From an uncultured Leptolyngbyaceae cyanobacterium (GTDB taxonomy: Bacteria > Cyanobacteriota > Cyanobacteriia > Leptolyngbyales > Leptolyngbyaceae): a stretch of DNA of 64,000 bases. Shown piece by piece: positions 1-64,000 of the stretch. The DNA is taken from contig CALIDI010000018.1 of the NCBI GenBank assembly GCA_938023035.1, positions 1-64,000 of the forward strand, given 5' to 3'. The notes under the pieces were generated by a model, which was not told where the DNA came from, did no database searches, and saw only the letters and a program-made list of their open reading frames with translations. Each line of letters starts with the position of its first letter. The stretch's first letter is position 1. The position numbers were made by a program, and so were the translations under genes.

Positions 1-160
1 TTTAGGCAATACGGAGCGGGGGATTCGCCGAGACCAGCGGCGACGAATGCTGGCGGTGGCGGAGGCGTTGGCTCATTACCAGCGGCAGAAGGGAGAACTG
101 GCGCTGCAAGCAGACGGGGTGGATCGGATCCTGGCCCAATCTCCTTCAGTGCCTCGGTGA
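1..160 (+). CDS. C-terminal end of an unidentified protein (partial)
   Basis: An open frame enters from the left edge (codons start at base 2) and stops at TGA 158-160, giving about 52 residues. The visible part is charged and probably helical (RGIRRDQRRRMLAVAEAL, then HYQRQKGELALQADGVDRIL). No family motif is recognisable from so short a tail. It is called coding because the frame is open from the edge and its composition is protein-like. Function unknown. Confidence 0.5.
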   Translation, partial: LGNTERGIRRDQRRRMLAVAEALAHYQRQKGELALQADGVDRILAQSPSVPR

Positions 161-376
161 TCGATGCAGAAATCTGCCAGATGGAATTCAGAGCTGCTCG
201 GTGTTTTAGCGACTCCTTTGGCAGTTTGCCCATTCTGTGATCTGTTACGGCGCTACGAGTGTCGATCAGGACGTTTGGGCGAAGGCGGATAGGGGGGCTT
301 GCTCCCCTGAATGGAGGTGAAGCCTTCTACCCGTGTCTTCAATCTAGTGGCTATGGCTAGCGTTTGTCCTTCTACA

Positions 377-406
377 TGTATGTGTATGTGGGTATATGTA
401 TGTGGG
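377..406. repeat. Imperfect TATGTG microsatellite
   Basis: Several TATGTG/TATATG hexamers run in succession in the 3' flank of the TIR/CHASE2 pseudogene. The rest of the interval 161-452 shows only a short G/C hairpin at 291-308 and no convincing gene. Confidence 0.4.
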
Positions 407-452
407 CAAAGCCTTTTCTGATCGGGTTTGATTAAATTTCTACGTCTGAGTG

Positions 453-3400
453 CTAGTGACGCAATCGGTAGGTTAAGAAGCCTACTCCAAAGCTGGCAGC
501 CAAGAGGGCAAGGGTTGCTGGAACCAGAGGCAACCAGCCGCCGGTTGCTGTTAGTAAAACGAAGCAAGATAGGTAGAGTAAGACTGCGGCACTCCCTAAG
601 GTGGCGAGCAGTACCAACAATCGGGGAGATCGCCAACCAATTAACCCCCCCACAGATGTCCAGGCAAAAATCCAGAGCGTTTCACCCCACTGCGGGAGCC
701 ACCAAATTAAGGGACGCCCATCTAGTACAGCGCTAACCAACTGACTGACCATCTGCCCATGCACCATTACCCCCGGCATGTCGCCATAGGGTGTGTTGAA
801 GTAGTCGGCCTTGGCAATAGTTGTAGCAGTATATCCGATCAGCACAATAGCGATCGCGAATTAAGTTGGGATCGACTCGATTTGTCAGGACATCCCTAAC
901 GCTAACCACCGTGGCAAACTTACTGGCATCGCCGCCCGGGGTACGGTAATTCACCATGGCCTGATAGCCACCTGCCACCTGTTTTTGGCTATAGGCGGTG
1001 CCATCCCATAAAGAAGGAACGAGCACCTTGCCAAATTGCACCACCTGCGTCAGCTCATTATTTTCATCTAGGGGTGAGGTATAGCCCACACCCAGCGTTT
1101 CAAGGTATTGCCGCGTTAATAAAAGCCCAAAGGCCTCTAGGGTATTGCAGTTTACCCCATCTGGAGCCTGGATTAAATTTTGGCGTCGGATATAGCTGCC
1201 GCGATCGCTCACCAGATTAGCAAACCCTACCCGCTCTGGTGGCAACTCTGGCATGGGCCGCAGACTGCTGCTGACGATATTGTCCTCCTCCACACCCAGT
1301 TGACAGACCCCCGTTTTGCCAAACCAGGCTGAGCAAAATAGTCGCGAATAAAGTCAAGGCCAATCAACTGAGGTCGATGTTGATTGAGTCGCCGCAATAG
1401 ATCGTCCAGTGCCGGATCCGGGATCGTCCCCCGTCCGGGTTCATAGCGATCATTCAGCATTTGAATACTAATTTCATCCACGGCCACCACGGTAATTCGG
1501 GAGTCGGGGGGTTCTGAAGGGCGCGATCGCAGGAGCTGGTCATAGGCGGCCAGTTCCCCCGCTTGCAACAGCCCACCCCACCGCAATAAACACACCATAG
1601 CCCCCGCCGCTAAACTAGTAAGGGCGGCAGTTATAGGCTTTAGGGTACGGTGCGGTAGGGCCTCACTCTGTTGGATATACGACCATTGCAAATCAGTCGG
1701 AGCCGGTTCTTTACCTGGAGCCTGTCTCAGCCAGTGAGTTGCCAGCAGTAATTCTTTTCTCCGCAGCAGGTAGTCGTCATCTTCACCCTCCCGCTCCCAT
1801 TCCAAGGCTTTGAGCAACAGTCGCGTATGCTGGCGCACATGCTCCGGGTCGGCGTCCAGGCTACGGGTTAATTCACCAAAATTAGTAAAAAAGTCACCAC
1901 CATGCTTACGAAAATCCACCCAGGGTACTTTAACCAGCACTGGAGGCAGAATCGCCGTTTCTATATCTCGCAATAGTAAGGGAACAATTCGTTTACCTAG
2001 GTTTTGGGCCTGCTCTAGCTGCCCGAGACAACGAGTTGAGTAAACCGAATTGGCTGAAAGGATGATCAAAAAGTTATGGGCCTGTTCAATTCCTTTGGTT
2101 ACCTCTGCTTGAAAGTCGCGCGATCCATCGGATTGGGCCTGGGTTGTGCTACTCATTAACTCCTGATCAAACCAAGTCGCTTTACCCTGAATCTGTAACC
2201 CATTGTTGAGCTTACGGGCAAAATCAGTGTCAGCGCGAGAATAGCAGATGAATGCATCAAGAGCCGTATCGGGAAGCAGTTGAGTGCTTGCAGTAATAAA
2301 CTCCTCCAGAATCGGGATTGGGGGATTTTGTGGATGGTTACGAGCGGCTTCAAGCCATGCCTGGGCTTGCTGCAAGTTGCGTCCACGTAACAAAATACTG
2401 GGATTATATTTCTGGCGCTTCCACTGCAACGCCTTTGATAGCAGAATTTTTCGCTGTTCGTAATAGGTAGCATCTTGGCGCAGTACTCGAATCAAATCAG
2501 CGACTTTTTTTGATAGGCGGCTTCATCCTGGCTGGGGTCTAGCGTGATAGTTTGAATCCCTTGGAGGGCCGCGGGTATTTCATTGGCTGCGATCGCTTCA
2601 AGTTGAATCGGAATTATCCGCTTTTTTAAGCTAGAAGCATAGGTTATTTCCCCCAGGCAAAGAGGCGATTTTACTGAAACCGACGACATTAAAAAAATGA
2701 CGTTAGTTGCTTCTTCAATCCCTCGATGAATCTGCTCCTGATATTCGTCGCCACTCGTCACATCAGATTGCCCTCGCCATAGGGTAAATGCCTGCCGTTG
2801 GAGATGACGGGCGAGCCTCTGCATCGTTGCCCCATCCGCCTCAGCAAAACTGAGAAAGACCTCGGTCATCAAGTTATCAGCATTTTTTGTGCTTTCGCAG
2901 ATATATTCGCAATGCAAATCAGTTGGTTCACAGGGGGGCTGCTCTTGATCAAAACGGGTTCTGAGCCAAGCTTCAGCCGCTTCTCTGGCCTCGCCCACTA
3001 GCAGGTAGCTCGATTGTCGCTGGTATTGCTCCCATTCCTGAGCCTGTATCAGAAGATGGGTATGTTGGCGCACATAATCTTTCTGGCGTGAAAAAATCTC
3101 AACCAACCCCGCCAGGGATGTTTCAAAGTCATCGATGCCCTCACGGAAATAGACCCAGTTCATGCGGGCGATCGCCGGATGCAGATTGACAAAGCTAGAA
3201 TGCAATCCTTTTGCCTGGTATGCTTCTCAGGCTGCGATGGGTTTATCTGGATAGCGTTGCTGCCAAGTTGCCTGATCAATCTGCTCGACATGGAGTAAGG
3301 GAATAATCCGTTTGTTCAACTGCGCCGCTGCTTCAATTTCTTTCAGGCAATAGGGAGAGTTCACTGCGTGGGGCGCAATGATAAACAAAAAGTTATCAGA

Positions 3401-3616
3401 TGCGGTAATGCCAGCATCAATCTGATTTTGAAAATCAACCCCCAAAGGAATGTCATTTTGATCGAACCAGATTTTGTAGCCTTGGTCAGTCAGGCGCTGG
3501 TGTAAGTGAATCGCAAACTGCTTGCTATCAGCCCGGCCATAGGAAATAAAAGCATCTTGTAATCTTTCATGGGGTTTTGCTGGCTGGATGCATCCGGTGT
3601 TGATGGGGTGGAGCAA
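453..3616 (-). pseudogene. Decayed three-TIR / CHASE2 membrane protein
   Basis: Four minus-strand segments (3616-3227, 3205-2492, 2495-1227, 1293-453) read as one protein. The order is TIR1 (DAFISYGRADS), linker, TIR2 (EVFLSFAEADG), linker, TIR3 (DAFICYSRADTD), a membrane segment, CHASE2 (ITVVAVDEISI, PQLIGLDF, PPERVGFANLVSD), and C-terminal membrane helices ending LTYRLRH. The breaks are: an in-frame TGA at 3227-3229; a missing A in the A-run at 2505-2511 (seven where eight restore AYQKKVADLIRVL); a one-base deletion near 1313-1318; and an extra base near 858 beside a GCGATCGC site. Protein sense resumes immediately after every break. CHASE2 is an extracytoplasmic sensor domain, and TIR domains are adaptors or NAD-cleaving enzymes, so the intact form was probably a membrane sensor with cytoplasmic TIR domains (inference). 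Four independent lesions favour a pseudogene, but homopolymer sequencing error could explain some. The 5' end is uncertain: TTG 3616 lies just after a stop. Confidence 0.85.
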
Positions 3617-3923
3617 ACTGTTTCTGAGCTAGAAACGCGGCGTTTCAGAGGGGGCACTCTGCTGCGCTCAGTTGTTTACCTGCCCTATCCTGCTGCTCAA
3701 ATTAATGGGAGATAAAGAAAAAATAGGAAAAAACCGCGAAGCTTCACGATTCTTTAACAAAAAGTTTCAAAAATCTGCGGACGGCTGAGCAACTGGTCGA
3801 AGACTTATGTAAGTTGTTTGACCAGTGTTGGATCTGCCAATAGGCAGACATAGGCTCTTTTACGGAACTGCCCACTCTCAACATCGTCTTGTGGCTTATC
3901 TACCTATTTAATACCGGTGTCCT

Positions 3924-4148
3924 ATGGAAAATATCGCGTTCTTTTATCTACCCTTTAATGAAAACAAACTTTCCCAGGCTATGCCCTCCGTCAGTCCTTT
4001 GCCTGGGCCTTCTATCATTGAAGCAAGCACCCCAGGCACAACAATCATAGATGGCTCTGGGGCATTACCGCAGGGTAGGCAAGAAGTGGCTGCCTCTAGG
4101 GAGGAAGATGAGGCGATGTTACCCAGCTATCCCACGATGTATCTGTAG
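3924..4148 (+). CDS. Doubtful 74-residue ORF
   Basis: An ATG-initiated ORF of 74 residues, rich in Pro, Ser and Glu, with no motif, signal peptide or membrane segment that I recognise. No Shine-Dalgarno sequence precedes the ATG. It sits alone in the 3617-4241 gap between the TIR/CHASE2 remnant and the pectate-lyase-fold gene. It is listed only because nothing else occupies the gap, and chance is as likely an explanation. Confidence 0.2.
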   Translation: MENIAFFYLPFNENKLSQAMPSVSPLPGPSIIEASTPGTTIIDGSGALPQGRQEVAASREEDEAMLPSYPTMYL

Positions 4149-4241
4149 AAATGGGACTTGACTAGCAGGATGGGGCTGGTAAGAAGTCAATGGACGGGGC
4201 GATCGCGCAAGCGCCGCTTCTGGAAGCTAAGAAAGTTCCAA

Positions 4242-6188
4242 TTACTTCGCTTGATTTTTCTGATAGCCGACATAAAGGGGAAGGTGTCGCCCGCCACCGA
4301 CATAAATAGGCACCTTCTCTGCTAGCAAGTCGCGGGTGAGGCCATTCCGTGTTTCTCGAACATAGATGGTGTAAGGAGGGCCACCGCCAAAGTTAATTTC
4401 GCCTAAAGTCATAGAAATATTTGACTCGTGATTAATCAACATCGGCTCATTTTGCTGGCCATCAGCCGCTGCTGTCGTCGTATAGGCAAACCCTCCCAGG
4501 AGTTCCGTTACGCCCCCCTTGTGCGTTTCAATCAGCGTCCCTCCTCGTTCTGTCTTTAGCCCTAAGATCCAGAGCTGGCCCCCATCATTGATGATTTTGG
4601 TACCCAGGTTTTCAATATTTAACTGACGGGCCCAGACCCTCTGACCATTAATGGTCAAAGCACTGGTAGCAAGATTCTCAATGTAAATATCTCCTGGCCC
4701 CGTTAGCTTTAGGGCTACGTCCGTGGCATCGCGAACAACAACCGTTCGAGAAGACACATTTTCCACCGTGGGGGTGCCAAAATACCAGGAGCGTATGCGC
4801 TCAAAGACCACAACAGGGGCCTGACCATCCACAATCTTAAACCCTGGGTTGACGGTCTTTGGCACTTCAATGTAAGCCTCTGTGCCAATCAAACGACGAA
4901 CCTGATGGCGGATCAATACTGTTCCTTGCAAATTGTAGCTACCCACGGGGAAATAAACAGTTGTGCGCCCCGCATCGATCGCAGCCTGAATCGCTGCGGT
5001 ATCATCCTGGCCATCATTCGGAACAGCTCCATAGGCCACCACATTGGCCCAGGGCGTTTTATCGGGGTCATCCCAGGGAACGTCTGGGGTTTCTCGAATC
5101 GGCAGGTTCAGGCTGCAGGATGGGGATGGAAACTGGCTAAGAATCAGATCCCCAGCAACAAATTCTGTAATGTCTGGCCCCGGTAAAGTGGTTGCTTCTG
5201 AAACCTGAAGCGCCACCCGATAGCCTGACGTTTTGACATTACGAACCATAACATCGGCATAGTCACTCTTGATTGCTGGCAGGTTGGCCGCCGCGCCTGT
5301 GCCCTGGAGTTGAGAATCGACCATGGTGAATCGCCCACCACCGTTGTAAATTGCTGGAACTGCGTTTTTGCTGGTCAACCCCCGCACGTTGATGACCTGG
5401 CCAGTATTGTAAAACCCATAGATCTGCTGATTTTCCAGAACCACATGCTCAAACGTCTGGCTATTCACGTTAAACCCTGTCCGGATACCGTACTGAAAGC
5501 CCTGAACAGTAACCTCCTTCACTAGTAGAGGGCCAATCTCATCGGCGAAATTCATATCCAACCCGTTCACGCCCTGCCCATCTCCTGAGCGGATTGTGAC
5601 CTGACGCAAAGAGCCTTGATTACTGGCGTTAAACTGAATACCGCAAGCGCCTGGGTTACTGCTGCCTGTATTGACAGTGAGTGTGCGAATAGAGTTACCA
5701 AACCGCTGCGCTGGGGCTGGGCCAGTAAAGATAACTGCCTTGCATTTATTGACATTGGTAAAGCCGGGGCTACGATCTTTAAGTTTGATGACCGTACCCT
5801 GTTCGCTTTGTCCCTGTAAAATCACGTTTTTGTAGTCGTCACCGCCTCTGGTGCCCGCAGGCCAGGTGAGTGTATCAGAAACTAGGTAGGTGCCCCTGGG
5901 TAAATAAATAATCCGCATGGCGTTGGGGTGGGCGTTCAACGCAGCCTGAATCGCGGCTGAGTCGTCTGTGATACCATCGCCCTTAGCCCCGTACTGGGTT
6001 TTGACATTAACCACCCCGGCATCTTGAGGAAAAGTCACTGGCGCAGATGCTGCAACTTTCCGGGCAAGGGGTTCACCACTTGTCACTGTGGCGAGGTCGC
6101 CAGCACAACAGGCAATGAATAGAAGAGAAGCCAGCAGCATTAATGCTAAAAACCGCTGGAGCGATCGCTGTTGCCGTCGAAAAACCAT
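4242..6188 (-). CDS. Secreted or lipid-anchored protein with two pectate-lyase-type beta-helix domains
   Basis: 648 residues from ATG 6188; a longer reading from 6224 is possible, but 6188 places a classic signal at the N-terminus. After MVFRRQQ comes a hydrophobic stretch ending LFIACC, a possible lipobox. Two Pectate_lyase_3-type repeats follow, marked by YGAKGDGITDDSAAIQAAL near residue 70 and YGAVPNDGQDDTAAIQAAI near residue 390; each begins a right-handed beta-helix with a phage-tailspike or polygalacturonase-like fold. Such proteins bind or cleave polysaccharide outside the cytoplasm. It lies on the same strand as, and downstream of, four glycosyltransferase genes, so trimming or binding of the exported glycan is a reasonable inference. 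Catalytic residues cannot be assigned by eye. A repeat element separates it from the glycosyltransferases, so it may be transcribed separately. Confidence 0.85.
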   Translation of the reverse strand: MVFRRQQRSLQRFLALMLLASLLFIACCAGDLATVTSGEPLARKVAASAPVTFPQDAGVVNVKTQYGAKGDGITDDSAAIQAALNAHPNAMRIIYLPRGTYLVSDTLTWPAGTRGGDDYKNVILQGQSEQGTVIKLKDRSPGFTNVNKCKAVIFTGPAPAQRFGNSIRTLTVNTGSSNPGACGIQFNASNQGSLRQVTIRSGDGQGVNGLDMNFADEIGPLLVKEVTVQGFQYGIRTGFNVNSQTFEHVVLENQQIYGFYNTGQVINVRGLTSKNAVPAIYNGGGRFTMVDSQLQGTGAAANLPAIKSDYADVMVRNVKTSGYRVALQVSEATTLPGPDITEFVAGDLILSQFPSPSCSLNLPIRETPDVPWDDPDKTPWANVVAYGAVPNDGQDDTAAIQAAIDAGRTTVYFPVGSYNLQGTVLIRHQVRRLIGTEAYIEVPKTVNPGFKIVDGQAPVVVFERIRSWYFGTPTVENVSSRTVVVRDATDVALKLTGPGDIYIENLATSALTINGQRVWARQLNIENLGTKIINDGGQLWILGLKTERGGTLIETHKGGVTELLGGFAYTTTAAADGQQNEPMLINHESNISMTLGEINFGGGPPYTIYVRETRNGLTRDLLAEKVPIYVGGGRHLPLYVGYQKNQAK

Positions 6189-6434
6189 AGGAATTCCAGC
6201 TCTAGAAACAACTGAGCCAACCAAACACAGGAGGTTTCATCGCGAAGCAGCGACGAAGATTTGATGAAAGTCAGAGCGCATCGATTCAAGCAGCAAAACA
6301 GATTCTACAGATCCTAGAAACACACTAACGAACAGCGAAGAGATGAACGGTGACTGGCTCACGGAGTCAATAAAATTTCGATATAGCCGTGCGAACTAGG
6401 GTGAGTGCAGTTTTTGGAGTAGCCCCCCAGCTCA

Positions 6435-6572
6435 GGGTGCATATCACTTTTGCCCTCACCTTAAATCCCTCTCCCAATTTAGGAGAGGGCCTTTGAGATG
6501 GCTCGACTCCCCTTCCCTCAGGTTGGGAGCAGGAGTTGGGGGATGAGGGTCTGCAAAGGTGACATGCCCCCC
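6435..6572. repeat. MITE-like palindromic repeat, copy R1
   Basis: About 138 bp with inverted ends: GTGCATATCACTTTTGCCC on the left and the complement of GGGGGCATGTCACCTTTGC on the right, with internal palindromes such as CCCTCTCCCaatttaGGAGAGGG. The copy at 12718-12802 matches the reverse complement of this one over about 50 bp, and the copy at 22908-23003 shares its ends. It occupies the 6189-6626 gap, which holds no credible gene. Confidence 0.7.
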
Positions 6573-6626
6573 TAACTCCGAAGCAGCCCTCATATTCCCC
6601 AAGAGGAAGAGATGACTGCCCCAACT

Positions 6627-7796
6627 TCACAAACACTTGAGACAAACCGTCTGGTAGATTTCCATCAAGCGTTTGTAATTATCGGCAGCGGTATATTTTG
6701 CTTCAAACTCAGCACGCGCCGCCTGGCGCATTCGGCTAAGGTTCTGAGGATGGTTCAGTAGCCAGTTAATCTGAGTTGCCAGGTCAGCCGGGTCGCTGGG
6801 GCGAAAGTGCATACCGGTACGCTGGTGTTCAACTAATTCTGTAATCGCGCCGATATTGGAGGCGACGACAGGGGTGCCTCTGGCAAACGCCTCGATCGCC
6901 ACGCGGCCAAAGGTTTCATACCATTCAGAGGGAAACACTAAAAAAGCGGCGTTACCGACAAACTCATAGACCTCCTCCAGAGAACGCCGCCCTAGCCATT
7001 CAATTTCAGGCATTTCTTGCATTGCTTCTTTGACCAACCCGGCCATGGGGCCATCTCCCAAAATTTTGAGGGGAATTCTGCCTCCTAACTGGCGCCAAGC
7101 GTCTAGCATCACTCCCAGCCCCTTTTCTACTGACAGTCGCCCTACAAACAACCCATAGCCTCCCTTACCTTCCCCAGGATCGGGGGCCGGATGCAAGAAA
7201 TTGGTCTTAAAGGCAAGTTTTTCTGCGGGTAACCCCCCTTCAATAAACTTCTGCATCGCAAACCGGCTGTAGGCAATGAACACATCGACGGCCTTACTCC
7301 AGGTACCCAAAAGGGAGTGAAAACTGATGGTGCTTGCCACCATTGCACTGGCAGCTCGACTGCCACGATAACAGCCATGGATAATGCCCGGTAGGGGAAA
7401 GGGTTTACCCAGGCAGTCTTCGCAAACGCGCCCGGCACGGAAAAAGAGGGCATTAGGACAGAGCAGACGATAGTTATGCAGGGTTTGAACCACAGCGACC
7501 CCCTCATCTTTGGCGGCGTAGTAGGCTGCTGGAGAAATTAGGGGAAAGGTATTGTGAAAATGGGCAACCTGAGGTCTTTCCTGCCGGATTAGCGATCGCA
7601 GCTCTTGATAGACAGCCTGATTCCACAGAGTATTTTTAGCTAGCACCAGGGAATTCATCCCCGCGATCTGGTCGTTATTGAGGGTATAGCGCACGACCTC
7701 ATGGCCATAGGATTGCAGCAGTGTTGCTTCCGTGTTGAAGATTTGCTCTTCGCCACCAGGCTGCTGGTAATAGTTATGAACCGCTAGAATCCGCAT
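6627..7796 (-). CDS. GT4 family glycosyltransferase
   Basis: 389 residues from ATG 7796 (MRILAVHNYYQQPGGEEQIF). A TTG-started extension to 7877 would lie inside the preceding gene and looks spurious. The N-terminal Rossmann domain carries the donor-independent GGEEQ loop. The C-terminal GT-B domain has FVGRLSVEKGL, ILGDGPM and the nucleotide-sugar site FPSEWYETFGRVAIEAFARG, with the EX7E-type glutamates. A CEDCLGK cysteine cluster around residue 120 is found in many members. GT4 enzymes transfer a sugar from a nucleotide donor with retention, here probably onto a lipid-linked or growing polysaccharide at the inner membrane. Its start overlaps the upstream glycosyltransferase by 23 bp, so the two are probably co-translated. 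The exact sugar cannot be read from sequence. Confidence 0.9.
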   Translation of the reverse strand: MRILAVHNYYQQPGGEEQIFNTEATLLQSYGHEVVRYTLNNDQIAGMNSLVLAKNTLWNQAVYQELRSLIRQERPQVAHFHNTFPLISPAAYYAAKDEGVAVVQTLHNYRLLCPNALFFRAGRVCEDCLGKPFPLPGIIHGCYRGSRAASAMVASTISFHSLLGTWSKAVDVFIAYSRFAMQKFIEGGLPAEKLAFKTNFLHPAPDPGEGKGGYGLFVGRLSVEKGLGVMLDAWRQLGGRIPLKILGDGPMAGLVKEAMQEMPEIEWLGRRSLEEVYEFVGNAAFLVFPSEWYETFGRVAIEAFARGTPVVASNIGAITELVEHQRTGMHFRPSDPADLATQINWLLNHPQNLSRMRQAARAEFEAKYTAADNYKRLMEIYQTVCLKCL

Positions 7797-9033
7797 GTTG
7801 TTCTCCCTGCTGCGATCGCATGGTTTCGTAAACACCCACCAAAACTTGACCTTTGGTTTTCCAGTTAAACCACTCATTGACCCGCTGACGTGCAGCGGCT
7901 CCCAGGCGCGATCGCAACTCCGGCTCTGTGGCTAATCGTCGCATGGCTGCTGCCATCCCCGCGATCGCTTGTTCTGGGTTCTCAGCCGGAATTTTGAAGC
8001 CAGTGGTCTCGGTCACCTGTACCGCTGGCCCGCCCAGATCTAGACAAATTACCGGACGCCCGGCAGCCATCGCCTCTAAGCAAACAAACGCTCCCGAATC
8101 GTGCAGGCTAGGGTGCACTAGAGCCACGCAAGTTCCCAACTTATGCATCAAATCGGCACGGGGCATTTCATCTAAAAACTGCATCTGAGAAGCAATACCT
8201 AAATCGCTGGCCAACGCTCGCAGGGTTGCCGATTCTGGCCCCTTACCCACCAACCAATACTCGGCTTCCGGCGGCAAATTCGCTTGGGCAAAGGCCCGTA
8301 GCCCCAAATGAAACCCCTTCCAGTGTAAAAAGCGGCCAATACTGATAAACCGCAGGGGGACTGGGTCAGTGATAGAAAACTGGCCCAATTGCTCCACTTC
8401 TTCGGGAAGCAACCCCACTTGAGAAAGAACCTTTACGTTTTTGCTGCCCATGGCTTCTAGCCGTTTGGCCGTATCTGCTGTTGTCGCCCACACTAGGGCG
8501 CTCCGCCGCACTGTGAGCTGAGTAAACGGGTCAATCTCGCCTAGCCAGCGGGTGAGATCCCGCAGAAACTCATAGAGTTTGGCCTTCCGGCTGAAGTCTC
8601 GATAAAACGACTGAGGGGCGGTTTCGCCCCCACCGACTGGGCCAAAAATAAACGGAATGGGTAACAGGCAAAGAAAACTAGGGGTGGAATACTTGACAAA
8701 GGTAACGTGGTGGGCAATGTCAAAGCCAATTGCTTGATGCAACTTGCGAGCCACAAAATAGGCTTGAATTTGCCAGAGGTAGTAGTGGATCTGGAATGCG
8801 CCCTGCCCCCACTTCCAGCCGCTACCCCAAATGGGCAAGGTAAAGTAAACGAAGTGCAGATTCGGGATTGGGTTGCGGGCTAGCTCAGCTTCAATGGCTT
8901 CGCGTCCGTCATCGGGGCGGGTTAATACCCAAACTTCGTGATAGCGGGCAACCTCGCGTACCGTATTCCAACCAACTCCCAGTTCGGTACCGCGTCCGGG
9001 TTCACAAGCGTAGGCCGAGATCAAAACTTTCAT
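7774..9033 (-). CDS. GT4 family glycosyltransferase
   Basis: 419 residues from ATG 9033. It opens with MKVLISAYACEPGRGTELG, a start typical of GT4 enzymes of colanic-acid and capsule clusters. The C-terminal domain shows FISIGRFLHWKGFHLGL, WLVGKGPES and HPSLHDSGAFVCLEAMAAG, where the two glutamates contact the donor nucleotide. Its ATG overlaps the stop of the upstream glycosyltransferase as ATGA (9030-9033), a standard signature of translational coupling, and its own end overlaps the next gene. It therefore belongs to a tight glycan-assembly operon. Donor and acceptor sugars are unknown. Confidence 0.9.
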   Translation of the reverse strand: MKVLISAYACEPGRGTELGVGWNTVREVARYHEVWVLTRPDDGREAIEAELARNPIPNLHFVYFTLPIWGSGWKWGQGAFQIHYYLWQIQAYFVARKLHQAIGFDIAHHVTFVKYSTPSFLCLLPIPFIFGPVGGGETAPQSFYRDFSRKAKLYEFLRDLTRWLGEIDPFTQLTVRRSALVWATTADTAKRLEAMGSKNVKVLSQVGLLPEEVEQLGQFSITDPVPLRFISIGRFLHWKGFHLGLRAFAQANLPPEAEYWLVGKGPESATLRALASDLGIASQMQFLDEMPRADLMHKLGTCVALVHPSLHDSGAFVCLEAMAAGRPVICLDLGGPAVQVTETTGFKIPAENPEQAIAGMAAAMRRLATEPELRSRLGAAARQRVNEWFNWKTKGQVLVGVYETMRSQQGEQHADSSGS

Positions 9034-10190
9034 GGCACTCTAACCTCCTGCACGGGCGAGCTGGCATGCAGAAGAGATTGGCCAAACTCAAGGTACCGGC
9101 GGCTGGTGTTGAGGTAATGAAAATCCTGCGATCGCCGTAGAGACTGCTGACGATAGTGCTGTTTTAGGTCTGGATTTTGCAAAATTTGCAACAGCCCCCC
9201 AGCTAGCGCCTGTGGTTCCCCAGTGGGCACTAGCACTCCGTGTTTTCCATGTTCAATAATATCTTTCATGCCCCCAGGGGCATCGGTGACGACAACGGGT
9301 GCCCCACAGGCCATCGCTTCCTGCAATGCAATCGGACACCCCTCCCAGGCTGATGCCAGCACAAACACATCCGCCGCCGCCATATAACGGTAGGGGTTAG
9401 TGTCGTAGCCCGGCATCCACACGGCCTCGGCCACACCCAATTCCTGGCAGAGACGCTCTAGTTCAGCCCTCAATGGGCCTTCCCCTAAAATGACCAGTCG
9501 AGCTGGCATGACCTGATTCACCTGAGCAAAGGCCCGCAACAGCCCATCCAATTGTTTTTGCTTCGCTAAACGTGCAGCGGTCACAATCACCGGCACATCC
9601 TGATGGTGAAACCAGGGGTGATCTATCGGTGCTTGCGCCATTTGCTCCACGCGATCGCGGTTAATTGGGTTCAACACCACTCGCATCGGAATCTTTGCCG
9701 GAATCTTAAGGGTCTCTACCAAATCCGTAATCGTATCCTTTGACACACCAATCAGCCCATCCCCATGGGGATAGGTATAGCGCATCAACACCGGCAAAAA
9801 TCGCAAATGGGGCTTATCTCGATGCTCAATGCCAGCTTCTAAGCTAATGATGTTATGTTCTCCTAGAACCACCTTTGTAGAAACGCCTGCCAGGTAACGC
9901 GCCCAAACCGCCACCACATTAAAATACCAGGGCATGGGAAAGAGCAAATCGGGTTGATAGGCTCGCAAATAGCGCACAGTGGATTGTAACGAAAAGGCCG
10001 TGCGCCGCACATTCAGACTCACAATCGGTACATCTGGATAGCGGGCCATTTCTGCATCACTGGCTTTGAGAACTGCCAGTTGACAGTCGGCTCCTAGCTC
10101 CTGAAATCCTCGAATTAGTGCGGTACAGAGGTTTGTAAACGTACCTCCGCCGATATCGTGAGTTAAGACAGAAATCTTGGGTGCGCTCAT
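9030..10190 (-). CDS. GT4 family glycosyltransferase
   Basis: 386 residues from ATG 10190. The N-terminus has the GGGTFTNLCTALIRGF glycine loop, followed by GEHNIIS and the C-terminal donor domain motifs TAARLAKQKQLDGLL, ILGEGPLR and SAWEGCPIALQEAMACG. This is the GT-B arrangement of retaining GT4 enzymes (GlcNAc, glucosyl or mannosyl transferases of capsule synthesis). It ends in a four-base overlap with the next gene and starts about 75 bp after the upstream glycosyltransferase, consistent with one operon. A cytoplasmic or membrane-peripheral location is expected, as no signal peptide or membrane helix is apparent. Confidence 0.9.
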   Translation of the reverse strand: MSAPKISVLTHDIGGGTFTNLCTALIRGFQELGADCQLAVLKASDAEMARYPDVPIVSLNVRRTAFSLQSTVRYLRAYQPDLLFPMPWYFNVVAVWARYLAGVSTKVVLGEHNIISLEAGIEHRDKPHLRFLPVLMRYTYPHGDGLIGVSKDTITDLVETLKIPAKIPMRVVLNPINRDRVEQMAQAPIDHPWFHHQDVPVIVTAARLAKQKQLDGLLRAFAQVNQVMPARLVILGEGPLRAELERLCQELGVAEAVWMPGYDTNPYRYMAAADVFVLASAWEGCPIALQEAMACGAPVVVTDAPGGMKDIIEHGKHGVLVPTGEPQALAGGLLQILQNPDLKQHYRQQSLRRSQDFHYLNTSRRYLEFGQSLLHASSPVQEVRVP

Positions 10191-10264
10191 TCGTTTTCAG
10201 CCAATGCTTGACAATTAAATGACAGTGGGAACCCAGCTAGGTTCTACCCGCCGAGCAGGGTCGC

Positions 10265-11404
10265 CTAACCCATAACGGTTTGTACCACCTGAGCCAGACA
10301 TTGAGCGGCGGCCTCTGGGGTATATTCCGCCATGATCTGCTTTGAGCGCTCACCCATGGTCGCGATCGCCGCTGGATCATCTAGAAACTTCTGCATCAAA
10401 TCCGCTAACTCCTGAGGATCTTGGGGAGCAAAGACATAGCCATTTTCCCCATGCACAACCAGCTCTGAAGTCCCTGCGCCCTTGGAGCAAAGAATTGGTT
10501 TGCCCAGCAACATGGCCTCCAAGGTCACCACACCCCAGGTATCTTCCAGCGTGGGAAAAACAAACACATCCGCCTGCTCAAAATAGGTACCAATCTGGTC
10601 ATAGGGAATGCGCCCAGCCCATTGCACGCGATCGCTAAGGTGATGAGCCTGGCAGAAAGCCTCTAGTTCTGCCCGTTGTTCTCCGCTGCCGACAACCAAC
10701 AGAGTATAATGGTCGTAACCCCGCGCTTTTAACCGAGCACAAGCCTCGAGCAAGAGAGGTAAACCCTTACGGGATACCAAATGCCCAACAAACAAAAAGA
10801 TCGGTCGCTTTAAGCTAACAAAGACATCAAGATTGACCTCACCCGTGCTTCCTGGCAAAGTCTTCTCATCAGGAATTTCGTACGGCTGCACAAAGACGCG
10901 ATCCGCTCTTGCTTGCAACCAATCGAGTAAGTAAGCCCTTCCACCCCGGCTATTGGTAATACAGGCGTCTGCCAACCGTACCATCACCCGACGCACAAAC
11001 AATCGCAGGGGGGAGTGGCGATAGTCAACCCCCGGAGAACTGCCCTCATAGGCAATAATCACCCGATACCAAAGCAATGGCTTGAGCATCAGTGCCAGGA
11101 TAGTCCAGATGCCAAAGGAACTGGTAATCACCACATGGGGACGTAAGCGTAGGAGGTGTCCAACAATTCCAGGAGACAAATAAGTAAAGTTGTCGCCGTA
11201 ACTGCCCTCATCTTTATTAATTTCAATCACCCTAAACTGGCCAACAACCTCGACCTTTAGCTTTCCCTCTAGCCCTCGGGCAAACCCAGGAAAAAGCCCA
11301 GTGTAAACGGTTGTCTCTGGAAACTGTTGAGTAAACTCAGCGAGTGCGGGTTGCCAGTAAAACCATGCGACAGGGAGCAGCCAGGAAATGCGCAAGTTAT
11401 TCAT
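10265..11404 (-). CDS. GT4 family glycosyltransferase
   Basis: 379 residues from ATG 11404 (MNNLRISWLLPVAWFYW). A TTG start at 11431 is also open but would add only nine residues. The sequence has YEGSSPGVDYRHSP in the acceptor domain and FLFVGHLVSRKGLPLLL, VVGSGEQRAELE and FPTLEDTWGVVTLEAMLLG in the donor domain, as expected of GT4. It appears to be the first gene of the four-gene glycosyltransferase run, and the 11405-11768 gap upstream is the likely promoter region, although no clear promoter is visible. No strong ribosome-binding site precedes either start. Confidence 0.88.
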   Translation of the reverse strand: MNNLRISWLLPVAWFYWQPALAEFTQQFPETTVYTGLFPGFARGLEGKLKVEVVGQFRVIEINKDEGSYGDNFTYLSPGIVGHLLRLRPHVVITSSFGIWTILALMLKPLLWYRVIIAYEGSSPGVDYRHSPLRLFVRRVMVRLADACITNSRGGRAYLLDWLQARADRVFVQPYEIPDEKTLPGSTGEVNLDVFVSLKRPIFLFVGHLVSRKGLPLLLEACARLKARGYDHYTLLVVGSGEQRAELEAFCQAHHLSDRVQWAGRIPYDQIGTYFEQADVFVFPTLEDTWGVVTLEAMLLGKPILCSKGAGTSELVVHGENGYVFAPQDPQELADLMQKFLDDPAAIATMGERSKQIMAEYTPEAAAQCLAQVVQTVMG

Positions 11405-11768
11405 AGGATTTAGATAAAAATACCCAATCAACCAAAAGAAGCATCAGCCCATCAGTAGGAGGGAAACCCTACCGGCTACCCATAGACGGTTCGACTCAGT
11501 TATTTAAGCTGTGAGCCTGAATATGGAAGACTAGACGAATTACAAAAACTGATTGATTACCTGCGTCATCAATATAATTAATAATTAGCGATACTTCTCA
11601 GAAAACCAGGCTAAGCCAAAAGTTACTGGAAACCTTCATTAAATCTAGAGGAACTATAGAACATCACGGAAAAAGCACTGGGATAAATTTTGGAGTCTTT
11701 GCAAAAAACTCATATTCCAGTGAACCAAGGGTGAACCAAGGTCAAGAATTTCTCAATGAAGCCGGATT
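11405..11768. other. Gene-free stretch with an 11-bp tandem repeat
   Basis: No supported gene. GTGAACCAAGG occurs twice in tandem at 11720-11741. A short open run near 11504-11575 reads YGRLDELQKLIDYLRHQYN before a double TAA and could be the tail of a lost gene, but it has no start codon or partner. The stretch probably carries the promoter of the glycosyltransferase run on the minus strand and the 3' end of the response-regulator gene. Confidence 0.4.
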
Positions 11769-12167
11769 CTACAAACTTGAGGAACGAGTCTGCTCCCAGT
11801 GGAGCAGATCTAATAGCTGGGTTGCTAGCTTTGCTGGTTTAAAGGGCTTTGTAATCACCGCAGTTACCCCCAGTGCGGCAAACCGACTTTGGTCAGAGGG
11901 CTGTACTCGTGCTGTAAGTAGAATCACGGGAATATGACGAGTTTTTGGGTTTGCCTGCAATTGCTGAAATGTACTCGCCCCATCCATATCTGGCAGCATA
12001 ACATCCAATAAAATAGCATCGGGTTGTTCTGCCACTGCCTTTAGTAACCCTTCCTGACTTGAGCAAGCAACCAACACTTCTAGACCGGCCATCAGTTCCA
12101 GGCTAGCTTGGGCAATTTCTCTAATGTCATCCTCGTCATCAATAATCAGAACTCGCTTAGCTGACAC
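11769..12167 (-). CDS. Stand-alone receiver-domain response regulator
   Basis: 132 residues consisting of one CheY-like receiver. Start GTG 12167 is chosen because GGAGA sits seven bases upstream. The acidic pair is in LIIDDEDD, the phospho-acceptor is D55 in LLDVMLPD, the Thr switch is in LLTAR, and the conserved lysine is K107 in TKPFKP. With no output domain it must act through protein contact or as a phosphorelay shuttle. It lies about 0.7 kb downstream of the multi-receiver/HPt protein on the same strand, so phosphotransfer from that HPt is possible (inference). Confidence 0.9.
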   Translation of the reverse strand: MSAKRVLIIDDEDDIREIAQASLELMAGLEVLVACSSQEGLLKAVAEQPDAILLDVMLPDMDGASTFQQLQANPKTRHIPVILLTARVQPSDQSRFAALGVTAVITKPFKPAKLATQLLDLLHWEQTRSSSL

Positions 12168-12299
12168 GGCAATTTCTCCGGCAATATGATGAGAGCAGCC
12201 ATTGTTCTATTGATAGCATTCAAGTCTGTTTATGTAATTTTTTTCGGAAGGTGTATGCTCTTGGGTCGCAACGATTGGGGCTAAAAAAGCGCCAGAACG

Positions 12300-12445
12300 A
12301 GTGCATCCCAGTTCTGCAAATTTGCCCACTCTTTGGGCAGAGCAAAGCTCTAAAGCCTCTACCCCTGCTCTCAGAACAGGAGAAGGAGGGCCAGATTCAA
12401 ACAACTTCTCTCATTCTGGACAAGAGCTTGAGGGTGAGGGATAAA
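12300..12445. repeat. Interspersed GC-rich repeat, diverged copy R2
   Basis: Contains CTACCCCTGCTCTCAGAACAG, GGCCAGATTCAAA and TTGAGGGTGAGGGATAAA blocks shared in part with copies at 20285, 23138 and 48478. The boundaries are approximate. Together with R3 it fills most of the 12168-12886 gap, in which I see no convincing gene. Confidence 0.45.
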
Positions 12446-12717
12446 AGGCAGGACAGACCCTGTGAGAGCTTTACCTCCAAAAAATGCGACAACGTGATTC
12501 CGACTGCTAGCTTTACCGTACTTATAAAGTGACTGATTCTGACACATCCGTCGTCTAAGTAAGACGTTAGGGTTAACGCGGGCGATTTAGGCTGCATGTA
12601 CTCAATTATTCTCTAGTATGACCTAAAATTTGAGAAACTAAAGATGATAGAAATACTGAAACCTTGCGATCGCGGGTTCAACTAAGCTACACAACTGAGG
12701 ATAAGCTCACAGAGCTT

Positions 12718-12802
12718 GGGAGCCTGCCGCCTTTGCAGGCCCTCATCCCCCGACCCTTTCTCCCAACCTGGGAGAAGGGGAATATCAGAAGTGACATGCA
12801 CT
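12718..12802. repeat. MITE-like palindromic repeat, copy R3
   Basis: CCTTTGCAGGCCCTCATCCC, then CTCCCAACCTGGGAGAAGGG, then AGAAGTGACATGC. It aligns with the reverse complement of R1 along its whole length and ends in the family terminus GTGACATGC. Confidence 0.65.
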
Positions 12803-12886
12803 CTTCTCACAGAATGCGGTTTTACTTTTTTGAACCAGCCCATTCTAGGTTTTAGGGGTCGCGATCGCGTTTTACCGACTGAGAAA

Positions 12887-14764
12887 TTACAAATTTTGCG
12901 GTGAGGTGGGTTTCCCTTGCCGCGATCGCTGTAGCCGATTTAAGAGACACAGGATCAGTTCTGCTGGAATAATCGGCTTGATCAGGTAGTCATCAACCCC
13001 TGCACTCAATGCCTGTTGTTTACTTTCGGAGCTAGCTTCTGAGGTCAGGCAAACTACCGGTAACCAGTTCCAAGTCGGATCTTGGCGAAGCGACTGGCAG
13101 AGTTCAATCCCACTGATTTGAGGCATATTCCAATCAACAATGACTAGGTCAGGCTGGAGATGGGTGAGCGTTTCCCAGAATTGGGCCGGGTCATCCAGGC
13201 AAGTCAAGTGGATGTTGTAAGGTTCTAGAATCAGTCGAATGGCTATTAAGATCTGGGTATCGTCGTCAACAGCTAAAACGATTGCAGGAGGGGAGGTTGG
13301 AGCTGTTAGGGTTACCCTGATCGCTTGCAAGGTTTCCACTGGTTCTAGTTCCCGTGGGATAAAGCACTGAGAGCCAAAACGTAGCGCTAGCAGTCGATCG
13401 CGGGTACTTGCCCCGTTACCCGTCATCATCATTAAGGGCACTGGGCTTTGTTGCCGAAATGCGGCCACCTGTGCAGCATTTGCTTCGGTAAGCAGGGCAA
13501 CATCAATCAGTATCACGTCGGGGGCGATTGTTTGGAGCTGGGCCTGCGCTGACTCTAGGTCAGGGGCGATCGCTGCCTGAATGTTAAGCCCAGTAGCCGC
13601 CATCACCAAACGATTGGCCGCTTGACTATTCTCATTAACGACCAGCAAGCTAAATTGCTGCGGCGATGGCCAGTGAATGACTAAGCTATTTGAGTCGGGT
13701 TCTAAGCTGGAAGGGTTAGGGGCTTGTTCTAGCTGCTGTCGTAACGCTATGACCAGAGGCTCAACTTGAACCGCAAGGGCTGATTGCACCTGAACATTCA
13801 GCGCTGGTTCAAAATACTCTTCAATTTGTCGAGCGATTTGCGATCCTAAATTAAACCCAAACGTTCCCAGGGAACCTGCAAGCTTGTGGGCCGTTTGCCT
13901 CGCTTGAAGATATTGCTCTTCGTCCAAGGTATTGGCGGCGAGAGCTTGAACGCTACTTACTAATTGATCCACCCGTTCGAGGGTTCGATCTTTCGTCAGT
14001 TCCCAGATTTCCGCTGCAATGGCCTCAAGCGTTTCTTCGGGGCGACTACTGGTCTGAGGCGTGAGGAGTTCGGGGGAAGTTTCAGCCAGATAGGTCGGGT
14101 TAATTCGATAACCTTGTCCGTAGAGGGTTTCGATTAAATCATTGGCTCCCACGGTTTTGAGCTCACGCCGAATATTTTTAATGTGAGACTTAATGGTATC
14201 TTCGTTAGGCGGGTCTTCGCCGGATGACCAGAGCCGGTCAATCATCATACTGCGACTAAATACTTGCTGGGGATGGCGTAAAAAAAGCTCTAGGATGAGA
14301 TATTCCTTACGACTAAACCGCAGCAGTTGCTCGCCATAGGTGACTTCACAGGATCTTGGATCGAGTTGTAAGCGGCCACAGGTCAAAATGGGCGTACCTG
14401 CGGTGCGGCCTCGCCTCAGGAGGGCGCGGATGCGGGCTGCTAGTTCCTGAATGTTGAAGGGCTTGACAACATAATCATCGGCACCGCTGTCTAGCCCTAA
14501 AAGTCGATCAGTGGTCGTATCCCGTGCGGTTAATAACAGCACCAGTACAGAATGATTGTCAGCACGTAGGCGCTGGCAGAAGCTGATCCCATCGAGTCTA
14601 GGTAAACCAATATCGAGCAGGATTAAATCGTAGGAATAGGTCTGAGCCAGATCCCAGCCGGCTTCTCCATCGCTAGCAACATCAATAACGTAATTTTGCT
14701 CAGCCAGGGCAGCGGTTAACAACTCGACAATGCTGGCATCATCTTCAACTAAAAGAATTCTCAT
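12887..14764 (-). CDS. Multidomain response regulator: REC - winged helix - HPt - REC - REC
   Basis: 625 residues from ATG 14764. REC1 (1-120) has EDD, D51 (LLDIGLP) and K101. An OmpR-type winged helix follows at about 125-222 (SRKEYLILELFL, HIKNIRRELK, YGQGYRI). An HPt-like segment (245-345) has H293 in QTAHKLAGSLG. REC2 (370-485) is degenerate: the acidic pair is replaced by NEN and the usual KP by PR, although D421 remains. REC3 (492-612) is canonical, with VDDD, D544 (IVDWNMP) and K596. A DNA-binding regulator that also carries its own HPt and two extra receivers could integrate several phosphorelay inputs. No kinase lies directly beside it; the closest are the divergent REC-kinase at 15782 and the receiver at 11769. 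Target genes unknown. Confidence 0.9.
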   Translation of the reverse strand: MRILLVEDDASIVELLTAALAEQNYVIDVASDGEAGWDLAQTYSYDLILLDIGLPRLDGISFCQRLRADNHSVLVLLLTARDTTTDRLLGLDSGADDYVVKPFNIQELAARIRALLRRGRTAGTPILTCGRLQLDPRSCEVTYGEQLLRFSRKEYLILELFLRHPQQVFSRSMMIDRLWSSGEDPPNEDTIKSHIKNIRRELKTVGANDLIETLYGQGYRINPTYLAETSPELLTPQTSSRPEETLEAIAAEIWELTKDRTLERVDQLVSSVQALAANTLDEEQYLQARQTAHKLAGSLGTFGFNLGSQIARQIEEYFEPALNVQVQSALAVQVEPLVIALRQQLEQAPNPSSLEPDSNSLVIHWPSPQQFSLLVVNENSQAANRLVMAATGLNIQAAIAPDLESAQAQLQTIAPDVILIDVALLTEANAAQVAAFRQQSPVPLMMMTGNGASTRDRLLALRFGSQCFIPRELEPVETLQAIRVTLTAPTSPPAIVLAVDDDTQILIAIRLILEPYNIHLTCLDDPAQFWETLTHLQPDLVIVDWNMPQISGIELCQSLRQDPTWNWLPVVCLTSEASSESKQQALSAGVDDYLIKPIIPAELILCLLNRLQRSRQGKPTSPQNL

Positions 14765-15781
14765 AAGCGCAATAATGCTAACCCTTGCTCAGGCGATTGT
14801 GCCAAAGACTTTACCGCTTTGGTTTGTTCATTCAGGCAGGAACAGCAGTGGTGTCTATTGCTATGGGGCTGACAAATCGCTGCTGTTAAGCTGGTAATAG
14901 GAATGCGCAAACGATTGGGGCGATCGCTGCTGCGTGCTCAATATCTGAATACTTTGAGGTTGTGACCCGCAAGGCATTGCCATGGGCAACAGTTAGGTCA
15001 CAATTTGTCAACTGTCTGGGGAGGCTGACCAAAGAAGGGCATTTGGCCATTAACTAAGGTGACACTTCATTACCTTGTTGACAGCATAATGAATAAAGGT
15101 GGAAAAGTTGAGTAGTTGAGTAAAAGAAGCTACCACCTGATAGGCGTTTAAGTGTAATCACTTGATAGTTTATCTGGAATCTGTGCCAGCTTTGCAACTG
15201 GTATGGGTATTGTCAAAGGCGATTCTGGGCTGATTTCTCTAGGGAAATCGTAGAGTCGGATACGGCGATCGCCCGGTTACTGAGTCCATTGAGGGTTAGG
15301 GAAAGGTGGGAGCAGCGTCTCTGGGTAGGGGGTTCCACCCCCGAAATTGGCTACAATTTAATTGTGCTCGGCCACTTACTCTGCGCATGGGCTGGTAAAG
15401 TCAGACAGGTCAGTGACTACCAGAGTTGATGTTTTATTTGATACGTGGTTTTTCGGGTGACTCAATGCCCCCTGACTTGATGCTCCTGAAAGATCTACTG
15501 AAAATTTTCCCCAAGTTTTCCACTTTTAAAGTTTAGATTTTAACTTGCACCGTATAAGTACTAAAACCGAGAATTTCTGATGATTGTTGGAACTCTGATG
15601 ACACCGTCCATGCCCTGGAAAGATGAGTGGGTTGCTGAGGGATGCGCTACTGTTTTTGTTGTGGCGTTGTGGTTTTTACGGTGAGATGGCTCCGCAATAT
15701 CACGGTTTGTGATTTGACAGGGCGGCGTTCTCACACTGGGTTACTGAGTATGATCACAGCCTCTTCTGCGGTTTCCACGGT
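14765..15781. other. About 1 kb without a supported gene between divergent regulators
   Basis: Separates the REC-wHTH-HPt-REC-REC gene (minus) from the REC-kinase gene (plus), so it should hold both promoters. Visible structure: a GGGGGttccaCCCCC hairpin at 15328-15342 and a GCGATCGC-like site near 14930. Two ORFs of about 28 codons start at 15598 and 15623, but neither has a ribosome-binding site. Confidence 0.4.
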
Positions 15782-17269
15782 ATGGTGTTGGTTAAGCGCA
15801 TCTACCTTGGCCTGGTCGGCATGCTTCTAAATTCTGGGTTCTCTCCGTTCGCATCTCCTACTCAATTGCATTCAGTCGTGAACAGTCATTCTATAAAGTC
15901 TCAAGCTGGCAGCATCTTAATTGTAGATGATGTGCCTGATAGTCTCAGGTTGTTATCTCGTATGTTGACGCATAAGGGCTACGAAATTCGCAGCGCTTTG
16001 AGCGGGGTATTTGCCCTGCAAACTGCCCGGGCGGCTCCGCCCGATTTGATCTTGCTAGATATCAATATGCCTCAGATGGATGGATATGAGGTTTGCTTGC
16101 AGCTTAAGGCGGATGCTCGTACTCGTGAGATTCCAATTATTTTTATCAGTGCGTTGAATGACTCGGCTGATCGGGTAAAAGCCTTTCAAGTGGGAGGGGC
16201 CGATTACATTGCAAAGCCGTGTTCTATGGAAGAGGTTTCTGTTCGTGTTGAAAATCAGTTGCGTTTGTGCCGGTTGCAAGCTCAGTTGAGTAGTCAGAGT
16301 GTGCGGTTGCAGCAGCAGATCAATGAGCGAGATCGCGCGTTACGAGCGGGAAAAGTCTTTCTAGAAGTGCGGCAGCAGATTCAGTTGCAGTTGCAAAAGC
16401 TGAATGAAGAATTGGCCCGCTCCAACCAGGAGCTTGAGCATTTTGCTCACGGGGTTGCCCATGACTTGCAACAACCGTTACAGAGTATTTCTGGGTTTGC
16501 TCGATTGTTGTCGGTTAAATATGGCGATTCTCTGGATGAAACGGCGCAGCAATATCTGGCCTGCATTGCGGATTCGGGCAATCATTTACAGCATCTGATT
16601 CAGGATTTGCTGGCCTATGCTCAGGTAGGGCAGCAGGTGCAACCTTTTGCCCCGGTGGACTGCAATCGAGTTTTGGCTCAAGTCAGGACAAATCTCAATG
16701 CCGCGATCGCAGAGCGTTCTGTGCTTTTGACCCATGCAGACTTACCGGAGGTTGCTGGCAGTGAGCCTCAGCTTGTGCAACTGTTTCAAAATTTGATTAG
16801 TAATGCTATTAAATTTACTCGTCTAGAAGTGTCTCCCCATATTCGCATTTCAGTGACCCTCGAGGGCGATCGATGGCTATTTGGCGTTCATGACAATGGA
16901 ATTGGGATTCCATCCCAAGAAATGGAGCGCGTTTTCCAGGCATTTCAGCGGTTACACTCTACTCGGCAATATCCTGGAAACGGCATCGGTTTAGCCACCT
17001 GCAAAAAGATTGTGGATCACCATCAGGGCAAAATTTGGGTCGAGTCGCAGCTTGATGTTGGCAGTAGCTTTTACTTTACATTGCCCCATCTCAGCACCTT
17101 AACTACTGGCTTGGCTAACCCTTCGATATTGACGGAGGAGTCTAAGGCGTTGGAAAAATCAGCCTCCCTTGATCAGGATCGACAGAAGTGTAGGCTCCTT
17201 CCAACCCATTTAGAAGCACTGCGGCTGAAGCGTTATCTCGATTCTTCGCTAATTGATACATCGAGCTAA
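15782..17269 (+). CDS. Hybrid receiver-histidine kinase
   Basis: 495 residues from ATG 15782; a second ATG at 15824 is possible. REC (about 44-160) has IVDD, D93 (LLDINMPQ) and K145 (AKP). A coiled coil (165-218) leads into HisKA, where H227 sits in FAHGVAHDLQQPLQ, a variant typical of cyanobacterial phytochrome-like kinases. The HATPase has N (LFQNLISNAIKF), G1 (DNGIGIP), F (AFQRLHS) and G2 (GNGIGLATC) boxes. No membrane helix or sensor domain is present, so it is a soluble kinase whose input is probably the phosphorylation state of its own receiver. It is divergent from the 625-residue phosphorelay regulator, which is a candidate partner (inference from position). Confidence 0.92.
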   Translation: MVLVKRIYLGLVGMLLNSGFSPFASPTQLHSVVNSHSIKSQAGSILIVDDVPDSLRLLSRMLTHKGYEIRSALSGVFALQTARAAPPDLILLDINMPQMDGYEVCLQLKADARTREIPIIFISALNDSADRVKAFQVGGADYIAKPCSMEEVSVRVENQLRLCRLQAQLSSQSVRLQQQINERDRALRAGKVFLEVRQQIQLQLQKLNEELARSNQELEHFAHGVAHDLQQPLQSISGFARLLSVKYGDSLDETAQQYLACIADSGNHLQHLIQDLLAYAQVGQQVQPFAPVDCNRVLAQVRTNLNAAIAERSVLLTHADLPEVAGSEPQLVQLFQNLISNAIKFTRLEVSPHIRISVTLEGDRWLFGVHDNGIGIPSQEMERVFQAFQRLHSTRQYPGNGIGLATCKKIVDHHQGKIWVESQLDVGSSFYFTLPHLSTLTTGLANPSILTEESKALEKSASLDQDRQKCRLLPTHLEALRLKRYLDSSLIDTSS

Positions 17270-17333
17270 TCGGGTCGGGGCGCTTGACTGCCCCAACTAG
17301 CCTATCAGCATGAATTCAGAGCAGGACGTTTGC

Positions 17334-18503
17334 CTACAGATAAGGGGCTGGATCGATCGGTTCACCCTCTCGCCGCACTTCAAAGTGGAGATGGGGGCCG
17401 GTAGAAAATCCGGTTGAACCCACTGCTGCGATCGCCTGACCCTGCTCAACCGTTTGCCCTTCACTGATATAGAGTTCACTGGCATGGGCATAAAGCGTTG
17501 TCATACCGTCACCATGATCCACAATCACAGCATTGCCATAGCCGCCATACCAGCCTGAAAAAATCACAGTCCCCCGATCAGCAGCATAAATTGGAGTTCC
17601 GTAATCGGCCCCAAAATCAATACCACCGTGAAACCGTTCGTAACCCAAAATCGGGTGCACGCGCCAGCCAAAGGTGCTAGTAATGACCCCATTCGTTGGA
17701 AAGACCATTTGCCCACTCCCACGAACGGTGGTACGACTGGCGGCCAGTTTACGCTGAATCAGTACAGTAAGATTGCGAGAGTCTTGTTCTAATTGGATTT
17801 CGGCGGCAGCCATCGCGCGGCGATCGTTCTGCAAGCGCTCAACCATCGTTTGCTGTGCTCTCGCCTGTTTCTGGTATTGGGCTTTTTGGGTATAGAGTTG
17901 CTGGGTCAGCAGAATTACCTCATTTTTCTTTTTTGCCACCTGGTTGCGTTGCTGATCGATCTGATCGGCACCCAGGCGTAAACTGGCCAGCATTTTGCGA
18001 TCGGCGATGTAGACCTGTTTGAGTTGGTAACGCCGGGCTAAAAATTCACTGATATTCTCACTTTGCAGCAGAACCGCCCAACCCCGATCGACCTGTTGGC
18101 GTTGCAAAAACCGCAACCGTGCCGCTGTTGCCCTTTGCTTTTGGCGAAAACTGTTTTCAGTTTGCAGCAGTTTTTGTTCAATTTCTGCAAGCTCGCGGTT
18201 TGCCTGTTCTAACTTGGCCTCGTTCGCCTGAATTTGCTCATCCGTTACTTGAATGTTTTGGCGCAGGCTCTGGAGCTTTTGTTGTGCGGCGTTTTCTTGT
18301 TGTTGTAGGCGATCGCGCTGCTGCTGTATTTGTAAGCGTTTTTGCTCGAGTTGTTGTTGCTGCTGCCGCAATTCTTCTACCGACTGAGCTTGGGCTGATG
18401 GGGCACCCCACCCTAAAAGGCAAACCCCTAGGCAGAAACTCAACAGCAATAATTGCCATTGCTTTAAGCGCTTTTTCCACCACTCCATTAACCGGGCAAG
18501 CAT
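17334..18503 (-). CDS. M23 metallopeptidase, EnvC/NlpD-like murein hydrolase or activator
   Basis: 389 residues from ATG 18503. A signal peptide (LLLLSFCLGVCLLGW, cleavage near AQAQ) is followed by a long coiled coil rich in Gln, Glu and Arg (40-250). The LytM/M23 domain has zinc ligands H292 and D296 in HGGIDFG, a further histidine in YAHAS, and H371/H373 in GPHLHFE. All metal ligands are present, so the peptidase could be active rather than a degenerate activator. It acts in the periplasm on peptidoglycan, probably in daughter-cell separation. It converges on the REC-kinase gene with a 64-bp gap. Confidence 0.92.
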   Translation of the reverse strand: MLARLMEWWKKRLKQWQLLLLSFCLGVCLLGWGAPSAQAQSVEELRQQQQQLEQKRLQIQQQRDRLQQQENAAQQKLQSLRQNIQVTDEQIQANEAKLEQANRELAEIEQKLLQTENSFRQKQRATAARLRFLQRQQVDRGWAVLLQSENISEFLARRYQLKQVYIADRKMLASLRLGADQIDQQRNQVAKKKNEVILLTQQLYTQKAQYQKQARAQQTMVERLQNDRRAMAAAEIQLEQDSRNLTVLIQRKLAASRTTVRGSGQMVFPTNGVITSTFGWRVHPILGYERFHGGIDFGADYGTPIYAADRGTVIFSGWYGGYGNAVIVDHGDGMTTLYAHASELYISEGQTVEQGQAIAAVGSTGFSTGPHLHFEVRREGEPIDPAPYL

Positions 18504-18744
18504 TTCTCTAGAACCGAGATTGCAATTAACGAAAGTCTATTATGCCTGGGCTAAGAGAATCTGCACGAGGAAAGCGGAATTTCACTTATTCTCCTGGAAA
18601 ATCTTGATTCTCTCATGCTGGTCAAGCCCTACTCAGCGATTAAGATAGGCATACACGAGTAATCTCGATCGGCTCAAGTTGGCTAAATAGCTAAACGATA
18701 GATTTTGAACCTGTGGCTTTGTCTGTTGCAGGGACGGGTAGAGG

Positions 18745-20118
18745 ATGGCGATGAACTCGTGGCAATCAACTCAATTATTAATTGATCAACAGTTGCCCAA
18801 AGGTGTGATGAATAATTCTGAGACTTCTGGCATCGGTTCTTCCCCAGCAAAAAGTAGTAACGTGGCGGCTGGAAAGGGGGCGCATGGCTACTTCGATGAT
18901 GCTGACGATTTTGCCGGACAGACCTCTGCGACTGAGACAATTGTCTCACGCCAGGTGAGTCGGAGCTTGTCTTCCGAGGCGATGGCTATGATTAAACGGG
19001 GCAATCGCCCCCCTTCAGGGCACCTCTCCCAATCGGCGATCGTCATCTTGGCCTTGGGGGTGATGGCAACTGGGTTGCTGCTGGGGATTCCCTGGGCCGG
19101 TTTTGCCGGAGCGCTGGTGGCCATTCTGGTTTCTCTACGGTTGTTGTGGGTACCCCTCCAACCTGTTGTGCTGGAACTCTTGACTGAAGATGAAACCCCT
19201 TTGCTAATCGGCACGGTTGGGATCTTCCTGGCGTTACTGGGCGGCTTGAGCTTGTTGGGATTTTATCGCTGGCTCTGGCAACAGGTGCAAGCTGTTAATT
19301 GGGAGGCGGTTGGAGCACTGGGGGAGGTGTTTGGGGCGCTGGGTCAAATTCTGATTGCGGTGCTGGCCGTTTATATCGCCTGGCGGCAGTATGTGATCTC
19401 GCGGAATCTCACAATTCAACAAAACATCATTACCCAGCAACAGACGATTGATAGCTACTTTCAAGGGGTTTCAGAGCTGGTTTTAGATGAAGAAGGTTTG
19501 TTAGAAGATTGGCCCCAGGAGCGGGCGATCGCCGAAGGGCGAACGGCGGCCATTCTCAGCAGTGTGGATGCCTCTGGCAAAGCAAAAGTCATTCGCTTTT
19601 TATCGCGGGCGCGGCTGCTCTCACCGTTGAAGCGGGATGCACGGCTGGGCCGTGCCATCTTAGATGGGGCGGGGGGCTACGCCGAAGATCGGCTGCATGG
19701 CATTCGGGTGATTGATTTGGGCGTGATGTTGGCCGGAGCGGATCTATCCGATACCGATTTACGCTGGACCGATCTGAGTGAGGCGAATCTGATTCGAGCC
19801 AACTTGGCCCGTTGCGATCTGGTTAAGGCAAACCTGGCGCGAACAATTCTGGTGGATGCTAATTTAACCGGCTCTGACCTCAACGGTACTCGCTTTTTTT
19901 ACGGCGATGTTGAGATGGCCTCTCCTCGCAGTCAAACCGTTCCTCCTAATTACCGGACGGGTGAACATACAGGTGCCGTCATTGAAGGGGCGGATTTTTC
20001 TGGCGTTATGCAACTGTCGCCCGAACAACGCTACTATTGCTGTGCCTGGGGTGGCACAAAGACTCGTCGTACAATTCCCGGTGGTTGTGAAGGGATTCCC
20101 AATAAATTGGGGCACTGA
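18745..20118 (+). CDS. Membrane protein with pentapeptide repeats
   Basis: 457 residues from ATG 18745; a second ATG at 18751 is better spaced from GAGG. The polar N-terminal 95 residues are followed by four hydrophobic segments: about 96-140 (VILALGVMATGLLLG), 150-185 and 200-220 (ILIAVLAVYIAW). A cytoplasmic helical part follows, then pentapeptide repeats around 330-385 (ADLSDTDLRWTDLSEANL, ANLARCDLVKANL, ANLTGSDL). The C-terminus has Cys pairs (YYCCAWGG, GGCEG). The repeats form a right-handed quadrilateral helix used for protein contact; the function is unknown. It stands alone on the plus strand. Confidence 0.85.
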   Translation: MAMNSWQSTQLLIDQQLPKGVMNNSETSGIGSSPAKSSNVAAGKGAHGYFDDADDFAGQTSATETIVSRQVSRSLSSEAMAMIKRGNRPPSGHLSQSAIVILALGVMATGLLLGIPWAGFAGALVAILVSLRLLWVPLQPVVLELLTEDETPLLIGTVGIFLALLGGLSLLGFYRWLWQQVQAVNWEAVGALGEVFGALGQILIAVLAVYIAWRQYVISRNLTIQQNIITQQQTIDSYFQGVSELVLDEEGLLEDWPQERAIAEGRTAAILSSVDASGKAKVIRFLSRARLLSPLKRDARLGRAILDGAGGYAEDRLHGIRVIDLGVMLAGADLSDTDLRWTDLSEANLIRANLARCDLVKANLARTILVDANLTGSDLNGTRFFYGDVEMASPRSQTVPPNYRTGEHTGAVIEGADFSGVMQLSPEQRYYCCAWGGTKTRRTIPGGCEGIPNKLGH

Positions 20119-20552
20119 TCGGGCTGTGATCTGTCAGGGATGATTGCCTGGGTTGGCAACCCACAGCCAATCGGCCCTTTGTCACTACTGAGGCGATTCT
20201 CTGAGTGCTGAACCGCCCTCATTCTCCCTTATTTGCATGCCCGTCAGGGCGATACCACTACTGCACGCACCCTGTGGTCTACGCCCACACCGGGGAGTAG
20301 GGGAGCCAGATTCAAAGCCCCTCTCCTAGAATTTGGGAGGGAAGTTAGGATGTGTCGCTTAGCGGGGCTTTTGCTATCTAAAATCGCTGATCGTTCGACC
20401 CGCTCGCCGCATGTCAAAATGTACGAGTTTAGTGGCACCCTGTTACACATCATCCCGATAAAATTTCGAAGAGTGTTTTTCTGGGATTGGTCACCGGTCA
20501 TCGTTTCTTTTGTGAACAACCCATCTGCTGCTAAGAACCTTCTCAGCTTTCT
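20119..20552. repeat. Gene-free interval holding repeat copy R5 (about 20285-20345)
   Basis: Within the interval, GGGGAGCCAGATTCAAAGCC and CTCTCCTAGAATTTGGGAGG at about 20285-20345 are shared in part with R2 and with the copy at 23138. The remainder shows no credible gene; it contains the leader of the GT2 gene that starts at 20553. Confidence 0.5.
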
Positions 20553-21518
20553 ATGCAACCGACCTATTCGATTGTGGTGCCTGTTTATAACGAAGCGACC
20601 AATTTGCCGATGCTTTACCATCGATTGCAGGCGGTGATGGCCGCAATGGAGGGAATCAGCGAAGTAATCCTGGTGGATGATGGCAGTAGCGATCGCACCC
20701 CTATCCTGATGCAACAACTGCATAGACAAGATTCAAGAGTGTGCTATCTCCGGTTTGGCCGCAACTTTGGCCATCAGATTGCTGTAACCGCAGGGCTAAA
20801 CTTTGCCCGAGGCAAGGCAGTGATTGTGATGGATGGTGACTTACAAGACCCGCCAGAACTCATTCCTGCGATGGTTTCCCGATGGCAAGAGGGCTATGAA
20901 GTGGTTTACGCCCAACGAACCCGGCGACAGCAAGAAGGCTGGTTAAAACGGTTAACCGCCTACGGCTTTTATCGGTTACTTAGACGTCTGGCCGACATTG
21001 AGATTCCCCTGGATACGGGGGATTTTTGCCTGCTCGATCGCAAGGTCGTTACCCTGCTCAATCAAATGCCAGAACGTAATCGCTATGTGCGGGGGCTACG
21101 TTCCTGGGTGGGGTTTCGTCAGATCTCTTTGCCCTACGAGCGCGACCCGCGTTACGCCGGAGAAGTAAAATACACCTTCCGCAAATCCTTGAAGTTAGCG
21201 ATTACCGGTTTAGTCTCCTTCTCGACAGTTCCCCTGCGCCTATCGACTTACCTGGGCTTGTTTTCAGCCGGTCTGGCTCTGGTCATGGCCGTTCTTGTCA
21301 TTTATTGGCGGATTGCCTATCCTGCCTCACCGCTGACGGGCTATGCCATTATTGCCGTCGCTATCTTTTTTCTGGGGGCGGTACAACTTTTTAGCATCGG
21401 TATCCTAGGGGAATACGTTGGGCGCATCTATGAGGAGGTGAAAAACCGTCCGCTCTATACCTTGGCCGAGGTGGTCGGCTTTGAAACTAGCAGCCTGACC
21501 AAACCGATCAGCGAATAA
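20553..21518 (+). CDS. GT2 family polyprenyl-phosphate glycosyltransferase (GtrB/DPM1-like)
   Basis: 321 residues. The GT-A catalytic domain has [14 protein letters not shown], the [11 protein letters not shown] donor site and the DXD-type [11 protein letters not shown], followed by LRSWVGFRQ. Two C-terminal membrane helices lie at about 230-255 and 265-290 ([20 protein letters not shown]). This architecture matches bactoprenol-phosphate glucosyl or undecaprenyl-phosphate glycosyltransferases, which load a sugar onto a lipid carrier for later transfer outside the membrane. It is followed after 79 bp by another GT2 gene on the same strand. The start is ATG 20553; no strong ribosome-binding site is evident. 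Confidence 0.92.
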
Positions 21519-21597
21519 CTGGCTCAATTGTTGAGATTCACCTCTGTTGGGTGGGTTGACTGGGTGACCGACCTTGATCGTTTGAGGAGACGAACGC

Positions 21598-22794
21598 ATG
21601 GTATTTCTGGGATTGGCGCTCTTGTCACTGCTGATCTGGCTATTTTTATTGAGGTTTTGGGGTGGGTTTTGGCGTTGCCAGCCCGTTTTGGAACATGGTC
21701 AGCAATCGCCGCTGATTGCCCCTTTCCCGCGCGTCTGTGCCGTGGTTCCAGCGCGCAATGAGGCGGAGCTGTTACCGGTCACGTTGCGATCGCTGCTTCT
21801 GCAAGATTATCCTGGCTCCTTGCAAGTGATTGTGGTGGACGACCACAGTACAGATGGTACGGCTCAGGTTGTTAGGGAGACCGCTCTCGCCGCCAACCGC
21901 TCCGCAGCTCTGACACTTTTAGCCGCAGAGCCACTCCCGGCTGGTTGGTCTGGCAAGCTCTGGGCTATACAGCAGGGCATCGAGGCCGCCCAGGTACAGC
22001 AACCCGACTACATCCTGCTGACCGATGCCGATATTGAGCACGATCTGGCTAACGTGCGCTACTTGGTAGAGCATGCTACTCAGGCAGGGCTGGATTTAGC
22101 CTCTGTGATGGTACGCCTGCGCTGTCAGAGCTTTTGGGAAAAATGGCTGATTCCTGCTTTTGTCTTCTTTTTTCAGAAGCTGTATCCCTTTGCTTGGGTC
22201 AACCATCCCCGTTGGCCAATTGCTGGGGCTGCGGGCGGCTGCATTCTAATTCGACGAACAGCCCTAGAGCGCATCGGAGGCCTCACAACGATTCGAGCCG
22301 CCCTGATTGATGACTGTGCACTGGCAACTGCGATTAAGTTTGGCGGTGCGCAGCGCGTTCAAAACCCACCCTTTGCACCAATCTGGCTAGGCTTGAGCGA
22401 TCGCACCCGCAGTCTGAGGCCTTACAACACCTTGGCCACAATTTGGGAGATGGTAGCCCGTACCGCCTATACCCAACTCCACTATTCACCGGTTTGGCTG
22501 ACGGGTACCCTGGTGGGCATGACGCTGGTCTATTTACTCCCGCCCCTGGCTGCCTTGGCTGGCCTGCTTACGGGTAACCTCTGGCTAGCGATCACTGGGG
22601 GCGCGGGCTATGGGCTAATGGCGATCGCTTACTGGCCGACCCTGCACTTCTATCGCAATCACCCAATCTATAGTTTTTGCCTACCCGCGATCGCCTTGCT
22701 TTATACCCTGATGACACTCGACTCAGCCCGCCGCCACTGGCTTGGCAAAGGCGGAGCCTGGAAAGGACGAGTCTACTCTGCGAAAAATCGTTAA
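21598..22794 (+). CDS. hpnB: HpnB-like GT2 glycosyltransferase
   Basis: 398 residues. An N-terminal membrane segment (LGLALLSLLIWLFLLRF) precedes the GT-A domain with VCAVVPARNEAELLP, VIVVDDHSTDGTA, LPAGWSGKLWA and LLTDADIEHD. The domain ends with an AAGGCILIRR acceptor loop and DDCALA, and three or four C-terminal membrane helices follow. The PAGWSGKLWA and DADIEH motifs are those of hopene-associated HpnB. The ATG at 21598 is preceded by a strong GAGGAG. It follows the GtrB-like gene and may share its transcript. No hopanoid cyclase lies nearby, so the assignment rests on sequence alone, and the substrate remains inference. Confidence 0.88.
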   Translation: MVFLGLALLSLLIWLFLLRFWGGFWRCQPVLEHGQQSPLIAPFPRVCAVVPARNEAELLPVTLRSLLLQDYPGSLQVIVVDDHSTDGTAQVVRETALAANRSAALTLLAAEPLPAGWSGKLWAIQQGIEAAQVQQPDYILLTDADIEHDLANVRYLVEHATQAGLDLASVMVRLRCQSFWEKWLIPAFVFFFQKLYPFAWVNHPRWPIAGAAGGCILIRRTALERIGGLTTIRAALIDDCALATAIKFGGAQRVQNPPFAPIWLGLSDRTRSLRPYNTLATIWEMVARTAYTQLHYSPVWLTGTLVGMTLVYLLPPLAALAGLLTGNLWLAITGGAGYGLMAIAYWPTLHFYRNHPIYSFCLPAIALLYTLMTLDSARRHWLGKGGAWKGRVYSAKNR

Positions 22795-22907
22795 CGCTGC
22801 TATGCAACATTTAACCGACCGAATAGGAAAGCAACGCCTTCCACGATTGAACCACTAGAAAGCAGCCAGCCGTTTAGGCCGCTTGAAGCCCAAACGCACC
22901 CCGTACT

Positions 22908-23003
22908 GAGAGCATGTCACCTTTTCAGGCTCTCTCCCAAATTGGTAGAGGGATTAACGCAATCCGGACATACCAGAAAAGGGTGAGGGCAAAAGTGACA
23001 TGC
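22908..23003. mobile_element. MITE-like repeat, copy R4, flanked by a 9-bp direct repeat
   Basis: 96 bp starting with GAGAGCATGTCACCTTTTC and ending with GGCAAAAGTGACATGC, so the ends are inverted copies of GCATGTCAC(T/C)TTT. The 9-mer CCCCGTACT occurs exactly at 22899-22907 and 23004-23012, immediately outside, which looks like a target-site duplication. No coding capacity is present. The rest of the 22795-23249 gap holds a second repeat fragment at 23138 and a 44-codon open run (23000-23134) that starts inside this element. Confidence 0.7.
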
Positions 23004-23137
23004 CCCCGTACTTGATAGCCGTTGCCATCGCCACCATTGCCGCAGCCCGTCAGCAAGCCTATCTAGCCCTAGGGCAGCTGACTTGGATTTGTCCTAAGCT
23101 GTCTGTCCAAGGCGATATTCTACATTCCGTGTAAACG

Positions 23138-23222
23138 GAAGCAGGGAACCAAATCAAAGCCCCCTCTACTGCTCCAGGAAAGGGGGATAGCCCTAACAGG
23201 CATTCAAGAAAAAGGAGGGTAA
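23138..23222. repeat. Interspersed GC-rich repeat, fragment R6
   Basis: GGAACCAAATCAAAGCCCCC, CTCCAGGAAAGGGGGATAGC and AAGGAGGGTAAGGGC resemble R2 and R5. Boundaries are approximate. Confidence 0.4.
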
Positions 23223-23249
23223 GGGCAGCCAAACAGATGCCTGAATCTA

Positions 23250-24017
23250 CTAGCGCCCAATCATCCTAGCTGGCGCAGGCACCGCTGGCTTGCGGTTAGG
23301 GGCTAGCTCTCGATGGGGTGAATGCACAGGTAACAGCATTTCAAGATTAAACCGGTAGCCCACATTCCGCACAGTTTGAATCAAATTGGGTTGACGAGGA
23401 TCGGTCTCCACCTTTTTGCGCAGCGATAGCACATGGGTATCGACCGTGCGAGGGTTATCAATAGCATCGGGCCAGGCTCGCCGTAACAACTCAGAGCGGC
23501 TTAAAGGTGCTCCCCCGGCCTGAGCTAAGACGTATAGCAAACTAAACTCCTGCGGGGTCAGCTCAATCAAATCGCCCTTAAACTTGACTCGCCGCTGCAC
23601 CAAGTCAATTTGCAAATCGCCAAAGTCTAAAGAAACGGGCGGAACTGCTGCCTGCCGCCGCCGCAATAATGCCTCTACCCGAGCTAAAAACTCCTGCATC
23701 CCAAAGGGCTTGCTCAAATAGTCATCGGCCCCTGCCCGCAACCCAGTGACAATGTCGGCCTCCGTCGTTTTTGCCGATAGGATTAAGATCAACGTGGACT
23801 GTTGCTGATATAACCAGCGACAAAACTCAATTCCATCTCCATCGGGTAAGTCAGAATCCAATATCACCAGGTTGGGCTGACGGCTTTGGAACACTTCACG
23901 GGCTTGACGCAGGTCAGCCGCTTGACAAACCCAATAACCTACTTGCTGGAGATGCCAGCCTAGCAGCGATCGCAGGTGGGGGTTTCCTTCAATAATTTGG
24001 ATGCAAGCTGCTCCCAC
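23250..24017 (-). CDS. OmpR-family response regulator with an atypical receiver
   Basis: 255 residues from GTG 24017; the upstream frame stays open without a better start. The receiver (5-115) has the phospho-acceptor D54 (LDSDLPDGDG) and K103 (SKPFGMQ). However, the usual acidic pair is IIEGNP, with E10 and a glycine in place of two aspartates. The winged helix (128-226) is canonical (LTPQEFSLLYVL, RTVDTHVLSLRKK, QTVRNVGYRF). A 25-residue Pro/Ala/Arg-rich tail follows. It should bind DNA as a dimer and regulate transcription; the target is unknown. It is isolated, without a kinase, and may be controlled by something other than phosphorylation (inference). Confidence 0.9.
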   Translation of the reverse strand: MGAACIQIIEGNPHLRSLLGWHLQQVGYWVCQAADLRQAREVFQSRQPNLVILDSDLPDGDGIEFCRWLYQQQSTLILILSAKTTEADIVTGLRAGADDYLSKPFGMQEFLARVEALLRRRQAAVPPVSLDFGDLQIDLVQRRVKFKGDLIELTPQEFSLLYVLAQAGGAPLSRSELLRRAWPDAIDNPRTVDTHVLSLRKKVETDPRQPNLIQTVRNVGYRFNLEMLLPVHSPHRELAPNRKPAVPAPARMIGR

Positions 24018-24100
24018 GGGAGTACGCTCATGGTTGATGTTTGCGTTAATAACCTAACAGACCCTTACAAACGGGATTGTAATGGCTGCTACCCCCATCC

Positions 24101-25222
24101 TCAAGAATTCTCTTTAAAGAAATTCGTCACAATCTGTAAAATTCGTTCAGAAGCGTGGCCATCCCCAAAAGGGTTCACCGCCGTTGCCATCTGTTCATAG
24201 GTAGCAAAATTACTGAGCAATTCCCCTGCTTCAGCCAGCAATCGCTGGGGCTGCGTCCCAATTAAACGGGCCGTTCCCGCCGTAATTGCTTCTGGGCGCT
24301 CCGTGGTCTCACGCAATACCAGCACCGGTTTGCCCAGCGCTGGGGCTTCTTCTTGTAAACCGCCAGAATCGGTCAATAGGAGATAACAGCGTTGAATCGC
24401 TCCCACCAGCGTGGTGTAATCCAACGGCTCAGTTAGAAACACCCGGGGGTGGTTTCCTAATCGCGCCTTCAGCGGTTCACGCACAGTCGGGTTGCGATGT
24501 AACGGTAGCAATAACGCCGTATCAGGAAACGCTTCTAGAATTTGGAGCAAACCTGTCGCAATATCCTCCAGGGGCGCGCCCCAGTTTTCTCGCCGATGCA
24601 CTGTTGCCAGCAAAGTGCGATAGCGGCTCCAGTCTAAACCTGGGATCTCACAGGGGGGATTTTGGGTTGCGACAGCAAGTAATGCGTCAATCACGGTATT
24701 ACCCGTTTGATAGATTGCGCCCAGCACCCCAGACTTTTGTAAGTGCTCCATCGACAGGCGCGTGGGAGCAAAATGTAACGTTGTAATTTGAGAAATTAAG
24801 CGCCGATTGGCTTCTTCAGGGTAGGGGTTGTAAATGCTATCGGTGCGTAATCCAGCTTCCACATGTCCTACCGGAATTTTTTGATAGAAGGCAGCCAGAG
24901 CTGCTGCAAAAGCCGTAGTGGTGTCTCCCTGAACAATCACTAAGCGCGGCCCCAACTCCTGAAAGAGCTGCTCTAAGCCCTCTAAACTCCAGCAGGTGAT
25001 ATTGGTGAGTGTTTGCTGCGGCTGCATAATCGCCAAATCGCGATCGGCCACTAGGTTAAATAGTTGCATCACCTGATCCACCATTTCCCGGTGTTGCCCA
25101 GTTAAGATCACGTGGGTTTTAAACAACGGTGCGGCCTTAAACTGCTGAATGACGGGCGCAAGCTTGATGGCCTCAGGTCGAGTGCCCAAAATAATACTGA
25201 CGGGAATCGGCGAATGTTCCAT
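24101..25222 (-). CDS. wecB: UDP-N-acetylglucosamine 2-epimerase (non-hydrolysing)
   Basis: 373 residues from ATG 25222. WecB/MnaA motifs: LGTRPEAIKLAPVI at the start, LTGQHREMVDQV, VQGDTTTAFAAALAAFY, HVEAGLRTDSIYNPYPEEANR, TVHRRENWG, LTDSGGLQEEAPALGKPVLVLR and ERPEA. The enzyme interconverts UDP-GlcNAc and UDP-ManNAc in the cytoplasm and supplies surface polysaccharide or teichoic-type linkage sugars. It lies within a window rich in glycosyltransferases but is not in an operon with them. No start ambiguity. Confidence 0.95.
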   Translation of the reverse strand: MEHSPIPVSIILGTRPEAIKLAPVIQQFKAAPLFKTHVILTGQHREMVDQVMQLFNLVADRDLAIMQPQQTLTNITCWSLEGLEQLFQELGPRLVIVQGDTTTAFAAALAAFYQKIPVGHVEAGLRTDSIYNPYPEEANRRLISQITTLHFAPTRLSMEHLQKSGVLGAIYQTGNTVIDALLAVATQNPPCEIPGLDWSRYRTLLATVHRRENWGAPLEDIATGLLQILEAFPDTALLLPLHRNPTVREPLKARLGNHPRVFLTEPLDYTTLVGAIQRCYLLLTDSGGLQEEAPALGKPVLVLRETTERPEAITAGTARLIGTQPQRLLAEAGELLSNFATYEQMATAVNPFGDGHASERILQIVTNFFKENS

Positions 25223-25447
25223 GGGTCGATGGTGATGTTTGGGTCAGGCTGCTTGGGACTGCCCTAAATGGTAAAGCCTCCTAACCTATGCCAGGAGAGG
25301 ACGATTGGGGGCGTCTCTAGCAAAGATAACAGGGGCTGTGAGTGATCTGGCTAAACTGAAGAAAGGGAGTCTTGGTCTCTTCCAACAGTTCAGCCTCTAA
25401 GCATAGTGAATTTTGTCACGGATACCAATCACGACTCGGTGGTGCTG

Positions 25448-25612
25448 AACGAAGGGATGACTTGCCCGCATCCCTCTTGCTGGAATGCTCGCTAGAGCGA
25501 TACCCTTCCCCCAATTAAGAGAAAGGAGTGAGAGAATCTGTTTTCTCTCCCAAAAGCAGAGGGCCGGGGTGAGGGTGAATTGAATTGGGAGATTCCTATC
25601 CAGATTCAGCAG
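25448..25612. repeat. Interspersed repeat, second subfamily, copy R7
   Basis: GATGACTTGCCCGCATCCC at the left, paired purine/pyrimidine palindromes in the middle, and GGGTGAGGGTGAATTG with TATCCAGATTCAGCA at the right. The copy at 48478-48642 follows the same order of blocks. It lies in the 25223-25726 gap upstream of the RNase III gene, where no other gene is seen. Confidence 0.65.
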
Positions 25613-25726
25613 TATCTATACTCTGTCTTGTAAGTAGCCCAGCCTCATGAGTTGTCAGAAGGGGTTTACCCCTCTCCCTCTGCTAGCATTTTCCATTTAG
25701 TTGCAACTTACTTAGATTCGTCAAAG

Positions 25727-26398
25727 ATGTTTCAATTACCTGTCTTTCAGCAGCCTCAGATGTTTCATCAGGCAATGACCCACACCTCCTACGTGAACGA
25801 ACACCCCGACCAAGACCATAATGAGCGGCTTGAGTTTTTGGGGGATGCGGTATTGACTTTTTTGAGTGGTGAGTTTCTCTATCAGCAGTATCCCACAGAA
25901 TCTGAGGGCATTTTGACCCCCCTGCGAGCTGCTTTGGTGGATGCCCCTCAATTGACTAAGTTTGCCCAGATGTTGAACCTGGGACAGTATTTACGTCTTG
26001 GCAGGGGAGAAGAACAGAGGGGGGGACGGCAAAATCCTAAACTCCTAAGCAGTGCCTTTGAAGCTTTGGTTGGGGCCTATTTTTTGGATAGCGGTTCAGA
26101 CATGAGTGCTCTGCGAACCTATGTGCTGCCGTTCTTTCGTCTGGCGGTAGAACAGGGGTTGCAGGCAAAGGCTGCAATGAATACGAAGGGTCGATTACAG
26201 GAGTGGGCGCAGGTCGAGTTTGGTGAAGCCCCAAAGTATTACACGATCGCCGAAACTGGCCCTGACCATGCGAAGCAGTTTACTGTCGAGGTCAGAGTTG
26301 TGGGTAGGGTGTATGGCCAAGGCAGCGGCGGTAGCAAGCAAGAAGCCGAAAAACAAGCGGCGCTGGAGGCACTCGTCAGGCTGGGACTTCTGTCATAG
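25727..26398 (+). CDS. rnc: Ribonuclease III
   Basis: 223 residues from ATG 25727 (MFQLPVFQQPQMFHQAMTHT). A TTG at 25652 would add 25 residues unlike the family. The signature HNERLEFLGDAVL (residues 31-43) carries the catalytic Glu and Asp, with AFEALVGAYFLDSG as the second metal site. The double-stranded-RNA-binding domain is at about 152-222 (TKGRLQEWAQ, GSGGSKQEAEKQAALEAL). It cleaves rRNA precursors and other duplex RNA in the cytoplasm. The same window also carries Mini-RNase III at 40755, a combination known in cyanobacteria. Confidence 0.96.
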   Translation: MFQLPVFQQPQMFHQAMTHTSYVNEHPDQDHNERLEFLGDAVLTFLSGEFLYQQYPTESEGILTPLRAALVDAPQLTKFAQMLNLGQYLRLGRGEEQRGGRQNPKLLSSAFEALVGAYFLDSGSDMSALRTYVLPFFRLAVEQGLQAKAAMNTKGRLQEWAQVEFGEAPKYYTIAETGPDHAKQFTVEVRVVGRVYGQGSGGSKQEAEKQAALEALVRLGLLS

Positions 26399-26496
26399 AT
26401 CGCTGAAACCGGCTTTAGGGGCGGCTAGATCAGCTACACGCCTGCCCAAAAGATGCGGCATGATAGAGGGGAAATTCTTTTCGCTGCGACAAACCT

Positions 26497-26901
26497 ATGA
26501 GCGATCGCCCAAACTCTCCAGTAACCGATTCTGTCCCCTTTGCCATCTCCTATCCTGAAGTTGGCGAAGTAAGGATTAAGCCCTGGGGCAAAATGACCCT
26601 TTTAGAAGAAAGCGAACGCTACCGCATCAATCGCATTGAGCTGGATCCCGGCCATCACATTAGCACTCAAATGCACTACCATCGGAGCGAGCACTGGATC
26701 GTTGTTTCTGGAACGGCAAAAGTGATTTGCGACGGCAAAGAAACGATACTGGTTGCTAAACAGTCAACCTATGTACCAACTTGCACCCCGCATCGGGTAG
26801 AAAATCCGGGAGTTATTCCCCTCGTTATGATTGAGGTGCAAAATGGAGAATATCTGGGTGAAGATGACATTGTTCGGTTTGAGGATGACAAAAAGTCCTA
26901 G
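26497..26901 (+). CDS. Cupin, mannose-6-phosphate isomerase type II domain
   Basis: 134 residues from ATG 26497. A single cupin has RIKPWGKMTLLEE, YRINRIELDPGHHIS, QMHYHRSEHWIVVSGTA and YVPTCTPHRVENPG. These match the C-terminal isomerase domain of ManC-type bifunctional enzymes, here as a stand-alone protein. The QMHYHRSEHW motif supplies the metal-binding histidines and glutamate. It would convert fructose-6-P to mannose-6-P and feed GDP-mannose synthesis. It follows RNase III by 98 bp and precedes the HNH gene by 72 bp on the same strand. Confidence 0.9.
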   Translation: MSDRPNSPVTDSVPFAISYPEVGEVRIKPWGKMTLLEESERYRINRIELDPGHHISTQMHYHRSEHWIVVSGTAKVICDGKETILVAKQSTYVPTCTPHRVENPGVIPLVMIEVQNGEYLGEDDIVRFEDDKKS

Positions 26902-26973
26902 GGATAAAAAGACTCCTCAACTGAGTTGTAGGAATGTTAGTATCTGTAAAACTTTTGTTTCAACCGGGGCTGA

Positions 26974-27471
26974 ATGAGCAAGGTTCTAGTGCTGAATGCC
27001 TCCTATGAGCCGCTAAATATTACAAGCTGGCGGCGAGCAATTGTGCTGTTGTTAAAGGGTAAGGCCGAGCAGGTTGAACATAATGGTCGCTATGTCTATG
27101 CTGACTTTCCATTGCCAACTGTGATTCGTCTGCGGCATTATGTGCGAGTTCCCTACAAAGAAATTCCCCTTACTCGGCGTAATCTGCTCCATCGTGATGG
27201 TCACAGTTGCCAGTACTGTGGCTATACGGGTGATGATTTGACGTTAGATCATGTGATCCCGCGATCGCGCGGTGGCAACGACTCTTGGGAGAATATCGTG
27301 ACGGCTTGCGTGCGCTGCAATGTGAAGAAGGGAAATCGCACGCCCAGAGAAGCCGGAATGCTACTTGAAGTGCCTCCCCGTAAGCCTTATAGTGGCCTTT
27401 ATTTCGAGGTTTCCAAACATCTCAAAAATGGTTTGAATCAAGAGTGGCGTAAGTACGTGATTGGGACTTAA
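26974..27471 (+). CDS. HNH endonuclease domain protein
   Basis: 165 residues. After about 70 residues (VLVLNASYEPLNI, WRRAIVLLLKGKAE) a classic zinc-HNH module follows, with C79/C82 (CQYC), DHVIPRSRGG (H93), N107 (WENIVTAC) and C112/C115. It is widespread and highly conserved in cyanobacteria, usually as a chromosomal housekeeping gene rather than a homing element. The biological substrate is not established to my knowledge. There is no intron or intein context here to suggest homing. Confidence 0.9.
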   Translation: MSKVLVLNASYEPLNITSWRRAIVLLLKGKAEQVEHNGRYVYADFPLPTVIRLRHYVRVPYKEIPLTRRNLLHRDGHSCQYCGYTGDDLTLDHVIPRSRGGNDSWENIVTACVRCNVKKGNRTPREAGMLLEVPPRKPYSGLYFEVSKHLKNGLNQEWRKYVIGT

Positions 27472-27776
27472 GGATCTGAGCCTAACTAAATCGAAGATGA
27501 TTTCCGGAGTTGAGGAGGTTTAACCCCTCGCTGGGCGGGCGCAGCTTATACTTTTTCCTTCTCACAGTTCATACACTCAATACAGTTAGTAAGGACTACC
27601 TACTGAATCTGTAATTGAGAATTGGGTATTGTGCCACTTTCTCAGAGCCTGAGCCGTTTAGAGCCGTGTTAAAGACTTAAGTTTTAGAATGGGGGTAGTG
27701 CTGCCCTTGCCCTAGTGCCCTAAGCTGTTTGACGAAAGCGAGACTGATTAAAACGAACTGATATTAACCCACACCA

Positions 27777-28070
27777 ATGCTGAAATCCCTCTATCGTCGA
27801 GAACCCATCATTGCCTTCGCTGTCACAATTGGGGCAGTAGATGCCCTCTTGGGCGGAGTCAGTCAGCAGGTTTCCCTACTGTGGTTTGGCCTTGGTTTAG
27901 CGGGTGTGGCGATCGCCCTACGCTGGTGGCAGACACAACGGTTTGCCGCCAAACAGCCACCGGTTGATTCCAATCGGCCCGACGAAGCCCTCTACCTTTT
28001 GCCGCCGGCCAATACCCATCGACATTTGCCCCTGCTAACCGTGCCGAAGAAGAAGCCGCCGGAACGTTAG
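27777..28070 (+). CDS. Small membrane protein, unknown function
   Basis: 97 residues from ATG 27777. Two hydrophobic segments lie at about 10-30 and 32-48 (VSLLWFGLGLAGVAIALRWW), followed by a basic, Pro-rich cytoplasmic-type tail ending KKKPPER. It has the layout of a conserved cyanobacterial two-helix protein, but I cannot name a family. The preceding 305 bp (27472-27776) hold no other gene. Confidence 0.65.
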   Translation: MLKSLYRREPIIAFAVTIGAVDALLGGVSQQVSLLWFGLGLAGVAIALRWWQTQRFAAKQPPVDSNRPDEALYLLPPANTHRHLPLLTVPKKKPPER

Positions 28071-28427
28071 AAAATCAAAACCGTAATTATACGGATTGAA
28101 AAATATAACATTTGCGGAAATTACTTATTTCCTGAGGTATACTGCAGGGGAGGTATTTTAGTGCTTTCTGTTACTTATTTAGTTTTTTCTGAAGCAGCGG
28201 ATTTTTCATTCACCTGCTGCTTCGATTAACCTGTACATGGTTGCTGTTTCAATTGGCTCACGATCTTTGTCCTAGAGGGAGCGGTTCGAGACCCTTTGCT
28301 GACGTTTGGTCTTAGTGCTTCTAGCCATTTCAGGCTTTTTTGACAGTAAGCGCTCTGAGATAGAGCGGCTTGAAGAGTTGCTGTTAATCGACGAAAACAT
28401 TTATCTTTATCTAGCTTTAGAGGAATT
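28071..28427 (+). promoter_or_regulatory. Leader or intergenic region with two hairpins
   Basis: No gene is seen. GGAAATtacttATTTCC is a perfect 6-bp inverted repeat near 28117-28133. GAAGCAGC at 28191-28198 pairs with GCTGCTTC at 28216-28223 around a T-rich loop. Neither is followed by a T-tract on the plus strand, so they look like leader structures or operators rather than terminators. The region probably contains the promoter of the PEP-CTERM gene; exact elements cannot be assigned. Confidence 0.4.
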
Positions 28428-29132
28428 ATGCCCCCATTTACTTCATTTGTGCGGTGTGCCGGTTTTGGTGCGATCGCGGGTTTTGTTATGTTCTCCATGA
28501 GTCCCGCTCAGGCTGCGGACTTTTCCTTCCGCGGCAGCTTTGAACGGGATGACGACGTTCAACTCTTTAACTTTACAGTTGGCGCGCTCTCCGACATTAC
28601 TTTGAGAAGTTACTCTTACGCGGGTGGCACCCAAGCAGATGGAACAGTTGTCCCACGGGGCGGGTTTGACCCAATTCTGGCCCTGTTTGACGCGGCAGGA
28701 ACCTTCATTGCTCAAAATGATGACGGCAGTCTTCCGAATGTACCCATTGATCCAGTCACCAATGTAACCTACGACACATTCCTTCAGGTTTCCTTGGCTC
28801 CTGGCAATTACACCGTTGCGGTCATGCAGTTTGATAACTTTGCCACTGGCCCCAATTTGGCCAATGGTTTTACTCGTCAGGGGCAGGGCAACTTTACAGC
28901 TACCGCTTTTGGGGCTTTGCCCAGCTGTGGTCAGCCTGCTTTTTGCGATGTCACGGGCAATGGGCGCACCAATGCCTGGGCTTTTGATATTCTTAATGTG
29001 TCAGCGGCGGTAGAGGTGCCCAATGACCCGACCGATCCGACAACCCCTATCCCTGAACCGTTGACTCTTGGGGGAACCTTGCTTGCCTTTGGTGGCCTAG
29101 TGACAGCTCGCCGCAAGTCTCAGAGAGTGTAA
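28428..29132 (+). CDS. DVUA0089-type exported protein with PEP-CTERM sorting signal
   Basis: 234 residues, ATG 28428 with AGAGG five bases upstream. The signal peptide cleaves near AQA-ADF (about residue 30). The body reads FSFRGSFERDDDVQLFNFTVG, SYAGGTQADGTVVPRGGFDP and LAPGNYTVAVMQFDNF, the pattern of the DVUA0089 family (bacterial pre-peptidase-like beta sandwich). A CGQPAFCDV pair may form a disulfide. The C-terminus has PIPEP, a hydrophobic helix and ARRKS (207-230), the PEP-CTERM signal handled by an exosortase. Such proteins are exported and anchored or released with extracellular polysaccharide; no exosortase is in the window. Confidence 0.9.
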   Translation: MPPFTSFVRCAGFGAIAGFVMFSMSPAQAADFSFRGSFERDDDVQLFNFTVGALSDITLRSYSYAGGTQADGTVVPRGGFDPILALFDAAGTFIAQNDDGSLPNVPIDPVTNVTYDTFLQVSLAPGNYTVAVMQFDNFATGPNLANGFTRQGQGNFTATAFGALPSCGQPAFCDVTGNGRTNAWAFDILNVSAAVEVPNDPTDPTTPIPEPLTLGGTLLAFGGLVTARRKSQRV

Positions 29133-29238
29133 CCCGGTTCCAGGTTTGGTTTGCAGCAGCCCTGTAGCACCGAGCGTGCAGTCGGGTATCTACCGCATTC
29201 TTTGTTGAAATCGGTCGAAATCGGTCTAAAAGCAGGGT

Positions 29239-29268
29239 GGGCTTCCGGCTCGAGACGGAGGCCCTTTT
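29239..29268 (+). terminator. Rho-independent terminator of the PEP-CTERM gene
   Basis: GGGCTTCC pairs with GGAGGCCC (one mismatch) around a 9-base loop and is followed by TTTT on the plus strand, about 110 bp after the stop codon. Confidence 0.6.
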
Positions 29269-29297
29269 AAAGCAGCTTTAATACGGCCAAACAACAA

Positions 29298-29329
29298 ACA
29301 GCCCTCTTCCCTACAGGGGGGAGGGCTGT
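29298..29329 (-). terminator. Terminator downstream of lrtA/hpf
   Basis: ACAGCCCTC at 29298-29306 is the exact complement of GAGGGCTGT at 29321-29329. Read on the minus strand, the hairpin is followed by TTGTTGTTTGG, a suitable U-rich tail, about 35 bp after the lrtA stop. Confidence 0.65.
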
Positions 29330-29364
29330 CTTGGCAATCAACTCCAGACAATAACTCAAGAACC

Positions 29365-30033
29365 TTAACGGGTGTGATTCGCAGAATTGCCAGCCCCAGT
29401 GGAATGGTGTTTACCACTACCCGTCTCGTGGTGAGACGAACCATTTCCATTCCGATGACCATTGACAAACCGCGGCTGCAAGAGGCCATAGCCCCCATGA
29501 TTGCGTTCGTAAACGACATTAATGTCGTTTGTTTCTGCATTTAGAAACATATAGAAATCATGGTCAATTAATTCCAACTGTTCTAAAGCCTCATGCACTG
29601 TCATGGGCGGCATCGCAAAGTATTTTGTACGCAGCACTTGCTCTGGTAATTTAGGGGCAAGGTCACCGACTAAGTCGGTCACCACTGGATGATCACTTAG
29701 GGCTGCTGCTGTCTTCAAAGGGTTCTGTTGTTTGGATTGGCGTTTCTCCTTATATTTGCGTAATTTGCGCGCAATCTTGTCCGCAACCATATCGATACTG
29801 GCATAGAGATTTTCGCTGCTCTCTTCAGCCCGTACAACAGCTCCATTGAGATAAAGGGTCACCTCTGCGGTTTGGCTCGAGGTAATCCGAGGGTTCCGGG
29901 CAACAGATAGGCTGATATCGACTTCCGTCATTAAATGTTGAAAATGATTCACGGCCTTTTCAATTTTTTGAGTCACATATTCATGGATTGCTTCTGTGAT
30001 CTCAATATTTTTGCCCTGGATAACAAGCTTCAT
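29365..30033 (-). CDS. hpf: Long-form ribosome hibernation promoting factor (LrtA/HPF)
   Basis: 222 residues from ATG 30033 with a strong GGAGG. The N-terminal S30AE/YfiA domain (1-105) is [20 protein letters not shown] through [15 protein letters not shown]. The C-terminal dimerisation domain (135-190) has [30 protein letters not shown]-like spacing and [17 protein letters not shown] low-complexity His/Asn/Gly tail (190-222) is added. The long form pairs 70S ribosomes into inactive 100S dimers. In cyanobacteria the homolog is lrtA, whose transcript accumulates in darkness and is stabilised through its leader (established for a Synechococcus strain). The leader here carries repeated motifs, described separately. 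Confidence 0.95.
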
Positions 30034-30255
30034 GGAGTTTCCTCCCGAAATTAAGTAGTGAGTTGTGACTTAACCCGTCTTTATCTGGGTTGTAACTTAA
30101 CCCTATCACTTTGTATTCTGGCCGACCTCTTCTTTGAGAATGTGTTGCAGAGCTTGATAATTCTTGATTTGAAATCAACAGACGGGGTGATGATTTTAGC
30201 CGTAAAGTGAGTCACCATAAAAAACGGTGGGTCATACTTAATCAGCATTGCTGTA
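30034..30255 (-). promoter_or_regulatory. lrtA leader with a duplicated 15-mer
   Basis: GTTGTGACTTAACCC (30062-30076) and GTTGTAACTTAACCC (30089-30103) are direct repeats with one mismatch, 27 bp apart. Between them AACCC and GGGTT can pair. The region is shared with the divergent lipB gene, so promoters for both must lie here. Since lrtA mRNA is known to be light-regulated through its leader, these repeats are candidate regulatory elements (inference). Confidence 0.45.
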
Positions 30256-30912
30256 ATGGGTCGATGTGATTTGCAGGTCTTTGGGATTGTGCCCTATCAA
30301 GAGGCGTGGGCCTGGCAGCGATCGCTCGTAGACCAGCGGAAGGCCGATGCAAGCCTACCGGATGTGCTGATGTTGCTTGAACATCCCCCCGTTTATACCC
30401 TCGGCCAGGGTTCTGATTGGCGGTTTCTCAAGTTTGACCGAGCCAATTCTCGCCATGAGGTTGTGCAGATTGAGCGGGGCGGGGAAGTCACCTACCATTG
30501 CCCTGGTCAACTGGTCGGCTATCCTATTCTCAATCTGCATCGCTACCGGATGGATTTGCACTGGTATCTCCGTCAGTTGGAAGAGGTCCTGATCCAGGCT
30601 TTGGTACCCTTTGGACTTAAGGGAGAACGCATTGATGGGATGACCGGAGTATGGGTGGGGGGGGTCAAAGTCGCAGCCATTGGGATCAAGGTCAGCCGCT
30701 GGGTGACAATGCATGGGTTTGCCCTCAATGTTTGCCCTGACCTATCTGGGTTCCAGCGGATTGTACCCTGTGGCATTGCCGATCGCCCCGTCGGCAGTCT
30801 AGCCCAATTTTTGCCCAATATCACTCTAGAGCAAGTGCGATCGCGGGTGATCTTGGCGTTTGCTGAGGTTTTTCAGGTGGAGTGGTCTGCATTGAATCCA
30901 GGGTTACTCTAA
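30256..30912 (+). CDS. lipB: Octanoyltransferase LipB
   Basis: 218 residues from ATG 30256. LipB motifs: [53 protein letters not shown] and [10 protein letters not shown]. The catalytic cysteine is C172 in IVPCGI and the lysine is K138 or K145 in [10 protein letters not shown]. It moves octanoyl groups from acyl carrier protein to lipoyl-dependent apoproteins (pyruvate dehydrogenase E2, glycine cleavage H protein) in the cytoplasm. It is divergent from lrtA. No lipA is visible in the window. Confidence 0.96.
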
Positions 30913-31006
30913 CCCCACGTCAGCGCATCAGCCAGGGTCGGGGCGTGGATCTCTTTCAAAGACTGAATCTTCTTAGAATGGAGGTAACAACAGCGTTTGG
31001 GTAAAG

Positions 31007-31318
31007 ATGATGCAGCAACCCTTCTTACTTAAAGGCGTTGGTCTAGCTTTTCTCGTTGGTGGTGGCTTTGCCGCGCCAGCGATCGCCGCGCCAGACATTA
31101 GCCCTCCCCGGCTGCCTCGCTCCATAGTGCAGGATTTAACCCGCATTGACTCGCAAGATTTCTTCCGGCAGGGGCGTTTACAGTTTGAGCAACAAATCCA
31201 CCAACACCAACAACGCCGACGCACCCCCACCCCTGACTTGCTTAAAATTGGCCCGGGCGTGGGTCGCTCAGTTGAAACAAGCCCCCTTGAGCGGCTATCG
31301 TCCCCCTCGAAAGAGTAA
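31007..31318 (+). CDS. Small secreted protein, unknown function
   Basis: 103 residues. An N-terminal signal peptide (LLKGVGLAFLVGGGFAAPAIA, cleavage near AIAAPD) is followed by a short polar, Gln/Arg/Pro-rich chain (QFEQQIHQHQQRRR) without known domains. ATG 31007 is followed by a second ATG, and only a weak ribosome-binding site is present. It follows lipB by 94 bp on the same strand. The signal peptide and same-strand context make it more likely real than chance. Confidence 0.55.
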   Translation: MMQQPFLLKGVGLAFLVGGGFAAPAIAAPDISPPRLPRSIVQDLTRIDSQDFFRQGRLQFEQQIHQHQQRRRTPTPDLLKIGPGVGRSVETSPLERLSSPSKE

Positions 31319-31351
31319 TCCATCAAGCCTCTAGGCTTGCTCCTCCAGTGC

Positions 31352-31708
31352 TTAGTTGACGGATCCTTGCTGAAACAGGCGCTCAAACTCATTTTGTAGC
31401 GATCGCGCAGAGCCTAGGCGAGATACCATCAGGCTCTGCGCCCCGGCATCACGAAGGCGCAGCTTCCAGTAATGAATCCTGTCAGCATTGTTGACCCAAA
31501 ATTGAATGACTGTGTGAACGGCCTGATCCCATTCCCAGCCGTTTTTGAGGGTAACCGGCTCCATCACATCTAATACAGCATCCAGAGTACAGGTAAAAGA
31601 ACCGAGATACTCCACTCCCGTGTTAGCTGACTTTTGTGAAACGCTTTGCTGATGCTGAAAGAAATGAATGACTGGCGTAACGCCTAAAATCTCAAAGGTG
31701 TAGGACAT
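31352..31708 (-). CDS. Conserved hypothetical protein
   Basis: 118 residues from ATG 31708 (MSYTFEILGVTPVIHFFQHQ); the nine residues open upstream are unlikely. The chain is mixed alpha/beta, rich in aromatic residues, and has WVNNADRIHYWKLRLRDAG near residue 85. It is compact, without signal or membrane segment. The sequence looks like a conserved cyanobacterial protein, but no named family is recognised. It converges on the small secreted-protein gene with a 33-bp gap. Confidence 0.65.
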   Translation of the reverse strand: MSYTFEILGVTPVIHFFQHQQSVSQKSANTGVEYLGSFTCTLDAVLDVMEPVTLKNGWEWDQAVHTVIQFWVNNADRIHYWKLRLRDAGAQSLMVSRLGSARSLQNEFERLFQQGSVN

Positions 31709-32097
31709 ATCTAACCACTGTATAGAAAACAACAAGAAAGATTTAAGAGCGAATTTTAATGAAGCTAAGCAAAGATCGACATGTATTTGTAAAGCAGTCT
31801 TAACCCTTTAGTGCTAAGAGCAGGAGAGTGCTAAGGAGTGAAAACTCATCAAAAAGTAAGCGTTAAAAGTTTAAGCTAGCTTTCAGTAGAGCTTTCTCAT
31901 TTTCAATTTGCATTTTGAAGGGCGTTATGCGTGTTGATCTCTTAGTTTGAGGTTTGACAAGCCTAAGATTGACTTAAATCACCTCCAGCCGCTACCCCAC
32001 AGCGAAAACCTAGAATCCTTTGACTCAACCCAGCCAACGGAGTCTAACCGAAGTCCACACTCAGTTGGCTGGCTGCCCGCTTTCCCCTTGATTCTCT

Positions 32098-33393
32098 ATG
32101 GCCTACTCAATTGGCATTGACTTTGGCACCTCTGGTGTGCGACTAGCCGTGATTGATCCGCAGGGCTACCTGCATTTTCAGGAAAGTTACTCATTTCCGC
32201 CCTCTGTATCAGATTGGGCCACCAGTTGGCGTACGGCCTTGTTCGACCTGTTGGCCACAATCCCTTTAAAGTATCGTCAGGAGGCTAGGGCGATCGCCAT
32301 TGATGGCACATCCTCCACCATAGTGCTTTGCGATCAAGTTGGGCAGCCCTTGGGGGATATTTTGCTCTATCACGACGGGCGAGGTCAGGAAGTCTTACCT
32401 CAGTTAGAAGACCGGTTGAGATCCTATCCAGATGCCCCCCCAAAAGAGATTGTGCTAAGTGCAACCTCCAGTCTGACCAAGTTGCTATGGTTTAGCCGCC
32501 AGCCCTACTTTGCCCAGGCTCATTACCTGCTGCATCAGGCAGATTGGTTGGGGTTTTTACTGCATGGACAGTTGGGAATTACGGATTACCACAACGCCTT
32601 AAAACTCGGCTATGACGTTCAGAGTTTGACGTATCCTGCCTGGATGGCAGAAGTTCTGGCCTCACTGGCGCAGCCAATTGAGCCAACATTATTACCAAAG
32701 GTTGTCCCTCCTGGGCAGGCGATCGCCCCCCTACAAGCCAACATTGCGGCGCAATTGAGCATACCCAGCGAGTGTCAGGTTTGCGCCGGCACAACCGATA
32801 GCATTGCCGCTTTTCTGGCAAGCAGAGCCAACCAACCTGGAGTCGGCGTCACCTCCCTTGGTTCAACCCTGGTGTTGAAGCTGCTCAGTAAAGCACCTGT
32901 CAGTAGCCGCGCCCATGGTATCTACAGTCATCGTTTGGGGAGCCTGTGGTTAGTAGGAGGTGCCTCTAATACAGGCGGGGCCGTACTCAAACATTTTTTT
33001 ACCCCCACAGAACTCGCCACTCTCAGCGCCCAGATGGATCCGCAACAACCCAGTCCATTCAACTACTACCCGCTTCTGCAACCAGGGGAGCGCTTCCCCA
33101 TCAACGACCCCTATTTTCTCCCCCGCATAGAACCACGCCCAGAGAATCCCGTGGCTTTTTTACAGGGCTTATTAGAGGGAATCGCTCGCATTGAAGCCAA
33201 GGGTTACCAACTTTTAGTCGATCTGGGTGCTAGCCCCTTGCAACAGGTACTGACCGCTGGTGGCGGAGCCACTAACCAAACCTGGCTAGCCATTCGCAGG
33301 CGCTGGTTAGGAGTTCCGGTCGCCCAGACTGAATACACCGAAGCCGCCTATGGCACCGCCTTGCTTGCAGGCAAGATAACACAACCGACATGA
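32098..33393 (+). CDS. FGGY-family sugar kinase (cyanobacterial/plant D-ribulose kinase type)
   Basis: 431 residues from ATG 32098. The ASKHA fold is shown by the phosphate-1 motif MAYSIGIDFGTSGVRLAVID, IAIDGTSST, the catalytic aspartate in CAGTTDSIAAFLAS, and the adenosine-site motif LTAGGGATNQTWLAIRRR. At about 430 residues it is shorter than bacterial xylulokinases and resembles the cyanobacterial homologs of plant XK-1, for which D-ribulose kinase activity has been reported. It would return free ribulose to the Calvin cycle. It is single, with no arabinose or xylose genes nearby. The 389 bp upstream (31709-32097) hold no gene. Confidence 0.88.
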   Translation: MAYSIGIDFGTSGVRLAVIDPQGYLHFQESYSFPPSVSDWATSWRTALFDLLATIPLKYRQEARAIAIDGTSSTIVLCDQVGQPLGDILLYHDGRGQEVLPQLEDRLRSYPDAPPKEIVLSATSSLTKLLWFSRQPYFAQAHYLLHQADWLGFLLHGQLGITDYHNALKLGYDVQSLTYPAWMAEVLASLAQPIEPTLLPKVVPPGQAIAPLQANIAAQLSIPSECQVCAGTTDSIAAFLASRANQPGVGVTSLGSTLVLKLLSKAPVSSRAHGIYSHRLGSLWLVGGASNTGGAVLKHFFTPTELATLSAQMDPQQPSPFNYYPLLQPGERFPINDPYFLPRIEPRPENPVAFLQGLLEGIARIEAKGYQLLVDLGASPLQQVLTAGGGATNQTWLAIRRRWLGVPVAQTEYTEAAYGTALLAGKITQPT

Positions 33394-33804
33394 TCGCCTT
33401 TACAGAAAAGTAGATGGGATAAGCTAAAAGAGTTGGCGGAAAAATATATATAGGAATTTGGAAAGGCTAAATGGTAACGCTTATATTAATAAGTAATCCC
33501 TGACACTTACCTGAATCGGGATTGATAGCCATCTATAATATACCCCAGATAACTAGGTGCAGAGTTGAGCTTACTAAGACCTAGAATTGAATCACCCAAC
33601 TGGTAGTAAGCCCCTTCTCATGAGTCAGATTTCAACTTTGGGTAATCAACCAGAATTGTCAGGCTGAAATATTCCCTAAGGATAATATAAGGATGATAGG
33701 TGGGTCATTCCCGATAAAACCCTGATTTGATTGATACATTTTTCATCACTATAGAGACTATAAAGTATTGTGCCCATTAGCCGGGATTTGAAGGAAACCA
33801 GACT
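33394..33804. other. A/T-rich gene-free stretch upstream of the PP2C gene
   Basis: No ORF, repeat or hairpin stands out. It probably carries the PP2C promoter; a TTGATA with TATAGA/TATAAA downstream (33732-33765) is seen, but the spacing is not optimal. Confidence 0.35.
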
Positions 33805-35763
33805 ATGCTCGTCTGCTCACAATGTGGATTTGAAAACCCCACTAGTAACAAGTTTTGCCAAGAGTGCGGTGCTTCATTAACCCAAAATACTTGTTCTGAG
33901 TGTGGTAGTTTGGTTCCTTTTGAGGCGCTCAATTGCCAGTCTTGTGGCGCAATGTCAGGTGTGGTGTGGCGAGCAATTCTTTCTGGTGTGCCTAAAACAA
34001 ACGAAACTGCTACTAGTATGCTTGCAGGTGGCTACCTGGATTCGACCGAGCGCTACCGACTCCTGAAAGCATCCTCAGAAAGCCCTGAGATACCGCAGCA
34101 AATACAGGTGATTGATTGTCGCCCTTTGCAATTGTCTTTGCTAGAGTCTTTGGCTCGTCAAGAAGCGGAGGAAGCTGGCAGTGGCTTCAGTGTCAATGCC
34201 CTTGCCGTACCAACTAGTGCAAAACCCTATTTAGAGCTGGGTAGTCAGTTTCAACATGCGATTCCGGCTATCCACGATGCCTGGTATCAGGATGGGCAAG
34301 AAATTTTGTTGCTAGAAGACCGTAGCGGTCTGCCTAAACTAATTGAGCTGTGGAAAGACAGCTCTCTTGAAATGGCACAACTCCAGGTCTTGCAATGGAT
34401 GTATGAAATGGCAGAGCTATGGGAGGCGTTGGCCAGTTGGCAATGTCAGCAAAGCCTGCTAGAGCTGGAAAATCTGTGCATCGGGGATGATGATGCCCTC
34501 TGTGTACAGCGACTCTACTTCAACCCAGCGGGCGTTGAGTTTACTCTGACCGACTTAGGGCGAGTCTGGCTGCGTCTATTTGATGAGTCTCAGCGGACTC
34601 ATTTTGGTGATATTTCACTTCTATTAGCGGATATCAATCAGGGAAAAGTTGCTACCTTTGAGGAGTTACGCTCGCGGATCGAGGCGATCGCCCACGAGTT
34701 GCAAATAGAGTCCCCCGCGACTTCAGAGTTTGCGAGTTTTGCTGATATGACAGATGACGATGCTATGGATACGGATACAGACGATTTGCCAGTCACCGCT
34801 GTCCCCTCGCCGAATGCTGAGCAATCTGCCGCCATAACACACTTAGAGGGACCAGGAGTCTTCTCATCAGAAGAAGACTCTGAATCAGACAGCGACCCGA
34901 CAATTGTATTGCCGATGCAACTGTTTAGTCTGGATGATGTCGGGCGGACGGATGTGGGGCGCCAGCGACGGCACAATGAAGACTATTTTGGCATTGAAAC
35001 GCAAGTAACTCGCATCGAAAGCCCTTCTGGTCGAACCATCCATGCCCGTAATCTTTACATTCTCTGTGATGGCATGGGTGGTCAGGCCGACGGAGAAGTA
35101 GCTAGTGCAATGGCAGTCGATACGCTCCGCCGCTTCTTTCGGCAACACTGGCAAAAGCATCCATTTACGGAAGGCAGCAAACTTCCCACATCAGAAGTGA
35201 TTCATGAGGCGATTTTGCAAGCAAATAAAGCCATTTATGCTGTCAATCAGCAAAATGCCCGCTCCGGTATTGGGCGTATGGGTACGACTCTGGTGATGGC
35301 ATTAATTTCAGACACAGAAGCGGCGATCGCCCATGTGGGAGACAGTCGTATCTACCGCTACACCCGTAAACGCGGTTTAGAACAGCTCACTGTTGATCAT
35401 GAAGTGGGGCAGCGCGAAATTCAACGGGGGGTTGATCCAGATATTGCCTATGCCCGCCCTGATGCCTACCAACTAACTCAAGCCCTTGGCCCCCGCGACG
35501 AAAACTTCGTTAAGCCAGATATTCACTACTTTGAGCTGAATGAAGATGCGCTCTTGTTGCTCTGTTCTGATGGACTTTCCGACAATGACCTATTAGAGAC
35601 TCACTGCAAGACGCACCTTGAACCGTTATTAAGTTCCCAGTCACACTTAGAGCAAGGAGTCAACCAACTGATCGACCTCGCCAATAAATTTAACGGACAT
35701 GACAACATTACAACTGTCATCATTCGCGCTAAGGTGCGACCCAACATGGCCCATCTTCGATAG
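33805..35763 (+). CDS. Zinc-ribbon PP2C-type serine/threonine phosphatase
   Basis: 652 residues, ATG 33805 with AAGGA upstream. Two zinc ribbons at the N-terminus use C4/C7-C18/C21 and C30/C33-C44/C47. The middle (60-310) is a helical region resembling a degenerate protein-kinase-like or adaptor segment, followed by a long acidic linker (TDDDAMDTDTDD). The C-terminal PP2C domain (about 375-645) keeps all metal-binding and catalytic motifs: RRHNEDYFG, LCDGMGGQADGE, GTTLVMAL, HVGDSRIYR, LCSDGLSDN and GHDNITTVI. It dephosphorylates Ser/Thr in the cytoplasm as partner of Hanks-type kinases, none of which lie in the window. The zinc ribbons probably recruit substrate (inference). Confidence 0.9.
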   Translation: MLVCSQCGFENPTSNKFCQECGASLTQNTCSECGSLVPFEALNCQSCGAMSGVVWRAILSGVPKTNETATSMLAGGYLDSTERYRLLKASSESPEIPQQIQVIDCRPLQLSLLESLARQEAEEAGSGFSVNALAVPTSAKPYLELGSQFQHAIPAIHDAWYQDGQEILLLEDRSGLPKLIELWKDSSLEMAQLQVLQWMYEMAELWEALASWQCQQSLLELENLCIGDDDALCVQRLYFNPAGVEFTLTDLGRVWLRLFDESQRTHFGDISLLLADINQGKVATFEELRSRIEAIAHELQIESPATSEFASFADMTDDDAMDTDTDDLPVTAVPSPNAEQSAAITHLEGPGVFSSEEDSESDSDPTIVLPMQLFSLDDVGRTDVGRQRRHNEDYFGIETQVTRIESPSGRTIHARNLYILCDGMGGQADGEVASAMAVDTLRRFFRQHWQKHPFTEGSKLPTSEVIHEAILQANKAIYAVNQQNARSGIGRMGTTLVMALISDTEAAIAHVGDSRIYRYTRKRGLEQLTVDHEVGQREIQRGVDPDIAYARPDAYQLTQALGPRDENFVKPDIHYFELNEDALLLLCSDGLSDNDLLETHCKTHLEPLLSSQSHLEQGVNQLIDLANKFNGHDNITTVIIRAKVRPNMAHLR

Positions 35764-36026
35764 GTAATGAAAGGGTCTACTAGAGCTATTGCCCTGTTTC
35801 TCATCGCAACGCTCTAGAAAGCCTAACCAGCGTTGACGGTTGAGCAGTGGGTTTTATTCTAGAGGAACTGCGATGCGACTAGTTTTCTCCTTTGATGGCA
35901 GAAGAGACTAGAGGATAAGAGTAGCTAGACCAGGCCAAAAGTTTCCGCCTTGCTGTGCTAGACTCGCCAGTTTGGCGATCGCCATAATAAAAAACTCAAG
36001 GCATTGCTGAATCAGTCTGCGATGGA

Positions 36027-36752
36027 CTAAGGAACGGGCACCTCTCGGAACTTGAGGTAGTGAAGTAACAATCGAATGGAATGTGCCAGCCTTTCTAAGG
36101 GTTTGGAATAACACAACCTCTTCCGATGTAGTCGAGCGAGATAATAGCGCAAACGAGTGTTCTCTCCTTTCGCTCTGGCCATGTAAGTCTTGGGTCACAT
36201 AAGTCTTGCTCACAATCTGGTCACCTTCTGGGATAAACCCCAGATACACCAACCATCCATCGGTGACATAAAAGTAGCACTGCCACGTTGCCACAACGAC
36301 CCATAACGGCTCAAACGTCTGGACGATCATAGCGCCCAGAACCCAGTCTCAGATCCCTTGCTTGAAGTAGTCAACTGCCATCCAGAGCCAGATTTTGTTT
36401 TTTTAGCCCCCACAAACGTTTCTAATTCGTCCAGTTCACCGACTTGAGGAACCGTTTCAGGTGCATAGGCATCCGGCAGTAATTGCCCCACTTGCTTGAC
36501 CCAAGTGATGACGGTCGTATGATGGACTCCTTTGACTCGTTCAATTGCGCGAAATCCTAATCTATTGACATACATTTAGAGGCACTCCCTCTTAAACTCA
36601 TCCAAGTATCCAGCAGGGAGAGAATAGGTACCAAAGAATTCCGTCCACATTCCTTTGCATCTATGATTTTGTTTACCTTTCTGCTTCCCGTTTTTACTAA
36701 TCCGAGTCGAGCTACATTCTGGACACTGCTTCGCTTCTCCCCCTAATTTCAT
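36027..36752 (-). pseudogene. Decayed IS1-family transposase
   Basis: Reassembled, the frame gives a zinc-ribbon N-terminus (QCPECSSTRISKNGKQKGKQ, from ATG 36752), HTH (LGFRAIERVKGVHHTTVI), the DDE domain (VGELDELETFVG, KIWLWMAVDYFKQGI, CYFYVTDGW) and the C-terminus ENTRLRYYLARLHRKRLCYS ending REVPVP. Lesions: TAA 36576-36578 after KRECL, a TGA after KQGI, and a frameshift caused by a 16-bp imperfect tandem duplication (36177-36192 and 36193-36208); removing one copy restores KTYMARAKGENTR. A further -1 shift at an A7C run after VGAKK resembles the programmed A6C slippage site of IS1 and need not be a lesion. GGCATTGCTGAATCAG at 36000-36015 is a candidate end; the other terminus is not visible. 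Confidence 0.85.
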
Positions 36753-36915
36753 AGCTCAATTACGCCGAACTCAGGACTTAAAAGGTTACTTAGGCTTACT
36801 CTTTTCAAGAGTCTAAGATCTTAAAGCGTGGCTGGCAGATCAGGAGTGCCTAACTTTCAAAAGCTCTAGAGCATTGGCTGACGATCGCCTACCTGAATCC
36901 CGTCAATATTATCTA

Positions 36916-37599
36916 TTACTCAATGATGGCTCCACGCCTCTCTAACTCATTCAAAGTAGTGGCGTGCAATCCTGAATTATTACCAAAGCGGGCGGCCTCA
37001 ACATCACAGGTGCCTAAATCAACATTGGTTAAGTTAGCCCAGCGGAGATCAGACTTCGCCAAATTAGCCCCAAACAGACTGGTATCCCGAAAATCAGCAC
37101 ATACCAAGCTCGCCGAACTTAAATCAGCGTGGGTAAACCTGGCCTCTTGTAAAATTGCATGCTCCATGATCACGCCCTTTAAGTTTGCGCGATGAAAGTC
37201 GGCATAACTAAGAGTCGCTTGTGTAAGATTTGCACCCCGCAGATCGGCCCCTACTAAAGAAGCACGAATTACCTGTGCTTTGCTTAAGTTTGCACCAGTG
37301 AGAAGGGCATTACTCAAGCGTGCACTGGTTAATTGAGCACCCACTAACCTAGCCCCCGTTAAATTGGCTCCGGTTAAATCAGTGCTAAGCAGGTTCGCTC
37401 CAGTAAAGTTTGTGGTGACGAAGATTGCTCCGACTAGGCGCTTCGCTCGTAAATCAACATTTCTTAAGTCAGCGCCAGCAAAATCTGTTAAGGGGTTAAA
37501 CCCAAAAATATCGGCTAACTCAAAAAAATCATCCGTTTTAGACTGTAAAACGCGGTTGATGCGATCGCGGAGTTCTATGGGAAGTTTCTCAGGGTCCAT
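36916..37599 (-). CDS. Pentapeptide-repeat protein
   Basis: 227 residues from ATG 37599. A short helical N-terminus (PIELRDRINRVLQSK) precedes about 28 uninterrupted A(D/N)LXX pentapeptides from residue 40 to 200 (GADLRNVDLRAK, GANLTGARLVGAQL, RANLKGVIM, KSDLRWANLTNVDL). The cap ends with LERRGAII. The repeats form a single right-handed beta-helix, usually a protein-binding or DNA-mimic scaffold; the role is unknown. No signal peptide, so cytoplasmic. It stands alone next to the IS1 remnant. Confidence 0.9.
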   Translation of the reverse strand: MDPEKLPIELRDRINRVLQSKTDDFFELADIFGFNPLTDFAGADLRNVDLRAKRLVGAIFVTTNFTGANLLSTDLTGANLTGARLVGAQLTSARLSNALLTGANLSKAQVIRASLVGADLRGANLTQATLSYADFHRANLKGVIMEHAILQEARFTHADLSSASLVCADFRDTSLFGANLAKSDLRWANLTNVDLGTCDVEAARFGNNSGLHATTLNELERRGAIIE

Positions 37600-38255
37600 G
37601 CCAACATTATCACCCAGAGAACAAATAACAAACGACTGAAATCATTACGCCAAATAATAAAATCTGCAGAGCTTAAAGAGTCATCATAGAGTGAAAGACC
37701 GATCCGAAGTTCCCTTAAACCAATCAAGCCAGCTTAACTTAAGCCTCATTAAAGTCCAGACTAGTTTTTTCTATGGAGAGACAGATTATTTTATTCGGAC
37801 TTGGCTTACGAATCTAAAAAGTTAACCCTAACGATAGTCATTTCAGCGATCGCCATCGCCACCTAATCGAAGACAACCGGGTTCAGAGGTGAGACCCATG
37901 ACTGTAAGCGTTGCCCACAGCCCCCTTAACCCCTAATGAACCCAATAACCTGGCGATAGCAATACAAAACGCATTCCTAACTAAATCCAGGTGTAAAACC
38001 CACTTAAGACATTACTAACTTCCAGTCAACCGCCAAAGGGAGGAAAGCAACACCGGCATTAACCCAAAAAAAGCACTCAATCAGGCAGCGAAACACCACA
38101 AACGAACAACTGCCAAAACATAAATGTGGATAAATGTGGCTGTAATCCCTATGAATAATCTCACTCTTGGCCACCTCTCTACTCCTCCCTGATATCCCTA
38201 AAGTTCAACCGTCTGGTAACACCAGGGAATCCCACTAGTTGATCCCTACAGTCTC
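37600..38255. other. Gene-free stretch
   Basis: About 650 bp in which I see no credible ORF, strong hairpin or tandem repeat. It lies upstream of the pentapeptide gene and downstream of the 33-residue peptide gene, both on the minus strand. Confidence 0.35.
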
Positions 38256-38357
38256 CTAAAAGACAGCCAGAACCAGAGTAATCGCCATACCAATCACCAC
38301 CATCTGTAAGGCAATGATTTCAATTAGGAACTTAACAGGTTGCCAATCTGAGCGCAT
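38256..38357 (-). CDS. 33-residue single-span membrane peptide
   Basis: ATG 38355-38357 follows directly on the TAA (38358-38360) of the upstream 63-residue gene, with no gap. The product MRSDWQPVKFLIEI-IALQMVVIGMAITLVLAVF has a charged ten-residue head and a hydrophobic helix to the C-terminus, ending at TAG 38256-38258. It does not match petG, petL, petM, petN, psb, psaM or ndh small subunits that I can recall. The exact stop/start juxtaposition suggests translational coupling and argues against chance. Function unknown. Confidence 0.6.
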   Translation of the reverse strand: MRSDWQPVKFLIEIIALQMVVIGMAITLVLAVF

Positions 38358-38549
38358 TTAGTCAACGACCTTTAATAAACCTCGGCGCAATCGATCAAAT
38401 ACCTGGCTAATTAAATCGAGATCTTCAGAACTGCTAGCTGTTAATACCAAAAGGAGGCGCTGGTCCTGGCGGGTTATCCGGCGGGAACTCAAAATGTGCT
38501 CAGCAACATCCTTAAGGGAGGGCAACGAGGTCAATGCTTGGGCTTCCAT
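38358..38549 (-). CDS. Conserved small protein, unknown function
   Basis: 63 residues from ATG 38549 (MEAQALTSLPSLKDVAEHIL); eight extra residues are open upstream from a TTG. The core SSRRITRQDQRLLLVLTASS and the end DLISQVFDRLRRGLLKVVD are basic, helical and leucine-rich, like a family of short cyanobacterial proteins of unknown role. It lies directly upstream of the 33-residue membrane peptide and is probably co-transcribed with it. No ribosome-binding site decides between the starts. Confidence 0.65.
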   Translation of the reverse strand: MEAQALTSLPSLKDVAEHILSSRRITRQDQRLLLVLTASSSEDLDLISQVFDRLRRGLLKVVD

Positions 38550-39134
38550 AACTTTAACAGGGGATTTCAACACCCTTAAGTATCCTAAAATCCCTCAAAC
38601 TGACCAGTGACTGATAATAACCAACTAGTGTGACATCTTCTGCAAAGTTGAGTGAGAGAAATCACAAAGAAAAAACAGTCCCTACCAATTTCCCCCATAA
38701 TCTGCCCCCTGACGAGAAAAAGCTGCAAAATCAAACAAAATCTTCACGCAAACCAACGAGCCGGTAAAGCTGGCTCAAGTCATGACCTAGCGCGTGCCAG
38801 CTAAAACCTCTCACAGGGGTAAACCCGGAAGCTTGCAGAGAGCAAAGAGCTTGAAATTACTTGGCAGACCTTGAAATTACTTGGCAAATATAGAGATATA
38901 AGACACACCCCTCAGCTAAACCAGAACAATCAGAATTTTGACGGATAGAACGGCCAAAACCGCAAAAATTAAGGTAGATTTTTGGTTTGTTTACTTTTGC
39001 TTTTGCCTGTCATAGACGACTGCATTGCTCACGGCACCAGAAAATCTTCGGCCACCACCTGAAGCAACCTTTCTATCAAGCTGGAAGACAAAAGCCCACA
39101 GTAAAGCTGCATCCGCCGGGTCTAGATCAAGCCG
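38550..39134. repeat. Gene-free stretch with a 17-bp tandem repeat
   Basis: CTTGAAATTACTTGGCA occurs at 38850-38866 and again exactly at 38870-38886 (period 20). GAGCCggtaaagctGGCTC nearby (38757-38776) can form a short hairpin. No credible gene is seen in the remainder. Confidence 0.6.
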
Positions 39135-39416
39135 CTATTGAAACTGTCCACTGAGTTGGGTGGCCATACCCTTTTGAGGTAGCTCACCCACTTCATCAAA
39201 GATGGTCAACTTTGTAGGCTTACAACGCTTTACCGCAACCCGAATGCCCTGGGCACCCTCATTTTCTAAGTCCTCAATGTAGCCATCCTTTTCGGCTGCT
39301 GCTGCTGCCTCAGTAGCAAATGGCCCAAAATAGTAAATGCAACGAGGATGATCGGTGCCGATCTCAACCCACCAGGCGAATCCCAAGGTGTTTAACAGAC
39401 TTGTGAAAAATTCCAT
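39135..39416 (-). CDS. DUF1816 domain protein
   Basis: 93 residues from ATG 39416. The DUF1816 hallmarks are FAWWVEIGTDHPRCIYYFGP, the Ala-rich ATEAAAAAEKDGYIEDLE and EGAQGIRV, followed by a basic end (KRCKPTKLTIF). The family is almost confined to cyanobacteria; in several proteins the domain is associated with phycobilisome linkers such as CpcD-like regions, but the stand-alone form has no established role. It lies 74 bp downstream of rlmB on the same strand. Confidence 0.9.
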   Translation of the reverse strand: MEFFTSLLNTLGFAWWVEIGTDHPRCIYYFGPFATEAAAAAEKDGYIEDLENEGAQGIRVAVKRCKPTKLTIFDEVGELPQKGMATQLSGQFQ

Positions 39417-39489
39417 TGTTATTTTGCTTCTCCACCAAAGTCAGCCGCTCTGCCATCCGTCACAGAACCTATATTACTGCGTTAATATT

Positions 39490-40710
39490 TCAGATTTTGT
39501 TATGCACTGTCACATTTCGTGACTTTAGAGTCATAGCTTTTTGTAATCGATCGCCCGTCGTCGAGTCAATCCGTTGCCGATAACTTTCATAAAGCACCAT
39601 ACCAGCCGCAACAGAAGCGTTAAGGCTGTTGATTTTACCCTGCAAGGGGATTGAAATCAGACGATCGCAGACGCGTTGGGTCAACATACTCAGCCCTTCC
39701 CCTTCAGAACCAATCACCAGTGCGATTGCGCCTGTGAGATCAACTGTAGGTAAAGCGTCAGTCGCCATTGCCGTGGTACCATAAATCCAATAACCAGAAG
39801 CTTTTAACTCTTCCAAAGCGCGGGTTAAGTTCACCACCCGTGCCACAGAAAATGATTCTAGTGCGCCAGCGGCAACCTTCATCACTGTAGAGGTAACCCC
39901 AACAGCCCGACGTTGGGGAATCACTAGCCCCTGGGCACCCATGGCTTCTGCCGTGCGAATAATCGCTCCTAAATTATGGGGATCGGTAATTCCATCCGCT
40001 ACGATCAAAATGGGCTGAGAATTTGCAGCTTTTGCCTGAACAATTAAATCACCTAATTCCACGTATTCGTAAGGGGCAATCTGCGCCGCGATCCCCTGAT
40101 GATTGGCTCGATGGGTGATTTGATCTAGGCGATGAATATCCACTTCATCGATGACAGTGCCATTCGCCTTTGCCTGATGGAGTAGTGAGTGAAACCGGGA
40201 ATCATAGCGTAGCCGGGTGGTGACCCAAACACGGTGCAAGCTGCGATCGCCCATCAAAGCCGCTAGAACCGGGTGCCTACCGTAGACCAAGTCCCCCTCA
40301 TCTGTTTCGTCAGGAGTGGCTACAGAATTCGGGATCAGGGCAAAGCCGGCGCGAGGATGATCCATCATAGGTGCCGTTTCTCGACCAGACAGGCGGCGAG
40401 ACTCCCGGCGATCTGGCTCTGGATGCGGGCTATATTTATCCGAAGGCTGGCGAGAAGCTTCCCGGCGATCGGGCTCTGGATGCTGACTCTGGCCATCTCG
40501 TTGGCGTAGCTTAGGAAAACGAGCCTTAAAGGGACGATCTGCTGAGTCAGGGCATTCATCCAATGCTGGACGCCGTTCTCGCCGGCGGGCTTTGAGAACG
40601 GGTCTCTCTGATTCTGATCGGCGCGATTTAAAGGATGCCGCTGGTTTTTGGCCAGAAGGTCGATCCGGGCGTTGTCGTCGAGCAGAAGAGTGAGGGCGTT
40701 TCGATTTCAC
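39490..40710 (-). CDS. rlmB: 23S rRNA (guanosine-2'-O-)-methyltransferase RlmB with a long basic N-terminus
   Basis: 406 residues. GTG 40710 is chosen because GAGG lies eight bases upstream. Residues 1-135 are Arg/Lys/Ser/Pro-rich and contain a near-exact internal repeat, HPEPDRRE at 77-84 and 96-103. The substrate-binding domain starts near 142 ([12 protein letters not shown]), and the SpoU/TrmH knot has [27 protein letters not shown]-type [11 protein letters not shown] and [22 protein letters not shown]. It methylates a ribose in the peptidyl-transferase region of 23S rRNA. The disordered basic extension is absent from E. coli RlmB and probably aids RNA binding (inference). It is followed by DUF1816 and preceded by Mini-RNase III, another rRNA-processing gene, 44 bp upstream. 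Confidence 0.93.
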
Positions 40711-40754
40711 AGCAATGACCTCTAAAGAATTAGCAAATCTAAAGAACTAGCAAA

Positions 40755-41096
40755 TTAAAAGTTCAGTTGAGAAAGTAAGACGACCAAACGAGCAGGATCT
40801 GTAAGGTAAAGGTAGCCAACTAAAGTTTCAAACCCCGTTGCCTGTTGATAAATTTCTGGTGCAACCCGACGCGAACTGGATACAGATGTATTGCGCCCTC
40901 GACGCAAAATCTCCTGTTCGGTGTCGGTAAGGTAAGGTAACAGTTGATCTAGGTAGTCGGCTTGGGCTTCTGCCCGTACCCGAGCAACAACCTGCTGGTG
41001 ATAAGTCTGAATCCGTCTAGGCGGCATCAAAAAGTAATGTCGAACATAAAGCTCGTAAACGGCATCTCCCAGGTATGCCAGCGCCTTTGGAGACAA
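40755..41096 (-). CDS. mrnC: Mini-ribonuclease 3
   Basis: 113 residues from TTG 41096, chosen because AGAGG sits eight bases upstream and no ATG or GTG exists in frame. The single RNase III catalytic domain has LSPKALAYLGDAVYELYVRHY (active-site Asp), ARVRAEAQADYL and YQQATGFETLVGYLYLTD. There is no dsRNA-binding domain, as usual. The enzyme matures the ends of 23S rRNA. The same frame stays open for about 35 codons upstream and reads like protein (WAGFQQISPVEAQQ), so a rarer start codon further upstream cannot be excluded. It is adjacent to rlmB, consistent with an rRNA-maturation pair. Confidence 0.92.
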   Translation of the reverse strand: MSPKALAYLGDAVYELYVRHYFLMPPRRIQTYHQQVVARVRAEAQADYLDQLLPYLTDTEQEILRRGRNTSVSSSRRVAPEIYQQATGFETLVGYLYLTDPARLVVLLSQLNF

Positions 41097-41544
41097 CTGT
41101 TGAGCCTCTACAGGAGAAATTTGCTGAAACCCAGCCCAGAGAGCAATACCTGCATCGACCTTCGCTTGGCCCAGCCCATGCTTTGATAAATCAGAGTGTG
41201 TCAGTCAGTTTTTACCTCATCAGTCTAACGAATTAAGAGAAAGTCAGTAAACCTTAGCCGGATGCACGGATGATCCACAGGTAAAGGCGACTGGTCGTTT
41301 CTCTATGAGTTGCAATCTGGATTTGGTTTAATCGGCTCCTCATCCTTTGCAATCAAGAAAGGGACTGCTGAAGGCTAGATCTCTTCGATTGAAGCCCCAG
41401 ATTCGGCCAGATCCAAGCTAGGCAGTGAAAAGCGAACAACTAAAGCCTGCAAGCAGACGCCTTTACCCCTACGGAACAAGAATAAAATCCCTATCAATCT
41501 GCGTATGTGGGTTTAGGTTTTGGGGCGGTGACACTTCAATATAG

Positions 41545-41814
41545 CGCGATCGGATCAATTATTTGTCAGAGTCATCCAGTCACCTTGGATTCCTAATCTG
41601 TCCTCTTTACGTTGACACTGCTGAAGTGGTCTGTCAAGACTACCAAAATTTAACCGAAGGCTTGAGCTAGCAATTTGGGGCTTTGCTGGACGGCATTTTT
41701 CTACAAGAAGACATGCAAAAAATCCGTTGGCCTTAGATGAGTGATAACCTTCTGGTAATTATTCTCGATTCTAGTTTGATTTCGCCAACCTCCCCAGCTA
41801 GAGAGGATGCTTAG
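41545..41814 (+). pseudogene. Possible remnant of an unidentified gene
   Basis: In one frame, three consecutive segments read protein-like sequence (HLGFLICPLYVDTAEVVCQD, then QFGALLDGIFLQEDMQKIRW, then MSDNLLVIILDSSL), interrupted by TAG at 41668 and TAG at 41734 and ended by TAG at 41812. Two stops in 90 codons is not statistically striking, so this is only a suspicion. The rest of the 41097-42212 gap shows no gene. Confidence 0.2.
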
Positions 41815-42212
41815 GCACGCACCTAGTTTGATCCCCTCGCTCTAAACTGCGGGGCTGGTTTTAGAAGAGAATTTAAGAGTTTTAGAAAATAATTTAAAAG
41901 CCACCCTAGCGACTAAAGTCTAAAGTCGCGGCTATCCAGACAAAACCTGCCTTCTCAGGTTACAGAAAGCCCCGGTTGGTTGAAGTCTGCGAAAGCAAAC
42001 TTGACTTGTGGCATTGTGGTTTTTACCATCGGACGCTTTTCAAACACTCTCCAAATGAGTAGGGGTTCATTCTGAATTGACTAGCATTTAGAGGAATAGA
42101 GGTGCAAATCATGACAGAGTTGCTCACTTTATTTCTTTTTTCAGGTAGCTTAATTACTCATTAGGGGCAACATGACCTCTCTACCGCTGGCATAACCTTA
42201 AGGGATTAGTCG

Positions 42213-43379
42213 ATGCATTCAATTTCTTTACCCGGGCAGCTAAACCCCTGCGCCCACTTACTTGGGCACCCGGGCAGACCCAGCCGTATTTTAGTGGTTG
42301 ATGACTTACCAGATAACTGCTTTTTAATTCAGACCCTCTTACAAGAGGAGGGGTATGAAATTAGTACGGCTAATAGTGGCGCAGAGGCATTGGAACGGAT
42401 TCACCAGTCGCCTCCGGATTTACTCTTGCTGGATGTCATGATGCCAGGAATCGATGGCTATGAAGTGACCCGGCGAATTCGGCAAAACCCGGACATTCCG
42501 TTTTTGCCGATCCTGCTGATTACAGCCCATGACCAGCCTAGCCTTGTCCGAGGGCTAGATCTTGGTGCGGATGAGTTTATTCGCAAACCAGTCGATGTCG
42601 ATGAACTAGTGGCCAGGGTGCGATCGCTCTTACGGTTAAAGCACAGCGTTGATGAACGCGATCGCATTGCCTACCAGCGAGAGGATTTTGTTTCGCGTCT
42701 GGCTCATGATCTGCGTACCCCCTTGATTGCGGCGGATCGAATGCTGCATCTATTAGAAGAAGGAGCGCTAGGAGAGTTGACCCCTGCCATGGCAGAAGCC
42801 ATTGAGGTGATGCTGCGCAGCAACCAAAATCTGCTGCATTTGGTCAATTCTTTGCTCGAAGTTTATCGCTATGAGGCTGGGCGTAAAACGCTGGTGCTCA
42901 AGCCGGTAGATCTAATTGAGCTGGCTGAAGAAGTCATTGCCGAACTGACTCCTTTAGCCCAGCAAAAAAGTTTAAGCCTCAATCTTTTAAACGACCTCCC
43001 CGCAGAGGAAGCAATGGTAATGGGCGATCGCATCGAGCTGCGGCGGGTGATCACAAACCTGCTGGGGAATGCGCTTAAGTTTACTGATCATGGCGGTGTC
43101 ATCATCACTTTGCAGGCAAATTCTGATCATCTTACTTTGGCGGTAACCGATACAGGACAAGGGATTCCGGCAACTGATTTACCCTATTTGTTTGAGTGCT
43201 TTACCCAGGGAAACCACCGTCGCCCGGGTAGTGGCCTGGGACTACACCTATCCCACTGTATTATTGAAGCCCACCAGGGAACTCTTCAAGTTGACTCAAC
43301 AGTCGGCCAGGGAAGCACATTCACCGTTACCCTACCTCGCCCCCAGAGCTTGCCGCAGGGTGAATCAGTCTCTGCCTAG
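42213..43379 (+). CDS. Hybrid receiver-histidine kinase
   Basis: 388 residues from ATG 42213. REC (24-142) has VVDDLPD, D74 (LLLDVMMPG) and K125 (IRKPVDV). A short linker leads to HisKA with H165 in LAHDLRTPLIAADRML. The HATPase has the N box (ITNLLGNALKFTDHG), G1 (DTGQGIP), F (LFECFTQG) and G2 (GSGLGLHLS). There is no membrane helix or sensory domain. The architecture parallels the kinase at 15782, but with a canonical HDLRTP H-box. No response-regulator gene adjoins it, so the partner is unknown. It is preceded by a 1.1-kb gene-free stretch. Confidence 0.92.
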   Translation: MHSISLPGQLNPCAHLLGHPGRPSRILVVDDLPDNCFLIQTLLQEEGYEISTANSGAEALERIHQSPPDLLLLDVMMPGIDGYEVTRRIRQNPDIPFLPILLITAHDQPSLVRGLDLGADEFIRKPVDVDELVARVRSLLRLKHSVDERDRIAYQREDFVSRLAHDLRTPLIAADRMLHLLEEGALGELTPAMAEAIEVMLRSNQNLLHLVNSLLEVYRYEAGRKTLVLKPVDLIELAEEVIAELTPLAQQKSLSLNLLNDLPAEEAMVMGDRIELRRVITNLLGNALKFTDHGGVIITLQANSDHLTLAVTDTGQGIPATDLPYLFECFTQGNHRRPGSGLGLHLSHCIIEAHQGTLQVDSTVGQGSTFTVTLPRPQSLPQGESVSA

Positions 43380-43432
43380 CAGATGATTGCAAGTATTTTC
43401 TATAGAAAAAGGATGGTGAATGGGAACTGAAC

Positions 43433-43654
43433 TCAGTCGTTTTCCCAAGTTTCTGGCCCCATCAAGTCAGCAATGCGATCGCGCAGTAAAAAATCACAAC
43501 GCTCTAGCTCGCACTCAACGCAAACCCAGTCGCGGGGAGGAATAAACTGACAGAGGGTATAGATTGGTTGACTACGACTAACCAGCCCTTTTTTGACAAG
43601 CTCACGGGCTTCATCTTGAATGACATCTAAGGAGTATTGAACGGACTGAAGCAT
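43433..43654 (-). CDS. DUF4327 family protein
   Basis: 73 residues. ATG 43654 is preferred over GTG 43660 because GAGGG lies six to seven bases upstream. The family pattern is evident: QYSLDVIQDEARELV, KKGLVSRSQPIYTLCQFIPP, DWVCVECELE and LLRDRIADLMG. The CVEC motif could bind metal. The family is restricted to cyanobacteria and has no established function. It converges on the REC-kinase gene with a 53-bp gap. Confidence 0.88.
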   Translation of the reverse strand: MLQSVQYSLDVIQDEARELVKKGLVSRSQPIYTLCQFIPPRDWVCVECELERCDFLLRDRIADLMGPETWEND

Positions 43655-43660
43655 AACCAC

Positions 43661-44006
43661 CCTCTTGAGCTAATGTTGTTGGATTTGATTTCTATAACAA
43701 ACACCGGTCTTCCAGGGTAATATCCCCGCTGGCATAAAGCGTTTATCCATCTCTAGCTAGAGAAAACAGCGGGAGAGTAACCAGGTTGTCCCTTCACTAG
43801 CTTAACGCTAAAAAATGTAGCTCTGTATACTGAACCCACCCATTATTGTCTAGCTAAATCTCAGAAGATTGTGTTAAGAAGCGTTATTAAAGTCATTAAG
43901 CTCTGACTAAACCTTTCTTAATCTTTAGGGGGGCGATGCAACTTTGCATGGTTTCACTGTTTTTTTAAGATTCATTCATTGGACTTTTCAAAAATTCAGC
44001 CTAGTG
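43661..44006. other. Gene-free stretch
   Basis: About 350 bp between DUF4327 and pdxA, both on the minus strand; A/T-rich, with no ORF, and presumably the promoter region of the DUF4327 gene. Confidence 0.35.
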
Positions 44007-45086
44007 TTAAGCAAGCCTTATCATTTCACTTTGTTTCTGGCGTTGCTGACACAAAGTGCTGGCTACCGCAATGGCTGCTTTAAAGCTGCTCTCATTGGCA
44101 ATACCTAGCCCAGCAATATCAAAGGCGGTGCCATGGTCGGGGGAGGTTCGCACAAATGGAAGCCCAATGGTGGTATTGACTGCTTGATCAAAGGCCAAAA
44201 GCTTGAGGGGAACTAAGCCCTGATCATGGTACAGGGCCAGGTAAGCATCATAGGTTACCACTGGGCGATCGCCGTACCAAGCTCTGCCAGGGGCAACCCA
44301 AAGCGTATCGGGTGGCACTAAACCCACCAACTCAACCCCTTTAAATTCTGTCTGCATTGCCTGCAACCAGGGGTAAAGACAATTCTGCTCTTCTTTCCCC
44401 AACTGTCCGGCTTCACCACTATGGGGATTGAGTCCGGCGATCGCAATCCGGGGACGCGCGATGCCGAAATCTTGGTGCAAGCACTCAATCAGTAAAGTCA
44501 GTTTACGCGTCATCAGTTCTGGAGTCAGGGTATCGGGCACCTGGCGCAGAGGAATATGGGTCGTCGCGAGTAAGGTGCGCAGCACCCAACCAGTGTAGGG
44601 CGATCGCGCTACAAAGAGCATGCCAAACCGCTCAACCCCTGCCCGCTCTGCCAATAACTCTGTCTGGCCTGGATAGGAGTAGCCTGCGGCTTGCCAGGCC
44701 GCTTTCGCGATCGGAGCCGTCACAATTCCGTCGAATTGCCCCGCCAGAGTTGCCTCAATTGCGGTTTCTAAATAACGAAAGCTAGCCAGCCCGCTGGCGG
44801 CATTACCTTGCCCGAGGCAAATTTGTGCCTCGACCTCTGGCGCTAACCCAACATCCAACAAGGGCCAATGGTCTGGATCGGCAAGGGCAAGGTTAGGCTG
44901 CTGTTGTTGCAGGTGTTGATAGGTCTGCCGTAACAGCGATCGCGTCCCAACCAGGGTCAATGCACCAATCTGGGCAATCTCTGGGGATGCAAGCGCCTTC
45001 AAAACAACCTCTGTGCCAATGCCAGCAGGATCACCTAAAGGCACTACAATCCGAGGAAAAGTGGACATGGGTGACCAATGAATCAT
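44007..45086 (-). CDS. pdxA: 4-hydroxythreonine-4-phosphate dehydrogenase
   Basis: 359 residues from ATG 45086; ATG 45068 ([18 protein letters not shown]) is equally plausible, as neither has a clear ribosome-binding site. Motifs: [87 protein letters not shown] and [14 protein letters not shown]. The histidines in HIPL, YHDQG and SPDHG bind the metal. It oxidises 4-phosphohydroxy-L-threonine in pyridoxal-phosphate synthesis (the DXP-dependent route, with PdxJ). It is divergent from petM, with about 110 bp between. Confidence 0.95.
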
Positions 45087-45194
45087 TCTAGAAGTGCAAC
45101 CAATCTGGTTTAAAATTCTTAAGAAGCAAGAGGTGAATCAATCAAACCTCTGATAACAAACCAAAAGACTCATAATTCAAGGGAGAACCGTTCA

Positions 45195-45296
45195 ATGGGA
45201 GAAATTTTCGGTACTGCTATTCTCGCCCCTGCCTTAGTAATGATTGGCTTAGGTGTCGGCTTTTTGCTACTCAAATTGCAAGGTGGCGAAGAATAA
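45195..45296 (+). CDS. petM: Cytochrome b6f complex subunit PetM
   Basis: 33 residues. MGEIFGTAILAPALV is followed by a single hydrophobic span ending GVGFLLLKLQGGEE. The tail (LLLKxQGxEE) matches the PetM end known from Nostoc-type cyanobacteria. GGGAGA lies about eight bases before ATG 45195. PetM is one of the four small single-helix subunits at the periphery of the b6f dimer in the thylakoid membrane, where it stabilises the complex and affects state transitions. It is monocistronic, between pdxA (divergent) and the zinc-sensor gene (convergent). Confidence 0.88.
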   Translation: MGEIFGTAILAPALVMIGLGVGFLLLKLQGGEE

Positions 45297-45442
45297 ATTC
45301 AGAGGTCAACCCGTGGGCAGATCAAACCTATTGCCGAGATAGGCCGCAAATACTCACCTTCCCCTTAAGGAGAAAGCCCACGGTGTGCAACTCACCTCAC
45401 CCTCTCTATACTCGCTTCCGGCAAAGATTAAGCCAGGTTCGA

Positions 45443-45862
45443 TCATGAGTTATCCGATTCGTCCAGATGCTCTGCAACCTCTCGATAAAGATTAAGGACA
45501 TGGCTATCTTTGAGCGCATAAAACACATTTCTCCCCCGTTTACGGTAGCTGACTAGGCGCATTGATCGCAGTGTCCGCAGTTGATGGGAGACAGCCGATT
45601 CTGACATCTTAACGGCAGCAGCTAGGTCACAAACGCAAAGTTCCTGGTTAGCCAACGCAGAAACAATGCGCAAACGATTCGCATCACCCAACAGGCTAAA
45701 AAATTCAGCCATTCTTTGAGCCTTCTCTTGACTCAAGATATGTTGCTGAATTTGCCGAAAATGACCCAAATCCACAGGATGTTGAATCGCACAGAGAAGG
45801 TTCTCAGTAGAGTCTGCCCGGGGATGAGTGGTTTGAGTCGTCGCAGGATGGGATTTGGCCAT
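45443..45862 (-). CDS. ArsR/SmtB-family zinc-sensing repressor
   Basis: 139 residues from ATG 45862. The winged helix lies at 50-115 (FFSLLGDANRLRIVSAL, SESAVSHQLRTLRSMRLVSY). Both classic metal sites are visible: the alpha-3 site C76-V-C78 (ELCVCDL) and the alpha-5 zinc site D119-x-H121-x10-H132-x2-E135. The N-terminal C24 and H28 may add ligands as in ZiaR/SmtB. Metal binding at alpha-5 lowers DNA affinity and derepresses an efflux ATPase or metallothionein gene in known members. No such target adjoins it, and no obvious 12-2-12 operator is seen upstream, so it may regulate in trans. It converges on petM (147 bp). Confidence 0.92.
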   Translation of the reverse strand: MAKSHPATTQTTHPRADSTENLLCAIQHPVDLGHFRQIQQHILSQEKAQRMAEFFSLLGDANRLRIVSALANQELCVCDLAAAVKMSESAVSHQLRTLRSMRLVSYRKRGRNVFYALKDSHVLNLYREVAEHLDESDNS

Positions 45863-46374
45863 AAAAGGTCAACTCGTAGAACGCCAGATAAACCAGATAA
45901 AGAAGATAAAACTCCACCAAGTTGTAGGACTGGGGAGATGCTCGCAAAGCTTAAACCTCAGCAGATCGCGGAGAAATCAAGATACTCCCAAGCCAAAACA
46001 CTTCTAAGCTCTTCTAAGCTAAAGAGGTAACTCTGTATCAGGACAGATGAATTAGAAGTAGGGAATTTTACCCATTATCCCTTATGCATTCTTCCCTGCA
46101 CAGGCCAGCGCCTGCAAGCATCGGAGCCGTCTTCAGGGGAAATACACTAACAAATAGCCTTGAATCTCTTTAGGTGAATTCTCCATCGCTTGGGGTAAAA
46201 CATCCGTTGGATTTTGCTCAGTGAGTGTCATCTTATTATTGAGCCTTTCCTTACCCTAACGCAGGAGCCGTTTGCGTCACAACCCGGTACCAGTGCCTCA
46301 GGCAAATCTACCAGGTAGCATTCACATTTAATGATAGAATCTTACGAAAAGTTAACATCCATATTAATATTCCC
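45863..46374. other. Divergent intergenic region between the zinc sensor and ycf39
   Basis: No gene. CTTCTAAGCT is tandemly duplicated at 46001-46020. The 60 bp before ycf39 are A/T-rich and probably contain its promoter. Confidence 0.4.
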
Positions 46375-47358
46375 ATGAAGCTACTCGTTATCGGTGCAAC
46401 AGGCACTTTAGGTCGGCAAATTGTCCGGCGGGCACTGGATGAAGGGCACGAAGTTCGGTGTTTGGTACGAAGTTTTAAGAAAGCGGCCTTTCTCAAAGAG
46501 TGGGGAGCCGAGCTTGCACCGGGAGATTTGTGCCGAGCCGATACCCTGACGCAGGCGCTTGTGGGAATAGATGCCGTCATTGATGCGGCCACGACTCGGG
46601 CAACCGATTCGGCCAGCATTCGAGAAGTAGATTGGGATGGCAAGGTCAATCTCATTCAAGCTGCAAAAGCAGCCAATGTTCAGCGGTTCATCTTTTTCTC
46701 CATTCTCGATGCTGAGAAGTATCCTAATGTACCGTTAATGAATATTAAGCACTGTGTTGAATTGTTTTTGGCAGAGTCGGGCTTGAACTACACCATCTTG
46801 CGTCCTTGTGGGTTTATGCAAGGGCTAATTGGCCAGTACGCCATCCCGATCTTGGAAAATCAGGCGGTTTGGGTTATGGGTGAAACAGCCCCGACGGCCT
46901 ACATGGATACTCAGGATATTGCTAGGTTTGCTGTGCGAGCATTAAGTGTGCCTGAGACAGAGCGCCAGACTTTTCCAGTTGTCGGGTCGCGGGCATGGGG
47001 GGCCTACGAAATTATCCGCTTATGTGAACGCCTTTCCGGAAAGACGGCCAAGGTTTCGCGGATGCCATTAGGTTTGTTGCGAGCAATGCGGCGAGTTACG
47101 CGCTTTTTTCAATGGACCTGGAATGTGTCGGAGCGTTTGGCCTTTGCTGAGGTGGCCGCAGGCGGCAAACCTTTAAGCGCGCCGATGGAAGCTGTTTATC
47201 AAGTTTTTGGTATCGATCCTGCTGAAACAACGACGCTAGAAGCTTATTTGCAGGAATACTTTGGCCGGATTTTGAAAAAGCTGAAGGAACTAGAGGCGCA
47301 AATGCCCAAGGCTAAGAAAAAGCAAATGAATAAAGAGCGCACTTACCCGCGCTTCTAA
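46375..47358 (+). CDS. ycf39: Ycf39 / HCF244-type atypical short-chain dehydrogenase
   Basis: 327 residues from ATG 46375. The N-terminal Rossmann motif GATGTLGRQIVRRALDEG binds NAD(P). VIDAATTRATDS, FSILDAEKYPNVPLMNIKH, LNYTILRPCGFMQGLIGQYA and AYMDTQDIARFAVRAL follow the Ycf39 pattern. The catalytic Tyr-x3-Lys of classical SDRs is absent, as in the family. A basic C-terminal helix ends KKKQMNKERTYPRF. Ycf39 works with high-light-inducible proteins in pigment delivery to newly made D1 during photosystem II assembly. It is followed by NAD kinase (111 bp), possibly on the same transcript. Confidence 0.93.
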   Translation: MKLLVIGATGTLGRQIVRRALDEGHEVRCLVRSFKKAAFLKEWGAELAPGDLCRADTLTQALVGIDAVIDAATTRATDSASIREVDWDGKVNLIQAAKAANVQRFIFFSILDAEKYPNVPLMNIKHCVELFLAESGLNYTILRPCGFMQGLIGQYAIPILENQAVWVMGETAPTAYMDTQDIARFAVRALSVPETERQTFPVVGSRAWGAYEIIRLCERLSGKTAKVSRMPLGLLRAMRRVTRFFQWTWNVSERLAFAEVAAGGKPLSAPMEAVYQVFGIDPAETTTLEAYLQEYFGRILKKLKELEAQMPKAKKKQMNKERTYPRF

Positions 47359-47469
47359 TGACTGGGAACATTTGCACTGATTTTTAATGCGATCGCCCAG
47401 GGAACTTTGATGTTATATTCCCTAAAAATTCTTGTTTTTTGACCCTTGACCCCTGCCCCCTGCTGCACC

Positions 47470-48387
47470 GTGCCCAAAGCTGGCATTATTTATAACGATG
47501 TGAAACCCATTGCTTGTCAAACTGCGGAAGCATTAAGAGGCAAGCTAGAGCTGCGTGGCTGGGAAGTTTGTCTGGCGACAGGGGTGGGAGGAATTTTGGG
47601 CTACTCACGCCCTGAAAGTCCTGTTTGCCATACGCCCATTGAGCAGCTCAACCCCCCTGGGTTTGATCATCAAATGCAGCTTGCGATCGTCCTAGGTGGA
47701 GACGGTACCGTTTTGTCTGCCTTTCGGCAGATTGCCCCTTACAATATTCCCTTATTAACCGTCAACACAGGCCATATGGGGTTTCTGACAGAAACCTACT
47801 TGAACCAGTTGCCCCAGGCTTTAGAAGCCGTGCTGGAGGGTAACTACGAGGTAGAAGAGCGCACCATGCTAACCGTGCAGGTATGGCGTGAGGCTACGGT
47901 GCTGTGGGAAGCCCTTTGCCTCAACGAAATGGTGATTCATCGGGAGCCGCTCACGAGCATGTGTCACTTTGAGGTACAGATTGGTCGCCATGCTCCAGTA
48001 GATATTGCTGCCGATGGGGTGATTGTGTCTACACCCACTGGTTCAACAGCCTATTCTCTCTCAGCAGGCGGGCCTGTAGTTACGCCTGATGTCCCAGTTT
48101 TGCAGTTAGTGCCGATTTGTCCCCATTCCCTGGCATCACGGGCACTGGTCTTTGCAAACACCGAGCAGGTCACAATTTTTCCGGCTACACCGAATCGGAT
48201 GGTAATGGTGGTGGATGGTAATGGGGGCTGTTACATTTTGCCCGATGACCAAGTCAAGATTCTGAAATCCCCCTATGCAGCCCGATTTATCCGGTTACGC
48301 CCGCCAGAGTTTTTTCATTTGCTCCGCGAGAAGTTGGGCTGGGGCTTACCCCACATTGCAAAGCCTGCTTCTGTAGAACTGCCTTAG
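47470..48387 (+). CDS. nadK: NAD kinase
   Basis: 305 residues from GTG 47470 ([20 protein letters not shown]), which matches family N-termini; a TTG at 47446 would add eight unlikely residues. The nucleotide site [33 protein letters not shown], the conserved [20 protein letters not shown] and [10 protein letters not shown] are all present. It phosphorylates NAD to NADP, a main supply for photosynthetic electron acceptance. Cyanobacteria commonly have two such enzymes; which type this is cannot be settled here. No ribosome-binding site is seen. Confidence 0.94.
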
Positions 48388-48477
48388 AGGGCTTTCTAAA
48401 GTATTTTTTAGAGAAATTTTAGATAAGCGGTGAGGGGCTTCTCGACTGCACCCAAGTTGTTCTGGCCATTTATTCGG

Positions 48478-48642
48478 CGTTGCTCAATGGAGGGATGAAT
48501 TGCCCTCATCCCCTTTCTTGAATGCCTGTTAGGGCTATTCTTCTCTTCCCATTGGGAGAAGAAAGCTTTAGAGCCTGTTCTCTCTCTCTTTGGGAGAGGG
48601 CTAGGGTGAGGGCGAATTGGCTGCTTTCTATCCAGATTCTGC
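48478..48642. repeat. Interspersed repeat, second subfamily, copy R8
   Basis: GATGAATTGCCCTCATCCC, paired CTTCCCATTGGGAGAAG, CTCTCTTTGGGAGAGGG, then GGGTGAGGGCGAATTGG and TATCCAGATTCTGCA. The same block order occurs in R7 (25448-25612). Confidence 0.65.
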
Positions 48643-48700
48643 AACGTCACTCACTTCATCGATTTCGCGGCGGTCGCTTTTATGAGCAGAAATTCAGGAT

Positions 48701-48736
48701 AACGAAATTCTGTCACTGAACGAAATTCTGCGGCTG
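48701..48736. repeat. 18-bp tandem repeat upstream of cpcB
   Basis: AACGAAATTCTGTCACTG at 48701-48718 is followed directly by AACGAAATTCTGCGGCTG at 48719-48736 (15 of 18 identical), about 770 bp before cpcB. Confidence 0.6.
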
Positions 48737-49502
48737 AAATGCTGGGTTCAAATGTTGGATTTATTGGCTCAGTACAATGGGCTGAAGCAGCATCCACACT
48801 TTTTACTTTTTCTCGGTAGAGTGACTAGAGTGGACTATAGCACTTGCATGCGGGGTAGAACGCTTGAGTAAAAAGGGATATGGGAGCTTCTCCCCTAGCT
48901 AGGGTTTCCCCCTTTCACCTCGTTCCAAGGCTCGTTCGCACTGCGATATACCCCTTGTAACGGCCCCATCGAGACTCAGAACCGAGAACCCTATTACCTG
49001 AATTTTCACCTTCGTAATATTTCTTTATTTTCCTTCTTCGGATTCTTTTCTCCGTTGCGGGTGGCTGAATCAAGTGACAGAGATGTGTGTGTTAGCCAAC
49101 GAGACGGCTCTGGCAAAGCGATCGCCCTCGAAAAGGGTTCACTCAATTTGGAACGATTCTGATAGATAAAGGGTTTTAGACCTGCGGGCCTCTATTTATA
49201 ATTTGTAATAAACAACGATTCAACGACATAGTATAAACAGAGATGTTGGAAAACTTACGAAATGGATGCCCAAACTTCGGTGATTCATCGTCGCTAAGGA
49301 TTTTCAGCTTAGTTTAAGAAATGTAAAAAATTCCCAGTTTTCAGGGCTTCGTTTAGCGCTGAAGGGTAAAAGTCATTTCTTTGGTCATTTGCTTACTAGC
49401 GGGTTTGGTTTAGTCTGCAATCGCAGATTATTCGTCAAGCCTGACTAGGGTCGGTAGTGACCAGATTCATACTCAACTTGCACATCTTAGGAGATTGGGT
49501 TT
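48737..49502 (+). promoter_or_regulatory. Long untranslated region upstream of the cpc operon
   Basis: No ORF is credible over 750 bp. Small palindromes such as TCTGCaatcGCAGA (near 49420) and GGTCggtagtGACC (near 49452) lie in the last 100 bp. The cpcB start has AGGAG about ten bases upstream. Long leaders with several light- and nutrient-regulated promoters are usual for cpc operons; individual promoters cannot be assigned by eye. Confidence 0.5.
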
Positions 49503-50021
49503 ATGTTCGACGCATTTGCAAAAGTCGTTTCCCAGGCGGATGCACGGGGTGAATATTTGAGCTCAGCTCAGTTGGATGCTCTGAGCGCAATGGTTGCTGA
49601 CGGCAACAAGCGGATGGATACGGTGAATCGGATCACCAGCAATTCGTCTACGATTGTGGCGAATGCAGCCCGCTCTCTGTTCGCTGAGCAGCCCCAACTG
49701 ATTGCTCCGGGTGGAAATGCTTACACCAGCCGCCGGATGGCTGCTTGCTTGCGGGATATGGAAATCATCCTGCGCTACATCACCTATGCGATTTTTGCCG
49801 GCGATGCCAGTGTGCTCGATGACCGCTGCTTGAATGGTCTGCGCGAAACCTATTTGGCCCTGGGTACCCCCGGTGCTTCTGTGGCAGTGGGTGTGCAAAA
49901 GATGAAGGAAGCTGCTTTGGCGATCGCGAACGATCCTAATGGCGTGACCTATGGCGACTGCTCCAGCTTGATGGCTGAAGTGTCTAGCTACTTTGATAAG
50001 GCCGCGGCGGCTGTTGCTTAA
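49503..50021 (+). CDS. cpcB: C-phycocyanin beta subunit
   Basis: 172 residues, the usual length. Globin-like phycobiliprotein fold. The two chromophore cysteines are C82 ([12 protein letters not shown]) and C153 (YGDCSSL), with C109 (LDDRCLNG) also conserved. N72 in GGNAY is the position methylated in beta subunits. The pattern ([33 protein letters not shown]) is phycocyanin rather than phycoerythrin or phycoerythrocyanin. It forms the alpha-beta monomer of phycobilisome rods on the thylakoid surface. First gene of the operon, 92 bp before cpcA. Confidence 0.97.
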
Positions 50022-50113
50022 TTGCATGTTTGCCGTTTTTGTTATTCGCCTGGAGCCGCTAGTCAATGCCAGGCAACTTCATAAGACGTGATTATTTTGG
50101 AGAACCTCTGACA

Positions 50114-50602
50114 ATGAAAACCCCTCTAACTGAAGCAGTCGCAGCAGCTGATTCGCAAGGACGCTTTCTTAGCTCCACCGAAATTCAAACCGCTTTTGGT
50201 CGTTTTCGCCAAGCCAAAGCAGGCTTAGAAGCCGCCAAAGTGCTCAGTGCTAAGGCCAATGAGCTGGCAAATGCTGCGGCAAACGCTGTTTACCAGAAGT
50301 TTCCTTACACCACCACAATGAGTGGCCCCAACTACGCCTCTACCCAAACAGGGAAGGATAAGTGCGTTCGTGACATCGGTTACTACCTGCGCATGGTGAC
50401 CTACTGCCTCGTCGTAGGTGGAACTGGCCCCATGGATGATTACTTGGTTGCTGGTATTGCCGAAATCAACCGCACGTTTGATCTCTCTCCTAGCTGGTAT
50501 GTGGAAGCTCTGAAGTATATCAAAGCGAACCATGGCTTGACCGGAGACCCTGCGGTAGAAGCTAACTCCTACATTGACTACGCCATCAATGCATTGAGCT
50601 AA
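50114..50602 (+). CDS. cpcA: C-phycocyanin alpha subunit
   Basis: 162 residues from ATG 50114 ([20 protein letters not shown]), with GGAGA about ten bases upstream; a TTG extension to 50066 is not family-like. The single bilin cysteine is C84 ([15 protein letters not shown]). Phycocyanobilin is attached here by CpcE/CpcF, both encoded in this window. A strong terminator-like hairpin follows within 16 bp, so cpcBA are probably expressed far above cpcE. Confidence 0.97.
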
Positions 50603-50617
50603 GTAGGCGAGTTCATT

Positions 50618-50685
50618 TGCCCGGGAACCTTGACGACCATTGACTCCGATTAATGTTTGTGAGGGTTCCCGGGCATTGTTTTTGC
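50618..50685 (+). terminator. Attenuating terminator between cpcA and cpcE
   Basis: TGCCCGGGAACC (50618-50629) is perfectly complementary to GGTTCCCGGGCA (50664-50675), with a 34-base loop, followed by TTGTTTTTGCTGTTT. The position explains the expected excess of subunit message over lyase message. Confidence 0.75.
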
Positions 50686-50868
50686 TGTTTGCTGTTAGCC
50701 ACTCTACAATCGCTGTGAGAACTATGCGGAACAGTTCCTACTTTTCCCTGGTTATAGTTCATTAGGACGACCTACTTGATCCCGATGGCTCTATTCGCTT
50801 CACAGTTCTCAGTTATTTGAAGGTAGTGCTTTTCCTGTCTTCTGTTTCAGCTCGACGTTTGAGGATTT

Positions 50869-51696
50869 ATGAACACGGTTTCTGGGTTACAGGATGATTC
50901 ATCACTCACAGTGGATCAGGCGATCGCCAATCTTCAGGGTGAAGACTTGGGCCTACGTGTTTATGCGGCTTGGTGGCTGGGCCGTTTTCGGGTCGATGCA
51001 CCAGAGGCGGTGGATGTGTTGATGGCAGCCCTGACCGATGAGGCTGATCGTACGATGGCAGGTGGCTATCCGCTTCGACGCAATGCCGCCAGAGCCTTAG
51101 GTAAATTGGGCGATCGCCGGGCTGTACCGGCCCTGATTCAAGCATTGGAATGTTCAGATTTTTACGTGCGAGAAGCAGCGGCTCAATCTCTGGAAATGCT
51201 AGGAGATGAAGCCTGTATTCCCAAATTGATGGCTTTATTGCAAGATCAGGTGCCGGGAACCTTACCAGCCCCAGAACCTCCTCAACTGGCCCAACCCTTT
51301 GATGCTATCCTCGAAGCCCTGGGAACCCTCGAAGCGAAAGAAGCGATTCCGCTTGTTGCGCCGTTTCTCGATCATGCTGTACCGCGGATTCAGTATGCGG
51401 CAGCCCGGGCCATGTATCAGCTTGTTGCTGACCGAGCTGAGGCCAGCCTTTATGCAGAACGTCTGGTAAACGCCCTGGCAAACAATGACCTGCAACTACG
51501 GCGAATCGTACTGGCCGATTTAGGGGCGATTGGTTATTTGCCCGCTGCCGAGGCGATCGCTCAAACCCTGGCCGAAAATAGCCTGAAATTGATTGCCCTC
51601 AAAGGTTTATTAGAGAAGGAATTGCAACAATCTGAGCCGCAGAACCTATCTCCAGGAGCCATCCAAGTCATGACTCTGATGGATAGCCTGTTATGA
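50869..51696 (+). CDS. cpcE: Phycocyanobilin lyase subunit CpcE
   Basis: 275 residues, ATG 50869 with GAGG close upstream. HEAT/PBS-lyase repeats run through the chain: LGLRVYAAWWLGRFRVD, GYPLRRNAARALGKLGDRRA, SDFYVREAAAQSLEMLGDEA and HAVPRIQYAAARAMYQL. With CpcF it forms the E/F-type lyase that attaches phycocyanobilin to C84 of CpcA. It follows cpcA by 266 bp with no linker gene (cpcC, cpcD) between, unlike many cyanobacterial operons. Confidence 0.95.
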   Translation: MNTVSGLQDDSSLTVDQAIANLQGEDLGLRVYAAWWLGRFRVDAPEAVDVLMAALTDEADRTMAGGYPLRRNAARALGKLGDRRAVPALIQALECSDFYVREAAAQSLEMLGDEACIPKLMALLQDQVPGTLPAPEPPQLAQPFDAILEALGTLEAKEAIPLVAPFLDHAVPRIQYAAARAMYQLVADRAEASLYAERLVNALANNDLQLRRIVLADLGAIGYLPAAEAIAQTLAENSLKLIALKGLLEKELQQSEPQNLSPGAIQVMTLMDSLL

Positions 51697-51897
51697 CGAC
51701 AATAGGTTAAACAATCAGGATTGTTCTAACCTGCTCTTCAAGTTTTATATCGGCTTTCCAGCAATATAAGAGGACTCACTAAAGTCAAGGGGTCATAGGG
51801 GTAGAATCTCTAGCTGGGACAAAAGTTTCCCTAATTCCCCCCTGCCATCAAAATATCCTGATGGGTTTGCATTGTGCCATGATTCGGCAATTGAACT

Positions 51898-52719
51898 TTA
51901 GCGAGAATTCGCCATCGTTTGCTTAAGGAGTTGGCGATCTTGCTGGGTCTCAGGGTAGGGAGCCGTAAAGCGTGAAATTTTTTCTATCAGCCAGGGTAAC
52001 AGACGGTTGCCCCAGACCACCAAATGACTCTGCCAGCCCACTAAAATTTCGGGTGTGCCTTTTTTCATTCCTTTGATAAGCGCTTGAGCCACCTTTTGCG
52101 GCGTAGTCGGGATGACCCACCGAAACCACTGGAAATTGCGAACCATATCCGTATCTGTCAGGGAGGGCAACAGGGCGATGACGCGGATGTTGTGTCTAGA
52201 TAGTTCACTCCGCAATGCTTGCGTAAATCCGAGAATTGCAAACTTAGTGGCAGAGTAAGTAGCCATAGTCGGAGCTGCGATTTTTCCCATCAGGCTAGAG
52301 ACATTCACGATTGTGCCCTGTCGCTGCACAGCCATGCGGCGAGCAATCAGCCGCGTGATGGTATACATCCCCATCAGATTGAGGGCGATCTCATCTTGTA
52401 CTTGGGACAATTGAGCCTGTAAAAAAGGTGTTTGATAGGCAACACCAGCACAGTTAATCAGGAGATGAATCGGCCCATAATCACGCCAGGCTTGGGCGAT
52501 CGCAATATTGACCTGGATGGGTTGGGCTAAGTCTAGAGCTAAAGGCACAGCTTCAACACCCACTGCCTCAATTTCAGCAGCAACATCGGCCAAGCGAGAA
52601 CTGGTGCGCGCAACTAGAATCAACCGTTGGGCACCCTGATGAGCCAACTCCAGCGCAATGGCCCGACCAATTCCCCGCGAAGCCCCTGTGACGAGAACGG
52701 TTTTCCCTTGAAAATTCAT
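51898..52719 (-). CDS. Short-chain dehydrogenase/reductase
   Basis: 273 residues from ATG 52719. Classical SDR: the cofactor motif TGASRGIGRAIALELA, then NCAGVAYQTPF (NAG motif variant), catalytic serine in VNVSSLMGKIA, and Y-x3-K in ATYSATKFAILGF. The C-terminus has amphipathic segments (WFRWVIPTTPQKVAQAL, WGNRLLPWLIEKI) like membrane-associated SDRs acting on lipids. The substrate is unknown. It lies antisense between cpcE and cpcF, where no SDR is normally found, and so marks a rearrangement of the operon. Confidence 0.92.
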   Translation of the reverse strand: MNFQGKTVLVTGASRGIGRAIALELAHQGAQRLILVARTSSRLADVAAEIEAVGVEAVPLALDLAQPIQVNIAIAQAWRDYGPIHLLINCAGVAYQTPFLQAQLSQVQDEIALNLMGMYTITRLIARRMAVQRQGTIVNVSSLMGKIAAPTMATYSATKFAILGFTQALRSELSRHNIRVIALLPSLTDTDMVRNFQWFRWVIPTTPQKVAQALIKGMKKGTPEILVGWQSHLVVWGNRLLPWLIEKISRFTAPYPETQQDRQLLKQTMANSR

Positions 52720-53773
52720 GTGGAAACCTCCAATAGTGAGGGTTAAGATGCGCTCAGTGATGACAGAACTGACGAAGCGCCATTAAACCCAAAGTTGATA
52801 ATGGTGTAAACCTATCGATTGACGAGTGCGACAATCCGGTTAACAGGGAATCCGTGTCGCAATGATTCAAATCCAGCTTTGTTTGAGATCGAGCGCCGTC
52901 TGAGGTGAGAGCAAGTGGGAGTCATCCGTTGGCTATTGCTATCGTCATGGCCCAGGAGCCCAGGGGTAAAATCTCTAGCTGAAGATACAGCCCCCTTTAT
53001 TTCGACTCTCAACACTTCGGCTCACCCAGTGACAGTTGTCGTACAGAGAATCCACTTGTTGTTATTGACCAGCACACTCTAACAACAGAATCAAGTCACT
53101 GCAATCTTTATTAAAGAAAGGATTGAATTGTAATGTAAAGATACAACATTCTCAGAAACCCAACTGAGTTGTAGAGGTCAGCAAATGACGGCGCTCGCTC
53201 CTCACTTCATGCACTTCTATGGCCGATTAGAATGTTGGCTGATTAGGAGTAGAGGCAAGAAATCTGAGTATTTGCCACTGAATCTGAGGAGCAGGCAAAT
53301 TATTCCTGCTTGAGTGAAAATGAGGTAAGGTTCACTGACAGTGACCACTATTCCCAAGCGTCGCAGAGAGATGCGATCGCACGACACAAGTGCTACTTCG
53401 CCAAACCGTCATCAGAGAGCGATAGTAGTACGAGCTAACGTGAGGACGAAGTGCAGCGTAGAACCCCTGGCAGAGGATCAATCTTTCATCGCTCCCCTGT
53501 CACCCAAATACCCGCAGGCACCTGCCTAACGCCCTCGCTTCAACCAACTGAAATCATTCCACCAGAAATGCCCTAACTAAAGCACTAAACGTTTCCAGGA
53601 TGCCTCGCAAAGAGGGAGAATAAAAAGAGTATTGGTTTACCCCGGCGCTGTCGCCCAGAGCGACCAGGCAAGCCTGTTAACAGGTCTTACCCAATTGCTT
53701 TTTTTGCCAAGAGTCAGTCAGTTGCCTCTAGGTTCACCTTTCGTCCATTCCTCCACTTTTTTCCTTGTTCGTT
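52720..53773. other. About 1 kb without a supported gene between the SDR and cpcF
   Basis: No credible gene; an Arg-rich 62-codon ORF at 53341 has no family resemblance. With cpcF now separated from the cpc promoter, this region should contain its own promoter. I see no repeat ends or transposase traces that would show how the separation occurred. Confidence 0.4.
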
Positions 53774-54640
53774 ATGTCAGATTCTCTTGCTGCCCTGATT
53801 CATGCGGTGGAAACAGCAGATTCCTCTGTTTCCCTGGTTGAGGCTGTCCAAAAACTAGCCCATGCCCGTTTAGAAGGGGGCATTCCAACCTTGATTGCGG
53901 CTCTTAGCTACAACAATCCTGGAGCTGCCGTTGCTGCCGTTGATGGGCTGATCCACCTGGGAGAACCGGCTGTCCCAGCTTTGCTAGAGCAATTAGATCT
54001 GCATAATTACACCGCTAGAGCCTGGGCAATTCGCGCTCTGGCGGGTATCGGTGATCCTAGAGGACTCGTCACCTTACTAGGAGCCGCTACGGCAGATTTT
54101 GCTCTGAGTGTGCGGCGGGCAGCTGCCAAAGGCCTGGGCTGTATGAAGTGGCATTGGTTCCCCGATCATCTGCTGGAAATTGCCCAGGCTGAGGCACTCG
54201 ATGCTTTACTATTTGTGGCTCAACAGGATGAAGAGTGGGTCGTTCGTTATTCGGCTGTGGTGGGTTTACAGTCTCTCATGACGGCCCTGCAAAGAGGACA
54301 CGTCTACGGTCAAACCGCCTTTGAACAAGCGGCCTTATCTCAGATTCAGACCCAATTTGAGCGAATGGCTGTTGCAGATGCTCATATGGCCGTGCGCGCA
54401 CGGGTGTGGCTGGCTCAGCAACAGGTGCAACGGGTTCAAACGCGCTCAGTCGCCGTAGAGACAAACTCTTCTCCCCTATCGGAGACAGATTGGCAACTGA
54501 TTTTAGAGAAGTTGTACGCTCGCAAAGGCCAGGAACGATTAGTGTTGGCGGAGGGTGATCCCCGTCGTTACCGACAACTGGCGATTGCCGTTGCGTCTGA
54601 ACCGCCAAATAAAAGCGCTTTACCATCCTCTGATGCTTAA
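53774..54640 (+). CDS. cpcF: Phycocyanobilin lyase subunit CpcF
   Basis: 288 residues from ATG 53774 (MSDSLAALIHAVETADSSV); a TTG three codons upstream is not needed. HEAT/PBS-lyase repeats: RLEGGIPTLIAALSYNNPGA, VDGLIHLGEPAVPALLEQL, WAIRALAGIGDPRGLVTLLG and RRAAAKGLGCMKWHWFPD. The C-terminal half (LSETDWQLILEKLYARKGQE) matches CpcF rather than CpcE. It partners CpcE in chromophore attachment to CpcA. It lies 2.1 kb from cpcE. Confidence 0.93.
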   Translation: MSDSLAALIHAVETADSSVSLVEAVQKLAHARLEGGIPTLIAALSYNNPGAAVAAVDGLIHLGEPAVPALLEQLDLHNYTARAWAIRALAGIGDPRGLVTLLGAATADFALSVRRAAAKGLGCMKWHWFPDHLLEIAQAEALDALLFVAQQDEEWVVRYSAVVGLQSLMTALQRGHVYGQTAFEQAALSQIQTQFERMAVADAHMAVRARVWLAQQQVQRVQTRSVAVETNSSPLSETDWQLILEKLYARKGQERLVLAEGDPRRYRQLAIAVASEPPNKSALPSSDA

Positions 54641-55011
54641 AGGGGGAGCGGTTTAAGCTCTGGAGCTTGAGTAAGATTTTCTGATCCAGGCTGATCCAAT
54701 TTCACAGATCGACGAACTCCTGTGTGGCTGCAACATCCATGGTTGATGAGTCAAAACCTCAGCGCTGGCAGAATGCCTTGTTTTGATCTTTAGGGCTTGG
54801 CTTTACCCGACAGGTGTTGTATTAGTCTTTCGGGCTAGTTAGGTTAACGCCTGATAGCAACCCAATATCAATTTTAAATAAAGAACACAATCGATTATCT
54901 GATATCCGACTGAACGCCTGGCGCTAAGGGGGCAGCGGCTACCCAAAATCGCCAATTCAAAATGGTATGACGACTCCCAGTTGGAGCTATTTTGAATTCG
55001 GCACAGTGGTA
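54641..55011. other. Gene-free stretch
   Basis: About 370 bp between convergent cpcF and the 101-residue gene; no ORF, strong terminator or repeat is seen. Confidence 0.35.
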
Positions 55012-55317
55012 CTAGGCACTCCGTAATTTTCGTCGGCGTGTGACTGGCGTGGTTAAGGCTCGGTAAATTTCCTCTTGAGCAAAGCAGATAGACAGATGTT
55101 TGACGCCTAGTATAAGGTTGGCGCAGCGGCGTAAGCGCGCACTCTGAGCTAGCAATACATCGACCATCCAGGGGGTTAAGCAGTGAATTGTGAGCTGATT
55201 GTGGGAATGAATATGGAAGTGGCAGTAGGGCAATGTTTCTGCAAACTGTTTACAGAAACGCTCAAGGCGATAGTGCTCTAAAACAAGCTGATCGTCTGCC
55301 GTAAACTCTAGAGCCAT
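55012..55317 (-). CDS. Hypothetical protein
   Basis: 101 residues from ATG 55317. A soluble alpha/beta chain reads LVLEHYRLERFCKQFAETL, CHFHIHSHNQLTIHCLTPWM, SARLRRCANLILGVKHLSIC, with a basic tail. There are several Cys and His residues but no regular metal motif. The codon use looks coding, and the flanks have no overlapping gene. No family recognised. Confidence 0.6.
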   Translation of the reverse strand: MALEFTADDQLVLEHYRLERFCKQFAETLPYCHFHIHSHNQLTIHCLTPWMVDVLLAQSARLRRCANLILGVKHLSICFAQEEIYRALTTPVTRRRKLRSA

Positions 55318-55647
55318 GGTTAGATTTCTCCGTGACGGGTGGGTTAGACAACAAAGTTAAGCCTTTCTTGCGAGTCTGAGGGGATCACAGGGAGCCATTC
55401 ATAATCTGATGAACTCTGTTTTGATTGAAGCGGTTTCACACCATTCGCTCTATGGTGAAACTAGGGGTTTTGCATAAACATTTATTGAACTTCTGGGGGT
55501 AATTACGGATCTCTCAATTACTGAGTGCGTATCCGGAATTTGGCAAAGCTTTGTGGTTTGAGAGATTGGGCAGTGTAAAGTAACTGCAAATCTACTGGTG
55601 CAAGCAACGGCAAGCGACGGCAATTTTGTATAGAGAGGATAGTAACT
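55318..55647. other. Divergent promoter region
   Basis: 330 bp between the minus-strand 101-residue gene and the plus-strand PfkB kinase; no ORF or notable repeat. Confidence 0.35.
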
Positions 55648-56631
55648 GTGACGAAGCCCCGTGTTCTATGTCTGGGTGAAGTGTTGTTTGACTTTTTATC
55701 CGATCAACCGGGAGTGGCGCTGGAAGCAGTCACTTCCTGGACTCCCTACCCAGGGGGGGCACCTGCTAATGTCGCCTGTGGTTTGGCTAAATTAGGCACA
55801 GCCAGTGGATTTATTGGATGTGTTGGTAAGGATAGGGCAGGGGTCGAACTTGTACAGGTGTTGCAGACGGCTGGGGTTGATACAACGGGGGTTCAGTGGC
55901 ATCCTACGGCTCCTACCCGGGGGGTTTATGTGGTGCGTTCGGCTGAGGGCGATCGCCACTTCGCCGGGTTTGGGGAGTTTGATACAACAGGATTTGCCGA
56001 TACCCATTTACAGGCCCAGGAGATTCGCCCTGATTTACTGGATGAGTGCGAATACTTAGTGCTTGGTACTTTAGAGCTGGCTTATCCGGATAGTGCGGCG
56101 GCGATCGCCCATGTTCTTGACCTAGCTGAAGCCAACTACTCAAAGATTTTGGTGGATGTCAACTGGCGGCCTGTCTTTTGGACCGATCCGGATGCGGCAC
56201 CGGCAATCATCAAGGAGCTGTTGACTCGGGTAGATTTTCTCAAACTTTCTCAAGAGGAGGCTGATTGGCTGTTTGGCACTCAATTTCCTGCCGAAATTGC
56301 TGCCCAGGTTGATCAACTGGAAGGGGTTTTGGTAACGGCGGGAGCAGCGGGCTGTGCCTACTGGGTGAATGGTCATCAGGGACGGCTACCGGCTTTTGCG
56401 GTTGATGTTGAAGATACGACTGGGGCTGGTGATGGCTTTGTGGCAGGATTTGTGCACCAATTGTGTGAGCAGGGCATCCACCGTTTGGATGATGCGACAA
56501 TTGTCCACAAGATGGTGGCCTATGCCAGTGCTGTTGGGGCTTTGACGGCTACTCGCCTAGGAGCGATCGCGGCGCAGCCAACAGCAGCAGAAGTAGAAGC
56601 CTTTTTATATCTGCAAGGGCAGGAAGGGTAA
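55648..56631 (+). CDS. PfkB-family carbohydrate kinase, fructokinase-like
   Basis: 327 residues from GTG 55648, with GAGG upstream. Ribokinase fold: N-terminal LCLGEVLFDFLSD and the PfkB-1 signature PGGAPANVACGLAKLG, substrate-lid residues (FIGCVGKDRAG), and the PfkB-2 signature DTTGAGDGFVAGF with the catalytic aspartate and anion hole. The length and LGEVLFD/GGAPANVA pattern are those of bacterial fructokinases (ScrK type), which phosphorylate fructose released from sucrose. No sucrose genes adjoin it, so the substrate is inferred. Confidence 0.9.
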   Translation: MTKPRVLCLGEVLFDFLSDQPGVALEAVTSWTPYPGGAPANVACGLAKLGTASGFIGCVGKDRAGVELVQVLQTAGVDTTGVQWHPTAPTRGVYVVRSAEGDRHFAGFGEFDTTGFADTHLQAQEIRPDLLDECEYLVLGTLELAYPDSAAAIAHVLDLAEANYSKILVDVNWRPVFWTDPDAAPAIIKELLTRVDFLKLSQEEADWLFGTQFPAEIAAQVDQLEGVLVTAGAAGCAYWVNGHQGRLPAFAVDVEDTTGAGDGFVAGFVHQLCEQGIHRLDDATIVHKMVAYASAVGALTATRLGAIAAQPTAAEVEAFLYLQGQEG

Positions 56632-56867
56632 TCGGCTGTCCCCAACCTGCTATGGCTGACCCGATACGAAACATTTTGGCATGGCTGAATCGAGGGATAG
56701 CTGGCAGCCACTTTGGCGATACAGGCGTTTTGGCCATGTTCCTAGAACGTATCCCAGAAGATATCCTACGGTGCGGCAACGCTAAATTTGCAAAAAGAAT
56801 GAGGCCCCCACTGACGGGACAAAATACCCTGTAAGCTCATCTCTAGCGGGTTCTTTTTGGTGTTTCT

Positions 56868-57773
56868 ATGCTGCAATTTCACCCACCTGGAATCGGCCAA
56901 GTTGAGGTAGAGACAAGCCTCGGAAAAATGGTCTATTACACTCCTTTAAGGCCCCCCTGGCAGGTGTCGGCTCAACCGGCGACTCCCTTGCTGTTTTTGC
57001 ATAACTTTGGAGGAGGTGCCTCTGCCTATGAATGGACAGGGGTGTATCCTGCTTTTTTAGACGACTACCGGGTTATGGTTGCTGACCTCATTGGTTGGGG
57101 GGCATCGGCTCATCCAGTCCGTGACTATCAGGTCGAAGATTACCTGTTGACGGTGCGTGAGTTCATCACCCAAACCTGTGATCAGCCTGTTGTCGTGGTT
57201 GCATCTTCTCTCACTGGGGCGATCGCTCTACGCTTAGCCATTCAACATCCGTCATTATTTCGGGCCTTATTTCTGACATGCCCCTCTGGGTTTGCTGACT
57301 TTGGGCAAGATGCTGGACGCAGACTTCCCCTGCAAATAGTAGGAATCCCCTTTCTTGATCAGACCATTTATAACGTTGGGGCGATGAATGAGCTATCTGT
57401 TCGAAACTTTCTTGAACGCTTTCTCTTTGCGGATGCCCGTCGGGTAACGCCAGCAATGGTGGCCGCCTATCTCGCCTCGGCCTGTCAGGTGAATGCCCAA
57501 TACGCCGCCCTCGCTTTTTTGCGGGGCGACCTTTACTTTGATCTAGCTCGTTACCTACCCCAACTGACGCTTCCTGCCGCCCTGGTTTGGGGTAAACAAG
57601 CGCAGTTTACGCCAGTTTGTCTGGGGGAACGGCTAGCCAGTCTGTCTCCTAGGGTACACCCCTTACAAATAGTAGAAGCTGCCGGAGTTTTGCCCCAGTT
57701 AGAACAAGCAGCAACGGTCATTGGGTTGCTCAAGCGCTTTTTGCGCGCGATGGGTGAAACTAGCCAACGTTGA
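56868..57773 (+). CDS. Alpha/beta-hydrolase-fold protein, catalytic His apparently missing
   Basis: 301 residues from ATG 56868. Alpha/beta-hydrolase landmarks are the oxyanion-type loop FLHNFGGGASAYEW, VADLIGWGASAHP and the nucleophile elbow in VVASSLTGAIALRLA. In the C-terminal part, VWGKQAQFTPVCLGERL takes the place of the usual WGxxD segment. AAGVLPQLEQ occupies the position where AGHxPxxE normally supplies the catalytic histidine. It may therefore be a non-hydrolytic member or use other residues (inference). The layout resembles a conserved cyanobacterial family. It ends seven bases before the convergent mutS stop. Confidence 0.85.
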   Translation: MLQFHPPGIGQVEVETSLGKMVYYTPLRPPWQVSAQPATPLLFLHNFGGGASAYEWTGVYPAFLDDYRVMVADLIGWGASAHPVRDYQVEDYLLTVREFITQTCDQPVVVVASSLTGAIALRLAIQHPSLFRALFLTCPSGFADFGQDAGRRLPLQIVGIPFLDQTIYNVGAMNELSVRNFLERFLFADARRVTPAMVAAYLASACQVNAQYAALAFLRGDLYFDLARYLPQLTLPAALVWGKQAQFTPVCLGERLASLSPRVHPLQIVEAAGVLPQLEQAATVIGLLKRFLRAMGETSQR

Positions 57774-57780
57774 CTGATGA

Positions 57781-60531
57781 CTAGCTATCTCTGTTAAACA
57801 TGTCCAGCTGTTCTATGGGGCTTTCTGCATAGTGGCCACTGGCGGCTTTGGCCTTGGGCTGAGCGGCATGACCCTGACGTAACCCTAGGGCAATTTTGCT
57901 ATGTTTCTCGATTTGGCTCATGACTAACCGTGCCCGCTGAATCACGCTGGGGGGTAGCCCAGCCAAGCGGGCGGCTTCAATCCCGTAGGAGCGATCAGCG
58001 CCCCCCGGCTGTACCCGGTGCAAAAAGACGATTTGATCGGGTAACTCTTTGACCGTGACTTGGTAATTTGCCACATTTGGCAAAATCGAGGCCAACTCAT
58101 TAAGCTCATGGTAATGGGTGGCAAAGATGGTGCGGGCCTGAATGGTCGTTGCCAGATGCTCGGCCACGGCCCAAGCGATCGCCAGGCCATCAAAGGTGGC
58201 AGTGCCCCGACCAATCTCATCCAACAACACTAAAGAACGTTCAGTTGCGTGGTTGAGGATATTCGCCGTTTCGTTCATTTCTACCATAAAGGTCGATTGC
58301 CCCGTGGCTAGGTCATCCACTGCCCCGACCCGGGTAAAGATGCGATCGCAAATGCCCAATTGCGCCTGCGCTGCCGGGACAAAACTCCCCACCTGGGCCA
58401 TTAGCTGAATCAGCCCCACCTGCCGCAGATAGCAACTTTTGCCACTGGCATTTGGCCCGGTGAGAATGATTAAATCGGGTGCAATTCCGGTGATGGAGCC
58501 GCCTAACTTGGCTGAATTGGGCACAAAAAATCCGGCCGGTAAGGATTGTTCTACCACCGGATGACGGCCTTCAATAATCGAAATCTCTCGCGTTGGTAGA
58601 ATTTCGGGGCGACAGTAGCCCTGTAATGCGGCTAGCTCTGCCAAACCTGACAACACATCCGCTGCTGCTACTGCCTGGGCGACTTGACGAATTAATCCGG
58701 TATACTCACCTACCTCCGCCCTTAGGGCGGTAAAAATCGCATATTCTAGCTGGTTGATCTCTGCCTGGGCGATCACAATGCGATTTTCTCGTTCTTTCAG
58801 CTCAACCGTGATGTAGCGCTCTTCATTCGAGAGCGTTTGCTTCCGTTCATAACCGGCTGGAGCCTGCTGCGATTTCGCGCGTGAGATGCTGATGTAATAG
58901 CCAAAGGTCTTGTTATAACCCACCTTGAGCGTTGCAATGCCCGTGCGCTCTCGCTCAGCGACTTCCAGATTCCGAATCCACTCCTGATCGGCCTCTACTT
59001 GCTGCCGTAGCGCGTCGAGCTGGGCATTTACCCCTGACCGGATGAGATTGCCTTCTGTCAGATAAAGTGGAGGATTGTCAACCAGGTGTGCCCGTAGCGA
59101 TCGCCCTAGGGTTTCTAACTCTGGAGGAACCTGTTGTAGCGCTTGCAGGTAGGGCGACTCGGCCCGATGTACCAGAATGGCCAGATCGGGTAAGCGTTCA
59201 AAAGATTCAGCTAGGGCCACTAGATCCCGGCCATTGGCCGTTCCTGACCCGGCTCGACCCGCTAAGCGTTCTAAGTCGTAGATTTGTCGCAACAGCTTTT
59301 GCAGTTCTTGTCGCAGGGCACGCTGCTCGACTAGCTCTTGAATCGTCTCCTGGCGTGCCTGAATCGCGTCAATCCGCAGCAGTGGCTGTAACAACCAGCG
59401 CCGCAAAGCCCGACTCCCCATGGCAGTGACCGTCCGATCTAAGGCCCATAATAGGGAGCCATGAAAAATCCCATCTCGGGAAGTTTGGGTGATTTCTAAA
59501 TTGCGGCGGGTCTGGTGATCAATCACCAGAAAATCGGTGAGGGTATAAGTGCAGAGATTTTGCAAGGGAATTTTGTGTAAAGCCCCATGCACCAGTGGCA
59601 TGTTTTTTGGAGCTGACCCGGCTTTCTCCTGATCACTGCCAATGCCTCGATAGTTTTGCTCAGAGGTGGTTTCTAAGTACTCCAATAACCCCCCCGCCGC
59701 CCGGACTGCCAAGGGCAAATTCTCGCAGCCAAACCCCTCCAGCGATCGCACCTTAAACCGTTGCAACAGGCGATAGCGAGCTTCTGCTAAGACAAAGGGG
59801 GTTTGGGGGCGCAGGGTATAACAAAACTGCGGGGGCAAACAGTCTGGTAACTGGTCTGACCGTTCTCCCGGACGCAGCAAGCTCACCAAATCTGGCGCAT
59901 TGGTGGGCACCAAGACCTCTGCCGGTTGCAGGCGCAGTAATTCCTGGCTAAGTTGCTCTAACTCTTGAGATTGGGTGGTCAAAAACTCCCCTGTGGAAAC
60001 ATCAGCGTAGGCCAAGCCCCAGTGATGACCTGCTATGACAACTGCCACCAAAAAGTTATTGCGGCGGGCATTTAACATCCCCTCTTCTAACACCGTGCCG
60101 GGGGTGATAATCCGGGTAATTTCCCGCTGCACCAGGCGACCCTGGGCATCTGCTGCATTTTCTACCTGATCGCAAACAGCGACGGCATAGCCTTTTTCGA
60201 CCAACTGAGCGCAGTAACGATCTAAAGCGTGGTGAGGAATCCCTGCTAGTGGTACCTGCCCGATCGCTTCGCCCGCATGCTTGGCCGTCAGTACCAGCTC
60301 TAGCTCACGGGCAATGGTAATCGCGTCTTGAAAAAAGGTCTCAAAAAAATCCCCGATGCGATAAAGCAACAGGGCATGGGGATGCTGATCTTTGAGGTCG
60401 GCGTAATGGCGCATCATCGGGGTCAATTCCTCGCGGTTGACCTGGCGATGATCGGTGTAGCGTACCTTATGTTTGACCAGTCGTTCTGGAAGGTCGGGGG
60501 TGCGATCGCTGGCGGTGACCGAGTCTGTCAT
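57781..60531 (-). CDS. mutS: DNA mismatch repair protein MutS
   Basis: 916 residues from ATG 60531. The mismatch-recognition domain has the Phe-x-Glu motif within [16 protein letters not shown] and [14 protein letters not shown]. The lever and clamp regions follow, then the ABC-type ATPase with Walker [17 protein letters not shown], Walker [18 protein letters not shown] and [10 protein letters not shown]. The length and domain order are those of MutS1, not MutS2. The N-terminal 40 residues before [13 protein letters not shown] are a cyanobacterial-type extension. It converges on the alpha/beta-hydrolase gene. Confidence 0.97.
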
Positions 60532-60678
60532 GAATCAAAAGGAAATAGCAATCAATCTTGCGATTCATCTTAATTGACTCTATCGCAATTGACTGGCTTG
60601 CAGGACAACCGTTCTCAGCAAAAAGTTTAAGAAATCCAGCGCCCTGCGCACCAACCCCAACTCAGACCACTTGATCGC

Positions 60679-60810
60679 CTATCGCTCTGGGCGATAGTGA
60701 TACATCCAAAAATCAAGCTTTTGCCGCAACGCCTCGCGCTCTGGCCCCGGATTGCTGTAGTAAAGCTGATGGCGCAACTCGCGAATGATAATTTCTCTCT
60801 TTGTGGTCAT
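60679..60810 (-). CDS. 43-residue basic protein, unknown function
   Basis: ATG 60808-60810 is preceded by a near-perfect GAGGAGG eight bases upstream, and the frame ends at TAG 60679-60681. The product reads MTTKREIIIRELRHQLYYSN, then PGPEREALRQKL, then DFWMYHYRPER: charged and helical, with a Tyr/Trp-rich end. No family recognised. The strong ribosome-binding site and regular codon use argue that it is translated. It lies about 150 bp upstream of mutS on the same strand and could be co-transcribed. Confidence 0.6.
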   Translation of the reverse strand: MTTKREIIIRELRHQLYYSNPGPEREALRQKLDFWMYHYRPER

Positions 60811-60984
60811 AGCTGGCGTCCTCCTCTATTAAGGCAAAGGGTAAGGCAGGCATCAGGTAGCTTCTTCCTCTCTTCCTCATTTTTACACCAGCGCCTAAAA
60901 ACAGTAGCTTTTGTTACAAAATTCAGACTTGTTAGAAAACTTTGAACGATGCTGCTTAACCTCATGCTCACAGCTTTTCCTACA

Positions 60985-61085
60985 GCTTCTTTTGTGGGGA
61001 GAAGGGAGTGCGCGCTTGCTTCCCTTGGCAAAGGAAGAGGGTCAAGGGGGAAACCCGAGGGGGTGGTTCCTATCTAGATTTAGCC
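60985..61085. repeat. Diverged interspersed repeat fragment R9
   Basis: GGGGAGAAGGGAGTG, AAGGAAGAGGGTCAAGGGGG and CCTATCTAGATTTAGC resemble the right half of R7/R8. It occupies the gap 60811-61112, in which no gene is seen. Confidence 0.4.
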
Positions 61086-61112
61086 ACGTTAAACTTTGAA
61101 GTTGCGGCTTCT

Positions 61113-61469
61113 CTAGCCGCCGCTGCCCTTGGCCTTATAGCCCTGCTGCTGCAAAAATTCTAAGATCTTTTGTTTATGGTCGCCCTGAATTTCTAAGGTA
61201 TCCTCCTTCAGGGTTCCACCCGCTCCACAAAGGGTCTTGAGCTGTTTCAGTAGGTTCGTCAGGGTCTCTGGATTGCTTTGAAAACCCCGAATAATAGTTA
61301 CGGTTTTACCTTTACGCCCGGCCCGGGAAGCCTCTACCCGCAAATGTTGCTGCTGGGGCGGTAGGTTGGGGGTAGCCCGTTCAAGGGCTTCATGATTGCT
61401 GGTAGGGCCAAATTCTGAGTAAACGGTGCGATTGTTCGCTGGGTCGCGCTGTGATTTTGCCGCTGCCAC
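61113..61469 (-). CDS. SUI1/eIF1-family translation factor (YciH-like)
   Basis: 118 residues from GTG 61469, chosen because AGAGGA lies eight bases upstream; a 31-residue extension to 61562 is open but has no ribosome-binding site. After a disordered 45-residue N-terminus, the eIF1 fold starts at LRVEASRAGRKGKTVTIIRG and includes LLKQLKTLCGAGGTLKEDTLEIQGDHKQKI and FLQQQGYKAKGSGG. Bacterial members (YciH) bind the small ribosomal subunit; their role is not settled. It is followed upstream by the DUF2808 gene on the same strand. Confidence 0.92.
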   Translation of the reverse strand: MAAAKSQRDPANNRTVYSEFGPTSNHEALERATPNLPPQQQHLRVEASRAGRKGKTVTIIRGFQSNPETLTNLLKQLKTLCGAGGTLKEDTLEIQGDHKQKILEFLQQQGYKAKGSGG

Positions 61470-61565
61470 TGAATTTTTCCTCTTAGATAAAAACAAAGGT
61501 GGCTGGGTAACGCTAACCTCGCCACCTCTGCCTAGATCGCAGTGGGCATAAACCCCATCCACGGA

Positions 61566-62117
61566 TTAGGAGATGCTAATGATCCAGGTTCCCAGATAGC
61601 GGGGCAGGGGGGCATCTCCCGGAGAAATGGCCGTCGCGTTGAAATAGAAGGTGCCACCAAAGGAAGGATTAATCACATTATTCAGGTGAATTTCCACCCG
61701 ATTGTTAGCCGGGATGGCTTCCTTTAGATAAATCTCAATCACAAAGTTTTCTTTATTCCAAATGACTTCTTGAATTGGAACCTTTTTGCGATCGCCTTGA
61801 ACAAAGACCTCAATGTTTTTAGGGTCAATTTGCCCTTTATAGTAATCGGGGTAAGAAATGTTGATCTGGTTCATCGCCAGCTTGACCTTGCGCTGGGGAA
61901 TGCGGAGCCGATAACGCTCGTATTGCCCCCGCCGACCACCGAAGTCTAAGTGATAGTTGAGGATATTTTCCCGGTCAACCCCCCCAAAAATCACCAACCC
62001 AGAACCTCCCTGGGCGAGAGTAATCGCAGGCACGGCGGTTGTCAGGGCTGTGGCGATCGCCACCCCTCGCAGAACACGCTTTGCAAAAGCTCTGGAAAGC
62101 ATAGATAACTTACTCAC
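61566..62117 (-). CDS. DUF2808 family exported protein
   Basis: 183 residues from GTG 62117; an ATG five codons later is an alternative. The signal peptide (RGVAIATALTTAVPAITLAQ) cleaves near LAQG. The mature part has YHLDFGGRRGQYERYRLRIP, KLAMNQINISYPDYYKGQID, VIEIYLKEAIPANNRVEIHL and NPSFGGTFYFNATA, which is the DUF2808 pattern, a beta-rich periplasmic domain almost confined to cyanobacteria and of unknown function. It precedes the SUI1 gene by about 100 bp on the minus strand. Confidence 0.88.
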   Translation of the reverse strand: MSKLSMLSRAFAKRVLRGVAIATALTTAVPAITLAQGGSGLVIFGGVDRENILNYHLDFGGRRGQYERYRLRIPQRKVKLAMNQINISYPDYYKGQIDPKNIEVFVQGDRKKVPIQEVIWNKENFVIEIYLKEAIPANNRVEIHLNNVINPSFGGTFYFNATAISPGDAPLPRYLGTWIISIS

Positions 62118-62576
62118 AACAACGGCAATAGAAAGGGTGTCGAAATACTGGCTACACAGCTTGGCAAAAAGTTACTACGACTGTAACAGGTCACGCCTCA
62201 CCCAGAGAGTGGAATTTTCGAACGGCCCTGCTAAGCAGACGCGAACATTGGCCTGCAAGTTCCACCAGATTACGATATGCTGCGTTTTTCAAACTATTAC
62301 TAAGTAATTTTTTATCTATTCAGTAACGATACATAAGGGGAAATCATAAAACAAGTTAAAGAAGACTCATTTCTTCCTGAGATTCTCCTAGATTGGGAAA
62401 ACTTGCGACGCAGGATCACCGCCTCAGTTCAGTTCTGAATCAAAGCTGGGCGATTTTTTGTATCGACGACAGGCCCATCAATTCTGAGCACTTGAGCATC
62501 GGCCCTTTTGAGCCAATGCGGCTGAGGTGTGCCCACTGAAATGATCAACACTCTATCCATACAGACGTAAACGCCC
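62118..62576. other. Divergent intergenic region upstream of pntA
   Basis: No credible gene. It should hold the promoters of the DUF2808 gene and of pntA; no clear terminator, repeat or riboswitch-like structure is seen. Confidence 0.35.
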
Positions 62577-64000
62577 ATGACTATTGCGATTGATAAACAG
62601 CCAGAGCTGGATGGGCAATGCCAAGCAGAGGCACCAGCCCGTCGGAAGCGGATTGGTATTCCTAAAGAAATTTTTCCGAATGAGAGTCGAGTGGCCGCGA
62701 CTCCAGATACCGCCAAAATTTTGCAAAAGTTAGGCTTCGATGTATTAGTTGAAGCGGGTGCTGGTGCTGCGGCCAGTTTTTCTGACCTAGCTTATCAAGA
62801 GGCTGGCTGTGAGATTATCGCTGATACCGCCAGCCTCTGGAAAATGGCGGATATCGTGCTGAAGGTGCGGCCCCCAGCGATGCATCCCAATCTAAATCAG
62901 CATGAGGCTGACTTGTTACCTGAGGGTGGCACTCTCATCAGTTTTATCTATCCAGCTCAAAACCCAGAATTGCTGACCCAATTGGCCCGTCGCCAGGCCA
63001 CTGTCTTGGCCATGGATGCCATCCCCCGGATTAGCCGTGCTCAAAAGCTCGATGCCCTCAGCTCAATGGCCAATATTGCGGGGTATCGGGCGGTCATTGA
63101 GGCGGCTAATCACTTTGGGCGTTTCTTTACTGGCCAGATTACAGCGGCGGGTAAGGTGCCACCGGCAAAGGTCATGGTTATTGGCGCGGGGGTCGCGGGG
63201 CTGGCGGCGATCGGTGCAGCAAGAGGCTTAGGAGCAATTGTCCGAGCCTTTGATACTCGCCCCGTGGTGAAGGAGCAGGTAGAAAGCTTAGGCGCTGAGT
63301 TTCTTGAACTCGACTTTCAAGAAGATGGTACGGGGCAGGGTGGCTATGCCAAGGTGATGAGTCCGGAGTTTATTGCCGCAGAAATGGCTTTGTTTGCGGC
63401 CCAGGCTAAGGAAGTGGATATCATCATTACGACGGCTTTGATTCCTGGGAGAAAAGCCCCTGTGCTGATCACCCGTGAGATGGTTGAGAGCATGAAAAAA
63501 GGCTCGGTGGTGGTGGATATGGCTGCCGAGCAGGGCGGTAACTGCGAAGTCACACGACCTGGAGAGGTGTATCAATATCAGGGAGTCACCATTGTTGGGT
63601 TGACGGATCTCCCCAGTCGGATGGCTAGCCAGTCGAGCCAGCTCTATGGTCGCAATCTCTGTCATCTCTTAGAAGATATGGGTGGCTCTGAGGAATATCA
63701 GATAAATTTGGAGGATGAAGTCATTCGTGGTGCCCTGGTGCTGCATAACGGTGAGGTCACCTATCCACCGCCACAGCCCGTTGCGCCTTCAGCTGCTCCA
63801 CCCCCAGCCCTGGCTCCCGTGACGGCTGAGATGCCCGTGGCGTCTCCGACTCATTCAATTAATTGGGGGCTGATGACTCTGGTACTGGCAGGCTTAGCCC
63901 TCTTAGGATTGGGATCTGTCGCGCCGCCCTCTTTTTTATCGCACTTTACGGTTTTTGTGCTGGCCTGTTTTGTTGGCTGGCAGGTGATTTGGAATGTTTC
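62577..64000 (+). CDS. pntA: NAD(P) transhydrogenase alpha subunit PntA (truncated by the window edge)
   Basis: From ATG 62577 the frame stays open to the right edge, giving about 474 residues. The NAD-binding domain I has RIGIPKEIFPNESRVAATP, LVEAGAGAAASFSD, MDAIPRISRAQ and ANIAGYRAVIEAA. The second Rossmann motif is VMVIGAGVAGLAAIGAARGLGA, followed by AFDTRPVVKEQ and DMAAEQGGNCE. After a Pro/Ala linker (PPPQPVAPSAAPPP) come membrane helices (LMTLVLAGLALLGLG, FLSHFTVFVLACFVGW). The soluble and membrane parts are thus joined in one chain, whereas some cyanobacteria encode PntA1 and PntA2 separately. With PntB it couples hydride transfer between NADH and NADP to proton translocation; pntB is expected just to the right. 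Confidence 0.93.
   Translation, partial: MTIAIDKQPELDGQCQAEAPARRKRIGIPKEIFPNESRVAATPDTAKILQKLGFDVLVEAGAGAAASFSDLAYQEAGCEIIADTASLWKMADIVLKVRPPAMHPNLNQHEADLLPEGGTLISFIYPAQNPELLTQLARRQATVLAMDAIPRISRAQKLDALSSMANIAGYRAVIEAANHFGRFFTGQITAAGKVPPAKVMVIGAGVAGLAAIGAARGLGAIVRAFDTRPVVKEQVESLGAEFLELDFQEDGTGQGGYAKVMSPEFIAAEMALFAAQAKEVDIIITTALIPGRKAPVLITREMVESMKKGSVVVDMAAEQGGNCEVTRPGEVYQYQGVTIVGLTDLPSRMASQSSQLYGRNLCHLLEDMGGSEEYQINLEDEVIRGALVLHNGEVTYPPPQPVAPSAAPPPALAPVTAEMPVASPTHSINWGLMTLVLAGLALLGLGSVAPPSFLSHFTVFVLACFVGWQVIWNV

Follow-up and report, generated by a model that had tools for sequence, protein, structure and literature searches.

Short, palindromic repeats that occur in many intergenic copies and lack coding capacity have been described from cyanobacteria as MITEs—for example, Nezha and the elements of Anabaena sp. 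90, whose 147 MITEs were classed as type II and showed no similarity to the ends of resident IS elements (PMC3542288). The family analysed here resembles these in all four properties but differs in that its partner family is known from relatives, a separation drawn from the descriptions of elements whose sequences may overlap. Among autonomous elements, the closest described system is the ISMich2 group of the ISKra4 family (p-MULT 4), which has two frames with a predicted -1 frameshift; all of these Mutator-like transposons carry inverted repeats of 18–39 bp and direct repeats of 8 or 9 bp (PMC3942029). Our elements match this group in end starts (GGG/GAG), in inverted repeats of ~18 bp and in 8- or 9-bp duplications, and the partner elements found in relatives also have two overlapping frames; the copy examined here, R4, differs in having no gene, with 18–20 bp of the ends in common and an interior unrelated to the IS. 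The idea of exchangeable non-autonomous parts is shared with the Tn3-derived TIMEs, although there the transposase family is another one and the mosaics are built by TIME ends, as opposed to one core between unrelated ends (PMC4133298). In the literature on the repeat, apart from the subscription papers on Nezha and on cyanobacterial small dispersed repeats, TTTAGGGTGAGGG was not found; with the same papers set aside, the literature on chimeric or modular MITEs and on small dispersed repeats held nothing on the core.

The DNA analysed (the window, 64,000 nucleotides) is positions 1–64,000 of contig 18 of a draft genome of 4.75 Mb in 62 contigs, estimated to be 95.9% complete (G000). R4 is a 96-bp unit on the forward strand (22908–23003) that starts with GAGAGCATGTCACC and ends with AAAAGTGACATGC. 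As an earlier, sequence-only reading had observed, and as we confirm, CCCCGTACT lies directly on either side (22899–22907 and 23004–23012, no strand assigned), identical at 9/9 positions on reading of the sequence, and the unit has inverted ends built on GCATGTCAC (22912–22920 and 22995–23003), with arms at 22912–22924 and 22991–23003 that are 92% complementary. The left terminal inverted repeat, GAGAGCATGTCACCTTT, placed by sequence reading and alignment, covers 22908–22924 (+), and the right one, AAAAGTGACATGC, covers 22991–23003 (+). Between them lie the one remaining hairpin of the core, its second (CTCTCTCCCAAATTGGTAGAGGG, 22930–22952, +), and the right edge of the shared core (GGGTGAGGG, 22981–22989, +). 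R4 is an internal-deletion derivative of a longer, 160-bp form, relative to which it has lost the first hairpin and the family's final ACCC at the right end; because this ACCC is conserved, R4 itself may be immobile. A search of the window against Rfam gave no match. Directly to the right of R4, at 23150–23255, is a further repeat copy (GGGGGATAGCCCTAACAGGCATTCAAG...) with relatives at four loci of the same genome (L107, L004, L013, L027) and a 25-bp exact match at 48514–48538.

Within the 64-kb window, with one mismatch allowed, GCATGTCAC is no more frequent than expected by chance. Across the 4.75-Mb genome it occurs at 155 sites, compared to six for the reversed control, so the ends of R4 are not a chance feature. 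A search begun by BLAST with copy R1, and continued with a profile from 29 copies (family model R1, alignment A1), returned at least 151 copies. A complete unit of the family measures 137 bp (GAGAGCATGTCACC...GTGACATGCACCC), with the consensus layout GAGAGCATGTCACCTTTGCAGG-core-CAAAAGTGACATGCACCC and ends of 18–20 bp, and a second form of ~160 bp has ~23 additional bases (AGCAATCCGGGCATACCAGAAA...). The 96 bp that the sequence-only reading had taken as the unit are therefore a real but shortened element, and its 9-bp duplication, correct for R4, becomes 8 or 9 bp across the family. Two further copies that it had named do carry the same ends as R4, with one boundary of each displaced by a base: R1 is a full-length 137-bp copy on the reverse strand at 6435–6571 (not 6572), with its core at 6453–6549 and a decayed duplication (5/8 matching), and R3 starts at 12718 as given and ends at 12803 (not 12802) on the forward strand, its second hairpin deleted, its left end degenerate and no clean duplication beside it. 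Positions 12718–12781 of R3 align at 83% with R1 read in reverse complement, again as described. A candidate duplication for R3, CTCACAGA at 12706 and 12806, was rejected for being offset from the ends. At 137 bp, and at 96 bp in R4, the unit is too short for a transposase gene, and the family combines what characterises MITEs—short and non-coding sequence, terminal inverted repeats, target duplication, high copy number and empty sites.

Other repeats in the window were seen beside these copies. The intervals 48474–48643 and 25436–25611 form a second repeat family, a pair 70% identical, with a core-like interior (...GGGAGAGGGCTAGGGTGAGGG) and other ends (GGGATGAATTGCCC / CTATCCAGATTC). Two intervals, 12347–12446 and 20274–20353, match the core weakly (29.5 and 25.2 bits) and lack GCATGTCAC ends; they may be decayed copies bounded by different ones.

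The flanks of the copies bear directly on the alternative that these are static intergenic palindromes, REP- or boxC-like or terminators, spread by recombination and with a coincidental flanking repeat. Among 69 full-length copies in the window's genome, 13 have exact 9-bp and 12 exact 8-bp duplications flush with the ends, whereas random pairing of left and right flanks predicts 0.18 and 0.16 (jointly, 25 versus 0.4); in the same 69 copies, widths of 7, 10 and 11 gave no signal. Near-exact duplications of 8–9 bp flank 38/69 copies, against a control mean of 0.6 and a maximum of four in 2000 shuffles. The relative G015 gives a still clearer picture, with exact duplications at 15/20 copies and near-exact ones at 19/20 (control 1.0), and with an empty site resolved to the base: two copies (L118 and L127) lie inside a dispersed repeat of that genome as AAGG-CTCAAGTC-MITE-CTCAAGTC-T(T/C)TG, and the paralogue L132 reads uninterrupted as AAGG-CTCAAGTC-TCTG. 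Two more paralogues there (L138 and L117) are likewise uninterrupted, with slightly different targets. For one locus of the window's genome (L024), the joined flanks form an unbroken alignment with no fewer than ten related genomes, all MITE-free, at a flank identity of 67–72%, which is too low for the exact target to be read in the relatives. For R4 itself, the joined flanks compared with 42 genomes of the family matched in their coding part only and revealed no empty site spanning the junction.

Some features of the core do fit static palindromes. It consists of two near-perfect palindromes, the single-strand fold of 22899–23012 is stronger than that of shuffled sequences (z -3.2), and its second half resembles short E. 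coli repeats, with weak matches in 3204/5426 genomes—among them the palindrome CCCTCGCCCCCTCGGGGAGAGGGTTAGGGTGAGGGG downstream of adk, which we take to be boxC-like—and another on an Azospirillum plasmid. The likeness to boxC-like palindromes of E. coli is, however, weak (E 0.2–10), extends over ~38 bp only and includes no transposon ends; REP and boxC elements are palindromes without transposon ends or duplications, whereas the MITE family has both. Selection on a folded RNA was considered and rejected: paired positions seldom change in a compensatory way (covariation term -0.64), so no selection on the fold is evident. The duplications and the base-resolved empty sites contradict the static reading for the element, and partner IS elements with identical ends also speak against it; we regard it there as highly improbable, and for the core alone it could still apply. 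The interpretation offered from sequence alone, a mobile non-autonomous family, is instead supported by dispersed copies with common ends, duplications, empty sites (for the family, if not for R4) and intact partners in relatives.

These partners were found by a search for the end pattern in 97 genomes, with further elements added through a search for the ISKra4 family. Intact elements of 1147–1180 bp in relatives carry the same ends, inverted: GGG(A/T)GC(A/G)TGTCA. They comprise L053 (G090), L036 (G065), L135 and L142 (G015), L150 and L151 (G006) and also L143, and duplications of 8–9 bp flank all of these except L151. Their transposases score 255–285 bits against the ISKra4 family model NF033572 (cut-off 205) and are encoded in two overlapping frames, the first short and the second longer; because this two-frame layout fits the published description (PMC3942029), we assign them to the ISMich2 group, a placement by frame layout as opposed to a tree. 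In the window's genome, family and protein searches recovered one ISKra4 fragment (C5:28293–28661, 50% identity, three stops), which lies near an end of another subtype (GGGTGCATCCCAC, L153); the draft assembly (95.9% complete, 62 contigs) yielded no intact partner transposase. Mobilised MITEs usually share their genome with an intact partner, although they need not. The copies here look orphaned; as the assembly is a draft, in which an IS could have dropped out at contig breaks, loss of the partner is likely rather than proved. The mean divergence of copies from the consensus, 9.3% in the window's genome versus 2.5% in G015, points to an old burst in the former and a recent one in the latter.

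The want of an intact partner is also what favours mobilisation by some other transposase family that shares these ends by chance. We consider this very unlikely: the match spans the terminal G and 13–18 bp of the end, MITEs and IS elements alike are flanked by duplications of 8 or 9 bp, such elements are present in several related genomes, and among the elements encountered here no second family had these ends. Our preferred reading, to which we give a probability of roughly 90%, is that R4 is a MITE copy moved in trans by a transposase of the ISKra4 family, ISMich2 group, that it belongs to a decayed fossil burst and that its core is exchangeable. Under this model, the prokaryotic Mutator-like enzyme would act in trans on the MITE, recognising G(A/G)G(A/T)GCATGTCACYTTTGC-type ends and inserting the MITE DNA with an 8- or 9-bp duplication. 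The copies in the window would then probably represent a fossil burst whose partner is gone and which is decaying by point mutation and internal deletion, R4 being one such decayed copy, and the interior would be a double-palindrome module of ~95 bp, found also between unrelated transposon ends, such that ends and core may be exchanged. Since the window's own assembly holds no intact partner, we infer mobilisation there from the relatives: the family, its ends, the duplications, the empty sites and the IS elements with the same ends are seen in the sequences, and transposases like those of the relatives would have moved the window's copies.

The evidence for an exchangeable core comes from a profile search of 242 genomes of the class, 62 of which contained matches. 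Many of these cover only positions ~21–122, the interior without the ends, and were therefore not selected through their ends. The core keeps the same architecture (CCCTCATCCCCCARCCCCTTCTCCC-loop-GGGAGAAGGGGAGCC-linker-TCAAAGTCCCTCTCCC-loop-GGGAGAGGGATTTAGGGTGAGGG) where the ends around it differ, and we sorted these ends into five types: A, GCATGTCA (the window's genome, G015, G026, G078, G047 and G023); B, GCATCCCA (G049, G250, G043, G146 and G201); C, GCATCTCA (G046, G057 and G183); D, TAGACCTCTTGC (G005, G059 and G213); and E, ACGCGATGTGCAACT (G123). For types B and C, individual copies have 8–9-bp duplications (e.g., L195, L206 and L215), and ISKra4 transposases occur with GAGTGCATCCCA-type ends (L138–L141, L149 and L154). 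Type D ends bound a 905-bp IS5-family element (L268) and an interrupted one (L269), both in G005 (NF033581, PF13359, PF13613). These IS5-family elements have TA on both sides, read as their target, a dinucleotide already contained in the search pattern; four loci found by the core model (L247, L255, L242 and L252) have TA on both sides independently of that pattern. Type E ends surround the core at no fewer than five loci of G123, and a search for their transposase found none. Cores from types B–E are 87–91% identical to type A over ~97 bp (z 35–41 above dinucleotide shuffles), and those between differing ends in differing genomes have a mean identity of 78%, values that overstate conservation because copies from other genomes were picked as best matches to the window-family model; 35 bp outside the cores score 0.41, versus 0.35 for random sequence. 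Shorter core variants occur in G006, G020 and G032.

Several arrangements were noted in passing. Tandem or partly duplicated cores with a single end between them (L192, L211, L212, L223 and L227) apparently arose by unequal recombination between copies. At L058 (G047), a type A end adjoins a perfect palindrome (GCGAGCGTCTCGCTCGCGAGCGGGACGCTCGC), and a second type A end follows ~107 bp on in the same orientation. The complete genome G023 has nine GCATGTCACCTTTGC sites, all on one strand, and each of its copies pairs a GCATGTCACCTTTGCGCCC end with a GTCAGTTTTGC end. In plasmid records, the whole core was found in cyanobacteria only (Kovacikia, Leptolyngbya, Pseudanabaena, Tolypothrix and others); phage records did not contain it. 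On the Pseudanabaena galeata plasmid pPg_02 (L266, 155024–156321), tandem core-like copies lie within an annotated coding sequence for a DUF559 domain protein, and the core may therefore be translated there.

The shared core might be no module at all, if a single MITE lineage had ends that drifted and the few unrelated ends were misread degenerate copies. For three of the types drift suffices: GCATGTCA, GCATCCCA and GCATCTCA are all ISKra4-like, with one or two positions distinguishing them, and could have drifted along with the transposase. The remaining two are a different matter, as neither TAGACCTCTTGC nor ACGCGATGTGCAACT has any likeness to GCATGTCAC; core copies with both TAGACCTCTTGC ends intact recur in three genomes (G059, G213 and G005), one of which, G005, has an IS5-family element with those same ends, and in G123 the core is repeatedly bounded by ACGCGATGTGCAACT. 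On balance, drift as a full account seems unlikely. There are also ends without the core, of type A (L034, L052 and L056) and of type D (L270, L271 and L276), and these, together with one core between different ends, imply several combinations of end and core, with modular parts; the middle of such MITEs thus appears, on these sequence comparisons, to be a reusable module. An exchange of ends might proceed through nested insertion. At L034 (G064), a type A element is inserted exactly at the core's left edge, in the target GCCCTCATC that forms the core's start, and the type D element L269 is interrupted by an ISKra4 element. Insertions of this kind would put new ends beside a core, after which the switch could be completed by a deletion or by another insertion; this route, like the core's function, is something we only infer.

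The element itself is an ordinary MITE with an identified partner family, and the partner of an abundant orphan family could be named although it is probably lost from that family's own genome; G015, with copies 2.5% from the consensus and many ISKra4 elements, is a place where the family might be seen active. The unusual part is one interior common to unrelated ends across the class. Tentatively, and at somewhat less than even odds, the core may be a class-wide module taken up repeatedly between the ends of transposon families that are unrelated to one another (ISKra4/ISMich2, IS5 and one or more others), persisting while the carrier transposase changes. If so, it would be either selfish by itself or helpful to any MITE, for instance by binding a host factor or because its hairpins, present in both directions, make insertions tolerable. 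With one interior between unrelated ends, what the core and what the ends contribute to the success of a MITE can be told apart, and the old question of why prokaryotic MITEs so often have an interior unlike any IS is made testable.
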